Part shown: piece by piece, positions 1 through 54,162 of the stretch
Layout: the number at the start of each line of letters is the position of its first letter
How positions within the stretch are numbered: position 1 is the stretch's first letter
Origin: Methylococcaceae bacterium
GTDB lineage: Bacteria > Pseudomonadota > Gammaproteobacteria > Methylococcales > Methylomonadaceae
Reading direction: 5' to 3'
Length of the DNA stretch: 54,162 bases
NCBI GenBank assembly: GCA_006844585.1
Contig: SPJM01000251.1
Coordinates: 1 to 54,162, forward strand
Notes under the pieces: generated by a model
The model's input: only the letters and a program-made list of their open reading frames with translations
Told to the model about the DNA's origin: nothing
Databases searched by the model: none
Program-made: the position numbers and the translations under genes

Positions 1-435
1 AGTCTCAGGGGTGAGTTAGCCAATGATAACGAAACCCACGGGTTCGCGAGATACGGTAAATGGCAAGGCAGTGTAGTGAAAGTTTACGTTCTTATCTGGG
101 GAGATCTGTTTAACGTGCGATGCAGGTTGTTGTTTGAAAATGTCAGTTGGGCAACTGTATTAAATGTCCTGGCGACCTGATGGCTATTCATCAGAGATCG
201 AGCGAATTCTAATAGCAACGCAACAACTGGACATAGCGCCTGTTTGGGCAACCATTCAGGTGATTAAACAGAAGTCAGCAGACGGCATAGTAGCCAAACG
301 CCCATCGTAATGGTTGGGACAGGGTGAAGGCCTGAACATTAGATGAGGAGCAGCCCGCTCTACCTTTGGCTTTAAGTCAGGCGGTAGATGAATAGGTAGC
401 GAGCCTCAAACATTAATTCTTTATTCACTTTAATC

Positions 436-1682
436 ATGTTATTTGAACAAGTATTATCCTCCGAAAACCTGCGTGACGCATGGCAACGTGTGAAGCAAAA
501 CAAAGGAGCGGCCGGTGTCGATGGTTTAACGATTGAAGACTACCCCGTGTGGATACATCAGCACTGGGAGAGCATTCATCGTGGATTGCAACAGGGCTAT
601 TATTGTCCGTTGCCTGTTAAGCGCGTGGAAATTCCTAAACCCAATGGCGGAATACGCCTATTAGGCATTCCCAGCGTTCACGACAGAGTGATCCAACAAG
701 CCATCGCCCAAGTGTTGCAGCCACTGATAGATCCTGATTTTTCAGATCACAGTCATGGCTTTCGTCCTAATCGTTCTGCGCATGATGCTGTTAAATCAGT
801 GCAGCAAGGAATCAAAGACGGCTATGGCTACGCCGTGGATATTGATTTATCCCAGTTCTTTGACAAAGTCGATCACGACTTATTAATGAACCGACTCGGC
901 AAATGGGTGGCTGATAAACAACTGCTGACACTGATTGGAAAATATCTGCGTGCTGATGTGAGCATCAAAGGAAAGCGAGAGCCAACACGTTGTGGCGTTC
1001 CACAAGGTGGGCCGCTATCCCCCTTGCTCGCCAACATCATGCTGGATGATCTTGACCGTTATTTAGAAAGCAAAGGCTATCGCTTTGCACGTTACGCGGA
1101 TGACTTTGTCATCAGCGTCAAATCCTTCAAGAAGGAGAGCGTATCAAAGCCGAAGTCACCGCTTATCTGAAAACGCTAAAGCTTCCTATCAACACAGAGA
1201 AAAGCCAAGTGGTCAGTAGCAAGCAGTTGAGTTTTCTCGGCTTTGCCTTTAAGGGCAAGAAAATTGTCTGGAACCCGAAAAGTTTCGCTAACTTCAAGCA
1301 CCGTATCCGTGAATTAACGGGACGTTCGTGGGGAGTCAGCTGGGCTTATCGGTATGAAAAACTCAGGCAATATATTCAAGGCTGGGGAAACTACTTTGGG
1401 TTGAGCGAATATTACCGACCGATACCGTTACTGGATCAATGGATACGGCGACGTATCAGAATGTGCTATTTAAAACAATGGCGCAGGATACGCACACGTA
1501 TTCGTAACCTGATGCGATTAGGCGTATCCAAGTCAGTGGCAATCAGTTTGGGTATGAGCTCAAAGGGATATTACCGCCTCGCGAAAACCAAGGCGGTGCA
1601 ACTGGCTTTAAATAACAAATGGCTAAAGTCTCAAGGCTTAGTCTCACTTGAAGAGCAATGGGTGAAGTTCCATTATTCATAA
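436..1682 (+). pseudogene. ltrA: Group II intron reverse transcriptase/maturase, frameshifted
   Basis: The first part (436-1170) carries the reverse transcriptase fingers and palm: the N-terminal GAAGVDG block, GFRPNRSAHDA, the GVPQGGPLSPLLAN block and the catalytic YADD in RYADDF. The second part (1209-1682, readable in the same frame from 1137) holds the maturase X domain, and no HNH endonuclease follows. The reading frame breaks at about 1134-1136: restoring one G in the AAGGAG run turns the sequence into KKGERIKAEV, which matches the family and joins both parts into a protein of about 415 residues. Loss of one base, or a sequencing error, is the simplest explanation. If real, the intron no longer makes its own maturase and would need one supplied in trans. 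Confidence 0.9.
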
Positions 1683-1690
1683 TGGCTGAT

Positions 1691-1760
1691 GAACCGCCCT
1701 GTGCGGAGCCGCATGCAGGGTGGTGTGGGGAGGGCTGGAGAGAACTAGCCCTTACCCGAT
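1691..1760 (+). ncRNA. Group II intron domains V and VI
   Basis: Domain V pairs ACCGCCCTG (1693-1701) with CAGGGTGGT (1716-1724), with an inner TGCGG/CCGCA stem. Domain VI pairs AGGGCT (1731-1736) with AGCCCT (1747-1752). The A at 1754 is left unpaired six bases before the 3' end, the expected place for the lariat branch point. Confidence 0.85.
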
Positions 1761-1768
1761 TCTAGTTT

Positions 1769-1876
1769 TTAGGGAGTATTATAGTCGCTGGTCATCATAC
1801 CGATATAACGCATCGAAACGATAAGCGCCCCGATGATCATTACCATGGGCGTAAAACCCAAATATTTCAGGCGCAT
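1769..1876 (-). CDS. 35-residue single-span membrane peptide, unknown
   Basis: A short ORF starts at ATG 1876-1874 and ends at TAA 1771-1769. AGGA stands about 10 bases before the start. The product begins MRLKYLGFTP, continues with a hydrophobic stretch (MVMIIGALIVSM, about residues 11-22) and ends in a polar tail, so it would be a single-pass membrane peptide. It is divergent from nirB, and its start lies about 70 bases from the nearer NtrC-like site, so it may share that control region. The group II intron ends nine bases beyond its stop codon. I do not recognise the family. The case rests on composition, length and a plausible ribosome binding site only. Confidence 0.5.
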   Translation of the reverse strand: MRLKYLGFTPMVMIIGALIVSMRYIGMMTSDYNTP

Positions 1877-1944
1877 ATATTCGCAATCCTGACTACGCAA
1901 AGTACAAATTTCAAAAAAACTTTTTAATCAATAAAAGGTAGATA

Positions 1945-1990
1945 TGTGCTAACTTGGTGCGCGGGTTTGTATGTGCTTCATTGTGGTGCA
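1945..1990 (+). promoter_or_regulatory. Two NtrC-like enhancer sites
   Basis: Two 17-bp dyads fit the NtrC consensus TGCACY-N5-GGTGCA: TGTGCT-N5-GGTGCG (1945-1961) and TGCTTC-N5-GGTGCA (1974-1990). The right halves are near perfect and the left halves are partial. They are 29 bp apart centre to centre, almost three helical turns, and lie about 150-180 bp upstream of the predicted start of the nirB transcript, as usual for enhancers of sigma-54 promoters. Confidence 0.6.
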
Positions 1991-2107
1991 TTTTCCGATC
2001 TTGTTGGTGTTATATCGAACCCAATAGATGTGGATGGTTTTTTAATTGCAAGTCTTATCTTATTGATAAATAATCAAAGAAAAACTATTTTTACCAAATA
2101 AATTGTT

Positions 2108-2124
2108 TTGGCTTGATATGTGCA
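2108..2124 (+). promoter_or_regulatory. Sigma-54 promoter for the nirB operon
   Basis: TTGGCTTGATATGTGCA has the GG and GC dinucleotides exactly ten bases apart, as in TTGGCAC-N5-TTGCA, and matches 10 of the 13 defined positions. The transcript would start near 2134-2136, immediately before the first leader hairpin. Together with the NtrC-like sites this implies activation under nitrogen limitation. Confidence 0.65.
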
Positions 2125-2140
2125 TTCATTCTGCTAAACG

Positions 2141-2197
2141 CTCCAAATGGTTGGAGTTGGTGAAGGCTTTGAAATGAGCCATTATGACAAAGGCGTC
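2141..2197 (+). promoter_or_regulatory. ANTAR-type antitermination hairpins in the nirB leader
   Basis: Two hairpins have the hexaloops expected of RNA targets of ANTAR proteins (NasR/NasT type), with A at loop position 1 and G at position 4. The first is CTCCA-AATGGT-TGGAG (2141-2156). The second is GAC-AAAGGC-GTC (2186-2197). The second stem is only three pairs but overlaps the 5' arm of the downstream terminator, so the two structures exclude each other. An ANTAR regulator bound when nitrate or nitrite is present would let transcription continue into nirB. No ANTAR gene lies in this window. Confidence 0.65.
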
Positions 2198-2250
2198 TAC
2201 CCAATGCAGAAGATTTCTCGATGATTTTCTGAGGGAGGCGCTTTTTTTTT
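2193..2250 (+). terminator. Leader terminator (attenuator) upstream of nirB
   Basis: The outer stem pairs GCGTCTaCCC (2193-2202, one bulged A) with GGGAGGCGC (2233-2241). An inner stem pairs CAGAA (2207-2211) with TTCTG (2227-2231). Nine T follow at 2242-2250. It lies about 100 bases upstream of the nirB start, so it works as an attenuator rather than the end of a gene. Confidence 0.8.
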
Positions 2251-2346
2251 AAGTTATGGTCAGAATAAACCTGTTGGTTAAGTAAACTTTTTAAAGAAGA
2301 TAAATGCATAAATTGAGTAAAACTATTGTTATTACCGAGGTAGACA

Positions 2347-4884
2347 ATGAGCGATAAACAAACTTTAGTAGTCATCGGTAATGGAATGGTCGGCCAAAAT
2401 TTTTTGGTCAGTTTGATGGAAAGTGAAATCAGCGAGCAATATGAAGTCGTGACCTTTTGTGAAGAGCCCAGGCCAGCTTACGACAGAGTGCATTTGACGG
2501 AATATTTTTCAGGTAAAACAGCCGATCAGCTCTCTATGGTTGAGGAGGGCTTCTTCGAAAACAACAACATCACTATTCATATCGGTGATAAAGCTGAATC
2601 GATTAATTTGGCTGAAAAATTGGTGATTTCTCAGCAGGGCGTTGAAATTCGTTACGATAAATTGGTGTTGGCGACGGGTTCCGTTCCATTTGTGCCGCCC
2701 ATTCAGGGTAAAGACAGGGCAAAATGTCTGGTCTATCGCACCATTGAAGATTTGGAAGCCATTACCACTGCGGCTGAACATTCCAAAGCAGGCGCGGTTA
2801 TCGGCGGCGGCTTGTTGGGCCTGGAAGCGGCTAAAGCATTGACAGACCTCGGCTTGAAAACCCATGTCATTCAATTTTCACATCGCTTGATGTCGGCGCA
2901 ATTGGATGACGGCGGCGCACTGCTATTAAAGCAAAAAATTGAAGCATTGGGTGTTTCGGTGCATACCAATAGAAATACCATCGAAATCGTTGACGGCGAA
3001 CAGCATCATAATAAACTGGTTTTTGCCGACGGCGATGAGTTGGAAACGGATTTGGTGATTTTTTCCGCCGGTATTCGACCGCGCGATGAAATTGCCCGGG
3101 CTTGCGGGCTGAAGGTGGGGCAAAGAGGCGGTATCGTCATCGATAATCAATGCCGCACCTCTGATCCGGATGTGTATGCGATCGGCGAATGTGCGGTTTG
3201 GGAAAATCAAGTATTCGGTTTGGTGGCCCCGGGTTATAACATGGCTAGAACGGTGGTGGCCGATTTGGCAGGTGATGCGGCTGAGTTTGAAGGCGCTGAT
3301 ATGAGCACCAAACTGAAGCTGAACGGCGTTGATGTGGCCAGCATCGGCGATGCCCTGGCGAATACCGAAGGCTGTATGACTTACACTTATCAAAACGGTC
3401 AGGAAGGCATTTATAAGCGTCTGGTGGTTAGCGGCGATGGTCAAAAATTACTGGGTGCGGTATTAGTCGGCGAAGCTTCGGGCTACGGGACATTGCTGCA
3501 ATACTGTTTAAATGATATTGATCTGCCGGAGAACCCGGATTCATTGATATTACCTCACCGTTCTGATGAATCGGTAGGCTTAGGGCCGGACGCCTTGCCG
3601 GAATCGGCGCAGATTTGTTCTTGTTATGATGTCAGCAAAGGCGCGGTTTGTTCGGCGATTGAAGGCGGTTGCCGCACAGTTGCAGATTTAAAAGGGGAAA
3701 CCCAGGCGGCGACCGGTTGCGGCGGTTGTGCGGCGTTATTGAAATCGGTTTTGGATTGCGAACTGGAAAAAGCCGGATTGGAAGTCAATACCGATATTTG
3801 TGAGCATTTTTCCTACACCCGCACCGATTTATACAACATCGTCATGGTGGAAGAAATCAAAACTTTTGACGAGTTGATTGAAAAACATGGCCAGGGACGT
3901 GGTTGTGAAATCTGTCGGCAGGCGGTGGGTAGCATTTTAGCGTCTTATTGGAATGACTACATTTTAGAGAAATCGCATTTATCCTTACAGGATACCAACG
4001 ATACCTATCTTGCCAATATGCAGAAAGACGGCACATACTCTGTGGTGCCGCGGATGACCGGCGGCGAAGTGACCCCGGATATGTTGATCGCGCTAGGCGA
4101 AATAGCCAAAAAATACGGTCTGTATACCAAAGTGACCGGCGGCCAGCGGATTGATTTGTTTGGCGCGCGGGTTGATCAATTGCCTTTGATTTGGCAAGAA
4201 CTGATTGATGCCGGTTATGAATCCGGCCATGCTTACGGTAAATCCCTAAGAACGGTTAAATCCTGCGTCGGCAGTACTTGGTGCCGATTCGGCGTGGATG
4301 ACAGCGTCGGCTTGGCGGTTGAGCTGGAAAATCGCTATAAAGGCTTAAGAGCGCCGCATAAAATCAAATTTGCGGTTTCGGGATGCACCCGAGAATGTGC
4401 GGAAGCGCAAGGTAAGGATATTGGCGTCATCGCCACCGAAGGCGGCTGGAATTTATATGTTTGCGGCAACGGCGGCATGAAGCCCAGACACGCTGATTTA
4501 TTCGCCACCAATTTGGATAAGGAAACTTTAATCAAATACATCGACAGAGTGTTGATTTTTTATGTCAGAACAGCTGAACGTTTGCAGCGCACCTCGGTTT
4601 GGATGGAAAACATGGAAGGCGGTTTAGATTATTTGAAGTCAGTGGTAATCGATGACAAGCTGGGCATAGGCGAAAACCTGGAAACCCAGATGCAGCATGT
4701 GATCGATACTTATCAGTGTGAGTGGAAAACCACTATTGCCGATGAAGAGAAATTAAAACGTTTCCGGCATTTTATCAACAGCGATGAACAAGACGATAAC
4801 GTTTTATTTGTTGAAGAACGTGGTCAAATACGTCCGGCGACGGAAGAAGAACATCAACATTTAAAAATAGCGGAGGAAGCCTAA
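2347..4884 (+). CDS. nirB: Assimilatory NAD(P)H nitrite reductase, large subunit
   Basis: Cytoplasmic enzyme reducing nitrite to ammonium with six electrons from NAD(P)H. The 845 residues are normal for the family. FAD and NAD(P)H sites are at the N-terminus (GNGMVG at 11-16, GGGLLG at 153-158, YAIGECA near 277-283). A BFD-like [2Fe-2S] domain follows with C424, C426, C458 and C461. The sirohaem/[4Fe-4S] reductase domain is C-terminal with C640, C646, C680 and C684. The start is supported by GAGG six bases upstream. It is first in the operon and is controlled by the sigma-54 promoter and antitermination leader just upstream. nirD follows after one base. Confidence 0.97.
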   Translation: MSDKQTLVVIGNGMVGQNFLVSLMESEISEQYEVVTFCEEPRPAYDRVHLTEYFSGKTADQLSMVEEGFFENNNITIHIGDKAESINLAEKLVISQQGVEIRYDKLVLATGSVPFVPPIQGKDRAKCLVYRTIEDLEAITTAAEHSKAGAVIGGGLLGLEAAKALTDLGLKTHVIQFSHRLMSAQLDDGGALLLKQKIEALGVSVHTNRNTIEIVDGEQHHNKLVFADGDELETDLVIFSAGIRPRDEIARACGLKVGQRGGIVIDNQCRTSDPDVYAIGECAVWENQVFGLVAPGYNMARTVVADLAGDAAEFEGADMSTKLKLNGVDVASIGDALANTEGCMTYTYQNGQEGIYKRLVVSGDGQKLLGAVLVGEASGYGTLLQYCLNDIDLPENPDSLILPHRSDESVGLGPDALPESAQICSCYDVSKGAVCSAIEGGCRTVADLKGETQAATGCGGCAALLKSVLDCELEKAGLEVNTDICEHFSYTRTDLYNIVMVEEIKTFDELIEKHGQGRGCEICRQAVGSILASYWNDYILEKSHLSLQDTNDTYLANMQKDGTYSVVPRMTGGEVTPDMLIALGEIAKKYGLYTKVTGGQRIDLFGARVDQLPLIWQELIDAGYESGHAYGKSLRTVKSCVGSTWCRFGVDDSVGLAVELENRYKGLRAPHKIKFAVSGCTRECAEAQGKDIGVIATEGGWNLYVCGNGGMKPRHADLFATNLDKETLIKYIDRVLIFYVRTAERLQRTSVWMENMEGGLDYLKSVVIDDKLGIGENLETQMQHVIDTYQCEWKTTIADEEKLKRFRHFINSDEQDDNVLFVEERGQIRPATEEEHQHLKIAEEA

Positions 4885-4885
4885 A

Positions 4886-5218
4886 ATGACTGAGCAAGAT
4901 TGGATAGATATTTGTAGTGTTGATGATTTGCAACCGGATTCCGGCGTTTGCGCCTTGGTGAAGGACAAACAGATTGCGGTTTTTTATATGCCGAAAGAAC
5001 AAGCGGTGTTTGCCATTAATAATTATGACCCATTTGGTAAGGCCAATGTTTTATCCAGAGGCATGATCGGTGATTTGAACGGAGCGCCGATGGTGGCCTC
5101 GCCTTTATATAAGCAGCATTTTAATTTGCAGACCGGCGAATGCTTGGATGATCCTGAGGTTTCGGTTGAAGCTTATTCAATCCGGATTAATAACGGACGC
5201 GTAGAAGTCAGTCTATAA
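4886..5218 (+). CDS. nirD: Nitrite reductase small subunit
   Basis: A 110-residue Rieske-fold protein, the partner of NirB in cytoplasmic nitrite reduction. As is normal for NirD, the Cys-His pairs that hold a Rieske cluster are missing: where a Rieske protein has its ligands, the sequence reads NNYDPFGKANV and SPLYKQHFNL. The start lies one base after the nirB stop, with GGAGG inside the end of nirB, so translation is probably coupled. Confidence 0.95.
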   Translation: MTEQDWIDICSVDDLQPDSGVCALVKDKQIAVFYMPKEQAVFAINNYDPFGKANVLSRGMIGDLNGAPMVASPLYKQHFNLQTGECLDDPEVSVEAYSIRINNGRVEVSL

Positions 5219-5227
5219 GGAAGCCTT

Positions 5228-6142
5228 ATGAAATATCAATTTTTTATAGCCGATGTTTTTACCAATGAACTGTATAACGGCGCGCAAGTAGCGGTATTTC
5301 CTAAAGCCAATGGCTTGACCGATGCTCAAATGCAGAAAATCGCCCGAGAAACCAATTTATCGGAAACTGTTTTTTTATTTAATCAACAAGACTCGCTGCA
5401 AACTCGACGGATGCGTACCTTTTCGCCTCATGGTGAAATCGGTTTTGCCGGCCATCCGGTGTTGGCGGCTGCCTTTGTGTCAACTGCCTGCGGGGAAATG
5501 CAGCTTAGCGAAGCCGACAATGACTTTGTTTTCGAGCAAAACGCCGGGCCGGTTAATGTGAATGTCAGTAATAATAATGGCGCGCCGGGATTTATTCAAT
5601 TCTCCCGCCAAGTGTCTCCAATTGTTGATTATTACGCGCCGCCGGAAAGCGAATTAGCGGAATTTTTGGGTATTGATGAAACTCATATCGACAATAAAAA
5701 ATATTGTACGCGTCTGGTTTCCTGTGGTTTACCCTATTTGGTGGTGCCGGTTTTTTATTTTGATGCCTTGAGAAAAGCAAAATTTAATTTTTCCAAATGG
5801 AGTCAATCTATTGCACCGCAAACCGCCGCTCAGGAAATTTTGATGTTTTCGCCAAAAACGCCTAACAAGGATTCGGATTTTGCAGTGCGCTTATTCGGGC
5901 CTAAGATCGGTATACATGAAGATCCGCCGGTTGGTTCGGCGATGGGCGCTTTTGCATCGTATCTCTGCTCATTCGAGCATATGCGCGTCGGCACTTATAC
6001 TTTTTCGGTGGAGCGCGGCGACGAACAAACTCGTCGAAGCGTATTGAATCTGGAAATGGATCATAAAAAAGAAGATCAATTAATGATCAGAATCGGCGGT
6101 GAAGCGGTAATGGTCGCGGAAGGTTATATGGATGAGCCTTAG
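5228..6142 (+). CDS. PhzF-family isomerase/epimerase
   Basis: A 304-residue member of the PhzF/diaminopimelate-epimerase fold. Visible family marks are the N-terminal DVFTNELYNGAQVAVF, the likely catalytic acid E46 in NLSETVFLF, GFAGHPVLAA at about 73-82, and HEDPPVGSAMGAF in the second lobe. The substrate cannot be read from the sequence; known members isomerise small metabolites by proton shuttling. It starts nine bases after nirD with AAGGA upstream, so it belongs to the nir operon, an unusual place for the family. Its TAG stop (6140-6142) overlaps the left end of a short palindromic repeat, so the element may have set the present C-terminus. Confidence 0.85.
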   Translation: MKYQFFIADVFTNELYNGAQVAVFPKANGLTDAQMQKIARETNLSETVFLFNQQDSLQTRRMRTFSPHGEIGFAGHPVLAAAFVSTACGEMQLSEADNDFVFEQNAGPVNVNVSNNNGAPGFIQFSRQVSPIVDYYAPPESELAEFLGIDETHIDNKKYCTRLVSCGLPYLVVPVFYFDALRKAKFNFSKWSQSIAPQTAAQEILMFSPKTPNKDSDFAVRLFGPKIGIHEDPPVGSAMGAFASYLCSFEHMRVGTYTFSVERGDEQTRRSVLNLEMDHKKEDQLMIRIGGEAVMVAEGYMDEP

Positions 6143-6170
6143 GACTGAGAATTTTATAATCCCCAGTCCT
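6141..6170 (+). repeat. Short copy of a palindromic repeat, ends in AGGACTG/CAGTCCT
   Basis: A 30-bp element AGGACTGAG...CAGTCCT. Its left 19 bases are the same as the left end of the 158-bp palindrome at 11292-11449, and its right end is close to the right end of that element. It looks like an internal-deletion derivative. It begins inside the phzF stop codon and can also form a small hairpin between phzF and nasA. It is followed by AAAAAG rather than a T-run, so it is not a good terminator on the + strand. Confidence 0.7.
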
Positions 6171-6307
6171 AAAAAGAGGATTTGTTGAAATAAGGAACGT
6201 TAACTGAATGGTAAGGTAAATTTATATGGCAATGAGGCCGACAAGAGCAAGTTGTTTGCATGTAATTTAGAATATTCCGAAATATTAATTAAAAACACCG
6301 AAAGACT

Positions 6308-8509
6308 ATGTTATTTGGTAGAAATAAAAAGAACCCTATAAAAATTGCCGATAAGGGCATTGTTAAATGGAATTATTCAACCTGCGGTTACTGTTCAACC
6401 GGCTGCGCAATCGAAATCGGCGTTAATGAAGACGGCATTCCGGTCGGCGCCAGAGGCGTTGCGGGCGCGGATGTGAATCGCGGCAAGCTGTGCCTTAAAG
6501 GCATTTTTGAGCATGAAATTTTTGAAAGCGAAGGACGCGGTAAAACGCCGTTATTGCGCGACAATATTCATGATGAATTTAAAGAAGTCGAGTGGGATGA
6601 AGCTCTATCGACCATGGCTTCAGAAATTAAACGCATACAGCAGACTTATGGCCGGGATGCGTTCGCCATCGTTTCCACCGGACAAATATTGACCGAAGGT
6701 TTTTATACTTTGGGCAAGTTAGCGCGCGGAGTGATCGGAACCAATAATTATGATGGCAATACTACCCTTTGCATGGCCTCGGCGGTTTCAGGCTATAAAC
6801 GTTCTTTCGGTTCCGACGGGCCGCCGGGTTGTTACGAAGACTTTGAAAATACGGACTGTTTAATCGCCTGGGGTTCCAATTTACCGGAACAACACCCGAT
6901 TATTTATTGGCGTTTTAAAGAAGCGCAGGAAAAAAGAAAATTTCCATTGATTGTCGTCGATCCTCGAGTGACGATGTTGGCGCAAAATGCCGATATTCAT
7001 TTGCCGATAACGCCAGGTACCGATGTTGTGTTAATGAACGCCTTAATGCATGTGATTTTGGCGGAAGGCTTACAAGATCAAGATTATATCGACGCAAACA
7101 CCAATGGTTTTGAGGCGTTGAAGGCGGAAGTCGAGAATTACGACCCGATGACGGCCGCCAAGATTTGCGGTATTGATGAAGATACTATTCGCAATGTCGC
7201 GCGTTTATACGCCAAAGCCGACAGCGGCATGAACATTTGGACCATGGGCATCAATCAAAGCACCCACGGATCGGACGGAGTTGTCGGGATTAATAACCTC
7301 AGTCTGATTACCGGCAATATCGGCAAGCCGGGCGGCACAAGCTTATCAATTACCGGTCAATGTAACGCTATGGGGACGCGGGAATGGTCTTCTTGCTCCG
7401 GCTTACCGGGTTACCGTTTATTGGAAAACGAACAAGACAGACAGGAAATAGCCGATTTTTGGGGCGTTGACCCGGCGTTTTTTCCGAAAAAAAGAGGCAT
7501 GGCGCAAACCGATATTTTTCCTGCCATTGAGGCGGGTAAAATTAAAGGGCTTTGGCTGGTCGGCACTAATCCGATGACATCTATGCCGAATACGGCGCGG
7601 ATACGTAAAACGCTGGAAAAACTGGAATGTTGCGTGGTTCAGGATTCCTACGTGGATGTAGAAACAACCCCTTATGCGCATATTCACCTTCCGGCGGCAA
7701 TCTGGGCGGAAAAAGAGGGCGTTTTCACCAATACCGAACGGCGCGTCAATATCACCCGCAAAGTAAAAGAACCTTACCATAATTCCAAAGCCGATTTACA
7801 TATTTTCAACGCGTTGGCGCAGCAGTTTGAGCAAGGTCGGAAAATGAATTTTCCCGATCAGCCTAGCGAAGTATTTGAAGAAATGAAAACCTTATCAAAA
7901 GGGCGTTTAGTGGATATTTCAGGGATGTCGCATGATTTGATTGAAGAAAATCGGGGCGTTCAATGGCCTTATACCGAACAGCAACTGAAAAAGGACGATA
8001 AGCCGCCGCAAGGGGGCAAGCGTTTATACACCGAAACCGCAACATTTCGTTTTCCGGATGGTCGCGCCAAGCTGATTCCGCTGCCTTTTGCCGATAACAA
8101 TGAACGACCGGATGAACAATTTCCGTTTTGGCTGAATAGCGGTCGCTTGGTGGAGCATTTCCATACCCGCACCCGCACCGGCAAAATCGGCAATAACAAT
8201 AAATACAGTCCCACCCCGTTTATGGAAATGAATCCGGACGCGGCGGCGGATTTAAATATTCAACATCAATCCTATGTACGAGCAGTGTCGCGTCGCGGCG
8301 ATGCGGTGGTGATGGTGATGTTAACGCAAAGAGTGCCGCGTAATATGGTTTTTATTCCGTTTCATTTTTTTGATTGCGTTAATCGCTTAACACTGGGGCT
8401 GTTGGATCCTTATTCCAGACAACCGGCTTTTAAACAAGCTGCGGTGCGTATTGAACCTATTAATCAGGAAGAAGCCGCTCGATTGAATAAAGCAAACAGA
8501 CAATTCTAA
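6308..8509 (+). CDS. nasA: Assimilatory nitrate reductase, catalytic subunit
   Basis: Molybdopterin enzyme reducing nitrate to nitrite. At 733 residues it is of the short NasA/NarB size and lacks the C-terminal BFD-like [2Fe-2S] extension of longer NasA proteins. C26, C29, C33 and C62 ligate the [4Fe-4S] cluster (CGYCSTGC and KLCLKG). The molybdopterin-binding body and the C-terminal dinucleotide-binding domain (WLNSGRLVEHFHTRTRTG) follow. There is no twin-arginine signal, so it is cytoplasmic. The ribosome binding site is weak (GAAAG). The gene is followed after nine bases by the ferredoxin/anchor fusion, which is the likely electron donor. No nitrate transporter gene is present nearby. Confidence 0.93.
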   Translation: MLFGRNKKNPIKIADKGIVKWNYSTCGYCSTGCAIEIGVNEDGIPVGARGVAGADVNRGKLCLKGIFEHEIFESEGRGKTPLLRDNIHDEFKEVEWDEALSTMASEIKRIQQTYGRDAFAIVSTGQILTEGFYTLGKLARGVIGTNNYDGNTTLCMASAVSGYKRSFGSDGPPGCYEDFENTDCLIAWGSNLPEQHPIIYWRFKEAQEKRKFPLIVVDPRVTMLAQNADIHLPITPGTDVVLMNALMHVILAEGLQDQDYIDANTNGFEALKAEVENYDPMTAAKICGIDEDTIRNVARLYAKADSGMNIWTMGINQSTHGSDGVVGINNLSLITGNIGKPGGTSLSITGQCNAMGTREWSSCSGLPGYRLLENEQDRQEIADFWGVDPAFFPKKRGMAQTDIFPAIEAGKIKGLWLVGTNPMTSMPNTARIRKTLEKLECCVVQDSYVDVETTPYAHIHLPAAIWAEKEGVFTNTERRVNITRKVKEPYHNSKADLHIFNALAQQFEQGRKMNFPDQPSEVFEEMKTLSKGRLVDISGMSHDLIEENRGVQWPYTEQQLKKDDKPPQGGKRLYTETATFRFPDGRAKLIPLPFADNNERPDEQFPFWLNSGRLVEHFHTRTRTGKIGNNNKYSPTPFMEMNPDAAADLNIQHQSYVRAVSRRGDAVVMVMLTQRVPRNMVFIPFHFFDCVNRLTLGLLDPYSRQPAFKQAAVRIEPINQEEAARLNKANRQF

Positions 8510-8518
8510 GTATGCATC

Positions 8519-10441
8519 ATGACTAAAGTAAGAAGCGACGAACAAAAATACGCCTTTCTCAGAGATGAGGAAAGCCTGGAACAAAACCGTTATGGGAACA
8601 AGATTAATCTGGCGGAAAACGGCGATGAGCTGATTGCTGATGCCTTGACCATCAATAACCAGCCTTCAGAAAGCGAAAACCCTAACCGCTATAAGCAACA
8701 CGGATTTTATCTCAATGCGGATAATTGTATCGGTTGCCATGCCTGCGAAGCGGCCTGTAGCGAGAAAAATGACAATCCGGCGCATATCGCTTTTCGGTCG
8801 GTAGGTTTCGTGGAAGGCGGCACTTATCCGGATTATCAACGCATTAATATCTCGATGGCCTGTAACCACTGCGATGATCCGGTGTGTCTTAAAGGTTGCC
8901 CGACCCGCGCATATACCAAGTTTGCTGAATACGGCGCGGTCTTACAAGATCCGGATATTTGTTTCGGTTGCGGTTATTGCACCTGGGTTTGTCCTTATAA
9001 TGCGCCGCAACTGGATCCGGTGAAAGGGCAGGTATCCAAATGTAATATGTGCGTGGATCGTTTAGAAGTAGGTTTAAAACCGTCCTGTGTATCTGCATGC
9101 TTAGGCAATGCCCTGGATTTCGGAGTGATTGAAAACGTGCCGGAAAATCGTGAAGTGGCGCAAACCGAGATTCCCGGATTTCCAACGGCCGAAATCACCC
9201 AACCGAATATTCGTTTCCAGCAGACTAAAGGCGCGCATAAGGAAATGACGCGTACTGATACAATGCCTGTTAAGTATCACCGTAATGCGGAAAGTAACAG
9301 CTTTGAGCCAGTGGTTGATGAAAAAGCAGGGCGGGATAAATACTGGAATCTAAAATCCTTATTGACCAGCCATGAAAGCGCACATGTTATTTTTACCCTG
9401 TTCACCCAGGGAACGGTCGGGGCGTTTTTAATGTTGTTTTTAGGCCCGTTTTTCGCACCTGAAATCTTTTCATTATTGGAAAATGCCGATTTACTGTTGA
9501 AATTAACAGTCGTTATCTTCGTTACTAGTACGATTGGTTTATACAAATTAAATATGCATCTGGGTAAGCCGCATCGTTTTTATCGTGGTTTCAATAATTT
9601 GAGATTGTCGCCGGTCAGTCGTGAAATTGCCGGGGTTTCGTTGTTTTATACCGGTTTATTGGGTTTTTTAGTCACCTTATTGATTCCTTTCGATTTTATC
9701 AAGGCGTTCAGTTATGCTTTCGGCGGCTTGGCGGCGTTAAGCGGTTTGGCGGGATTGTACTATATGTATAAGCTTTATCGCATTCCGGCTCGGCCTTTTT
9801 GGGATCATTTGCAGACCGGCACCGCTTTTTTCGGAACCATGTTGAGCTTTGGCGCTTTAATTATTGCGGCTGTGTGCGTGGTTTTTGTCGATTCTTCGGT
9901 ATTGGATACAGCGATAATGACACAAAGCCTGGCCGCAATAATGCTGATCGGCTTAGTTATTGAAGCGTTGGGACATTGGAAACACGCTGATGATATGCAA
10001 AAACTGGGCAATGAAGGCGCTGCTTCTTATTATCGGCAGGTCACTCAATATGGCTATAGCTATTTATTGCGCAACGGTTTACTGGCTTTGAATATTGGTT
10101 TGGCGCTTTATTTTTGTGTGTTCAGCATTGCTTCTGTATTTGATTGGGTTTTGGCGATTCTGTTAATGACATCTATGCTGGTAATGAGCGTTTTTGGTCG
10201 TTCCCTGTTTTTTGTATTGGTGATACCGACAACCATGCCAGGCGCTTTTTTCTGGAAAAACGAAGGTTTTGTTGATCATGCCCGTGAAACCGGTTTGGCC
10301 GATATGCCGCAAGTCGGCGTGGTTCATGAAAGACATCATGCTTTCAAAGTAGATGAGTTGCTCAAGACAATTAAAGAAAATTCCTTATCGGACATGGTTG
10401 ACCATGTTAAATGGATTTTCGGTTATAAAAAAGGTCATTAG
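8519..10441 (+). CDS. DmsB-DmsC-like fusion: four-cluster ferredoxin plus membrane anchor
   Basis: A 640-residue fusion. The N-terminal part is a DmsB/NrfC-type ferredoxin with 16 Cys in four groups (70/73/76/80, 115/118/123/127, 148/151/154/158, 175/178/190/194), enough for four [4Fe-4S] clusters. After a linker (about 205-285), residues 285-600 contain around eight hydrophobic spans like a DmsC quinol-oxidising anchor, with a cytoplasmic-looking tail. There is no Tat or Sec signal, so the clusters should face the cytoplasm, as does NasA encoded just upstream. The likely role is passing electrons from membrane quinol to NasA in place of an NADH-linked NasB/NasC or free ferredoxin. The C-terminal membrane part could instead take electrons from another carrier. 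Confidence 0.85.
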   Translation: MTKVRSDEQKYAFLRDEESLEQNRYGNKINLAENGDELIADALTINNQPSESENPNRYKQHGFYLNADNCIGCHACEAACSEKNDNPAHIAFRSVGFVEGGTYPDYQRINISMACNHCDDPVCLKGCPTRAYTKFAEYGAVLQDPDICFGCGYCTWVCPYNAPQLDPVKGQVSKCNMCVDRLEVGLKPSCVSACLGNALDFGVIENVPENREVAQTEIPGFPTAEITQPNIRFQQTKGAHKEMTRTDTMPVKYHRNAESNSFEPVVDEKAGRDKYWNLKSLLTSHESAHVIFTLFTQGTVGAFLMLFLGPFFAPEIFSLLENADLLLKLTVVIFVTSTIGLYKLNMHLGKPHRFYRGFNNLRLSPVSREIAGVSLFYTGLLGFLVTLLIPFDFIKAFSYAFGGLAALSGLAGLYYMYKLYRIPARPFWDHLQTGTAFFGTMLSFGALIIAAVCVVFVDSSVLDTAIMTQSLAAIMLIGLVIEALGHWKHADDMQKLGNEGAASYYRQVTQYGYSYLLRNGLLALNIGLALYFCVFSIASVFDWVLAILLMTSMLVMSVFGRSLFFVLVIPTTMPGAFFWKNEGFVDHARETGLADMPQVGVVHERHHAFKVDELLKTIKENSLSDMVDHVKWIFGYKKGH

Positions 10442-10460
10442 AATTTTATCTTAAACATAA

Positions 10461-10498
10461 AAAAAGCGTCGATTTCTGTAAATCGACGCTTTTTTTTT
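10461..10498 (+). terminator. Bidirectional terminator after the nas operon
   Basis: Perfect stem AAAGCGTCGATTT / AAATCGACGCTTT with a CTGT loop, A-rich on the left and nine T on the right. It ends the nas operon on the + strand. On the - strand the A-run becomes a T-run, so it can also stop transcripts of the convergent cold-shock-domain gene. Confidence 0.9.
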
Positions 10499-10534
10499 GG
10501 ACTTTTCCCCGGCCGGAAAAATGGTTGCTGTATA

Positions 10535-10885
10535 TTAAGCTTGCAAGCTCAAGAAGGCCGCTGCTGCGGCGCTTACCAGCCCTAAAGCGGCGGCCACAAC
10601 CCAACGCCAAGATTTGCTGTGTTGCTGTTGTTCATCCTCAAAATATTCAACGCCATCAATGCGCGCGTTTATCGCTTTAATTTTTCCTTCTCCATCTTGT
10701 TCAGTTTGATAATAAATGGTATCGCCTCTGAACGGTCTTCTGCGCATGCCTTTTAGAGCGGAGATATGAATGAAAACATCCTGACTGCCGTCTTCCGGTT
10801 TAATAAAACCAAAACCCCTGTCATCTTTCCAGGTTTTCAGAAAACCTTTATTTTCTGTCATTGCCATAGTTTTTACCTTTTTCAT
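10535..10885 (-). CDS. Cold-shock-domain protein with C-terminal membrane span
   Basis: A 116-residue protein with an OB-fold cold-shock domain at about residues 12-72. The RNP1-like motif DRGFGFI and RNP2-like DVFIHIS are intact, so single-stranded RNA/DNA binding is expected. A linker and one hydrophobic helix (about 92-115, rich in Ala) follow. Related proteins usually carry a DUF1294 multi-span domain here; this one has a single span. The start is uncertain: AAGGAAG precedes the first ATG and AGG precedes the in-frame ATG six codons later. The upstream DNA is a long gene-free stretch. Confidence 0.8.
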   Translation of the reverse strand: MKKVKTMAMTENKGFLKTWKDDRGFGFIKPEDGSQDVFIHISALKGMRRRPFRGDTIYYQTEQDGEGKIKAINARIDGVEYFEDEQQQHSKSWRWVVAAALGLVSAAAAAFLSLQA

Positions 10886-11291
10886 TATTACTTATCTTCC
10901 TTTTCAATAATCCGCCTCCTTTTCTGCAATGTAAGATTGATGTTGAATAAATGTCTAATCTTTCGATCTATCTAATTATTTGAAACGCATTGCCCGAATA
11001 CCACTTCGCTGGATTGCCGGGGTTGCATTTGCTTTTTGCGTATCGTTGAGTATCTTTCGACTCACATTGTGAAGGTCTTAGCGGTAGACCTGAATAATTC
11101 ATGATGAGCATACCCAAATAGTATGTCCGAGCAACCATTTGAAGAATCGCCTAACTAAATAATATAGTGATGAAATCTAATTTTTCAATAGGGAAATTGA
11201 ATTATGGGGGGGAGCAAGGGATTTGTTTAAGCGGCCTAACCCAACTTTCGAACTAGTCATAAATTCAGATTCGAAGGCTGGATTAGTGCTA

Positions 11292-11449
11292 AGGACTGAG
11301 AATTTTATAAAATCCGAAACTAACTTGCCTTTTTGTCCAGTTTCTGCGTTGTGGAAATAGTTACATAGCTTGCTATGCGCCTATTTCCACGCCTTGAAAC
11401 TGAACAAAAATCCTACGCTAGTTTCGGATTTTATTTCATCCTCAGTCCT
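11292..11449. repeat. 158-bp nested palindromic element, MITE-like
   Basis: The two halves pair along most of their length: AGGACTGAG (11292-11300) with 11441-11449, AAATCCGAAACTA (11310-11322) with 11419-11431 (13 of 13), TTTTTGTCCAGTTTC (11330-11344) with 11396-11410 (14 of 15), GTGGAAATAG (11351-11360) with 11381-11390 (10 of 10), and CATAGC/GCTATG at the centre. There is no coding capacity. TA-like flanks and the related short copy at 6141 point to a small non-autonomous mobile element. Confidence 0.8.
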
Positions 11450-11478
11450 AAAAGCGCTCACTCCAAACAAGGGGTTGT

Positions 11479-11490
11479 TAAGGACTGAGC
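11479..11490. repeat. Isolated end of the palindromic element
   Basis: TTAAGGACTGAG repeats the terminal sequence of the 158-bp element thirty bases further on, without a matching second end. It may be a remnant or a preferred insertion site. Confidence 0.45.
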
Positions 11491-11568
11491 AAAGTGAGAA
11501 TATAAGTTGATGATCGACGTTTAATAAATTTGCTCAGTATTGATTACGCGAGCATTGTCTTTGTGTTA

Positions 11569-11931
11569 TCAAACTTCTTTATCAATGACTTTTTTACCAT
11601 CAATTACTAATTCTGAAATGCCGCCGACAGCCATATGTAAGGTACAGGACGCTGTTTTGAAGTTGTCGCCTTTTTCACCCACCCATTCCAGTTTGACATA
11701 AGTCTCTTTATCGGTATCGGTGTTAGAAGTGAAGTAAACTTGGGAGCCCGTATGCTTTTTAATCGCTGCCGGACACTTTTTCGACGCCATTTCCTGCATT
11801 GCTGAGACGGCTCGAATCATTGCCTGGGCTTCTCTTTGTTCCGGCGTGGATGATTTATTAGAGCCTACTAATAGAAAACCCATTAAAAAAACACCGCCAA
11901 TAGCCAGCATCATTTGTTGTGTTTTACTCAT
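11569..11931 (-). CDS. Small membrane-anchored or exported protein, unknown
   Basis: A 120-residue protein with an N-terminal hydrophobic segment (about residues 8-24, LAIGGVFLMGFLLVG) that could be a signal anchor, followed by a polar periplasmic-looking domain with two Cys (in KKCPAA and ASCTLH) that could form a disulfide. GAGGAG lies six bases before the ATG, so the start is well supported. I do not recognise a family. It stands alone between a repeat-rich gap and the large sensor kinase. Confidence 0.75.
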   Translation of the reverse strand: MSKTQQMMLAIGGVFLMGFLLVGSNKSSTPEQREAQAMIRAVSAMQEMASKKCPAAIKKHTGSQVYFTSNTDTDKETYVKLEWVGEKGDNFKTASCTLHMAVGGISELVIDGKKVIDKEV

Positions 11932-12198
11932 AAATACTCCTCGTTATCGTTATAATTAAAATTTTTTTCACCCTCGTATCATTTCCATATGTTTGCGATG
12001 GATATTATGCACTAAAATTAAATTCAGGTAATTAATTTTTACTCTGCAATTGATGCCCCAACGCTTTAATTATATCACTGAATTGAGTTTTTAACCGGTG
12101 TAGACGGCATTTTAAAATTAAAAACGCGAAAATATCATGAATAAGCGCTTTTGTGAGCTTCAAAAACTTAGAAGCCGCATCAAATAGAGTGAAGCAGT

Positions 12199-15100
12199 TT
12201 ATTCAGATAACTGGTTTATGGAAAATAAGACTTTTTTGAGTTCATCGCGGACATTTGTAAACACCGCCTGATCCCATTGCCTAGCTTTCATAATCGCTTC
12301 TAATTCAGCAGCGTTTTTCTGAAGTTGTTCGGCGCCTATAGTCGCCGCCAGTCCTTTCAGGGTGTGAGCCAGTCGCCCGGCTGTTTCCCAATCTTTTTGC
12401 TTTGTCGCGTTTTGTAATTTGTCTGCAAAATCAGCGTTGCTCTTCGCCATTTTTCTTAAGATACGAAAATAGGATTGTTTGTTGCCCAAAATATTGTTCA
12501 GGCCGATTTGAGTATTGATGCCATTTAATAAAGGCAAATCCGTTTCAATTTCCAGAGGGGGCTTTTGAATTTTATTTGAGTTGGGAAGCATTGCTTTTGG
12601 AGCTACCCATTTCGCTAAGGTGCGGAACATTTTGTGAACATTCAAAGGCTTGGCGATATGATCGTTCATACCGCATTCAATCACTTTTTGCTGGTCGCTG
12701 ACCATGGCGCTGGCGGTCATGGCGATGATAGGGGTTTTTTCAAAGCGGGGAATTTTTCTTATTTCACGGGTAGCCTCATAACCATCCATCACCGGCATTT
12801 GACAATCCATTAAAATCGCATCAAAAAAGGGTTCATGTTTGATAATTTCGAGCGCAACTTGACCATTGTCGGCGAGCACAACGCTGATGCCTGCCATTTC
12901 CAACAGTTCTATCGCCAACTCCTGATTAATTTCGTTATCCTCCACCAATAAAACATAGGCGCCTTTTAAGGTATTGCCATCCCAATTATGAGTGTCGGTT
13001 TGTTGTTGAGTTTGAGGCTTGTCGACTGTTTGATGGCCTAATGCATTCATAATGGCGTCAAACAAGGAGTAGGGAGTAATCGGCTTGTTGATCACTGAGT
13101 TTATCGGCGCTTCGATTTGTTTGGCTTTGTTTAAAACACCTTCGCGGCCATGTGCGGAAACCATAACGATGATCGGTAACTGACCTGAATGAGTTTGCCT
13201 TATTTGCATTAGACAATCTAATCCGTCCATGCCGGGTATGAGCCAATTTTTCAGGATGACATGATAAGGTGTATTTTGAATATCCGCTGCTTCAATCATG
13301 GCGATAGCTTGTTGGACATTACCTGTTGCATCCGCTGTTAGACCAAAACTGTCGGCGACCCGGCTTAAGGTATCGCATAAAGTGGGGTTATCATCAATAA
13401 TTAACAGACGACTCCTCAGCATTTCTTCGGCCGGTAAATTAAATTTCGGTTTAACATTTTGCAAACCGAATTGACCACTGAAATGAAAAGTTGAGCCTTG
13501 ACCGGCGGTTGAGTTAATCCAAATTCGCCCGGACATTAATTCGACTAATTGTTTGGATATTGTTAACCCCAGGCCGGAACCGCCATATTTTCGGGTAGTC
13601 GATTCATCGGCTTGATTGAAACTTTTAAACAGGCGGGTTTGTTGATTGGGGGTCATACCGATGCCGGTGTCTTTAACCCAAAAATGTAATTGTATGTCAG
13701 TCTCGCTTTTAGCGATCATTTGTACGCCGATAATGATTTGCCCGGTTTCGGTAAATTTTACGGCGTTGTTTCCCAAATTGAGTAAAATTTGGCTGAGCCG
13801 TAATGGATCGCCAATTAAAGCGGGCGGGATAGCCGGATCGATATCATATATCAAGGCTAATTGTTTGTCTTCCGCATTTAAACCGACAATATTGGCTACA
13901 TTATCGAATATATCTTCCAAACTGAACGGGGTGTTTTCAATCGTTAATTTACCGGCTTCGATTTTTGAAAAATCGAGAATATCGTCAATAATGCCGCGTA
14001 AAGCTTCGGCGGAGCGATAGGCTTTTTCTATATAATTGCGTTGTTTAGCATTTAAATCGGATTGCAACGCTAAGTAACTCATGCCCATAATGGCATTCAT
14101 CGGGGTTCTGATTTCATGGCTCATATTGGCGAGAAAGTTAGATTTGGCTCGCGTTGAGTCCTCCGCTTGTTTACGCGCCAGATAATTTCGAAAACTGGCG
14201 ATTAAATTACCGCAAGTGGTTTGTAACGCTTGTAATTCGCGGCAAAGCTTTTGATTATAACCGGAAGCTCGGTTAGTGACCGCCATCACGCCGACTAATT
14301 GTTCGGCATGGAAAATAGGTAATCCGAGAAAGCATTGCATGGTTGGATGACTATCCGCTAAACCGCATAACTTAGGATCATGAATGGTTTTATTGATGAT
14401 GACGATATGCTGATTTAGCATCACATCGCCATAATAGGTCTGTGAGTTGTGCAATTCTACATGCCCCGCTTGGTAATCTGGTTGTTTAGATGCGCGGGTT
14501 CTCGCATAGCTGATTAAATACGGCTCGCCTTGTTCACCGGTCGCGGTTTCTGCGATAAAACCATATTCGCTATCTGTTTGCTCCAATAAGATTTGCAGCA
14601 GGTTGGAAAATGCTTGATGAGGGTCTGATTGTTCAATGAATAGAGCTTGCGCCTGGCGAATCGCTTCCAGCATTTTCTTGGATTTCTGCAATTGTAATTC
14701 GGCTTGTTTACGTTCGCTGACATCACGCGTCACGGATAACACCGAATAGGTTTCATGTTTATCATCCCAATAGGGAACAGAGTGGGTTTCCATAAACCGA
14801 TAAGATCCCTTTAAACCTTGTATTTTGAATTGAAGAGTATGGCTTTGCAGGTTATCGAGAACTTGTCGGTTCATTTGCCGAAAAACCTCTCGATCTTCAG
14901 GAACCACCAGATCTTCTACTAATGCGCCTAATACTGAACATTCGTTTTCAGCTTCTATCATGGTTAAACCGGAACGGTTCATATATTGTAATTTGCCGTC
15001 TGCCGATATGATTTTGACGCATTCGGGTTCGGTTTCTAAAATAGCGGTTAATTTAGATTCACTGTTCTTCAAAGCGACTTCGCTTTGTTTTCTTCGCTGG

Positions 15101-16917
15101 ACTTCTTTGCGTAAACGGATAATCCAATAGACAAATAGTGAAAACAGCCCCAGGGTCGCGATTAAATACTGTATAAATATTTTGCTGCTGATGCCGGATT
15201 TGACTTTTAAATTTAGCCAATGATTTTGTATATTGTTGAGTTCTTGGGGCGGAATAGTCGCCAAGGCCTTTTCGATAATGGAAAATAATGGGGGATGTTG
15301 TTTGGAAACTGCAATACTGTGGGTTGCAAAATAACCGGTTTCGCCGGAAAAATTAAACTGCAACAAGCCTTGTTGCTTCATAACATAGCTAGCCGCCGCC
15401 GGATGTCCGATATAAGCATCCACTCGACCGCTCGCCGTTTGTTTTAATGCCTCTTTAATATTGTCAAAGGGAATAATGGTTATGTCAGGGTAATCTTTTG
15501 ATAAAACTTCTTCAATAAAATAGCCTTTTTCCACCGCTAATCGTTTACCCTTCAGATTATCCAGACCGCCGATATAATTACTACTCAGATGACTGAACAG
15601 CGCGATAGGATGACGGAAATAGGGGGCGCTGAAATTCAAAAAGTTTTCCCGCGCCGGGGTTTTTACCGCATTGCTTAATAAATCAATTTGCCCGTAGTGC
15701 GCCATTTCCAATATTTCCGGCCAGGGTTTGTCTTTAATGATTTCAAAACGAATCCCCAAGAGCTTTTCAATTTTTTCTAATAAATCGGCTGACATGCCTT
15801 GGTAATCGCCATTTGAATCTATCCATTCATAAGGCGGGAATTGATTATGGATGCCTAAACGGATGACCGGGTTTTGCGCTAGCCATTGCGCTTCCGTTTT
15901 TGTTAAATTGAGTTGTTTTTGGGGCGAATAAATGAATTTTTCCAATTGCTCGTCGTTAAGCGGTTTGGAAAGCTTTAAATGGGAATAAATATTGGCGACC
16001 CGGCGAATTCGGTCTATTTCAATATTCCCCAGCGGAATACTTTGCGGCAGAATCAATTTACGGGTTTGTTCCGCTTCATATCGTAAATGCGGCAAACTTA
16101 ATTTGCTGCCGTATTGATGATGAATGAGTTGTATTAATTCTTCCGGGTGGTTTAAAGCATATTCCCAGCCTTTTATTGAAGCGCTTAAAAATCGTTTAGC
16201 GCGATCCGGATTGTTTGTTAATTCATTTTGGCTGGTATACAAAATATCGCCGTAAAAGTCGAATCCATAATTCAGCGGATTGATGATATTGAGTTTGACG
16301 CCTTGTTGAGTGAAGAAGAAAGGTTGGTCGGTAATATAAGCCGACATCACATCAATTTTATCGTTGATCAGATCTTCTTTATTGTACGTGTGTTTAATAT
16401 AAGTATATTTACGTTCATTTAAATTTGCATCAACCAATAAAGCTCTTAGCGGCGCTTCATCGCCGCCTTCGGCATCGAACATTAAGCGTTTCCCCTGCAT
16501 TTCAAAGGGGCTGACGATGCCGGATGATTGTTTGCTGATGAAGATGAGCGGGTTGTGCTGAAAAATAGCCGCTAAGGCAACGATGGGTTTGCCGTCGGCA
16601 AAATGTGAAACGATGCCGGAGTCGCCTACGCCATAGTCAGCTTGTTGGGAAACGATTAATTCAGTCGTACTGATCTTCGGGTTCAATTCCCGGATTTCTA
16701 CATCCAGGCCTTCGGCGGCGTAAAAACCTTTTTCTTTTGCGGCGTAATAACCGGCAAATTGAAATTGATGAAACCATTTCAATTGCAAAGATACTTTTTC
16801 GAGTTTCTGGTTTTCAGTTTGTGTCGATTCAGCATGAACTACAGGCAAAACAAAGCTTATCAGCAGCAAGAGAAATATGCCGGGCGTTTTTTTATTACAA
16901 TGAAAAATAATATCCAT
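12199..16917 (-). CDS. Hybrid histidine kinase with two periplasmic binding domains
   Basis: A 1572-residue membrane sensor. Order: signal sequence (about 10-29), NMT1/THI5-like binding domain (41-300), SBP_bac_3-type amino-acid binding domain (350-570), transmembrane helix (579-601), PAS (615-740), GAF (755-910), HisKA with H934, HATPase (1035-1147, DTGIGM and GGSGLGL), first receiver (1169-1290), second receiver (1319-1437, phosphoacceptor D1371) and HPt with H1518. The first receiver has N1224 where the phosphoacceptor Asp should be (ILKNWLIPGMDG), so it is probably not phosphorylated. The ligand cannot be told from sequence; NMT1 domains bind pyrimidine- or sulfonate-like compounds. No response regulator lies nearby, so output is unknown. 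Confidence 0.93.
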   Translation of the reverse strand: MDIIFHCNKKTPGIFLLLLISFVLPVVHAESTQTENQKLEKVSLQLKWFHQFQFAGYYAAKEKGFYAAEGLDVEIRELNPKISTTELIVSQQADYGVGDSGIVSHFADGKPIVALAAIFQHNPLIFISKQSSGIVSPFEMQGKRLMFDAEGGDEAPLRALLVDANLNERKYTYIKHTYNKEDLINDKIDVMSAYITDQPFFFTQQGVKLNIINPLNYGFDFYGDILYTSQNELTNNPDRAKRFLSASIKGWEYALNHPEELIQLIHHQYGSKLSLPHLRYEAEQTRKLILPQSIPLGNIEIDRIRRVANIYSHLKLSKPLNDEQLEKFIYSPQKQLNLTKTEAQWLAQNPVIRLGIHNQFPPYEWIDSNGDYQGMSADLLEKIEKLLGIRFEIIKDKPWPEILEMAHYGQIDLLSNAVKTPARENFLNFSAPYFRHPIALFSHLSSNYIGGLDNLKGKRLAVEKGYFIEEVLSKDYPDITIIPFDNIKEALKQTASGRVDAYIGHPAAASYVMKQQGLLQFNFSGETGYFATHSIAVSKQHPPLFSIIEKALATIPPQELNNIQNHWLNLKVKSGISSKIFIQYLIATLGLFSLFVYWIIRLRKEVQRRKQSEVALKNSESKLTAILETEPECVKIISADGKLQYMNRSGLTMIEAENECSVLGALVEDLVVPEDREVFRQMNRQVLDNLQSHTLQFKIQGLKGSYRFMETHSVPYWDDKHETYSVLSVTRDVSERKQAELQLQKSKKMLEAIRQAQALFIEQSDPHQAFSNLLQILLEQTDSEYGFIAETATGEQGEPYLISYARTRASKQPDYQAGHVELHNSQTYYGDVMLNQHIVIINKTIHDPKLCGLADSHPTMQCFLGLPIFHAEQLVGVMAVTNRASGYNQKLCRELQALQTTCGNLIASFRNYLARKQAEDSTRAKSNFLANMSHEIRTPMNAIMGMSYLALQSDLNAKQRNYIEKAYRSAEALRGIIDDILDFSKIEAGKLTIENTPFSLEDIFDNVANIVGLNAEDKQLALIYDIDPAIPPALIGDPLRLSQILLNLGNNAVKFTETGQIIIGVQMIAKSETDIQLHFWVKDTGIGMTPNQQTRLFKSFNQADESTTRKYGGSGLGLTISKQLVELMSGRIWINSTAGQGSTFHFSGQFGLQNVKPKFNLPAEEMLRSRLLIIDDNPTLCDTLSRVADSFGLTADATGNVQQAIAMIEAADIQNTPYHVILKNWLIPGMDGLDCLMQIRQTHSGQLPIIVMVSAHGREGVLNKAKQIEAPINSVINKPITPYSLFDAIMNALGHQTVDKPQTQQQTDTHNWDGNTLKGAYVLLVEDNEINQELAIELLEMAGISVVLADNGQVALEIIKHEPFFDAILMDCQMPVMDGYEATREIRKIPRFEKTPIIAMTASAMVSDQQKVIECGMNDHIAKPLNVHKMFRTLAKWVAPKAMLPNSNKIQKPPLEIETDLPLLNGINTQIGLNNILGNKQSYFRILRKMAKSNADFADKLQNATKQKDWETAGRLAHTLKGLAATIGAEQLQKNAAELEAIMKARQWDQAVFTNVRDELKKVLFSINQLSE

Positions 16918-17187
16918 AATATTTTTTCATAATGTTTCACCCTGATTAAAGAATAAAGTAGGTGGGATGAGACAAATCGAAAACCTTATCAAATCGTTAT
17001 ATTGTTAACAGTTTTGAAATTATATCAGTTCAAAACCGTATGTTTATTGTTATTAATTTATGATTTCAAAAAAGCATGTGAGTTTCTTCATCAATCCATT
17101 ATAGTTTATATAGGGAAAGTTAATTGATTATAGCTAAATAGCTAATTCGTTAGCTTATGATTGAATCTACTTAATGAGGTGAAATTT

Positions 17188-17703
17188 ATGAAATACAGTT
17201 ATTTACCGATGTTGATTTTTTTGGGGATGGCAAGCGGCGTCTGCGCGGCGGCAGACGCTATTAAAGCATCTAACGGTATGCAATATCCTTATGGGTGGCA
17301 AGACTGGCCGGTGATTGCTGTTTCCCATCGTACTGATAATAATACGATGCGGGTGATATTAGGCAATCCCCTGGCGATAAAAGCGGCGCGTTCGGGAAAT
17401 ATGAGGCCTTGGCCGGATGGCTCGGTGCTGGCCAAAGTGGTTTGGAAACAAGGGGAATTAAGCAGTTGGCCTTCTGCAATCGTGGCAGGCAAATTGGTGC
17501 ATGCGGAGTTTATGTTTAAAAACGCCAAAAGATCTCACAAAAACGATGGTTGGAAATGGGCGCGTTGGCTTGGCGTACAACAGCAGCCGTTTAACAAAGG
17601 CGATCAATCCTGCGCCGATTGTCATGCAGCTGTAAAGCATCGTGATTGGGTGTTCAGTGAACCGGCTGCATTGCCGAGTCTGAAGCTGGGAACTGCCCAA
17701 TAA
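17188..17703 (+). CDS. Cytochrome P460-family c-type haem protein
   Basis: The start is set at ATG 17188, because GAGGTG stands six bases upstream; a TTG nine codons earlier has no such site. The 171-residue product has a signal peptide cleaved near CAA-ADA, a P460-type body (HRTDNNTMRVILGN, WPDGSVLAKVVWK, HAEFMFK, GWKWARWLG) and one haem-binding motif CADCH. P460 proteins are periplasmic; characterised members oxidise hydroxylamine and related ones handle NO. Its presence suggests detoxification of nitrogen oxides, in line with a methanotroph. The last 50 bases overlap the end of the convergent gene. Confidence 0.88.
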   Translation: MKYSYLPMLIFLGMASGVCAAADAIKASNGMQYPYGWQDWPVIAVSHRTDNNTMRVILGNPLAIKAARSGNMRPWPDGSVLAKVVWKQGELSSWPSAIVAGKLVHAEFMFKNAKRSHKNDGWKWARWLGVQQQPFNKGDQSCADCHAAVKHRDWVFSEPAALPSLKLGTAQ

Positions 17704-20077
17704 CGCTGAGATAACAAATAACGGCTGTCAGAATGACGATTGAAAAACCAAATTGCATCGCCAATAAGGTCGCAGCCACCGAGCTGATTACCGAAGCGCA
17801 GCCGTTAATACCCCATGCCCAAGGAATTAAATGCGCATTATCTTGGGCAAGACTGTTTAAAGCCAGCGGCATAGGCATTCCCATAAAAAATGCCAATGGC
17901 GCGATTAATAAGATTGAAAGTATGAATTTAGCGATCAGCGGCCAGGCGGCGGTCAGTTGAAACAAATCATCGATGAAGCATAAATACGCTAAACTCAGTG
18001 CAACGATGAGGCTGATGACGCCGACAATGCGAAATCTTGATGGAGCATTTTTACTAAACTGTTTGCAGTAAGCGCTGCCGAATCCGGCAAATACTAAAAA
18101 AGCGGTTAAGGTGATGGCCAAGGAATAAACCGGGTGGTGCAGAAAAAGGATAAATTTTTGAATGAAGGCAATTTCAATCATTAAAAAGGCCAGGCCGATA
18201 GCAAAAAAATAAACGGCGACATGGCGGCGTTTAATCAGTTTTGTTTGACTGGGGTTTTTAGGTAGCCTGAACAATGGGCCAAGGATGAAAAACAAGCTGG
18301 TCAAAATAGCGATACATAAAGTGGCGAAAATTATTAAATAACCGGTTTCGATTAATCCTGCGCCGCCTTTGCTCAATAAACTTAACATTTCCGGCAAGCT
18401 GGACCAGCGGAAAAAATGTTGGAAGTAGGGTTGGTCATCGCTGGCCGGGCGCAAGTTAAACTTATAATTTTCAATGAATGTCTGGCTATCGCCACTGAGC
18501 AGCGCCTGAGCGCCTTGATAGAACCAGGCTTGTTTTAAAACATTGTAGCGGTTGGCTTGAGCTTCCTTAATGGTCGGGGTATAGACCAAATCAAAATTGC
18601 GTTCCGCGCTGAAATTCTCAACCTGAGCGATTTCCTGCGCATTAAAGGCGCCGTTTTTAATCAATAGCGTGGTGGTTTGCCAACTTCGAATCATCACCAA
18701 ATTTTGCCTGATTGATGGAGTTTTAAAAGCTTCCAACACCGTGGTAAACAGTTTTAAAGCATCTCGGGGTGGTAATTTTAACCAGCGGGTAATGCTTAAA
18801 TATCCGCCGGGTTTCAATCGCGAAACATATAATTTTAACGCTTCTGTCGTATATAAATAATTTTCATTCAAGGCATATAAACCGGCAACCGAGGCGTTGA
18901 ATGAATCCAACAGGCTGATTTGAATCAAGTCATATTGGTTTTCATGGCTAGTCAGATAGTCGCGCCCGTCAGCGATATGCCAATCAATATTGGCTTGTTG
19001 ATAAATATCACCCGAAAAATCGGCAAAATCTTGACTGACTAATTCGATGTATTGCGGATTTAGCTCCACTGCATGGATATGCGCTGCTTGATGAAATTTT
19101 GCCTGTAAAACATCCGCGCCGCCCCCGGAACCGATAATTAATACCTGATCGCTTGGTTTCAAAACATAGGGCAGGGCGGAAGTCATTTGTCCCAAATACG
19201 CCAGTTGTTGAATATTTTCCGCTTTACCGGTAATCACGCTCATATTATCGGCATCAGTAAAGACGGCCAGTTGCGGCAATGGTTGATGCGGAGAGGCAAT
19301 GCTCATGCCCGGCGCATGTCGAAATGGAATTTTTTTGCTGTTGACGACAGTAATTAAACCTAACGGGCTGGATCTTTCAGAAACGATTTCCATCCCGTTG
19401 ATGAGCAAGGTATGCGGCAGACTTTTATAAGGCGAAATAGCTAATTGCAACTGCATGGCTAAAAAGACGAGCAGGGCGGACAAGCAAAAAAAATAACTCG
19501 CCAGAGTAATCGGTTTGAATTTTAACTCAATGCCGGCGATTAATGCGGCGCATAAACCTAATGCGCTGATTGCGACCAGCGCATGATCGGGAAACAACGC
19601 ATTGAGTAAACCGACAACGCCGATACAACCGCCTCCCGCGCCGAATAAATCGGCGGCATATAATTGATTGAGCCGGTCCTTATAAAATAAAAAGGCCAGA
19701 CAAATTGCCGCGCCGGCAAAGAAAAACGGCAGACTTAATAATACAAACACCGCTAGCAACAACAGGCTTTGCCGGAAATCCCATAATATTTCCTCAGTAT
19801 TGAAAGACAGGGTCTGGGTGATTTCAAAACAAATAATGGAAGATAGGCTGAATAGGGCGATGGCAAGGGGGTAAACAGTTTGGAAATGACGAATCAATCG
19901 GTCTTGCATAAGCGCTATCAGGCTGCCGCTAAAACCATATCCCAATAATGCCAGGCCGATAATCATATAGGCGAAATGATGCCAATGAATTATGGAAAAC
20001 AAACGCATCAGCAACAGCTCATAAGCCAGAGCTGAAGCCGATAACAGAGCGATGGAAAATAACGGCAAGGTTTTCAT
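17654..20077 (-). CDS. Membrane protein with spermidine-synthase-like domain
   Basis: An 807-residue protein. The N-terminus has about six membrane helices (1-215). The centre (about 285-450) is a spermidine-synthase/methyltransferase fold with the nucleotide-binding motif VLIIGSGGGADVLQA and later VELNPQYIEL and ADGRDYL. Around six more helices follow to the C-terminus. Such fused proteins are common but their substrate is generally not known; true polyamine synthesis is uncertain. It starts 12 bases after the isoaspartyl methyltransferase gene, so the two are one operon. Its last 17 codons overlap the end of the cytochrome P460 gene read from the other strand. Confidence 0.85.
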   Translation of the reverse strand: MKTLPLFSIALLSASALAYELLLMRLFSIIHWHHFAYMIIGLALLGYGFSGSLIALMQDRLIRHFQTVYPLAIALFSLSSIICFEITQTLSFNTEEILWDFRQSLLLLAVFVLLSLPFFFAGAAICLAFLFYKDRLNQLYAADLFGAGGGCIGVVGLLNALFPDHALVAISALGLCAALIAGIELKFKPITLASYFFCLSALLVFLAMQLQLAISPYKSLPHTLLINGMEIVSERSSPLGLITVVNSKKIPFRHAPGMSIASPHQPLPQLAVFTDADNMSVITGKAENIQQLAYLGQMTSALPYVLKPSDQVLIIGSGGGADVLQAKFHQAAHIHAVELNPQYIELVSQDFADFSGDIYQQANIDWHIADGRDYLTSHENQYDLIQISLLDSFNASVAGLYALNENYLYTTEALKLYVSRLKPGGYLSITRWLKLPPRDALKLFTTVLEAFKTPSIRQNLVMIRSWQTTTLLIKNGAFNAQEIAQVENFSAERNFDLVYTPTIKEAQANRYNVLKQAWFYQGAQALLSGDSQTFIENYKFNLRPASDDQPYFQHFFRWSSLPEMLSLLSKGGAGLIETGYLIIFATLCIAILTSLFFILGPLFRLPKNPSQTKLIKRRHVAVYFFAIGLAFLMIEIAFIQKFILFLHHPVYSLAITLTAFLVFAGFGSAYCKQFSKNAPSRFRIVGVISLIVALSLAYLCFIDDLFQLTAAWPLIAKFILSILLIAPLAFFMGMPMPLALNSLAQDNAHLIPWAWGINGCASVISSVAATLLAMQFGFSIVILTAVICYLSVIGQFPASDSAMQPVH

Positions 20078-20089
20078 TGCCGGAGCGAT

Positions 20090-20833
20090 TTAATGATCTC
20101 CGGTAACCGGCACAAAGCGCACCGGTAGAATTTGGCGATTAATCAGCTTACCGTCTGTCTGCTTATGCACCAATAATAATTGCTGTGTGACAAAAAAACT
20201 GCCCACCGGAACCATCATTCGACCGCCTGCTTTCAGTTGTTCAACCAATGGCGGTGGAATATGGCTGGCGGCGGCAGTGACGATGATCGCATCGAAAGGC
20301 GCATGTTCCTCCCAACCATAATAGCCATCGCCGATTTTTACAGTTACATTGCCATAGCCTAATTTTTGCAGACGCTTTTGCGCAGCAATGCCAAGAGGTT
20401 CAACAATTTCGATACTGTAAACTTCTTTCACCAAACCGGAAAGCACCGCCGCCTGATATCCGGAACCCGTGCCTAATTCCAACACCCGACTATCCGGCGA
20501 CAATTGCAATAAATCAGTCATAATGGCGACAATATAAGGTTGCGATATGGTTTGGCCATGACCAATCGGCAGCGGCCGGTTTTCGTAAGCATAAGGTATT
20601 TGGCTTTCCGGCACGAATTCATGTCTGGGCACGGTTTCCAAAACCTTGAGAACTTTGGCGTTCAGTTTATCTTTATCAAGATAATCACGGGTGCTTTGAA
20701 CATCATATTTGATCAGTTGAACCATGTTTTTTCTGACCATAGAATAATCCTCGACTGCGTAAACCGATTCATCGGCGCTGATGAAGCAAAATACCAATGC
20801 ATAAACGAACTGAATATAAGGATTGCTGTTCAT
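20090..20833 (-). CDS. pcm: Protein-L-isoaspartate O-methyltransferase, possibly exported
   Basis: A 247-residue PCMT that methylates damaged aspartyl residues for repair. The SAM motif LELGTGSGYQAAVLS, the PRHEFVPE block and GHGQTISQPYIVA are all present. The first ATG has GGAGG six bases upstream and adds a hydrophobic N-terminus (about residues 7-19, ending ...VYAVED) that could export or anchor the enzyme. An internal ATG at 20740 also has GAGG eight bases upstream and would give a plain cytoplasmic form. The N-terminus lacks basic residues, so export is only a possibility. It forms an operon with the membrane spermidine-synthase-like gene. Confidence 0.88.
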   Translation of the reverse strand: MNSNPYIQFVYALVFCFISADESVYAVEDYSMVRKNMVQLIKYDVQSTRDYLDKDKLNAKVLKVLETVPRHEFVPESQIPYAYENRPLPIGHGQTISQPYIVAIMTDLLQLSPDSRVLELGTGSGYQAAVLSGLVKEVYSIEIVEPLGIAAQKRLQKLGYGNVTVKIGDGYYGWEEHAPFDAIIVTAAASHIPPPLVEQLKAGGRMMVPVGSFFVTQQLLLVHKQTDGKLINRQILPVRFVPVTGDH

Positions 20834-21057
20834 AATGAACCTCCTACCGACAGTGACCGTTCAGAACTGAACAGTTTTAGTTTACTCCTCTAAAAGATAG
20901 GGAGCAATAGCATTAGAAGGATTAAGGTTTCTACGTTATGGGTAGGTATATTTCATCCATTAAGTTAACAGTCATATCGGCATACCCTCTAGGGCACAAG
21001 GGAATTGCCGGTATCCAGTGTACAAAGATAACTTTGACAAATTAATGACAACAGGCG

Positions 21058-21921
21058 TTATGATTTTTTATTAATGACCGAATACAAAGCCGAATAATCA
21101 TCATCAGCCTGACCGGCTTCAACCGTTGCCTGAGTAATGTCTCTGACGCTTTCCACCATGGTCGTATCAACATTGCAGGTATTCGCCTCATCAATAAAAA
21201 AATTGAGGTCTTTCAATAAATGTTTAGTCGAAAAATTGCCGTTTTTAAAATCTAGATTGAGCATCTTATCTAGCTTTTTATCGTAAGTCGGCGCATAAAG
21301 CGCGCTATCCCTAACCACCTGCATAAAGGTATCCAAATTGATGCCTTTATTCATTATCAAACTCAAACTGCTGGAAAAAGCGCAGGTTAAGCTGCCGATC
21401 AACTGATTCATCGCCAGTTTTAAGGTCGCAGCATCGCCGATCTTGCCGATCAACATAGGGTTGGGCGCGAAGGTATTAAATAACCAGCGCCAATCCTGCA
21501 AATTCTGTTCACTGCCGCCAACCATTACGATCAGCTTTTCAGCCTTGATATCCGGAATGCTGCCCAATACCGGCGCTTCAAAATAAACGCCTTGCAAATC
21601 CTGTATTTTATCTGCCAATGCCACTGAATCCGAAGGCGTAATAGTACCCATCTGAATCACTGTTTTGCCCGCCAAAGAAGTGTTTAACGAAGCTAACACC
21701 GAATTTATCGCATCTGCGTCTGTGAGCATAAAAATAATGGCCTCCGAACCAATGAATAATTCATCAGCGGAAGCGGCGATGGACGCTTGGCTATTTTCAA
21801 ACGCATGTGTTTTGTCGGCGCTACGGTTCCAAACTGATAACGGCACATCATGTTCCAATAATTTATCCGCCAAAGCTTTTCCCATAGCGCCGAGTCCGAT
21901 CAGCCCGATTTTGTTATTCAT
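21058..21921 (-). CDS. NAD(P)-dependent beta-hydroxyacid dehydrogenase family protein
   Basis: A 287-residue protein of the 3-hydroxyisobutyrate dehydrogenase / glyoxylate-succinic semialdehyde reductase family. The nucleotide site IGLIGLGAMG is at 5-14, the substrate loop appears as YFEAPVLGSIPDI where typical members have DAPVSGG, and the catalytic Lys lies in LKLAMNQLIGS. The precise substrate is unclear because the substrate loop departs from the usual form. GGAGT lies six bases before the start. It begins 28 bases after the sensor kinase stop and is probably the last gene of that operon. Confidence 0.8.
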   Translation of the reverse strand: MNNKIGLIGLGAMGKALADKLLEHDVPLSVWNRSADKTHAFENSQASIAASADELFIGSEAIIFMLTDADAINSVLASLNTSLAGKTVIQMGTITPSDSVALADKIQDLQGVYFEAPVLGSIPDIKAEKLIVMVGGSEQNLQDWRWLFNTFAPNPMLIGKIGDAATLKLAMNQLIGSLTCAFSSSLSLIMNKGINLDTFMQVVRDSALYAPTYDKKLDKMLNLDFKNGNFSTKHLLKDLNFFIDEANTCNVDTTMVESVRDITQATVEAGQADDDYSALYSVINKKS

Positions 21922-21949
21922 AGTAATACTCCGATAGGCTATAGATTTT

Positions 21950-23434
21950 TTAATTTATTGCGGCGGAGTAGGGGAGTTCTATAAGAAATATACTCCCCCC
22001 GCCGTCTGCAGAGGAATATTCGAGTTTACCATGCATTAACTCAATATAACGCCTGGACATATACAAACTGATTCCCAACCCATCGACAAAGTTCTTTTGT
22101 CTTTCCACGAATGGAGAAAACATTTTTTCTTGCAGTTCCGGTAAAACGCCCACGCCTGTATCTTGAATTGAAAATACTATTTTGTCAGCTTGTTCATTAC
22201 AACGTATATAAATTCGTCCGTTTTGATGATTAAATTTAATAGCGTTATCAATTAAATTTGTGAACACATCAGCCAAAAAGCGGGCATTGGCCTTAACCAG
22301 AATATAATTCGGGCTAATATCACTTTCAAGCGTAATTTGTTTTTCAGCCATTTTTACGGACATTTTATGAATACAATCGTCCAGAATAGGGTTAAGGGCA
22401 ACCTGATCTAGCGTCAATTGAAAGTTTTCATTATCAATATCAATAAAATTAAAAATTCGATCAATAAGATATTTGAGCTTTTTTGAAGCAGTCGTAATTT
22501 CATTTAAATTGCTATCTTGTTCCTCATTTAGGTCATCATAGCCAAGCAATTCCGAGAACCCCATGATGGCGTTTAAAGGGGTGCGCAGTTCATGGCTCAT
22601 AATCGATAAAAATTCATTTTTCGCTTTGGATGCTTTTATTGCTTTATCTTTTTCCAGTTCATACCAACGGGTGCGTTCAACCACCTTGTCCTCTAGCAGA
22701 TTAATGAATTGACGAGCATTTTCAGCAAGTTCACGAATTTCTTGCGGGCCGGAGTTATGCTGAAATTGGAATTGAGTATTATGCTGTTGAGCCTTGGAAA
22801 CAGCCGCAGTCAATTTTTGAATCGGATTAACTAAATGATATGACAGCAGCCACCATTGGCCGCCGACCAAAGTAAGAAAGATGAATCCATAACCGATTGA
22901 TAACAAAATAATATTGCTACGCTGCTGTTCATAGTGTTGAATATTATTTTTGACTTTTTCCTTAATTATTGAAGTAATGCTTTGCAGTTTTGTTAATAAT
23001 TGTTTTGAATGTTCGTCAAATTGGTTGATTATGCTAGCGGGCAAATCAACGCCGTCTAAGATAGACTCTAAGGGCGATGCCGATTGAAATAGGATTTGAT
23101 TGATCAATGCAAACTCGTTTTGAACTGATTCTGCTAACTCTTCCGCCGCAATCAAGTCAGCCAAATCTGTTAAGTTTTTTGCCTGACGTTTGGCGCCGGC
23201 GGCCAGATAGGTTTGATCATTACCAAGAATTAAATCCATCATAATGAGCCATTGTCGATAGCCTTCTTCCAGTCTAAGAATATCATTGATGACCACAGCT
23301 TCTTTGCCGATGGCTTGTTGTTGATGCTCCAGTTTAATCACATCAAAAAAGATTACGGCCGCCAAACCAATGCCAGCGCAAGCGCTGATAAAGGTATGCA
23401 GAGCGATAAGCCTTTTGGTTTTCCATCCCTTCAT
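21950..23434 (-). CDS. Membrane sensor histidine kinase
   Basis: A 494-residue kinase with two membrane helices (about 10-31 and 175-197) flanking a periplasmic helical domain of about 140 residues, then a HAMP-like linker, HisKA with the phosphorylated His in SHELRTPLNAIMGF, and HATPase with DNAIKFN and DTGVGV. There is no receiver domain and no response regulator gene close by. It follows the periplasmic protein gene after nine bases, which suggests that protein or its ligand is what the kinase senses. Confidence 0.87.
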   Translation of the reverse strand: MKGWKTKRLIALHTFISACAGIGLAAVIFFDVIKLEHQQQAIGKEAVVINDILRLEEGYRQWLIMMDLILGNDQTYLAAGAKRQAKNLTDLADLIAAEELAESVQNEFALINQILFQSASPLESILDGVDLPASIINQFDEHSKQLLTKLQSITSIIKEKVKNNIQHYEQQRSNIILLSIGYGFIFLTLVGGQWWLLSYHLVNPIQKLTAAVSKAQQHNTQFQFQHNSGPQEIRELAENARQFINLLEDKVVERTRWYELEKDKAIKASKAKNEFLSIMSHELRTPLNAIMGFSELLGYDDLNEEQDSNLNEITTASKKLKYLIDRIFNFIDIDNENFQLTLDQVALNPILDDCIHKMSVKMAEKQITLESDISPNYILVKANARFLADVFTNLIDNAIKFNHQNGRIYIRCNEQADKIVFSIQDTGVGVLPELQEKMFSPFVERQKNFVDGLGISLYMSRRYIELMHGKLEYSSADGGGSIFLIELPYSAAIN

Positions 23435-23443
23435 TCAAAATAT

Positions 23444-24061
23444 TTATTGTTGATTATTTTGTAAGAGTGACTGTATCTCATCACGCCAAGAGTGCTCAGT
23501 GACTAAAGCGGTTTTTATTGCAGAACGCATTAACGTTTTTGCTAAAGTTCTAGCGTCTTCGTTATTTGCCAGTTCATCAGGCAAAGTATAGTCTTCTTTT
23601 TCTATCATGCTTTTTAATTCATTGACCGATTTTCCTTTTAGCAATTGCACAAAATCAGAAGACTGAATGAGGTCACAAGAAGATTCTCGACAACGTTGAA
23701 AATTAAAATTAACGACATTTAAATGCAAATCAAACGCCCAGACTATCTCTATTAATCCCCACAACCCAACCTCTGAGCGTGAATGGACAAATCCTAACGC
23801 TTTATTTTCTTGCATAGCAACATATAAAGTATGTTGGCCTAACTCATCTTTATGAATGGAAAAGGGAACAGAGTTTTTGACATGCTGTTGAGATGATTGA
23901 TTAACTTCATGCACAATGGAACGGTAGCTGGTTGCATTCGGAAATAGCTTATATATATTTTGCACCGGGTCTCTCAGTGCGCAAAATGCAACGCTGTGCG
24001 CATGAGATCCCCATAAACTTAATATTATCAATGTAATAACCGGAAATATTTTTAATTTCAT
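23444..24061 (-). CDS. Exported protein, weakly FMN-binding-domain-like
   Basis: A 205-residue protein with a signal peptide (about 1-24, ending SHAHSVAF). The middle (about 85-120, VHSRSEVGLWGLIEIVWAFD) resembles the FMN-bind fold found in RnfG and NosR, but the similarity is weak and I see no clear Thr flavinylation site. It stands between a porin-like gene and a sensor kinase, with 14- and 9-base gaps, so the three are co-transcribed. A periplasmic redox or ligand-sensing role with the kinase is an inference. Confidence 0.6.
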   Translation of the reverse strand: MKLKIFPVITLIILSLWGSHAHSVAFCALRDPVQNIYKLFPNATSYRSIVHEVNQSSQQHVKNSVPFSIHKDELGQHTLYVAMQENKALGFVHSRSEVGLWGLIEIVWAFDLHLNVVNFNFQRCRESSCDLIQSSDFVQLLKGKSVNELKSMIEKEDYTLPDELANNEDARTLAKTLMRSAIKTALVTEHSWRDEIQSLLQNNQQ

Positions 24062-24075
24062 ACTTTTTCTCTTGC

Positions 24076-25092
24076 TTAAAAACGGTATCTTAATTGCGCT
24101 TCCATAACGCTTCCGCGTTGACTGTTATCAAACACATCCAGGTCTTGACGCCATTGAGCGCTGATGGTCCAATGATTATCCGGGGTAAATTTCAATCCGA
24201 GAAAACTTTGAATCATTGAATCCCAATCTTGATGATCCAAATGATGGGATAGGGTGGCTAATTGAAAATAGGCTAGCAGTTTCTCATTAGGATTATGAAC
24301 ATCTATTTCAAACAGGGCGCTGATAATTTCTTTACCATCGTCCTTACCGACTGAGAATTCAGTTAAAAAGGTAAAGGGTCCCAACGGCGTCGATGCATCC
24401 AATCCGATGCGCGTGCGATCAAAATAACCATCACTTTTAGCCGCTCTTAAATGTCCTTGATAAAAGGAAAGGCCTATGAATGAATCGTAACTCAACGAGC
24501 GTTCAACCCGACCTGAAACAATATAAGTACTGTAGTTATCCGTCCAATCCACGCCTGATCCGCGACTTAATGATATTTCGTAGCCGCCCCAAGTCGTTTT
24601 GCCATTAGCGGTGACGCCCCAGTCCAATTTTCCACCCAATGTGCGACCATTACTAAATTGCCGAAAGGTTCCATTGGTATCGATGTTGTATTCAAGTCCA
24701 AACGGTAATTCATAATGGCCAATTCGAACATTCAGTAAATTTTTATCCAGAATATTTAAGTTGAAATTACAAATTCTACAAACGAATTTGAGGTCATCTT
24801 TACGATTGTAAATAGCTGGGAATGGCTTAACATTCACCAATTTGGTCAAATAGCCTTGGAATATGAGCGTACCGATATCGCCGTTTTCTCCGGAGAAAAC
24901 TTTATGCATATCTATGCCGATAGTATTGATATTGGATAATTGATTGGTTCTAAAATGGTATTGTCCACGAACGCTCAAATCCAGTGATAGTCTTAAGTTT
25001 TCATTTAGTTTTTGCCAGGAAACCGAGTCAAAAGCAAAAGCTTGAAAACTCAAAAGCACAAAAACCAATGAACAGAGTAATTTGTTGATCAT
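24076..25092 (-). CDS. Outer-membrane beta-barrel, porin-like
   Basis: A 338-residue protein with a signal peptide (cleaved near AFA-FDS), alternating amphipathic strands throughout and a C-terminal aromatic residue (QLRYRF), the usual mark for assembly by BamA. Near residues 105-108 it has a CRIC pair of cysteines, unusual for a barrel. The cargo is unknown. It is first in a probable four-gene operon with the exported protein, the sensor kinase and the dehydrogenase. Confidence 0.75.
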   Translation of the reverse strand: MINKLLCSLVFVLLSFQAFAFDSVSWQKLNENLRLSLDLSVRGQYHFRTNQLSNINTIGIDMHKVFSGENGDIGTLIFQGYLTKLVNVKPFPAIYNRKDDLKFVCRICNFNLNILDKNLLNVRIGHYELPFGLEYNIDTNGTFRQFSNGRTLGGKLDWGVTANGKTTWGGYEISLSRGSGVDWTDNYSTYIVSGRVERSLSYDSFIGLSFYQGHLRAAKSDGYFDRTRIGLDASTPLGPFTFLTEFSVGKDDGKEIISALFEIDVHNPNEKLLAYFQLATLSHHLDHQDWDSMIQSFLGLKFTPDNHWTISAQWRQDLDVFDNSQRGSVMEAQLRYRF

Positions 25093-25338
25093 ATCAATAA
25101 AAAGAAGGACATCAATAAATTTAAAGGATATTAAAAATATAGACTAAAAGTTGATTTACAGTGCTGATCTGATTTGAAGATGTGAAGCGTCTAGCAGTAT
25201 TATGTAAAAATAATACTTCGCATAATGTATATTATGTAAAGTTTTAGAGTTGGATTCGCTGAGGCAAGTCGGGCTATGTTAGTAAAACACAAACCAGCGG
25301 TATAACGTTGATTATGACCACAAGCCCCAGCATCCACT

Positions 25339-26376
25339 TTATTTGACAACAACTCTATTGCGTCCGCTTTCTTTGGCATTATAGAGAGCTTCATCCGCAC
25401 GATTGATAAAACTTTCAACGTTATCGTCATTTTTTAATTGTGTTATGCCGATGGAGACAGTAATTTTACCGATTGTTAAGCCATTGTCTTTTTGTTTTAA
25501 CTCACTTTTAGATAATTTTACTCTAATCTGCTCAGCAATAGTTTTAGCCTCACTTAAATCGGTATTAGGCATAATGACCGCTAATTCCTCGCCTCCATAA
25601 CGCGCAACATGATGATGCTCCTTGGCGTATTTTTTTAATAGACCGCCGGTATAACGAATGACTTTGTCGCCGACTAAATGACCATAGTTATCATTGACCC
25701 GTTTGAAATGGTCTAAATCAAACATCAACAAACAGTTACTGGCGCCCATATTATTTTCAGTCAATATAGCAAGTTCATTATCGAATGCTCGGCGATTTAA
25801 TAATCCCGTTAAAACATCGGTCGTCGCTAATTCTTTGACTTTACTTAACTCATTGCGCAATGTCGCCATTTCATTATTGGCTTCATTCAATTCAGATTTC
25901 AATGATTGACTAATTTTCACTAAATGATTGGTTTCGGCGATCAGGCCCGATAAAACCGATTTAACATCTTTAGCTTCATCTATTTCGGTTAATTGAACTG
26001 AACTTTTTTGAAAATTATCGCCGACATCGGATACCTGGTTGGTCGTATTCTCGATACTTTCAAACGCATTATCGATTAATGTTTTTAATGAGAAATTGAT
26101 TTTTTCAAATGTATCAACCGAGGCATTGCAGATATACTTTTTATACAGCTCCAGGCTGGTATGGTCGTTAAAGGTTACGGAGTCCGATAAAACTTCATCA
26201 ACCGCTTGTTTCAAAGGCGTATTTACGCCAGCAACATATTCATACCAAATAGCGTAGTTTATCGGATGGGTGGAAATATTATGCTTACTCATTAGCGGAA
26301 TGGCTTTACGCAGTAATTCGGCATTATATTCGGGGTTATTATCGTATGTTGGTAAAAAAGAGGCGTTATTGTTCAT
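25339..26376 (-). CDS. Diguanylate cyclase, soluble
   Basis: A 345-residue protein without membrane helices. A helical N-terminal domain (about 12-80) and coiled-coil region (120-190) precede a GGDEF domain with the active-site motif GGEEL in ARYGGEELAVIMP, TDVLTGLLNRRAF and FDLDHFKRVND, so synthesis of cyclic di-GMP is expected. The RxxD inhibitory site five residues upstream is absent (KEHH there), so product inhibition by that route is unlikely. It is separated by about 250 bp from the porin-like gene. Confidence 0.88.
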   Translation of the reverse strand: MNNNASFLPTYDNNPEYNAELLRKAIPLMSKHNISTHPINYAIWYEYVAGVNTPLKQAVDEVLSDSVTFNDHTSLELYKKYICNASVDTFEKINFSLKTLIDNAFESIENTTNQVSDVGDNFQKSSVQLTEIDEAKDVKSVLSGLIAETNHLVKISQSLKSELNEANNEMATLRNELSKVKELATTDVLTGLLNRRAFDNELAILTENNMGASNCLLMFDLDHFKRVNDNYGHLVGDKVIRYTGGLLKKYAKEHHHVARYGGEELAVIMPNTDLSEAKTIAEQIRVKLSKSELKQKDNGLTIGKITVSIGITQLKNDDNVESFINRADEALYNAKESGRNRVVVK

Positions 26377-26507
26377 ATCTTAAAGATCATTCTTTATAAT
26401 TTTTTCCATACAAATTATAGTTCATATGTCATTAAAAAATGACAAATATTAATTTTCTTATTATTAAATTGTATAATTAATAATTTCTGACTTTTTAACT
26501 CAAGAAT

Positions 26508-27287
26508 ATGATCAAGCCTCCAATAATATTAATCGGTATCGGTGAATTAGGCGGTGAATTAGCTCGCGGCTTCTTGCGTTGCGGTCATCCGGTTATTCCG
26601 GTGACTCGGGGATCTAACTTGGGCGACGTTAGCGAACAATACCCTTCCCCGGCTTTAGTATTAATCACTGTTCAAGAGCATGAATTGCAAAATGTCTTGT
26701 TAAATCTGCCGACATGTTGGAAAAACAAAGTCGGTTTACTGCAAAATGAGTTATTACCTAGAGATTGGCAAGCTCATGATTTACAAGACCCGACAATTAC
26801 AGTTATTTGGTTTGAAAAAAAACCGGGCATGGTTATTACTAACATTCTCTACTCTCCTGTTTTCGGGCCAAATGCCGCAGTTATTGCTGATGCGCTTAAA
26901 GCGATTAATATTCCAACGAAGATTCTGGATAATAAAGATGCATTACTCTATGAATTAGTACGTAAATCGGTTTATATTTTGACGGTTAATATTTGCGGTT
27001 TGGTAGAGAATTGCACAGTCAGCGAACTATGGCGACATCATCAACCATTGGCTGAAGCAGTGGCTAAAGAAGTCGTACAGCTTCAAGCGTGGTTAACCGG
27101 TGAAAGATTATCTTATGATAGACTGGTCACGGGTATGGTGGAAGGCATAGATGATTGCCCGAATCGAAAATGTTTGGGTCGCAGCGCTCCGGCCCGCTTA
27201 CAACGCGCACTGAAATTTTCGGAACAAGCCGGCATTGATACGCCTAAATTGCATGAAATTCATCAATTGAGCATAAAAGAAAAATAA
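26508..27287 (+). CDS. Rossmann-fold protein, ketopantoate-reductase-like
   Basis: A 259-residue protein whose N-terminus has a dinucleotide-binding motif (IGIGELGGELARG, about 10-22). The remainder is mostly helical and resembles the architecture of 6-phosphogluconate dehydrogenase-type or ketopantoate reductase proteins, but I cannot see a clear catalytic signature. It is followed after about 35 bases by a Gfo/Idh/MocA gene in the same direction. Substrate unknown. Confidence 0.65.
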   Translation: MIKPPIILIGIGELGGELARGFLRCGHPVIPVTRGSNLGDVSEQYPSPALVLITVQEHELQNVLLNLPTCWKNKVGLLQNELLPRDWQAHDLQDPTITVIWFEKKPGMVITNILYSPVFGPNAAVIADALKAINIPTKILDNKDALLYELVRKSVYILTVNICGLVENCTVSELWRHHQPLAEAVAKEVVQLQAWLTGERLSYDRLVTGMVEGIDDCPNRKCLGRSAPARLQRALKFSEQAGIDTPKLHEIHQLSIKEK

Positions 27288-27321
27288 ATGAAGTTCTTCC
27301 AACGTGGAACAGGATAAAACA

Positions 27322-28329
27322 ATGAACAATAAATTAACTTGGGGTATTTTAGGCGCCGCGAGGATTAACCAAAAACTAATGCCGGCTATTATTTCTGCAA
27401 AAAATAGCGAATTGCTGGCGATAGCAAGCCGAAGACCCGGCGCAGCCCTTTCGACTATACAGCAATATGCGCCTGATCATCAGAATATCCAAGCGTATGA
27501 TAATTTGGAAGAATTGTTACAAAATCCGCAAATTCAGGCCATTTATTTACCGATGGCCAATGATGAGCATGCGGAATGGGCGTTAAAAGCGATTGAACAT
27601 GGCAAACATGTGCTATGCGAAAAGCCTATGGCCTTAAAAGTTGCCGACATTGAGGCGATAGAACAGGCGGCGATGCTTAAAAACCTGAAAGTTATGGAAG
27701 GTTTTATGTATCGTCAGCATAGTCAACACGCAAGAGTCAAAGAAATTATTAATGCCGGCATTATTGGCGACATTCGCTCAGTAAGGAGTTGTTTTTCGTT
27801 TATGATGCAGCCTGCCAGGCTTTATCGATTGGAAAAAGATATTGATCATGGCGGCGGTGCGATGTGGGATATTGGTTGTTATGCCATTCACACGATTAGA
27901 ATGTTTTTTGATCAATTGCCGCAGTCAGTTACGGCGATGGCTAAAATCACTGGAAACGGTTCGGACATCAGTCAATCGGGTATTTTGGATTTCGGCGACG
28001 GACGATTTGCCAACTTTGATTTTAGTTTTGAAAGAAGCCGACGCGCTGAATATGAAATCATTGGGACTAAGGGTGGTATTAAATGTCATAATGTTTGGGA
28101 AATGCCGGGTCAAACGCCGGTTATTTCTTGGTGGACTGAAGCCGGTCAACAATGCGAAGAAAAACTACCGTCGGCTGATCATTTTTGTTTGGAAATTGAA
28201 CATTTCGCCGATTGCGTTTTAAATGACGCCCCTCCCCTATTATCATTTGAAGATGCTAAACAGAATTGTAAAGTCATTGTCGCTGCTTTAGAATCTGTAA
28301 AAACCGGTCAGAAGATTAATATTAGTTAA
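27322..28329 (+). CDS. Gfo/Idh/MocA-family oxidoreductase
   Basis: A 335-residue NAD(P)-dependent dehydrogenase. The start is placed at ATG 27322, which has AGG eight bases upstream and begins MNNKLTWGILGAARIN; a GTG six codons earlier is less likely. The nucleotide motif is GILGAARIN, and the family lysine lies in HVLCEKPMAL. The C-terminal domain has GGGAMWDIGCYAIH. Members act on sugars, inositols or bile pigments; the substrate cannot be decided. An intrinsic terminator follows. Confidence 0.85.
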   Translation: MNNKLTWGILGAARINQKLMPAIISAKNSELLAIASRRPGAALSTIQQYAPDHQNIQAYDNLEELLQNPQIQAIYLPMANDEHAEWALKAIEHGKHVLCEKPMALKVADIEAIEQAAMLKNLKVMEGFMYRQHSQHARVKEIINAGIIGDIRSVRSCFSFMMQPARLYRLEKDIDHGGGAMWDIGCYAIHTIRMFFDQLPQSVTAMAKITGNGSDISQSGILDFGDGRFANFDFSFERSRRAEYEIIGTKGGIKCHNVWEMPGQTPVISWWTEAGQQCEEKLPSADHFCLEIEHFADCVLNDAPPLLSFEDAKQNCKVIVAALESVKTGQKINIS

Positions 28330-28345
28330 ACAATGCTCATAATAG

Positions 28346-28383
28346 CACTCTGACAACATAGCATAATGCTGTCAGAGTGTTTT
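28346..28383 (+). terminator. Intrinsic terminator after the Gfo/Idh/MocA gene
   Basis: Stem CACTCTGACA (28346-28355) pairs perfectly with TGTCAGAGTG (28370-28379), the loop holds a smaller AGCAT/ATGCT pairing, and TTTT follows. Confidence 0.88.
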
Positions 28384-28401
28384 AAGCGTATTTCGAAACG
28401 C

Positions 28402-28866
28402 TTATAAACTTTTGACTTTATCCAGCATCTCCTGAGCATGGCCTTCAGGAGTCACGCCATAAAGCGCTTCAATTAACACACCTTGTTTGTCGATCACGAA
28501 AGTAGAGCGGACAATTTTCATTTTTTTTACGCCGTCTTTCTCAACTTCCTGCCAAACGCCATAATTTTCGCACAGTTTCCCTTCCGTATCCGCTAATAAT
28601 TCAACTTGTAGATTATATTTATTGATAAAATCGACATGGCTGGCGCAATTATCTTTGCTGACCCCAATTACAACGGTATCCGCCTTCGAAAATTCCTCTG
28701 CCAATCCGGTAAATTCATTGGCCTCAATAGTACAGCCCGGCGTATCGTCTTTGGGATAAAAATAAAGCACGACATTCTTTTCGCCTGAAAAGTCAGTTAA
28801 TGAAACTAGCTTATCATTTTGGTTATTGGCTTTAAAGAAAGGCGCATTCTCATTTTGATTTAACAT
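28402..28866 (-). CDS. bcp: Thioredoxin-dependent peroxiredoxin, Bcp type
   Basis: A 154-residue cytoplasmic peroxiredoxin that reduces hydrogen peroxide and organic peroxides. The peroxidatic Cys is in DDTPGCTIEANEF (about residue 45). The resolving Cys five residues later, present in the E. coli protein, is Asn here; another Cys (in KDNCASH or KLCENYG) may take its place, or the enzyme works by a one-Cys route. GGGAGA six bases upstream supports the start. Confidence 0.93.
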   Translation of the reverse strand: MLNQNENAPFFKANNQNDKLVSLTDFSGEKNVVLYFYPKDDTPGCTIEANEFTGLAEEFSKADTVVIGVSKDNCASHVDFINKYNLQVELLADTEGKLCENYGVWQEVEKDGVKKMKIVRSTFVIDKQGVLIEALYGVTPEGHAQEMLDKVKSL

Positions 28867-28979
28867 TTGTTTCTCCCTTTTTTAATCTTTGGACATGATC
28901 AATGGAGATATAGTTATACCATAGATAAAAAATACTAAAACCCTTTAAAATTTAATGTAAAGTATTTGCACCTCGCGCC

Positions 28980-30680
28980 TTATACGTGATTTTTAACCCA
29001 ATCAATCAAGTAATTATTTTTTCCGGACTTTTTTATTTTATACATTGCATCATCGGCTATATGGATGAGCTGATTTACCTCAACCGGTTCCCCTTGGTAA
29101 ATAGCAATGCCGATACTGCAACCAATTTGGATTTCATTTCCATTGATGAAAAAAGTATCTGAAATCTTTTCAATAACGCCTGAAGCTATTTTATTCACAA
29201 TATCTATTTGATGGATTTCGTGTAATAAAATAACAAATTCATCCCCTCCGTAACGCCCGACAATATCCGTTATTCTCACTGTTTGTAATAATCTTTGACT
29301 CACATGCACCAGTAATTGATCGCCAACTTTATGACCAAAATTATCATTAATGGCTTTAAAACCATCCAGGTCAAGAAAAAATAAAGCGCAAACCTCTGTG
29401 CGTCGCTTGTTCATTTCAATGACCATCTGTAGCCGATCATTAAACAAAGCGCGGTTTGGTATTTTAGTTAAACTGTCATAATTCGCCATTCGACGCATAC
29501 GTTCTTCAGCTTGCTTTCTTACCTCAATTTCTTTTGACAAATCCCGAGTTCGCAGTTCGACCGTTCTTTCCAAATGTTCATTAGATTCTTTCAAAGCGAT
29601 ACGCGCTTGCCTATGCCTTAGGCTGATGATGGCTAAACGCCAACTCACCACAATCAAGATCAATAATAGCGGGATGCCCATTAATGAAAATCGATTCAGC
29701 ATTTTGCCTTGAATATCGTTTAAAGCCTTTTTATCAATCACTGAAATGACTTTCCAGGTTACTTCAGGCTGATGGTTGTTCGGGTCTATAAACGATTTAA
29801 TTGAATAATTTTTGTTAGTCGAGTCGGTTATAGGGCTAATTGTCGCATAAGATAAAATCATATTTTGACTATGCAGCTGACCATATTGTTTTGCTGAAAC
29901 AATTGACCAAAACTCCGGATAATATTTACCGAAACGTTCGTCATTGCCATACATGAACCCCCAGGTTTTTTGTGGATCAGGGTGATGCAACCAGTATCCC
30001 AAGGAATTTAATAATCTTAATGAGTGGTTAACGCCATTATTAACCGAGGTTAATTTGTTTAATAAATTTTGTCCTCGATAATTAAGAAATAGAAGACCCA
30101 ATTTACGTCCATCAGGAGAAAAAATCGGCGTACCCAATCGCATGACTGGTTGAATCGGTAATTCAATTTTTCCATGCTCAACATTAAGATCAAGCGGCGA
30201 GATATATATTTCACCGTGCTCCAAATCCAAGGCTTGTTGAAAATAATAACGATTTTGTTTGTTTTGTAGTTGCTCTTGCGATACAACCGTGGCCTCAGGA
30301 AACCGGTAGTTTATCCTTAGCAATTCTTGTCCGCTTAAATCAATAAATCGCAATTGATCATAAAAAGTAGTTTCGGCGACATAATGCTTTAAAATTTTAA
30401 TCAAACGAGGATTCTTTTGTTCATTCAGGCGATCAACTTCATATTCCTCTAAAATTCCTTTAATCGTCATTAGATCCATTAACCGCTCACTCAAAATATC
30501 GTTAAGCTGATTTTTTGCGAATTCAACATTTGCTAACTCTTTAATTTTAAAATCGCTTAAGATATTTTGATTCGCTAAATAAAAGCCAAAAATAAATAAA
30601 GCGATACTCGGTAGCCACCACATTAAAATAATGCGAAAAATTCTTCGTATCATGGCCGAAGAAAATAAAATATCATTCAT
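28980..30680 (-). CDS. Membrane diguanylate cyclase with periplasmic sensor
   Basis: A 566-residue protein with membrane helices at about 12-31 and 330-350 flanking a periplasmic sensor region of about 300 residues that looks like a Cache-type domain. A coiled linker leads to a C-terminal GGDEF domain with the intact motif RYGGDEFVIL. RITD five residues ahead is an intact RxxD inhibitory site, so cyclic di-GMP should feed back on the enzyme, unlike the cyclase at 25339-26376. It is divergent from rarA. Confidence 0.9.
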   Translation of the reverse strand: MNDILFSSAMIRRIFRIILMWWLPSIALFIFGFYLANQNILSDFKIKELANVEFAKNQLNDILSERLMDLMTIKGILEEYEVDRLNEQKNPRLIKILKHYVAETTFYDQLRFIDLSGQELLRINYRFPEATVVSQEQLQNKQNRYYFQQALDLEHGEIYISPLDLNVEHGKIELPIQPVMRLGTPIFSPDGRKLGLLFLNYRGQNLLNKLTSVNNGVNHSLRLLNSLGYWLHHPDPQKTWGFMYGNDERFGKYYPEFWSIVSAKQYGQLHSQNMILSYATISPITDSTNKNYSIKSFIDPNNHQPEVTWKVISVIDKKALNDIQGKMLNRFSLMGIPLLLILIVVSWRLAIISLRHRQARIALKESNEHLERTVELRTRDLSKEIEVRKQAEERMRRMANYDSLTKIPNRALFNDRLQMVIEMNKRRTEVCALFFLDLDGFKAINDNFGHKVGDQLLVHVSQRLLQTVRITDIVGRYGGDEFVILLHEIHQIDIVNKIASGVIEKISDTFFINGNEIQIGCSIGIAIYQGEPVEVNQLIHIADDAMYKIKKSGKNNYLIDWVKNHV

Positions 30681-30992
30681 AAAATTTAATGGGCGTCGCC
30701 TGAATTTTGCCTTTTTTGAATCAAATAGGCTTATTTTTAAAATAACAATACTACTTTAATCAATTTTTCAGATTTTTGCCACTCTGTTAAATAGTAGGTT
30801 AGCATAAACTCCCCTGTAGGATGTTGGTCTAAATCTATATCGGCAAAAATTTACAGAAATTTAATTCAAAAGACAGCTTTAATTCAGTTATGGTATTGTT
30901 TCAAAACTGGAGTTTTGTAAAAAATTTGTTAAAATGCAATTACTTAGTTGAATCCCGCCTATGCATTTCTCTTCTCTTTATTTCTTTTTATT

Positions 30993-32318
30993 ATGACTGA
31001 TTTATTCGATAAGGTAGACCCCGGTTTTTCCCCTTTAGCATCCCGTATGCGTCCGAATAATTTAGAACAGTTTATTGGACAGCAACATTTGCTGGAGCCG
31101 GGGAAACCGTTACGCATATCAATTGAAAATGGTCATTTGCATTCATTAATTTTCTGGGGGCCGCCGGGCGTCGGGAAAACGACATTAGCTAAAATATTGG
31201 CTCAATCATCCGGTTCTCATTTTGTTGAACTTTCCGCAGTTTTGGCCGGGGTTAAGGAAATTCGCGCCGCAGTCAATGAAGCGAAAAATATGAAGACGGC
31301 TCGCGGATTAGATACTATTTTATTTATTGATGAGATTCACCGGTTTTCTAAAAGCCAACAGGATTCTTTATTGGCGCCGATAGAAGAAGGCTCGGTTATT
31401 CTTTTCGGAGCGACAACGGAAAATCCTTCATTTGAGCTAAACAACGCCTTACTATCCCGGTTACGCGTTTATGTCTTAAGATCTCTGGAATACCAAGATT
31501 TAAGACAAATGTTACTTAACGCCTTGAATAATACTGAAAAAGGTCTGGGTTTTCAAAACCTGGATATTAACGAAGAACTCCTCGATTTAATTGCCAAGTC
31601 GGCTGATGGCGACGCCAGACGCTGCTTAAATATATTGCAAATTTGCGCGGATTTATCCGTTCAGCAAAACGACCGTTCAACCGTAACCACTGAAATTCTT
31701 AATGAGGTGCTGCAAGGTCAATTAAATCGTTTTGATAAACGCGGCGATATGTTTTATGAGCAAATATCCGCATTGCATAAATCGGTTCGCGGAACTAATC
31801 CGGATGGCGCATTGTATTGGTTTTGTCGAATGATAGACGGCGGATGCGATCCTTTATATATTGCCAGAAGGTTGGTTCGTATGGCGACGGAAGATATTGG
31901 CAACGCTGACCCAAGAGGTTTGCAGGTAGCCACTGATGCGGCGCATGCCTATGAACGTTTAGGCTCTCCCGAAGGCGAACTGGCTTTAGCCCAAGCGGTT
32001 GTTTATTTAGCCTGCGCGCCGAAAAGCAATGCCGTATACAACGCCTATAAAGCGGCTATGGCTGAAGCAAAAGCCAGCGGTTCGCTAGATGTGCCGATCC
32101 ATTTAAAAAATGCGCCCACCCAACTAATGTCCGAGCTGGGCTATGGGAAAGATTATCGTTATGCGCATAATGAGGAAAATGCATATGCCGCCGGAGAAAG
32201 CTATTTACCGGAAGCTTTGCAAGACAGTCAATATTACTTTCCAGTTGAACGAGGTTTGGAAATAAAGATAAAACAGAAACTTGAAGCTTTGAAAGCGATA
32301 GATCGAGAAATCAAATGA
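30993..32318 (+). CDS. rarA: Replication-associated recombination ATPase RarA
   Basis: A 441-residue AAA+ clamp-loader-like ATPase acting at stalled replication forks. Walker A (GPPGVGKTT), Walker B (ILFIDEIHRF) and sensor ATTENPSFE are present, followed by the C-terminal tetramerisation domain (MIDGGCDPLYIARRLVRMA, then AYERLG and LACAPKSNAVY). The start is taken at ATG 30993 because the protein then begins MTDLFDKVDPGFSPLASRMRP like other RarA proteins; fifteen extra codons upstream look non-coding and start with TTG. Confidence 0.95.
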   Translation: MTDLFDKVDPGFSPLASRMRPNNLEQFIGQQHLLEPGKPLRISIENGHLHSLIFWGPPGVGKTTLAKILAQSSGSHFVELSAVLAGVKEIRAAVNEAKNMKTARGLDTILFIDEIHRFSKSQQDSLLAPIEEGSVILFGATTENPSFELNNALLSRLRVYVLRSLEYQDLRQMLLNALNNTEKGLGFQNLDINEELLDLIAKSADGDARRCLNILQICADLSVQQNDRSTVTTEILNEVLQGQLNRFDKRGDMFYEQISALHKSVRGTNPDGALYWFCRMIDGGCDPLYIARRLVRMATEDIGNADPRGLQVATDAAHAYERLGSPEGELALAQAVVYLACAPKSNAVYNAYKAAMAEAKASGSLDVPIHLKNAPTQLMSELGYGKDYRYAHNEENAYAAGESYLPEALQDSQYYFPVERGLEIKIKQKLEALKAIDREIK

Positions 32319-32321
32319 AGC

Positions 32322-32475
32322 GTGGTGCGCAGAGCGCACCCTACAATATTGAACTTCTAGCAAGGTAAGCGCAATGCTGCTTACCTTGGTCAATGAACTG
32401 AATTTTCATATGCTTCATGCCGTCAAAGACAGACTAAAGTCTGTCCTACCTTGGTAGGTCGGACTTTAGTCCGAC
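32322..32475. repeat. Cluster of palindromic hairpins between rarA and the Hsp70 gene
   Basis: Several inverted repeats in 154 bp: GGTGCGC-aga-GCGCACC (32324-32340), AAGGTAAGC...GCTTACCTT (32362-32387), GACAGACTAAAGTCTGTC (32428-32445), CTACC-tt-GGTAG (32446-32457) and GTCGGACTTTAGTCCGAC (32458-32475). The last three abut each other, and the outer two are similar in sequence. They resemble REP/BIME-type intergenic repeats and lie between convergent genes, where they may also help stop transcription. Confidence 0.75.
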
Positions 32476-32519
32476 ACTTTAGGGCGCTGAGGGTTTTATA
32501 AAAATCACGTTCCTTAGCA

Positions 32520-34631
32520 TCAGACTATTTCAGCCTCTTCCTCCCCTGCCCTCACGTCAAATTCAATTTTCCAACGTGACTGGTCTTGTTTGGAAATCGC
32601 ATGTAATTCCAAAGTGCCGACTTCGGTAACAGCCGCCGATAAATGCACCGGTACAATTTCACCGTTTTTGCGCCCTTCTTCAGACAAGGTGATTTCTATT
32701 TCATCCAATTCTTCCAACTCGTCATCATTCCAGAAATCTAAGCGAGTGCCGACAGCATCCTCGCGACGGCTATTCGAGGCGAAGAATCGGAATCTGACCG
32801 GTTCGCCGATAATCAGACCGAATTCGTCTTCCGGTAATTGCTCCTCGGTTCCTTCTTCCATACCGAATGGGGCGATACATAAAGCCTCAATCTCTGGCGG
32901 CATGCCCGGCACAGCCGGCATTGCGCTTTCCACGCCGACATAATAGGAAGCTGCAGTGCCGCCGCGAATTCTCACGCCTTGGCCCTTACGCACATAACCG
33001 TAATAAGCAGCGCCTCTGGCGACCGCTAAATCCAAGTCAGCGCCGGATAATAAACGGGCTTCCGGAGCGTCTTCTGATTGCAGCCAAGAGTTCAACACTT
33101 TCATCAAGCGTTCAGCCAAAGTTTCAGCTTTCAAAACCCCGCCATTAAAAAGCACCGCTGAAGGATGCAGGAACGTTGCGTTTTCAGGTAGCTCCACGCC
33201 GTTTACATCGTCGGTGGCTGACAATTGTTTGGTTAAAAACGCTGCTAAATGACGGGTAATCCCAGCATCTTGCGCATAAGGCAAACCACTGGTGCGTAAA
33301 CCGCCACGGGTACGTGAAATCGGCATATCAGCCACTTGGGTTTCCGGCAAGAAACCTTCGACCAACACTTGGTTTAGCTCTGCACGCGTCAATTCGGTGC
33401 GTAACGAGCCGGATAATAACGACGAACCACGACTGGCGACAACCAATGGAATATTGTCAATTTCCGAATCGTTGAACAATTTTTCCTTGGCGTCTCGACA
33501 AGAGTGGGTCAATGCTTGAATCTGCCATGGCTCCAAGCGTTTTCCGCTTTCTTTTTCCAATTTGGCTTTAACCGTGTAAGCTAAGGCCAAATCCATATTA
33601 TCGCCGCCTAACAGAATATGGTCGCCGACGGCCACCCGGGTTAATTCCAAGTTACCCTCATGATCGGTCACCGCGATCAATGATAAATCGGTGGTTCCTC
33701 CGCCGACATCGACAACCAAAATAACATCTCCGGTATTAACATGATTTCGCCAATCACCGTCGCTTTTTTCAATCCAGCTATATAAAGCGGATTGCGGTTC
33801 TTCCAATAAAATCGCCTGGGTCAAACCGACAGAGCGCGCCGCCTCAACAGTCAATTCGCGCGCCGCCGGATCAAATGAAGCCGGAACGGTAATGGTTACG
33901 TCTTGTTCGGTCAGCGGAGCATCCGGAAATGCGTGTTGCCAAGCATCATACATATGCTGCAAATAAGCTTGGGTGGCGACAAACGGCGACACGCGGGCGA
34001 TTTCTTCCGGCGCATCAGCGGGCAATATTGCCTCTTTACAATTGACGCCGGCATGACATAACCAACTTTTTGCACTGGCTACCAAGCGAATCGGCGTTTT
34101 GGACCCCATGTTACGGGCAATATCGCCCACTAAATGTTGAGGTTCCGATGTCCAGGGCAAGGCGGTGGATCCGGGAGATATTTCCGCCTCATGCGGCAAA
34201 TAGAGAAATGACGGTAATTGTTTTTTATCTTCGACTTCACCAGGTTCCGTTAATTGCGGAATTGCAACCACCTCCATGATGACTTCATCGTCGGAACGCG
34301 CTAAATCGACATAGGACAACACGCAATGAGTGGTGCCCAAATCTATGCCGACTGAATAACGAGGTCCTTCCCAGTCATCCACTTCAGTGACATTATCATC
34401 ACTTTCTGCTTGCTTAGCGCCTTCATCATCAGCAAGATCAATTTCCGACTCAGTTTCATCAATAATTTCAACTTCGCTTTCAACAAGCTCTTCCGTCTCT
34501 TGTTCGGCCTCTACTGGCTCTTCGACATCGCTGCTTACATCTTCCGGCGAGTTATCTTGCTCTACCGATTCATTATTTTCCTTGTCTGTTTCATCCTTTT
34601 TCATAATGTGCCCGAATAATCCACCCTTCAT
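32520..34631 (-). CDS. Hsp70-family ATPase with acidic N-terminal extension
   Basis: A 703-residue Hsp70 relative, distinct from DnaK. Residues 11-88 are very acidic (35 of 78 are Asp or Glu) and probably disordered. The ATPase fold follows: phosphate-1 GIDLGTTH (95-102), phosphate-2 VVDVGGGTTD (306-315), GDHILLGGDNMD (337-348), adenosine-binding FNGGVLKA (495-502) and VARGAAYYG (537-545). The C-terminal 150 residues are beta-rich and do not resemble the DnaK peptide-binding domain. GGAGGT precedes the start, which overlaps the stop of the DUF2760 gene as ATGA, so the two are translationally coupled. It may act as a chaperone-like ATPase with a special partner rather than a general folding factor. 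Confidence 0.85.
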   Translation of the reverse strand: MKGGLFGHIMKKDETDKENNESVEQDNSPEDVSSDVEEPVEAEQETEELVESEVEIIDETESEIDLADDEGAKQAESDDNVTEVDDWEGPRYSVGIDLGTTHCVLSYVDLARSDDEVIMEVVAIPQLTEPGEVEDKKQLPSFLYLPHEAEISPGSTALPWTSEPQHLVGDIARNMGSKTPIRLVASAKSWLCHAGVNCKEAILPADAPEEIARVSPFVATQAYLQHMYDAWQHAFPDAPLTEQDVTITVPASFDPAARELTVEAARSVGLTQAILLEEPQSALYSWIEKSDGDWRNHVNTGDVILVVDVGGGTTDLSLIAVTDHEGNLELTRVAVGDHILLGGDNMDLALAYTVKAKLEKESGKRLEPWQIQALTHSCRDAKEKLFNDSEIDNIPLVVASRGSSLLSGSLRTELTRAELNQVLVEGFLPETQVADMPISRTRGGLRTSGLPYAQDAGITRHLAAFLTKQLSATDDVNGVELPENATFLHPSAVLFNGGVLKAETLAERLMKVLNSWLQSEDAPEARLLSGADLDLAVARGAAYYGYVRKGQGVRIRGGTAASYYVGVESAMPAVPGMPPEIEALCIAPFGMEEGTEEQLPEDEFGLIIGEPVRFRFFASNSRREDAVGTRLDFWNDDELEELDEIEITLSEEGRKNGEIVPVHLSAAVTEVGTLELHAISKQDQSRWKIEFDVRAGEEEAEIV

Positions 34632-35311
34632 AGTTCCACCTCCGCAGCTGCAATGATTTTAGCGTTATGACCTTCGGTTAATTTAGGCAGGTTCAATTCA
34701 GTGACTTGCCAACCTTTATGAATTAATGTGCCGGAGAAAGGAGCGTCACCGACAATATTACCCGTCAAACGCACCGTTCTGGCGTCAAAACCTTTTTCAA
34801 GTGTCAGTTTACTTCCTTCTTGTTCTTGGCGCACTGGCGCTAACTGAAAATGTTCATCGATAATTTTATTACAACCCTCATGAACAACACGGGCGGCAAT
34901 ACCCACATCGGCATCATTATAAGCGCTGATATCTTCTTCGATAAAGTCAAGAAAACGCGCGTCTTTTTGTAACAAACTCAATAACTGTAAAGCCGCGTCC
35001 GGTGTTGCTTCTTTTAAAATAACCGGTTCCGGCGCAGGCGCTTGAACGATTTTTTCTACCTCTACAATTTTTTCAACGACTTTAATTTCTGGTTCCGGTT
35101 TCTTTTGTGGTTGCTGTTGAACAGGCGGCTGTTCTAGTTGAGGTTTTACTTGTTGACGATGTTTACGGCATCGGGCGACGCTCATTAACATAATGATCAA
35201 TAAGATGATCAGCGTTAAAGCTAAAGCGACCACCGCCGCCGCCAGGCAAACATGCCATAGGTCGAATGTGGTCGGCCTTAAAGCAAGGTCTATGGTGTAT
35301 AAATTATTCAT
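34628..35311 (-). CDS. DUF2760 membrane protein
   Basis: A 227-residue protein with one transmembrane helix (about 22-47), a Pro/Gln-rich and charged linker (about 55-95), and a C-terminal DUF2760 domain (about 103-226, with ALQLLSLLQKDARFLDFIEEDI, YNDADVGIAARVVHEGC and GTLIHKGWQV). Function is not known to me. The stop overlaps the start of the 703-residue Hsp70 gene in ATGA. The pairing suggests that the DUF2760 protein ties the Hsp70 relative to the inner membrane; this is inference. Confidence 0.85.
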   Translation of the reverse strand: MNNLYTIDLALRPTTFDLWHVCLAAAVVALALTLIILLIIMLMSVARCRKHRQQVKPQLEQPPVQQQPQKKPEPEIKVVEKIVEVEKIVQAPAPEPVILKEATPDAALQLLSLLQKDARFLDFIEEDISAYNDADVGIAARVVHEGCNKIIDEHFQLAPVRQEQEGSKLTLEKGFDARTVRLTGNIVGDAPFSGTLIHKGWQVTELNLPKLTEGHNAKIIAAAEVEL

Positions 35312-35385
35312 TATTAAATTGTCAATTCAGGCGTTATAAGGTTTAACATGAATGCTTAGGCATGTGCATGAAATCTGCACAATAA

Positions 35386-35769
35386 TTAATGAGCGGCGCC
35401 GGCGGCCCGCGAAGCTTCCATAAATATTAATTGTTTTAAAACACGGCGCGTAATATCAATACGCATTTTTTTCAAATGCCTATCGGCGATAACATTCGGC
35501 ACATTATTTTTCAAATAAACCTTACGCATATCGCTTAACACCGATTCACATTGCTGGATAATTGCGTTTGTTGCGTTGCGGCTATCAATTTTAAGATAGC
35601 CTTTTTTTTGCATTTCTTGGGTCACACAGTTTTTATATTTTAACTGTGCTTGTTGAATTAATTCGATAGTTTGGTCGGAAATGGTTGTGTTGGTCCATTC
35701 ATTGGTTTCTGATTTTGCCATGACAGAAAAATGGCTTAACATCAGCACGGCTAATATAACTTTTTTCAT
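35386..35769 (-). CDS. Small exported protein, unknown
   Basis: A 127-residue protein with a clear signal peptide (MKKVILAVLMLSHFSVMA, cleaved near MAK) and a helical mature part with two Cys (KNCVTQ and QQCESV) that could form a disulfide. No family recognised. It lies between the phosphatase and DUF2760 genes in the same direction, 130 and 74 bases from its neighbours, so it may be part of the same unit but is not overlapped. Confidence 0.75.
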   Translation of the reverse strand: MKKVILAVLMLSHFSVMAKSETNEWTNTTISDQTIELIQQAQLKYKNCVTQEMQKKGYLKIDSRNATNAIIQQCESVLSDMRKVYLKNNVPNVIADRHLKKMRIDITRRVLKQLIFMEASRAAGAAH

Positions 35770-35900
35770 CTATGCTCTCTTCATTAATTTCTGAAATCTG
35801 ATGATATTCTACTGAAACACACTTGATTCAGATATAGTTATGAAATCAATTTTTTCAAGAACATGAACAAACTTTAGAGGTTTTTAGTAATAGCTGAATG

Positions 35901-36743
35901 TTATTCTACATGATTGTCGTCAACACATATTAACATCACTGTAATATTGTCTTGCCCGCCATTTTCATTGGCTTTTTCTATTAATTCATGACAAATATCA
36001 GCTAAATTATCTTTTTTTAGCGCACCCATCATTTTTTCAATTTCTTCATCTTCAACCATCGCGGTCAAACCATCGGAACAGATTAAGAAACGATCATCAG
36101 CATGTATAGGTATAATTCCAATATCCGGTTTAGGATCAGCGCCAACGCCTAATGCCTGCATAATTAAATTGGCGGACGGGCGACTGCCTTCTTGATTATT
36201 ATCTAACCAATATTGCAATAATGAATGATCTTTAGTCAGCTGTTCTAATTGTTGATCGCGAAAACGATAAATGCGACTATCGCCCACATGAAAAATGACC
36301 GCATGGTCGGGTAGTTCTGACCAAAACCAGATCCCGGCCAGAGTTGTACCCATCATATCCGAACGAAAATGATTTTGTTGTTGATTCGCGCAGATTTGAT
36401 GATGTGCCCCAAGCACTAAATCATGGGTATACTGTTTGGCTAAGTCTTTGTATTTTTCCCGAGAGCCATTTAACAGAGTCGCGGTCAGCCAATTTTTAAG
36501 TTTTTGATAAGCCCCCGGCTCGGGCTGTTGCGTTAATAACTGCAAACCGGCGGTATAGTTTTGTATCGCCATCTCACTGGCGATATCGCCATCGACATAT
36601 CCGCCCATGCCGTCAGCTAACAATGCTAAATTTAATTCAGTGGATATTCCGAAACTATCTTCATTTCTTTGTCTTTGTAAGCCGGTATCGGTCTGTGCGG
36701 CAATATGAAAACCATTTTTTAATTGTTGACTATCTTTTATCAT
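35901..36743 (-). CDS. PP2C-type Ser/Thr protein phosphatase
   Basis: A 280-residue soluble phosphatase. The metal-binding motifs of the family are present: RNED (26-29), DGMGG (44-48), GTTLAG, HVGDSRIY, ICSDGL and GGQDNITVML. It should remove phosphate from Ser/Thr on targets of the neighbouring kinase. Its start overlaps the kinase stop in ATGA, so the kinase and phosphatase are made together as a reversible switch. Confidence 0.93.
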   Translation of the reverse strand: MIKDSQQLKNGFHIAAQTDTGLQRQRNEDSFGISTELNLALLADGMGGYVDGDIASEMAIQNYTAGLQLLTQQPEPGAYQKLKNWLTATLLNGSREKYKDLAKQYTHDLVLGAHHQICANQQQNHFRSDMMGTTLAGIWFWSELPDHAVIFHVGDSRIYRFRDQQLEQLTKDHSLLQYWLDNNQEGSRPSANLIMQALGVGADPKPDIGIIPIHADDRFLICSDGLTAMVEDEEIEKMMGALKKDNLADICHELIEKANENGGQDNITVMLICVDDNHVE

Positions 36744-38215
36744 AATTTTTCAAATGCCGTAATGACATACTGTTGCTCTATATAACTAAAGGAATCCGGT
36801 AACTCATCAGCAACGAACTGAGCATTTTGGTCAAATTTAAAAAAACTTTCCGAAAACGGCACCGGACCGGCAATTGCAATAATTCTGTCGACACCGGGAG
36901 GCGGATCGATTTCCAATGTAAATTCCGCGTTTTTCGGTGGTAACTGATACAGTTTATTGGCTAAGCAGAAATTTTTAGTTTGAAAAGGGTTGGGGAAAAT
37001 ATGCACTAACTCGTTATTTGAATTAATCAATACAATTCTGACATAAGCGTCGCGATCCACTTGAAAATCGATTTGCAGTAAATCGCCTATCTTAAATTCT
37101 TGTTGATTAATAGCTAAATCGATCTTTGACGCGGAAAAAACAGTCGTGACTTCTGTACTTTCGATACTTGGCGGCAGAACGACCTCGGCTTGTTCCGTTT
37201 GTTGCCTATTAAGATAATGATCAAGTTCAAATAAGCGCAAACCTAATATTAAAAAACAGAATAACAATAAGATAAACAAAGGACGACGATAAATCGGTTT
37301 GTTTGTATTTTGTAAACCCTGCCAAAATTTTTCGACTGACTCAGTGCGGGTAACGGCTTGCAAACTTAAACCGCCTGTTAACGCCTCCCATTGCGCGGAA
37401 GAGAGTTTATCAATCGGTAATGCTTCCATTTTTTGCTGAAAAGCTTCATCTGCGCTGACCCGTTCATAAGGATGATGACCGGCTAAAAGTTCATAAGTAA
37501 TGCATGCCAATGCAAACACATCATCCTTATAATCAGGATCGTTGCCGTAAATCATCTCCAAACTAGCGTAACCCGGCGTATAGGCGCTAATCACGCCGGC
37601 GTCAAAATGATTGGTGCGATTAAAGTTCAACAATCGAGCAATTCCGAAATCCAAGACTTTGACATGCTCATTCAGATCGACAAATATATTGCCGGGTTTT
37701 AAATCCGAATGAATAATGCCTTGTTGATGCGCGTATTGCAGAGCGGCTACAATTTGACGCACATAGTGGAAAGCCATTTTCGGCTCCATGCCTTCAGGAT
37801 GCGCATAAATAATTTTATCCAACGATGTGCCTTCCAAATATTCCATATGCATAAACACAGAATGCTCATCCCGATCAAAATCGTAAACCCGAATGATATT
37901 TTCATGGGTTAAGCTTTGAGATTTGCGCGTTTCATTATGTAAGGCTTTGAGAATATTAGGATTATTTTGAAATTTGGAATGCAACACCTTAATGGCGATA
38001 AAGCGACTATCACCGGCTTCTACATCGCGTTTGTCGATGGCTTTATACACCTTCCCCATACCGCCGTCGCCGATCGGTTCAAGCAACTCAAATCGTTCCT
38101 TTAAAGTCTTTTGGGTAAGCTCTTGGTGCTGTTCAGCTGCTTGTTCATCATCACCGAAGGTATATTCGGTCTTCTCCAACAAAGTATGTTCTGTTTTTTC
38201 AGAAGAATCGGCCAT
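36740..38215 (-). CDS. Membrane Ser/Thr protein kinase with DUF4384 domain
   Basis: A 491-residue kinase of the eukaryotic-like (Hanks) type. Glycine loop GDGGMGKVYK (49-58), K76 in AIKVL, E95, catalytic loop HSDLKPGN (169-176), DFG (189-191). Ser replaces Arg in the catalytic HRD (HSD), and the APE motif is SLE, so regulation by activation-loop phosphorylation may differ. One transmembrane helix (312-330) leads to a periplasmic DUF4384 domain (about 363-460, VDRDAYVRIVLINS, HIFPNPFQ). The N-terminus is rich in Thr and acidic residues, possibly autophosphorylated and bound by the FHA protein encoded divergently just upstream. That link is inferred from position. Confidence 0.92.
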   Translation of the reverse strand: MADSSEKTEHTLLEKTEYTFGDDEQAAEQHQELTQKTLKERFELLEPIGDGGMGKVYKAIDKRDVEAGDSRFIAIKVLHSKFQNNPNILKALHNETRKSQSLTHENIIRVYDFDRDEHSVFMHMEYLEGTSLDKIIYAHPEGMEPKMAFHYVRQIVAALQYAHQQGIIHSDLKPGNIFVDLNEHVKVLDFGIARLLNFNRTNHFDAGVISAYTPGYASLEMIYGNDPDYKDDVFALACITYELLAGHHPYERVSADEAFQQKMEALPIDKLSSAQWEALTGGLSLQAVTRTESVEKFWQGLQNTNKPIYRRPLFILLLFCFLILGLRLFELDHYLNRQQTEQAEVVLPPSIESTEVTTVFSASKIDLAINQQEFKIGDLLQIDFQVDRDAYVRIVLINSNNELVHIFPNPFQTKNFCLANKLYQLPPKNAEFTLEIDPPPGVDRIIAIAGPVPFSESFFKFDQNAQFVADELPDSFSYIEQQYVITAFEKL

Positions 38216-38426
38216 CGCAGCGGTTAATTGTTTCCATTAAAATTTAAAAAAATGCTATTACGAATCATATCATTCACCCATTTAAAATAAACAGCCTAAA
38301 CTTTATTTTTACCTGTTTAATTTCTTGATCTATAATTAAGCCAGTTATTTTATACTTCGCGCGGCCTCGGTTGCGAAATTATAATTAGCGAAAACAACCG
38401 CCCTCGCAATTTACACTTTAGCAAAA

Positions 38427-39131
38427 ATGAATTATTTAGAAATTTATTTTAATAATGTCTTGCAGACAAGTTATAAGCTTGAGCGGGATTCCTGTGTCAT
38501 AGGCCGTTCAGACAATGCTGACATCAAGCTGGATAATAAAGGCGTCTCCAGCTTTCACGCACTCATATCCCTAGACGAAAACAAGCTTTATGTAGAGGAT
38601 TTAAACAGCACCAACGGCACTTATCTTAATACCCAAAAGTTGACCGACAAAATCAGTATAAAAACCGGCGACTCTATTCAGATTTCCAAATTTGTCTTAA
38701 AAATTACTGAATGGACGGCAAAACAGCCGGAACAAACTCCGCAAGTCTCAACGGACTATAATGCTGATGACCGCACTGTTATCGCTTCCATCCATAAAAC
38801 CAGCGCCTCCTCCGACAACGATAATTGTTATCTACTGGTAAAAGGAGACATCAAAAACGTTCAAAAAATTTTGCTAAGCGATTCCGTTATTCGCATTGGC
38901 CGCGCTGCAAAAAATGAAATTCAAACCAATGGCTGGCGCTTTATCACACCGGCATATGCTGCGGAAATCAAACGCATAGGACGTTCCTATTATATATTGC
39001 CGATCAAAATGAGTTATGTGCATGTGAATGGCCGCAAAATTAATAACAGCACTGTTTTAAGTCACAATGACAAAATTCAAGTCAAAAAAACCTCGATTCG
39101 TTTCCTCGAAGAAAATGATGAAACTGTTTAA
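38427..39131 (+). CDS. Protein with one intact and one degenerate FHA domain
   Basis: A 234-residue soluble protein. The N-terminal FHA domain has all the phosphothreonine-binding marks: GR at 26-27, SSFH (41-44) and LNSTNGT (59-65). The C-terminal half repeats the fold (IGRA at 157-160, HVNGRKI near 199-205) but lacks the SxxH motif, so it should not bind phosphothreonine. DDRTVIAS at about 114-121 sits in the linker and resembles the pThr-containing tail of FHA proteins that are kinase substrates. The gene is divergent from the kinase across 211 bp, an arrangement that suggests shared regulation. Confidence 0.88.
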   Translation: MNYLEIYFNNVLQTSYKLERDSCVIGRSDNADIKLDNKGVSSFHALISLDENKLYVEDLNSTNGTYLNTQKLTDKISIKTGDSIQISKFVLKITEWTAKQPEQTPQVSTDYNADDRTVIASIHKTSASSDNDNCYLLVKGDIKNVQKILLSDSVIRIGRAAKNEIQTNGWRFITPAYAAEIKRIGRSYYILPIKMSYVHVNGRKINNSTVLSHNDKIQVKKTSIRFLEENDETV

Positions 39132-39176
39132 TTTTCTTTAATCAATTTTCTCACTACCCATCTGATAACCCCGAAA

Positions 39177-39204
39177 ACAAGCCCTTTAGTAGGGTTTGTC
39201 TTTT
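39177..39204 (+). terminator. Intrinsic terminator after the FHA gene
   Basis: ACAAGCCCT (39177-39185) pairs with AGGGTTTGT (39191-39199) with one G-T pair and a five-base loop, followed by CTTTT. It separates the FHA gene from tupA. Confidence 0.8.
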
Positions 39205-39317
39205 CAATATATGTAAATTTCTGCATATTTTTTATATCTCTATTAATCTATAATCGGCTTTAGGGCTGAAAATATAATATTTTTAATATGAAATAATTTA
39301 CATATATAGAGGAGTTC

Positions 39318-40148
39318 ATGAAGCGTTTTTGTTTATTCAATACTATTATTTCACTTTCTTTTTTTGCATTTTCATTCAATGTATCTTCCGATCCAACTCA
39401 TATAGTCTTAGCTTCAACGACATCGACGCAAGCTTCCGGTTTTTTTGATTATTTTTTACCTATTTTTCAGAACAAAACCGGAATTGAAGTGCGGGTTGTT
39501 GCAGTAGGAACCGGACAAGCTTTAAAACTGGGACAAAACGGCGACGCAGACCTATTATTGATTCATGATAAAGCAGGCGAATTAAAATTTATCGAAGAAG
39601 GTTACGGCGTTGAACGCCGGGAAGTCATGTACAATGATTTCGTCTTAATCGGTCCGACCGGCGACCCGGCCGCCGTCAAAAACACCGGCGATGCAGTTAA
39701 ATCCCTGGAAAAAATTGCATTCAGTCAATCAACATTTATTTCCAGAGGCGATGACAGCGGAACCAATCGCATGGAATTAAGGCTTTGGAAACTAGCTGAA
39801 TTAAATCCGATAACGCAACCCGGCGATTGGTATAAAGAAGCCGGCGCAGGAATGGGGGCGGTCTTGAACATGCTGGCTGCGCAAGGCAATGCCTATACGC
39901 TTTCAGACCGTGGCACCTGGATTTCTTTTAAAAACAAGAACGGCTTAGTTTTATTGGATGCTGGCGATCCGCGTTTGTTCAATCAGTACAGCGTGATGAT
40001 GGTTAATCCGGCTAGACACCCTCATATCAAAAAACAACAGGCGTTAACATTTATTAACTGGATAACATCGACGGAAGGCCAACAAGCCATTCAGGGGTTT
40101 AAATTAAACGATCAAATGCTGTTTAAGCCCAACGCAAAAACACCTTAA
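39318..40148 (+). CDS. tupA: Tungstate-binding periplasmic protein, TupA type
   Basis: A 276-residue solute-binding protein with a signal peptide (cleaved near VSS-DPTH). Motifs of the TupA family are present: STTSTQASGFFDYFLP, ISRGDDSGTN and TLSDRGTW, with the oxyanion ligands expected in TSTQ and SRGDDSGT. GAGGAG lies close upstream. The permease TupB and ATPase TupC are absent from this window, so it is an orphan here. Tungstate or molybdate binding would be relevant to the Mo-dependent NasA, but no direct link is visible. Confidence 0.88.
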   Translation: MKRFCLFNTIISLSFFAFSFNVSSDPTHIVLASTTSTQASGFFDYFLPIFQNKTGIEVRVVAVGTGQALKLGQNGDADLLLIHDKAGELKFIEEGYGVERREVMYNDFVLIGPTGDPAAVKNTGDAVKSLEKIAFSQSTFISRGDDSGTNRMELRLWKLAELNPITQPGDWYKEAGAGMGAVLNMLAAQGNAYTLSDRGTWISFKNKNGLVLLDAGDPRLFNQYSVMMVNPARHPHIKKQQALTFINWITSTEGQQAIQGFKLNDQMLFKPNAKTP

Positions 40149-40173
40149 TATAACCCTGGAAATTAATTTCGGC

Positions 40174-40398
40174 TTGCCTTGGTTCTATGGCGAAAATTCA
40201 GCTCATGAGTTAAGCGATGAATTATTTGCCTTACTGAACGCGATTCAGAAAAGCGGGGCATTACGCTCCGCCGCCGAAACCTGTCAGGTATCTTACCGGC
40301 ACGCCTGGGGCTTATTACAAACTTTGGAACAAAACATCGGTCATCCATTAGTGCAATTACAGCGCGGCAAAGGCGCATCGTTGACGGGCTTAGTATGA
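40174..40398 (+). pseudogene. Truncated TupR/ModE-like regulator
   Basis: The 74 codons encode only the winged helix-turn-helix part of a ModE-N-like regulator (ELSDELFALLNAIQKSGAL, SYRHAWGLLQTLE, VQLQRGKGASLT), as found beside tupA in other bacteria. The full-length relatives carry on with LTPLGE and a substrate-binding domain of more than 200 residues; here the frame stops after SLTGLV. No ATG exists upstream before the in-frame stop at 40105, only TTG or CTG, so the 5' end may be damaged as well. It starts 25 bases after tupA. Confidence 0.8.
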
Positions 40399-40465
40399 AA
40401 CCGCCAGAACCGGCGAAATCGTCATACCGGATGAAAATTTATCAAATCTGGTTTTATAAAAACAT

Positions 40466-40867
40466 TCATGTATTGTTATTTAAACCGACCGGGTTAACAT
40501 CCAGAAAATCAACAAATTTCCGCAGTTGTTGAAGCGCAGTACTGAATTTAATTAAGCGGCGAATCTGAAATAATCTTAACTTGGCGACCAGCAGTTGATT
40601 ATTTTGCAACAGCGCCAGAATTTCCCGACCATGAAAATCGATTAAGAATCGGCGATAACAATTGGCTAAAGAGCTGCTCGCTAACCCTATGGATAGCTCC
40701 AGCGCGGTAATACTTTGCTGAAACTGTTGATGGCGATGAAAATCAACAGATTTCGCCAACCAATGATTCGCCCAATGCTCGGCTTGCCGGGCCGATGTAA
40801 AATCGGCACCGCAACGTTTACATACCGCTTCAGACATCCGCGCCTTACAACAAGAACAACGTTTCAT
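40466..40867 (-). CDS. Zinc-ribbon protein at the end of the DnaK operon
   Basis: A 133-residue protein. The N-terminus has Cys in MKRCSCCKARM and AVCKRCGAD, a rubredoxin-like zinc ribbon (C4, C6 or C7, then C16 and C19). The rest is predicted helical with no membrane span. I recognise no family beyond the ribbon. Its ATG shares one base with the TAA of the Hsp70 gene (TAATG), so the two are translationally coupled and it likely serves the same complex. Confidence 0.75.
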   Translation of the reverse strand: MKRCSCCKARMSEAVCKRCGADFTSARQAEHWANHWLAKSVDFHRHQQFQQSITALELSIGLASSSLANCYRRFLIDFHGREILALLQNNQLLVAKLRLFQIRRLIKFSTALQQLRKFVDFLDVNPVGLNNNT

Positions 40868-42639
40868 TATTGATCCAAATAATACAATATATCGTTTAAT
40901 TGTTCCGAGGCTTCCGCCAACCCTTGTTCATCGTCCGCATCCATACATTGAGTCATATTTTCAATGGCGTCAATCATGTCTTCTTTATCTTCGGCGCCGA
41001 CTTTATCAAAGTAGCTTTCCGCTTTTTCAATTAAGGCCTTGGCGGCTTTCACATGATCGCTAACCGGTTCAAGCTCGACTTCGGTCTGCGCCTTGGCATC
41101 CTGTTCAGCCTCCAGAGTTGGATCGATTTGACCGAATAATGAGGTGATGCGCTGTTGAGCGCTTTCCAGAGTGGAGCTTTCAAATTGCGATAAGGCATTT
41201 TTGATAGTGATCGACTTGGCCAGACCGGTCTCTTTCTCTTCTGCAGACACTTGCAAAATACCGTTTAAATCCAATTCCAGGGTCAATAAAAGTACATTAC
41301 CCGCTTCTACATCTTGTAAGCCTTCAATAAGAAAATCACCGATTTTAATATTATTCAAAGCATCCGGGTCTTCACCTTGATAAATGACGACCTCGACTTT
41401 TTCCTGGCCATCAAAATGGGTCGCAAAGGCTTCGCTTTTCCGATTCGGCAATGCGGTATTTTTATGGATGATCGGCACATACATAAATGGATACATTTCC
41501 CCGTTTAAATGACCGATAGCACTAGTGCCGTACGTGTAGGGCGTAACATCGACCAACACCTGATCAATTTGTTGATGATTGATAATGCCTGCCTGTATCG
41601 CTGCGCCTGTGGCCACGCATAAATCCGGATTAATTTCGCTATGCGGCTCAAAACCGAATTCATTCACCAGACGCTCCCGAATAACAGGGGTACGGGTTGA
41701 ACCGCCGACCAAAACAATTTCTTCTATATCGGAACTCACCAGATTCGCGCCCTTCAAAGCGATATGCGTGGCGTCCAAAGTCGCGTTGATATAATCTTCA
41801 ATCATGGCCTCATACTCCATCCGCGACAATTCCAACGATAAATGCACGGCGGCGCCTTGATGTTCCAGCAAAAACTCCTCTTCGATCAACACATAAGGTT
41901 GTTCGGATAACCCAAATTTGGCGTTTTCAGCCGCCCGCGTCAAGCGAGCCAGTGCTTTGCTGTTACTAGCCGCATCCACGCCATATTGATCGCTTAGATG
42001 GCTCAGCAGATGTTGAATAATTTGTTGATCGAAATCATCGCCGCCGAGATGATTATCGCCGTGGCTGGATAATACTTCTACCACGCCCTCTTCAATATTC
42101 ACCACCGAAACATCAAAAGTACCGCCGCCTAAATCATAGACCAACATTTTTTTAGACTCGGTTTGCTCATTATGATAAGCCAAAGCGGCGGCAGTCGGCT
42201 CATTAATCATTCGCACCACTTCCAGCCCGGCTATTTCGCCGGCTTCTCGGGTGGCTTGTCTTTGCGCATCGGAAAAATAAGCGGGAACGGTAATTACTGC
42301 TTTATTAACCGTTTGTCCCAAATATTGTTCGGCAACGGCTTTTAATTGTTTCAATATGATCGCGGAAATCTCTTGCGGGGTGAAATTTTGCTCCGCCATC
42401 GTTACCACGGTATCTTGGCCCATCAATCGCTTAATGGATTTAATGGTTCGCTCCGGGTACAGTAAATATTGATTACGCGCCGGTTCGCCCACCATGATTT
42501 GGTTATTGTCATCCAGGCCGACAAATGACGGTAAGATAAATTGTCCGCCACTCGCGATGACTGTTGCTTTGCCGTTTTCCACGACAGCAACTTCAGAATT
42601 GGTGGTGCCCAGATCAATGCCGATTATTATTTCATTCAT
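40867..42639 (-). CDS. DnaK/Hsp70-type chaperone paralogue
   Basis: A 590-residue Hsp70 with the full ATPase domain (GIDLGTTNS at 7-15, INEPTAAALAY at 145-155, DLGGGTFDVS at 169-178, GDNHLGGDDFD at 194-204, LVGGSTRTP near 330) and a peptide-binding domain (about 390-510, VTPYTYGTSA, LDLNGILQVSA). The C-terminal lid is short (about 515-590) and acidic and ends with Gln rather than the EEVD-like tail of typical DnaK. It is shorter than housekeeping DnaK (about 640) and closer in size to HscC. Encoded with its own GrpE-like factor one base upstream and a J-like gene beyond, so it forms a private chaperone set. Confidence 0.92.
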   Translation of the reverse strand: MNEIIIGIDLGTTNSEVAVVENGKATVIASGGQFILPSFVGLDDNNQIMVGEPARNQYLLYPERTIKSIKRLMGQDTVVTMAEQNFTPQEISAIILKQLKAVAEQYLGQTVNKAVITVPAYFSDAQRQATREAGEIAGLEVVRMINEPTAAALAYHNEQTESKKMLVYDLGGGTFDVSVVNIEEGVVEVLSSHGDNHLGGDDFDQQIIQHLLSHLSDQYGVDAASNSKALARLTRAAENAKFGLSEQPYVLIEEEFLLEHQGAAVHLSLELSRMEYEAMIEDYINATLDATHIALKGANLVSSDIEEIVLVGGSTRTPVIRERLVNEFGFEPHSEINPDLCVATGAAIQAGIINHQQIDQVLVDVTPYTYGTSAIGHLNGEMYPFMYVPIIHKNTALPNRKSEAFATHFDGQEKVEVVIYQGEDPDALNNIKIGDFLIEGLQDVEAGNVLLLTLELDLNGILQVSAEEKETGLAKSITIKNALSQFESSTLESAQQRITSLFGQIDPTLEAEQDAKAQTEVELEPVSDHVKAAKALIEKAESYFDKVGAEDKEDMIDAIENMTQCMDADDEQGLAEASEQLNDILYYLDQ

Positions 42640-42640
42640 A

Positions 42641-43297
42641 TTATTTAATTTTATTCACTTTAACTTCTGCCGGGCGCAACACCCGCCCTTGATGTAAAAA
42701 ACCTTTACGCAGCTCTTCTAAAACAACGCCGTTCTCCTGCTCAAGATTAAAACCGGTTTCAATCGCCGCCATGGTTTGCGGGTTAAAGGGTTCCCCCTGA
42801 CATTCAATAATTTCAACTTGATGACGCTGCAATAACTGCTCGAATCGTTTGAGACTGATTTGTTGACCATCTTGGATACTTTGAATATAGCGCACATCTT
42901 TTTTACGCGAGCGTTTAAACAAGCCGCGTTGAGGCTGATAGCTTTTAACCATCTCCAGACCGGTCTGAAACTTATCATATAAGTCAACCATTTCCGTCAG
43001 CATGGTTTTAAGCATTTCATTTTTTTGCTTCGCTAATAATTGTTCATGCAAAGCCAGTTCGGTAGTCAAAGCCTGATTATCGGATGTCACGGTTTCCAAC
43101 GCCGCACTTAAACTATCTAAGGTCGCCTTATATTGCCTCGATTCGGTTTTTACCTCGGTTTTCAAGGCCGCCATTTCACTCAGCAAATGATTCAGATCCG
43201 GTTGTTTCTCCAGATCGAATTCATCCAAATGTTGATGATCAAGAAATTGTTGAAACTGATTCAGTAAATTTTCTTTTTCCGTTTCGTTGTCAGTCAT
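42641..43297 (-). CDS. GrpE-like nucleotide exchange factor
   Basis: A 218-residue protein. The N-terminal two thirds is a long helical, coiled-coil-like region (about 1-135). The C-terminal part has the GrpE beta-domain signature, with QRHQVEIIECQGEPFNPQ near 160-177, GVVLEELRKGFLHQGRVLRPA near 192-212. The EPFNP and GRVLRPA elements are characteristic. It would exchange ADP on the adjacent Hsp70. It overlaps the J-protein stop in TAATG and is one base from the Hsp70 start. Confidence 0.88.
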   Translation of the reverse strand: MTDNETEKENLLNQFQQFLDHQHLDEFDLEKQPDLNHLLSEMAALKTEVKTESRQYKATLDSLSAALETVTSDNQALTTELALHEQLLAKQKNEMLKTMLTEMVDLYDKFQTGLEMVKSYQPQRGLFKRSRKKDVRYIQSIQDGQQISLKRFEQLLQRHQVEIIECQGEPFNPQTMAAIETGFNLEQENGVVLEELRKGFLHQGRVLRPAEVKVNKIK

Positions 43298-43632
43298 TAT
43301 TTTCGCGTTTTAGATAATGTTTTGTTCACCAGAGCGTAATCAACAGGCTGGTTGAGTAATTGCGCTAATGTTCCCGGCTCAACTCGATCAATATTATTTT
43401 CGCAGAATGCCGCTTGCAAGAATTCATTTAATTCTATCGATTCAATATTAAAAAGCGCATATCGAGCGCGGGATTTAGTATCTTTAACGGTTTGATAGGC
43501 ATTTTGAATCTGTAAAAACATCTCCTGATTATGTTCAGGGGGATGCGCTTTTATTTTGAGTAAATAAGCTTTTTTTATTAATGCATCATCAGCATCTTCA
43601 GATACGTCCAGTATTTGATAAGGTGATTTCAT
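43297..43632 (-). CDS. J-domain protein with HPP in place of HPD
   Basis: A 111-residue protein. The first 60 residues form a J domain (SPYQILDV, DALIKKAYLLKIKAHPPEHN, FLQIQNAYQTV), and the rest is a short helical tail with no zinc-finger or client-binding domain. H30-P31-P32 replaces the HPD tripeptide that is needed to stimulate the ATPase of ordinary Hsp70 proteins. Such HPP-type J-like domains recur in some bacteria as far as I know, so it is probably a divergent subtype, not a damaged gene. It lies between the helical-repeat protein and GrpE genes. Confidence 0.85.
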   Translation of the reverse strand: MKSPYQILDVSEDADDALIKKAYLLKIKAHPPEHNQEMFLQIQNAYQTVKDTKSRARYALFNIESIELNEFLQAAFCENNIDRVEPGTLAQLLNQPVDYALVNKTLSKTRK

Positions 43633-43642
43633 GATTAGGGTG

Positions 43643-46117
43643 TTAGAATGGGAATTGAGTCGGCGTTTCCGGATTAGCTTCTAGATAACAAGCCACGACT
43701 TGTTCTTGAGTAATACCGATATCCAGTTTTAGTTTTTCCGCCGCCTTCAGTAATATCAGGGCTGAATAAATTTCAGGCTGCTGCATTATCAACAATAAAA
43801 AAGCCCGCTCATCAATAATACCGGACAGCGATTTCGCTAATTTTTCCGGTGGGTATTGATTGACGATTTTATCCGCCTGTTTTTCCAGTTTAAAATAAAC
43901 TGCGTCGGACAAATGGCCGAATAAAACATCAAACGGATCCAACTCGTCCTCTTCGTCGTCGAGGTCTTGTTCGCCGTTCGGATTAAAAATGGCGTTGATA
44001 ATATCAAAGTCGCCGACTTGATTAAATTGTTGGAATTGGTGCAAAAAGTCATTGACCAATATTTCAAGTTTACGATCATCTTCAGCGTGCGCGTCTTCCA
44101 GCAATGACTCCATCGCTAATCGATCATTAAATGAGGCTTTTTCCGGTTTACCGTTGACTTTAGCGATGACTTTATAATAGCGCCAAATATTGTTATCAAA
44201 ATCGCTTGCACCGTTGAATTTACATACGTGACGCAATAATTCATAATGCTGGATATTCAATAAGGTTTCGGTAAATTTGAGTAAAACCGTCTCGCCGTAT
44301 TGTTGCTTTTCAATAGATTGTTTAAGCGGTTTTTTGATTTTTTCCAGCGCCTTATTAATTTCCTCATGTCGCTCTTCTTCGTGATAGAGACTGATAATTT
44401 CAGTTAATTGAGCAAGCCCCGCTTCACTGATCAAGTTGTTCGCGCAAACCGGCAGCGATTTTAAGATTGTTGAAACCGGCACCCCTGTCGCCATTGCTTC
44501 TACGGTCGCCTGAAAATGCATCAGTATCGGATTTTCATAACGGCCGATTAAGACTTGGTGAATTAATCTTAACCCTTGTTTTTTATCTTCCGCAGCAAAA
44601 ACGAAGAAACCGCTCAGTAAATTAATATGATGCTGATATTGTTTACCTAAATTTAATTTTTCCGCTCTTTCGATTTCGGCTTCAAACAAATGAAATTGTT
44701 TTTTTTCTATTTGTTGGTATGCGCGCGCCATATAACTTTTATACATTATTTTTTTGGCGAAAGTATTCAACGGGTCAATCTTTAAAATTTGCGAAGCATA
44801 GTCGGTGACTTTTTTAAAGGCTTTATTCGCGTATGCGGCATTAACGGCAATGATCAAGAAATCAATTTCTTGTGGAAATTGTTGTAAGGATTTCGATAAC
44901 CAGGTACGGAAAATTGAGGATTGCGGCGTTTTTTGATAATGAGTCAAAATATGTTTATAGCTGTCCTTATCCGTCGCATCGTAATCCAGACTCTGCTCCA
45001 ATAAATTAATTTTTTCCTCATCAAATTCCCAATCCGCCAAACGTCTGTAAATTAACGCGATTTTCAAGGCATTTTTTTCAGGGTCTTTTTTCAACGCTTC
45101 CAGGCAATTCTCCCAATACTCACGAGCGTCAAAGGTTTCGTGTTGTCGTTCACACTGAATCGCCTGCATACGATTTAATTCAAATACATTGAATTTACGC
45201 ACTTTCTTTTGAAAATCTTTTATGCCTTTCGGATATGAAGCGAGTAAATATTCACAGTAACGCTGCAACGGCTCGGTCGGCAAAACCGCAGCGTATGTAG
45301 TAATCAAATTAAATATCACTTTTGCGCTGGCGTTTTCATCCAATTTCTGTATGCGGTGAATAAACTCTATCTGTTTTTTATTCAAACCAAGCGATTTGGC
45401 GATGATATTTTGTTGATGATGGCTAACCGAATTCAATATTTGCGGCAAATCTCCGTAATCCGCCAAAAGCGCCGCCAATAACTTGGCAACACCCGCATAA
45501 ATCGAATAGTCGGGGATTTTTTCCAGCAGTGTCCGTATTGTTTGCCTCTCTCCCGTTTGATCAATCAGGGCTTTAATGAGTAAGCTTAAATTTTTAAAGG
45601 CCGAGCGGAACGGTAATTGATTTAACAGCGCGTGAGCTTGTTCATTATCGCCATTTTGATAAGCTTTAAATGCCTGCTGAGCAAGTTGAAAATGTTGATG
45701 AAATTTAGATTCATGCGCAATAGTCGAAACAAAATCAGCTTGTAAAAACAAGGCCTGATAACCGATAAATTCCGCCAACCCCGCATATTGCTTATCAACT
45801 TGAGAGGCGGTTAATTGGCTTAATTGATGAATCGCCTTGTCTGGTTTATTACAATAAATCAACCAGACTATATAAAAATCTTCATCTAAAGGGGTGTCCG
45901 TAAACCGTAAATGATTTTCCCATAATTCCGCCGCTTCCCGAAACATGCCCCTTTCGGCAAAACTTTTCGCTCTGGCGACATAGCTGTGAGCGATTTTTTC
46001 GTTCCACTCCGGTTGATCGGATTCTTGTAACAGTTTTTTATAAAGTTTGATGGCTTCCTGATAATGGCCTGAATTAAATTCGGCCAGCGCCTGTTTTTCT
46101 AAAATGTCAGTAGTCAT
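43643..46117 (-). CDS. Large TPR-like helical-repeat scaffold
   Basis: An 824-residue soluble protein made almost wholly of helical repeats of the TPR type, clearest at 8-30 (ALAEFNSGHYQEAIKLYKKLL), near 345-385 and near 420-450. No signal peptide or membrane span. It is the first gene of a tight operon with the J-like, GrpE-like, Hsp70 and zinc-ribbon genes (gaps of 10 bases or overlaps). A scaffold or client adaptor for the Hsp70 set is the natural suggestion, without direct evidence. Confidence 0.82.
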   Translation of the reverse strand: MTTDILEKQALAEFNSGHYQEAIKLYKKLLQESDQPEWNEKIAHSYVARAKSFAERGMFREAAELWENHLRFTDTPLDEDFYIVWLIYCNKPDKAIHQLSQLTASQVDKQYAGLAEFIGYQALFLQADFVSTIAHESKFHQHFQLAQQAFKAYQNGDNEQAHALLNQLPFRSAFKNLSLLIKALIDQTGERQTIRTLLEKIPDYSIYAGVAKLLAALLADYGDLPQILNSVSHHQQNIIAKSLGLNKKQIEFIHRIQKLDENASAKVIFNLITTYAAVLPTEPLQRYCEYLLASYPKGIKDFQKKVRKFNVFELNRMQAIQCERQHETFDAREYWENCLEALKKDPEKNALKIALIYRRLADWEFDEEKINLLEQSLDYDATDKDSYKHILTHYQKTPQSSIFRTWLSKSLQQFPQEIDFLIIAVNAAYANKAFKKVTDYASQILKIDPLNTFAKKIMYKSYMARAYQQIEKKQFHLFEAEIERAEKLNLGKQYQHHINLLSGFFVFAAEDKKQGLRLIHQVLIGRYENPILMHFQATVEAMATGVPVSTILKSLPVCANNLISEAGLAQLTEIISLYHEEERHEEINKALEKIKKPLKQSIEKQQYGETVLLKFTETLLNIQHYELLRHVCKFNGASDFDNNIWRYYKVIAKVNGKPEKASFNDRLAMESLLEDAHAEDDRKLEILVNDFLHQFQQFNQVGDFDIINAIFNPNGEQDLDDEEDELDPFDVLFGHLSDAVYFKLEKQADKIVNQYPPEKLAKSLSGIIDERAFLLLIMQQPEIYSALILLKAAEKLKLDIGITQEQVVACYLEANPETPTQFPF

Positions 46118-46169
46118 TAATTTACATGTTGATAGACAATCAAACTTTAGCTTGAGTGTCGAAAAAAAA

Positions 46170-46607
46170 CTAAGTTAGAGAATTAACTCCTTGATTAGCC
46201 AATTGATCGGCTTTTTCGTTGCCCGGATTGCCGGCATGGCCTTTCACCCACACCCACTCTACTTCATGTCTTTGTAGGGCTTGATCTAAAGCGCGCCATA
46301 AATCTTCATTTTTAACCGGTTTTTTAGCGGCGGTTTTCCAGCCTCTTTTTTTCCAGTTGTCCATCCATTCGGTAATGCCTTGCAACACATATTTGGAATC
46401 GGTGTGTAATTGTACTTGGCAAGCACGATTTAGGGTTTCCAAAGCCTTTATGGCTGCGGTTAATTCCATGCGGTTGTTGGTGGTTTCCGCTTCGCCGCCG
46501 AACAGTTCTTTTTCTTTGTTTTTATAGCGAAAATAAACGCCCCAACCGCCCGGCCCAGGATTTCCCTTGCAAGCGCCGTCGGTATAAATAATTACCGTTT
46601 CAGTCAT
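46170..46607 (-). CDS. rnhA: Ribonuclease HI
   Basis: A 145-residue enzyme that cuts the RNA strand of RNA-DNA hybrids. The catalytic acids are visible: D in [12 protein letters not shown] (D10), E in [10 protein letters not shown] in HTDSKYV, and the final D in NEKADQLAN, with the [13 protein letters not shown] loop. The length is close to the E. coli protein. It starts nine bases after the methyltransferase gene, the same order as yafS-rnhA in enteric bacteria. Confidence 0.96.
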
Positions 46608-46616
46608 AGATAGTGA

Positions 46617-47303
46617 TTAAGATTTCGAAGATGTGACCAATTGTGAGCGTGTCTGCGTATTCATGCCGACAGGTATTAAAGTATACCTTTTTTTGACCGC
46701 TTTGACCCCGTAAGCCATCGAAAAAAAACTGCTTCTACACAATTTAAAAGCGCCTGGTCGAATAGTGAAGGTATCGATATTAAATTCCACGGTATGAATG
46801 ATGCCGAAGTTCATTAACTTCAACCAATCATGAACCCGCAGTCTGGAAATAAAATGATTCTGAAAAGCGCCGGACAACTTACTCTCTAACAGGAATTGAT
46901 ACCTTACTGAAAAACTGAAAGGGTTAAAGGATAAAATAATCAACTCGCCCCCCGCTTTTAAAACCCGCTCGACTTCTCTTAATGTTTGAAATCGATGTTT
47001 GTCAAACTCCAAAAGATGGGGCAATATAATCAAATCTACGGAATCGCTTTGAAAAGGCAAGGAATGCGAGTTACCGGTAATGATATGGGCTTTTTTGTCA
47101 CCATGAGCATCGACATCCAAAATATAATAATTTTGATATAGGGAACAGTCTATAAAACCGCATTCCCAATCCAAACCGCCGATTTGTAACTGATTTTGTT
47201 TGCAGCTCACGGTAATGGAACGCTTCAAATATTGACTTTCCATGGTTTGTAACAATTTGCCTCTAGGCGATTGATACATTGAAAATAAAAATTTTCTTTT
47301 CAT
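46617..47303 (-). CDS. SAM-dependent methyltransferase, YafS-like
   Basis: A 228-residue class I methyltransferase of the Methyltransf_11 kind. Motifs: YYILDVDAHGDKK in the SAM region, SLPFQSDSVDLIILPHLLEF, and VERVLKAGGELIILSFNPFS. The usual GxGxG is degenerate, so the exact substrate cannot be given. It precedes rnhA as in many gammaproteobacteria and is divergent from mltD across 75 bp. The gloB gene that stands between mltD and yafS in E. coli is missing here. Confidence 0.85.
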   Translation of the reverse strand: MKRKFLFSMYQSPRGKLLQTMESQYLKRSITVSCKQNQLQIGGLDWECGFIDCSLYQNYYILDVDAHGDKKAHIITGNSHSLPFQSDSVDLIILPHLLEFDKHRFQTLREVERVLKAGGELIILSFNPFSFSVRYQFLLESKLSGAFQNHFISRLRVHDWLKLMNFGIIHTVEFNIDTFTIRPGAFKLCRSSFFSMAYGVKAVKKRYTLIPVGMNTQTRSQLVTSSKS

Positions 47304-47378
47304 CGGCTATAGGTAAACCTTATCAAATAGAGCTATAATCAACACTTTACAGGTATAAATCTCAAAAAGTTCTATATT

Positions 47379-48791
47379 ATGCGCTTAACAAAAACAACCT
47401 TATACAGCTTATCTATCCCGCTTGTATTCCTGGTTGGGTGCGCACAACAAGCTCCAACGCATCGCATTATCAGCGAATTACCGGCGGAAGCAATCTCAAT
47501 AGACAGCCATACTACGCCTTTGGTTGCAAAACCGGCAGAAGATCTTACTTTTATGGATGCGGAAAAGCTGATTAAATCCGCTCATCAAATCGAACCGGTG
47601 GAAATCAAGCCGGTTTGGGATAGAATCCGCGCATTATACGGGCTATCGACAAAAAATAATAAACGCATCGAAAAAGAAATTAAACGTTATGCGCTTTATC
47701 CGGATTTATTATTGCAAATTCAAGAACGCGCAGCGCCATACATGCATTTTATTATAAATGAAATTGAGGCAAAACAATTACCCGGTGAATTGGCGTTGCT
47801 GCCGATTGTGGAAAGCGCTTTCAAACCGTTGGCCTTGTCGCGCGCCAAAGCCTCCGGTTTATGGCAATTCATCCCTTCCACCGGCAAGTATTTCGGCTTG
47901 CAGCAAAACTGGTGGTATGACGGTCGGCGGGACGTAATCGCATCCACTCAAGCGGCCACAGACTATTTGAAACAACTGAGCGAATATTATAATGGTGATT
48001 GGGAGCTGGCTCTGGCTTCCTATAATGCCGGCAAGGGAAGAATCAACCGTGCTATCAGAAAAAATAAAAGGCGAGGCAAAAAAACGCATTATTGGTCGTT
48101 AAAATTGCCTAGAGAAACCATGCATTATGTCCCCCGGCTATTGGCCATCGCTAAAATTTTCGCCGACCCGTTGAAATATAATGTCAAGCTAAAAGACATA
48201 CCCGATCAACCCTATTTCACCGAAGTTAAATTAAAAGCGCCTTTGGATCTGGCCAAGGCGGCGGAATTGGCGGAAACGCCTATAGAAGAGTTTATGCATT
48301 TGAACCCTGGCTTCAACCGGTGGAGCACCTCCCCGGAAGGCTCTCAACGTTTATTGATTCCGACTGCAAAAGTCGATCGATTTAAAGAGAAATTAGCCTC
48401 ATTGCCGGATGACCAGCGTATTAAATGGAAACGCCACAAAATAGCCAAAGGCGAAACGCTTAGCGATATTGCCCGCCTGCATAAAACCTCGGTTCTCTCT
48501 ATCAAGAAAGTCAACCATTTGAGCGGAAATCGAATCAGCACCGGTAAACATTTATTAATACCGGTTTCTCACCGACCGCAAAAACATATTTTATTAACTG
48601 AGATTGAATCACAGAAACTAATCTATACCGTTAAAAAAGGCGATTCTTTTTGGCGAATTGCCCGTAAATTCTCAGTGTCTTCTCGCGATATTGCGCGTTG
48701 GAATAATTTATCCCTTCGTAAATACCTCAAACCCGGCCAAAAACTCACCATTAAAAAACCTGTCGCTACCACCGTTGCTGCGCGTTCCTAA
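47379..48791 (+). CDS. mltD: Membrane-bound lytic transglycosylase D
   Basis: A 470-residue lipoprotein that cleaves peptidoglycan glycan strands. Lipobox FLVGC with C21, SLT domain at about 115-230 with catalytic E145 in LLPIVESAFKP and GLWQFIPSTGKYFGL, ASYNAGKGRINRA, and two LysM peptidoglycan-binding repeats at about 352-395 and 412-458. Two LysM repeats are normal for the family. Divergent from the methyltransferase gene. Confidence 0.95.
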   Translation: MRLTKTTLYSLSIPLVFLVGCAQQAPTHRIISELPAEAISIDSHTTPLVAKPAEDLTFMDAEKLIKSAHQIEPVEIKPVWDRIRALYGLSTKNNKRIEKEIKRYALYPDLLLQIQERAAPYMHFIINEIEAKQLPGELALLPIVESAFKPLALSRAKASGLWQFIPSTGKYFGLQQNWWYDGRRDVIASTQAATDYLKQLSEYYNGDWELALASYNAGKGRINRAIRKNKRRGKKTHYWSLKLPRETMHYVPRLLAIAKIFADPLKYNVKLKDIPDQPYFTEVKLKAPLDLAKAAELAETPIEEFMHLNPGFNRWSTSPEGSQRLLIPTAKVDRFKEKLASLPDDQRIKWKRHKIAKGETLSDIARLHKTSVLSIKKVNHLSGNRISTGKHLLIPVSHRPQKHILLTEIESQKLIYTVKKGDSFWRIARKFSVSSRDIARWNNLSLRKYLKPGQKLTIKKPVATTVAARS

Positions 48792-48935
48792 CCCTCTTCG
48801 ACGCCACTTCTTTAAATCAATTGATTTCGGATAAAAACAATCTGCTAAAATAAAAGGCTTAAGGAATGGGCGCTTATTTAGTGAACGTTCCTAAATTCGA
48901 TTTACGAAAGATTTATCCTGATTTTGGTTAGCTAA

Positions 48936-50942
48936 ATGCGCATTATTATTTTCATAAACAAACAATTGTTATTATTATTGCTTTGTTGTCTGCCATTCAC
49001 TGCTCAAGCTAATTTTGATACGCTGGCTTTGAAACGCTTGCCTCTGGAAGAATTAGCCGATTTAGATATTTTAGTCACTTCTGCAGGCAAAAAAGAGCAG
49101 CCTCTTTCCGACACCCCTGCGGCGGTTTTTGTCATCAACAGCGATGACATTAAAAACAGCGGCGCTGCCACCCTCCCGGATGTATTGAGAATGGCGCCCG
49201 GTATTCAAGTGGCTCGGATTGATGTCAATAAGTGGTCGGTGACCGCTCGCGGCTTTAGCGGACGATTTGCAAATAAATTGCTGGTAATGATTGACGGCCG
49301 CACCGTCTATAACCCCTTATTTTCAGGCGTTTATTGGGACACTCAAAATGCGCAATTGGAAAATATAGATCGCATTGAGATTATTCGCGGCCCCGGCGCG
49401 GCCATTTGGGGCGCCAATGCCGTTAACGGCGTTATTAATATCATTACCAAAACCGCTCAACAAACCCAAGGCGGCATGATCAGCGCAGGCGTCGGCGATG
49501 AAATGCAGCAAGGATTCGCGCGTTACGGCGGGCAAATTAATCCGCAAATGCATTACAGAGTTTATGCTGACTTCAATAATCACCAAGATTCAGTCGATGA
49601 AGATAATCGCGACACAGCCGATCAATGGGATCAGACCCAAGGCGGCTTTAGATTGGACTGGCAAGCGGATAAAAAAAATTCCCTGACTCTGATCGGTGAT
49701 TATTATGACGGTTCATCCGGTCATAATTTGGCGAAAATACCCACTTTAGTAGCGCCTTTTTACAATACCAATGACCAGCGCATCGATTTCTACGGCGGAA
49801 ACATCAGCAATACCTGGCGACATCAGTTCAATGAAGAAAATCGATTCAAAGTCAAACTATATTATGATTTTGTGGGTAGAGAAAGTGATGACTTTAAACA
49901 ACGCTTTGAAACCCTGGATTTGGAAGTCAATCAACAATTTAAAACCGCCGATTGGAACGAAATAAATTGGGGTATCGGTTACCGCGTCATCTTCGATAAA
50001 TTACACGGTTATGCTGACATCACATTACAACCGGAAAAACGCAACACCCAATTATTCAGCGCCTTTATTCAGGATGAGATCACTTTAATCCCGAATACTT
50101 TAAAATCCACCATTGCTCTACGTTTTGAACATAATGATTTTAGCGGTGATGAATGGCAACCCACCGCGCGTTTACTGTGGACGCCGAATAAAGAGAACAG
50201 TTTTTGGCTGGCCTTTTCCCGAGCTGTCAGAACCCCTACTCGCTCGGTTGATATTCGCATTGATCAACGCGTAATTCCAGGCGCCCCTCCTCGCTTAATC
50301 GCCATTTTCGGCAATCCGCAAATCGATTCGGAAGAAGTAATCGCCTATGAGGCCGGTTATCGATTTATCAGTCCGAACGGCATTAATTTTGATCTATCCT
50401 TTTTTTATAATCAATATGAAAAGTTACGAACATTTGAAAACGGCGCGCCAGGTTTGGAAACCCTGCCGACGCCGCATATATTAATTCCGGTTACCACGGG
50501 CAATAATATGCACGGTGAAAGTTATGGATTTGAAGCCGCCGCACACTGGCAAGTTAACAAAAAACTTTCATTGCATGCCGCCTATTCTTTAACAAAAATT
50601 AATTTAAAAACGGTCAATAACAGTCTGGATGCTACATCGGTAGCCGCAGAAGGCGAAACGCCGCAACAACAGTTTTCATTACGCAGCTATTTGAAATTTG
50701 CCGCCGATTGGTCCGGACATTTTTGGTTTCGCTACGTGGATAGCCTACCGGCACAACATATCAATGATTATGTATCTTTAGACGCCAAGTTAGCGTGGCG
50801 GGTCTCCGAACAATTACAATTATCGGTTAGCGGGCATGATTTATTGGATTCAAAAAGGGTGGAATATAATCCTGAAGTGTTGAATATCGCCGCCAGCCAG
50901 GTAGAACGTAGCGTATTCGGCAAGATCATATGGACATTTTAA
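48936..50942 (+). CDS. TonB-dependent outer-membrane receptor
   Basis: A 668-residue receptor with a signal peptide (cleaved near AQA-NFD), a plug domain (about 45-165, DTPAAVFVINSDDIKNSG, RGFSGRFANKLLVMIDGR, IEIIRGPGAAIWGANAVNGVINI written here in part), and a 22-strand barrel ending with Phe. The ligand is unknown and no cobalamin or TPP riboswitch is seen in the 144 bases upstream. It is followed by a YfiR-like gene and a GGDEF-EAL gene, a recurring trio in gammaproteobacteria in which the receptor probably feeds a cyclic-di-GMP signal. Confidence 0.92.
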   Translation: MRIIIFINKQLLLLLLCCLPFTAQANFDTLALKRLPLEELADLDILVTSAGKKEQPLSDTPAAVFVINSDDIKNSGAATLPDVLRMAPGIQVARIDVNKWSVTARGFSGRFANKLLVMIDGRTVYNPLFSGVYWDTQNAQLENIDRIEIIRGPGAAIWGANAVNGVINIITKTAQQTQGGMISAGVGDEMQQGFARYGGQINPQMHYRVYADFNNHQDSVDEDNRDTADQWDQTQGGFRLDWQADKKNSLTLIGDYYDGSSGHNLAKIPTLVAPFYNTNDQRIDFYGGNISNTWRHQFNEENRFKVKLYYDFVGRESDDFKQRFETLDLEVNQQFKTADWNEINWGIGYRVIFDKLHGYADITLQPEKRNTQLFSAFIQDEITLIPNTLKSTIALRFEHNDFSGDEWQPTARLLWTPNKENSFWLAFSRAVRTPTRSVDIRIDQRVIPGAPPRLIAIFGNPQIDSEEVIAYEAGYRFISPNGINFDLSFFYNQYEKLRTFENGAPGLETLPTPHILIPVTTGNNMHGESYGFEAAAHWQVNKKLSLHAAYSLTKINLKTVNNSLDATSVAAEGETPQQQFSLRSYLKFAADWSGHFWFRYVDSLPAQHINDYVSLDAKLAWRVSEQLQLSVSGHDLLDSKRVEYNPEVLNIAASQVERSVFGKIIWTF

Positions 50943-50984
50943 CTCGACTATTTCGTTGAAACGGCATAAGAAAGGCTGAGTTAA

Positions 50985-51557
50985 TTGTATATTAGCGGTT
51001 TGAGTCATCGAATGAGGTCGACAATTAAACGATATTGTATTGTTAAATTATTATTGGCCTTTTGTCTTGTTTTATCCAATATTACCTTTGCCAAACCTGA
51101 CAGCTATAGCGATCGGGAAAATCAATTAAAATCGGTTTATATGATTCATTTCGCCGAACTGACCCGCTGGCCGGAAAGCGTCATGGCGGCGGAAACCTTT
51201 AATATCTGCTTATATCAAAACACTACTTTACAGCCTTACCTGAATGAATTAAAGAAAGAGCCGGTTATCGGCAAACCTTTACGCCTTATTGTGATTGATG
51301 AACTTGAACAGGAACATGATTGTCACATTCTTTACTTTTCAGAAGATCATACAGATAATCCGGATTTGATCAATCAAGCCAATCGCAATGCTTTTTTATT
51401 AGTCGGAAATTCCCGTCTATTTATTCAAAACAATGGTTCGATTAGTTTTAATATCGCCAACAACAAACTAAAACTCATTATCAATTTAGCGCCAATTCGC
51501 CAAAAAGGGATGGATATCAATTCCAAATTATTACGAATTTCCGAGGTTGTGGAATAA
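50985..51557 (+). CDS. YfiR-like periplasmic protein (DUF4154)
   Basis: A protein of up to 190 residues. The DUF4154/YfiR domain covers about 48-190 (QLKSVYMIHFAELTRWPES, DCHILYF, NRNAFLLVGNSRLFI, ISFNIANNKLKLIINLAPIR). A signal sequence lies at about 18-36. The start is open: TTG 50985 has AAAGG about ten bases upstream, and ATG 51012 is in frame but has only a weak site. In YfiBNR-type systems the periplasmic YfiR restrains a membrane diguanylate cyclase, and the next gene is such an enzyme, nine bases on. Confidence 0.85.
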   Translation: MYISGLSHRMRSTIKRYCIVKLLLAFCLVLSNITFAKPDSYSDRENQLKSVYMIHFAELTRWPESVMAAETFNICLYQNTTLQPYLNELKKEPVIGKPLRLIVIDELEQEHDCHILYFSEDHTDNPDLINQANRNAFLLVGNSRLFIQNNGSISFNIANNKLKLIINLAPIRQKGMDINSKLLRISEVVE

Positions 51558-51566
51558 AACCGGTTT

Positions 51567-53591
51567 ATGTATCGTTCAATAAAAAGCAAACTCATCATTA
51601 ATTTTTTGGCCACTACTCTGGTCGCATTATTTATTTCCGGGCTTTCATTTGTTATTTTAGACATTCATTCAGTGAAACAAACGCTGACTCAACGACTCAC
51701 CGTTCAGTGTGAAGTCATCGCCTCCAACTCCACCGTCGCCATTTTTTTTAACGACCGGGAAACCACTCATGAAATCCTCAGCGCATTACAAAGCGACCAA
51801 GAGATAGTTAGCGCATCGGTTATTAAAGGCGACAAAATCTTTGCTTCTTATCAACGACAACTGCCTGTCAACAATGATTTTGAATGGCTGTTAAATTTTT
51901 TTTTCGAGCCTACCATTAATTTAATCCAACCAGTCATCTATAGAGACCGTGAGATTGCCCGTTTACAGATCATTTCCGACTACCCTTCTCTGCACGAAAA
52001 TTTAAAACGTCAGGGTCTGATATCAGCGGCTGTTTTATTAGCGGCGTTTGTCGCCAGTTTAATCATTGCCGGCTATTTACAATACGTGTTTTTAAAACCC
52101 ATACGCCAATTATTGGCGATCACTCAAAAAGTTGCTAAATATAAAGATTATCAACTTAAAGTTGAAGTCAACAGTCAGGATGAATTAAAAACACTGGCGG
52201 ATCACTTCAATATCATGCTTGAACAAATCAATAAACGTGATCAAACTCTGGAAGATGAAGTACACAATCGCACCAAAGAATTGATTGAGTTAAATAAAAC
52301 CTTGGATTACCGCGCTCATCATGATGGTTTAACCCAACTCTTTAATCGTCAGTTATTCAATGATGACTTACAAAAAGCGATAGATAATGCGGAGCGCAAT
52401 GAAAATCAATTTGCTGTGTTATTTATGGATCTGGATCATTTTAAATTGATCAATGATACTTTCGGCCATGACTTTGGCGATCAAATCCTTTGCGAAACAG
52501 CCAATCGACTTTCTCGTTGTGTGCGTAAAACCGATACCTTAGCCAGAATGGGCGGCGACGAATTTACCATTTTAGTCTCCGATGTGCGGCGTACCGAGGA
52601 TATCATTCAATTTGTCGACAAGATATTGCAAATTTTTCAGCAACCGTTTTTTTTACAAAGCAAAGAGCTTTTCATCAAACCCAGTATCGGCATCAGTTGT
52701 TATCCGACAGACGGCAGAACCGCGTTTACCTTACAAAAAAATGCCGATACCGCCATGTATTCGGCAAAATCCGATGGCGGCAACCGCTTTCATTTCTTTT
52801 CGGAAAAAATGAGTGAACAAGTTAAAAAACGAATTACCTTGGAAACGGAACTGCATAAGGCTCTGCGAAATAATGAATTCATTATTTATTATCAACCATT
52901 AGTTGATAATAATTCGAATTTAATCGGATTTGAAGCATTGATCCGTTGGAATCATCCGGAAAAAGGAATGATTTCACCGGATGATTTCATTACGGTTGCC
53001 GAGGAAACCGGCCAAATTATCGACATAGGCCGCTGGGTTATCGAACACGTTTGTCTACAATTGGTTCGCTGGCGTCGATTGAATTATCAACCGGTTCCAA
53101 TTCATTGCAATATCTCACCGAAACAATTTAATGCAGATCTGGTTCATGACATTACTCAACAATTAAAAAAATTTAACATACCCGCTGATTTATTGGGTTG
53201 CGAAATCACCGAAAATATTTTTGTTCAAGATATCGAACAATCCAGCCAAATTATTCAAGATTTACATGAAGCGGGAATCCATTTATCTATCGACGATTTC
53301 GGCACCGGTTATTCTTCTTTAGCTTATTTAATAAGATTCCCCATCAATGCGTTAAAAATTGACCAGAGTTTTGTTAAAGACTTAATGGAAAATCAGGAAA
53401 ACGCCTCGCTGGTCAAAGGCATAATCAATTTAGCGCATAGCTTAAATCTCAGCACTATCGCCGAAGGCATAGAAACCTATCAGCACCGGCAATTTTTAAT
53501 AGAACATGGCTGTGACTTATTGCAAGGCTATTATTTCGCAAAACCCTTGCCCGAAGAGCAAGCGACTGAATGGCTGCAATTAAATCATTAA
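51567..53591 (+). CDS. Membrane GGDEF-EAL protein with CHASE8-like sensor
   Basis: A 674-residue protein. Two membrane helices (about 10-33 and 148-172) enclose a periplasmic CHASE8-like domain (NSTVAIFFNDRETTHEILSAL). HAMP (about 172-225), GGDEF domain with intact RMGGDEFTIL and an RxxD inhibitory site (RKTD), then EAL domain with FEALIRW, EITENIF and DDFGTGYSSLAYL. Both cyclase and phosphodiesterase active sites look intact, so net direction is set by the signal. The CHASE8 domain is the part on which YfiR acts in the YfiN system, in line with the gene just upstream. Confidence 0.92.
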   Translation: MYRSIKSKLIINFLATTLVALFISGLSFVILDIHSVKQTLTQRLTVQCEVIASNSTVAIFFNDRETTHEILSALQSDQEIVSASVIKGDKIFASYQRQLPVNNDFEWLLNFFFEPTINLIQPVIYRDREIARLQIISDYPSLHENLKRQGLISAAVLLAAFVASLIIAGYLQYVFLKPIRQLLAITQKVAKYKDYQLKVEVNSQDELKTLADHFNIMLEQINKRDQTLEDEVHNRTKELIELNKTLDYRAHHDGLTQLFNRQLFNDDLQKAIDNAERNENQFAVLFMDLDHFKLINDTFGHDFGDQILCETANRLSRCVRKTDTLARMGGDEFTILVSDVRRTEDIIQFVDKILQIFQQPFFLQSKELFIKPSIGISCYPTDGRTAFTLQKNADTAMYSAKSDGGNRFHFFSEKMSEQVKKRITLETELHKALRNNEFIIYYQPLVDNNSNLIGFEALIRWNHPEKGMISPDDFITVAEETGQIIDIGRWVIEHVCLQLVRWRRLNYQPVPIHCNISPKQFNADLVHDITQQLKKFNIPADLLGCEITENIFVQDIEQSSQIIQDLHEAGIHLSIDDFGTGYSSLAYLIRFPINALKIDQSFVKDLMENQENASLVKGIINLAHSLNLSTIAEGIETYQHRQFLIEHGCDLLQGYYFAKPLPEEQATEWLQLNH

Positions 53592-53959
53592 ATCACTTGC
53601 CCTTTCGGATTTTCACCATATTGATTGGCGCCGACTTTACTATCCAAAACCATAAAAACAAGTAATACAATCACGCCGATAATCGGAATCAAAGCGATTA
53701 ACAGCCACCAACCGCTACGGCCGGTATCATGTAACCTTCGAACGGAAACCGCAATGCCTGGAATTAAAACAGCTAAAGCGTAGATGCCGCTTAATATGCC
53801 CAAACCGGTTTCCAGATTAATGGTGCCGACAATCCCATCCACAAATCCTAAAACAAACCCGAAAATCATATTGAACAGCGTGAAAAACCAATATTCTTTT
53901 CGCTGCGCTCTACCGCCGAAAACCGCATAATTTTTCAAAACTTTTAGATACCAATTCAT
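53588..53959 (-). CDS. DUF805 inner-membrane protein
   Basis: A 123-residue protein with about three to four membrane helices and the family marks YAVFGGRAQRKEYWFFTLFN and RRLHDTGRSGWWLLI. Function not established. Its stop overlaps the end of the GGDEF-EAL gene by four bases, read from the other strand. Confidence 0.88.
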   Translation of the reverse strand: MNWYLKVLKNYAVFGGRAQRKEYWFFTLFNMIFGFVLGFVDGIVGTINLETGLGILSGIYALAVLIPGIAVSVRRLHDTGRSGWWLLIALIPIIGVIVLLVFMVLDSKVGANQYGENPKGQVI

Positions 53960-54138
53960 AATGCTTAACCTCTAAAAAAGTAACGGTTTATCGATTATAT
54001 GCCTTGCCGCCGACATTAACAAATAAACTTATCCGACTTAATTGAATACAAATTTTAAAAGCGCAAAAAATTAATTTTGACAAAATCGTCTATGCTTAGA
54101 TTTAGTTTTATGACGACTTTATCGTTCTTTCAGATTAA

Positions 54139-54162
54139 ATGAAAAAAATTATTTTTTTACTT
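54139..54162 (+). CDS. Possible start of a further gene, cut by the window end
   Basis: ATG at 54139 opens MKKIIFLL, which looks like the beginning of a signal peptide, but only eight codons are present and no strong ribosome binding site precedes them. Product unknown. Confidence 0.35.

Follow-up and report, generated by a model that had tools for sequence, protein, structure and literature searches.

How is the nitrite and nitrate assimilation operon at one end of a 54,162-nt contig from a Methylococcaceae bacterium controlled? The window, meaning here the whole of this stretch (contig C170 in our labels), belongs to a draft genome of 3.68 Mb in 376 contigs, 97% complete and with 4% contamination. 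A sequence-only reading of the region ahead of nirB had proposed NtrC sites, a sigma-54 promoter and an attenuator read by an ANTAR protein, and every element that it named is found in the sequence where it had been placed. In our analysis, the nirBD-phzF-nasA operon is probably governed by a sigma-54/NtrC promoter and, behind it, a conditional terminator of the NasT type, the leader being a degenerate member of a class with three hexaloops. The genes concerned are the following.

2347 to 4884, + strand: nirB, nitrite reductase large subunit (TIGR02374, 1097 bits)
4886 to 5218, + strand: nirD, nitrite reductase small subunit (TIGR02378, 126 bits)
5228 to 6142, + strand: PhzF-family isomerase (TIGR00654)
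6308 to 8509, + strand: nasA-like molybdopterin oxidoreductase of the assimilatory nitrate reductase / formate dehydrogenase group (profile match)
8519 to 10441, + strand: fusion of a 4Fe-4S domain with a DmsC-type membrane anchor (domain matches)

The nirB frame is uninterrupted for 845 amino acids, as judged from the open reading frame and the profile match. The nasA-like protein scores under the curated cut-offs of both groups, assimilatory nitrate reductases and formate dehydrogenases. The fusion gene is likely the final gene of the operon; its DmsC-type anchor seems an odd partner for an enzyme resembling assimilatory nitrate reductase. A nasA-like gene is patchily distributed: at E up to 1e-200 it occurs in 34 of the 151 genomes examined from its bacterial family, a group of methanotroph-like Gammaproteobacteria, own copy counted. 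Because nirB and the nasA-like gene have their closest homologues in other genera, and another gene of the window, murein transglycosylase D-like, has its own in the same genus (58%), the operon may have been exchanged between genera. A foreign origin of the contig itself was also considered; the same-genus closeness of the transglycosylase gene makes the contig look native. Two neighbours of the operon may be mentioned. A group II intron at 1-1775 (domain matches at 1-90, 237-332 and 1692-1760) runs past the contig start and ends about 170-185 bp upstream of the first NtrC-like site. The intron protein is divided between a reverse-transcriptase frame (436-1170) and a maturase-domain frame (1209-1682). 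Beyond the operon, on the opposite strand, 12199-16917 encodes a hybrid sensor histidine kinase of 1572 amino acids, whose best match, BarA, is below cut-off.

The region upstream of nirB contains the following elements.

1945 to 1961, + strand: NtrC-like dyad, weak, TGTGCTAACTTGGTGCG (8 of 12 consensus bases)
1974 to 1990, + strand: NtrC-like dyad, TGCTTCATTGTGGTGCA (10 of 12 consensus bases, the best in the whole 54 kb)
2109 to 2124, + strand: sigma-54 promoter, TGGCTTGATATGTGCA (GG at 2110-2111, GC at 2122-2123)
2140 to 2157, + strand: hairpin H1 (C2141-G2156), loop AAUGGU at 2146-2151, with A1 at 2146 and G4 at 2149
2165 to 2180, + strand: middle hairpin H2, degenerate, arms GGCTT and GAGCC, loop UGAAAU at 2170-2175
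2186 to 2197, + strand: hairpin H3, arms GAC and GUC (3 bp), loop AAAGGC at 2189-2194
2189 to 2250, + strand: intrinsic terminator, stem 2189-2245, nine T at 2242-2250

The sigma-54 promoter was placed with a matrix built from 116 family sites and by alignment with 58 family nrtA promoters, and the correctly spaced GG-N10-GC that had been announced is indeed present at 2109-2124. The element ranks sixth among 108,294 positions on both strands. Its score lies below those of about 98% of the matrix training sites because the A after TGGC is absent, and this comparison is biased, every training site having been picked by the pattern T/C-GGCA. A second GG-N10-GC, at 2035, was dismissed on its near-zero score with the family matrix. 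Transcription would start near 2135. Upstream, the NtrC-like sites were scored against what we take to be the 12-base NtrC consensus. Both dyads of the sequence-only reading lie where it had put them; that at 1974-1990 is strong, and that at 1945-1961 is weak when taken alone, since 69 places in the window match at least 8 of the 12 bases. Their spacing had been given as three helical turns and measures 29 bp, or 2.8 turns; among the 47 NtrC-like pairs upstream of nirB in our set, 26 are spaced by 30-32 bp, the commonest spacing. The genome carries an ntrC gene that scores above cut-off (contig C160), so that the components of an NtrC-dependent sigma-54 promoter, namely a GG-N10-GC element, one strong and one weak upstream site and an ntrC gene, are all present.

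In the leader, two hairpins with A1/G4 hexaloops had been recognized, the second of which is our H3. By their letters H1 and H3 are indeed such hairpins, each with a stem of at least 3 bp, as is found in ANTAR targets. The leader nevertheless consists of three hairpins: H2, which had been overlooked, stands in register with the middle hexaloop of the family, and its loop has U in place of A1 and A in place of G4. The overlap of the terminator 5′ arm with the last hairpin, also part of the earlier proposal, is borne out (terminator stem 2189-2245, H3 2186-2197). The 3′ half of H3 is the 5′ arm of the terminator, so that the two structures are mutually exclusive. The folding energies are -24.1 kcal/mol for the terminator (2189-2250) and -1.9 kcal/mol for H3 alone; free RNA would therefore favour the terminator, and read-through would need a protein that holds H3. 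The whole leader folds with -41.7 kcal/mol, against -27.6 ± 3.2 in shuffles (z -4.35). As to the C-G apex expected in each stem of an ANTAR target, H3 has it (C2188-G2195). H1 carries one additional A-U pair beneath its loop, which makes its apex A2145-U2152; in the family alignment these columns read CG, UG or GC, with C-G as the usual pair, and A-U is unseen among the aligned relatives. The minimum-energy fold even pairs A2146 with U2151, which would turn the H1 loop into a tetraloop. Finally, H1 and H3 are separated by 28-29 nt in place of a short linker, and this distance is occupied by H2; for that reason the leader is filed as a variant and not as a plain dual-hexaloop member. Neither the window nor four leader loci matched an ANTAR-type Rfam family at gathering scores. 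With the threshold relaxed to E 10, the leader region drew nine weak matches, all far under gathering (RF03032 narK, 14.4 against 43.2 bits). A generic terminator scan did not report the leader terminator because it allows only loops of 3-8.

Is this arrangement shared by related leaders? The nrtA genes, chosen by gene and not by leader, give an answer. From 93 matching genomes among 151, going down the score list and skipping fragments and some others, 70 upstream regions were collected, 64 of which have H3. In these 64, the two hexaloop hairpins with the best stems upstream of H3 were assigned as H1 and H2, whatever their loop letters. The sequence-only reading had staked itself on homologous leaders keeping the hexaloop bases, and they do: A1 and G4 are found in 52 of the 62 H1 and in 52 of the 56 H2 that were located, and in H3 of 64/64, but H3 had itself been located by similarity to a consensus (up to 3 mismatches). 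A full A1/G4 triple occurs in 41 of the 64 leaders and exactly two canonical hexaloops in 21, which makes two or three in 62/64. When all hexaloop hairpins in 66 leaders were counted (four of the 70 regions, having no T run, were left out), A1 and G4 were present in 154 of 188, as compared with 15 of 348 for loops of 4, 5, 7 and 8, these control sizes being counted with overlaps. No shuffled leader of 1320 had two or more A1/G4 hexaloops.

Alignment of these leaders supports the three stems. In an alignment of 59 sequences, which includes the window and omits 6 of the 64 nrtA leaders (L136, without H1 and H2, and five judged near-duplicates), the stems of H1, H2 and H3 pair in 95.2% of cells, and in at most 51.8% when slid. 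Double changes fall in 69 cells (32 in H1, 18 in H2, 19 in H3); shuffles have 23.9 on average. The distances from the sigma-54 element are 34-39 nt for H1, 57-68 for H2 and 61-87 for H3 (all but one 77-87); those of the window, 37, 61 and 80, fall within these ranges, as the genome's own nrtA leader does. The window thereby has what defines the class in its layout, a sigma-54 element followed by three hairpins in fixed register; it lacks A1 and G4 in all three loops, H2 being the defective one, a feature that is typical of the class and not strict (41/64). Most nrtA leaders, unlike the window, have intact H1 and H2 loops; the genome's own nrtA leader (C161:30162-30293) has G at position 1 of the H2 loop. 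The protein closest to this nrtA, among 80 named records kept, comes from a Methylococcaceae MAG (91%), followed by Methylomonas lenta (84%). In named records of methanotroph nrtA loci, five of seven have two canonical hexaloops above H3, and that of Methylobacter tundripaludum (L224) is a named example of the full triple. At other gammaproteobacterial nrtA loci, an H3-type site was found in 48 of 73, with two hexaloops above it in 5/48 and none or one in 43/48. The triple-hexaloop leader is therefore typical of the family and not confined to it.

Two covariance models, both built without the window, recover its leader. The first (R1), which describes H3 and the terminator, scores the window leader at 27.1 bits (E 1.5e-4 when the window is searched, 0.010 for the whole genome). 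The best of its five matches at E up to 1 in the same genome is C161:30233-30293, directly before nrtA. A second match in the window, 10456-10498, is present on both strands immediately downstream of the last operon gene and is taken as the operon-end terminator and not as a leader. Across the family, R1 has matches at E up to 0.01 in 70 of 151 genomes; of 20 such matches away from nirB with surroundings fetched, 16 precede nrtA, by protein start and with the own copy included. Others precede a formate/nitrite transporter gene (L121, G037, 1779-2585) and an FAD reductase gene (L133, G084, 313-1533). The second model (R2) was built from 44 family nrtA leaders; it omits 20 of the 64, mainly near-duplicates or leaders without a clear H2, and therefore leans to full triples. 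It matches the window leader over its full length with a score of 42.3 bits (E 6.6e-9 for the window and 4.5e-7 for the genome), and at E up to 0.01 the genome contains only this match and the nrtA leader, the latter being part of the model. For comparison, when 16 family nrtA leaders that had not been used to build R2 were scored, 15 gave 56.9-82.2 bits and the remaining one 33.6. Among nirB leaders, L056 and L066 reach 67.5 and 65.6 bits, most others tried lie at 26.9-53.4, and L050 at 15.1. Class-wide, R2 has matches in 30 of 369 genomes, two of which are in the family. At 13 loci inspected outside the family, 11 sigma-54 leaders could be printed, eight with one hexaloop before H3 and three with two.

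The leaders of nirB itself present a different picture. The set comprises 70 upstream regions, namely the window, the second copy of the same genome and 68 relatives, one of them only 149 nt long. A terminator-first scan detected a strong terminator in 23 of them, and in 22 of the 23, window included, a hairpin with an ANNGNN loop and a stem of 3 bp or more begins 1-3 nt before the terminator 5′ arm, compared with 424 of 4352 random anchors (9.7%). In the one remaining region the terminator is weak and lies 466 nt upstream. A pattern search added three leaders (L028, L043, L058), which brings the nirB leaders to 25. In 18 of these, aligned without the window, the H3 stem has 8 double-changed cells and the terminator stem 12, despite their mutual exclusion; as the 18 had been chosen beforehand by the ANNGNN hexaloop pattern, the invariance of A1 and G4 in that alignment is circular, a bias that the terminator-first scan, the hexaloop count in 66 leaders and the gene-chosen nrtA set were designed to escape, apart from H3 in the last. 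A canonical hexaloop above H3 occurs in only 5 of the 25 (window, L043, L056, L058, L066), and H3 is the single canonical hexaloop in the other 20, a sign that a leader may stay in use with H3 alone. These H3-only leaders include L017, L034, L063, L067, L069 and L071; by eye, several nirB leaders still have a hairpin with a different loop at the place of H1. The number of hexaloops hence differs by gene, being mostly three or two on nrtA and mostly one on nirB. In the five closest nirB homologues (80-83% identity, genus g3), a sigma-54 promoter lies about 60 nt ahead of the start with no leader, which counts against the proposed control, and no ANTAR match was obtained in their genomes.

The ANTAR regulator had been expected to be encoded elsewhere, and a search of the genome for its gene had been advised. 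One ANTAR gene was found, at C286:6125-6715, within a second nitrate operon. That it lies on a different contig from the window weakens the case somewhat, the draft genome having 4% contamination.

C286 (L032), 1178 to 10910: second nitrate operon, with nirB, a PhzF-family gene, an MFS transporter, nasT, an FAD reductase and a molybdopterin oxidoreductase

As in the window, a PhzF-family gene comes after nirB here. This nirB has a sigma-54 element and no attenuator leader, and no nirD directly follows it; the neighbours of nasT are the genes for the MFS transporter, the FAD reductase and the molybdopterin oxidoreductase. The encoded protein, of 196 amino acids, consists only of REC and ANTAR domains, the REC match (28 bits) being just under cut-off. 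Identity with NasR was ruled out, the only ANTAR protein of the genome having no NIT domain; the regulator is predicted to be a NasT-type REC-ANTAR protein that would bind the leader. It aligns with the response regulator chain 6wsh_A (E 1e-18), which we take to be EutV. At the position of the phosphorylated Asp of EutV (motif pdlvlmd), its receiver has Asn, as do, by inspection, four other NasT proteins of the family (L072-L075); as we read the alignment, an Arg-Lys pair ahead of the ANTAR helices is conserved. NasT of the family is possibly a pseudo-receiver antiterminator, as far as its residues indicate. A search of the genome with NMT1_2 (PF13379) revealed no clear NasS partner, only NrtA and one weak match of 50 bits. 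A NasS-like second NrtA homologue (E up to 1e-40) occurs in 5 of 151 family genomes, each time adjoining the ANTAR gene by coordinates.

Leaders and ANTAR genes occur together. An ANTAR gene is present in 67 of the 70 genomes with an R1 match and in 20 of the 81 without, counts whose Fisher tests are uncorrected for relatedness. Three genomes have an R1 match and no ANTAR gene, and the one such match inspected (L123) does not resemble a leader. Every one of the 64 H3-bearing nrtA leaders and of the 25 nirB leaders comes from a genome with an ANTAR gene. Conversely, 28 of the 44 nirB regions lacking a leader are also in ANTAR-bearing genomes, so that this leader is no prerequisite for the regulator.

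The Klebsiella nasF operon also has an NtrC-dependent promoter, and the sequence-only reading had likened the region to the nasF type of control. The combination of an NtrC/sigma-54 promoter with an ANTAR attenuator agrees with that comparison, as do, in what PMC7496416 and PMC3369931 describe of nasF and NasR, a nitrate-assimilation operon, a pair of A1/G4 hexaloops and an intrinsic terminator overlapped by the second. The likeness stops at the regulator and at the number of hairpins: NasR is a NIT-ANTAR nitrate sensor and the protein here is of the REC-ANTAR, NasT type, and the two-hairpin motif of nasF becomes three hairpins with a degenerate middle. With respect to the regulator, the accounts of NasS-NasT at Paracoccus denitrificans nasA (PMC3795266) and Bradyrhizobium nosR/nirA (PMC6759348) are closer, with a REC-ANTAR protein whose leader-RNA target belongs to nitrate-assimilation genes; the window genome differs in having no clear NasS. 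The EutV motif, as PMC3369931 and PMC8934654 present it in the parts used here, shares with the window the A1/G4 hexaloops, a last hairpin that excludes the terminator, and the model of recruitment followed by antitermination; it has two hairpins joined by a short linker, whereas the window has three in register. For eutP, replacing A by U at position 1 of either loop, or G by A at position 4, is reported to lower induction (PMC3369931), and H2 of the window carries both changes; selection with NasR yielded a C:G apex pair (PMC7496416). The linker measures 5-12 nt in eut (PMC3369931) and 2-25 nt in curated actinobacterial cases (PMC8164766), though the 2012 search model also treats it as variable (PMC3369931); its extension by 20 nt abolished antitermination in vitro (PMC8934654). 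The same study describes an ANTAR dimer that binds one hexaloop at a time and proposes a hand-over from P1 to P2 (PMC8934654). The attenuator type is already known; the form with three hexaloops and a degenerate middle loop is a new variant. Among the best-ranked matches in open-access full texts, no triple-hexaloop leader was encountered, and no ANTAR leader in methanotrophs, which does not prove their absence from the literature.

How would such a leader operate? Nitrogen limitation would open the promoter via NtrC, and the polymerase would make H1, H2 and H3 in turn. Without active NasT, the nascent RNA would fold into the terminator and transcription would stop near 2250. Active NasT, presumably in response to nitrate or nitrite, would hold H3, and the polymerase would continue into nirB. 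H1 and H2 would be recruitment hairpins and H3 the antitermination hairpin; in a triple, recruitment could take place at H1 as well as at H2, and it would be poorer in the window. Because H2 lacks both recognition bases and the apex of H1 is altered, antitermination here would rely mainly on H3 and would be weaker than at nrtA. A wider model may be envisaged, which we hold tentatively and with somewhat less than even confidence: one orphan pseudo-receiver NasT would run a regulon of leaders with three, two or one hexaloops, the extra ones serving as serial landing sites that pass NasT to H3, their number would set inducibility, and the window would be a triple with its middle site out.

Other readings of the leader have to be weighed against that of a degenerate triple. 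It might be a working dual-hairpin ANTAR leader of the canonical kind, with H1 and H3 as the pair and H2 as a compact spacer. This is a rather unlikely reading, yet not one without merit: H1 and H3 carry A1 and G4 by their letters, a single hexaloop precedes H3 in 8 of the 11 leaders printed from outside the family (13 inspected), and 43 of 48 nrtA sites in other Gammaproteobacteria have none or one upstream. However, the 28-29 nt between H1 and H3 fall outside both published linker ranges, even if the linker has also been called variable (PMC3369931, PMC8164766), and a 20-nt extension was enough to abolish antitermination in vitro as reported in PMC8934654. The A-U apex of H1 departs from the C:G pair that NasR selected (PMC7496416), and in the family alignment H2 falls on a third hexaloop that is conserved. 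Together, the off-consensus H1 and an H1-H3 spacing above the published linkers lead us to read the leader as an eroded triple.

Erosion may of course have gone further. Given the unusual apex of H1, the missing A1 and G4 of H2 and the 3 bp of H3, the leader could be non-functional: the terminator would work and NasT would not rescue transcription, the operon would be silent or otherwise promoted, and the leaderless nirB operon on C286 would do the work. The existence of that second operon and the run of signals weaker than in relatives, including a sigma-54 element without its A and an NtrC spacing of 29 bp, speak for such decay, which we nonetheless consider improbable, because H3 and the terminator, which must match each other, are intact, because nirB is open over 845 amino acids, and because 20 of 25 family nirB leaders have H3 as their only canonical hexaloop. 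Hardly credible, in our view, is an ordinary factor-independent attenuator or early terminator that no ANTAR protein reads. It would fit with the lack of an Rfam match at gathering scores and with a NasT binding that is predicted here, but it would leave unaccounted for the 22 of 23 terminator-first hits against 9.7%, the co-occurrence with ANTAR genes and the recovery of the leader by two models built without the window.

If the window leader is indeed a degenerate triple, it bears on why ANTAR antitermination needs two hairpins when the dimer, according to what PMC8934654 reports, contacts one at a time. Natural leaders of one putative regulon, with the same type of promoter, carry three, two or one canonical hexaloops at fixed distances, and the window would be a natural triple with A1-to-U and G4-to-A changes in its middle loop, so that the hand-over model may be tested with natural sequences. 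The sites found by R1 before the formate/nitrite transporter and FAD reductase genes would enlarge the NasT regulon. For methanotroph-like bacteria, these considerations provide a concrete prediction of how the use of nitrate would be controlled.
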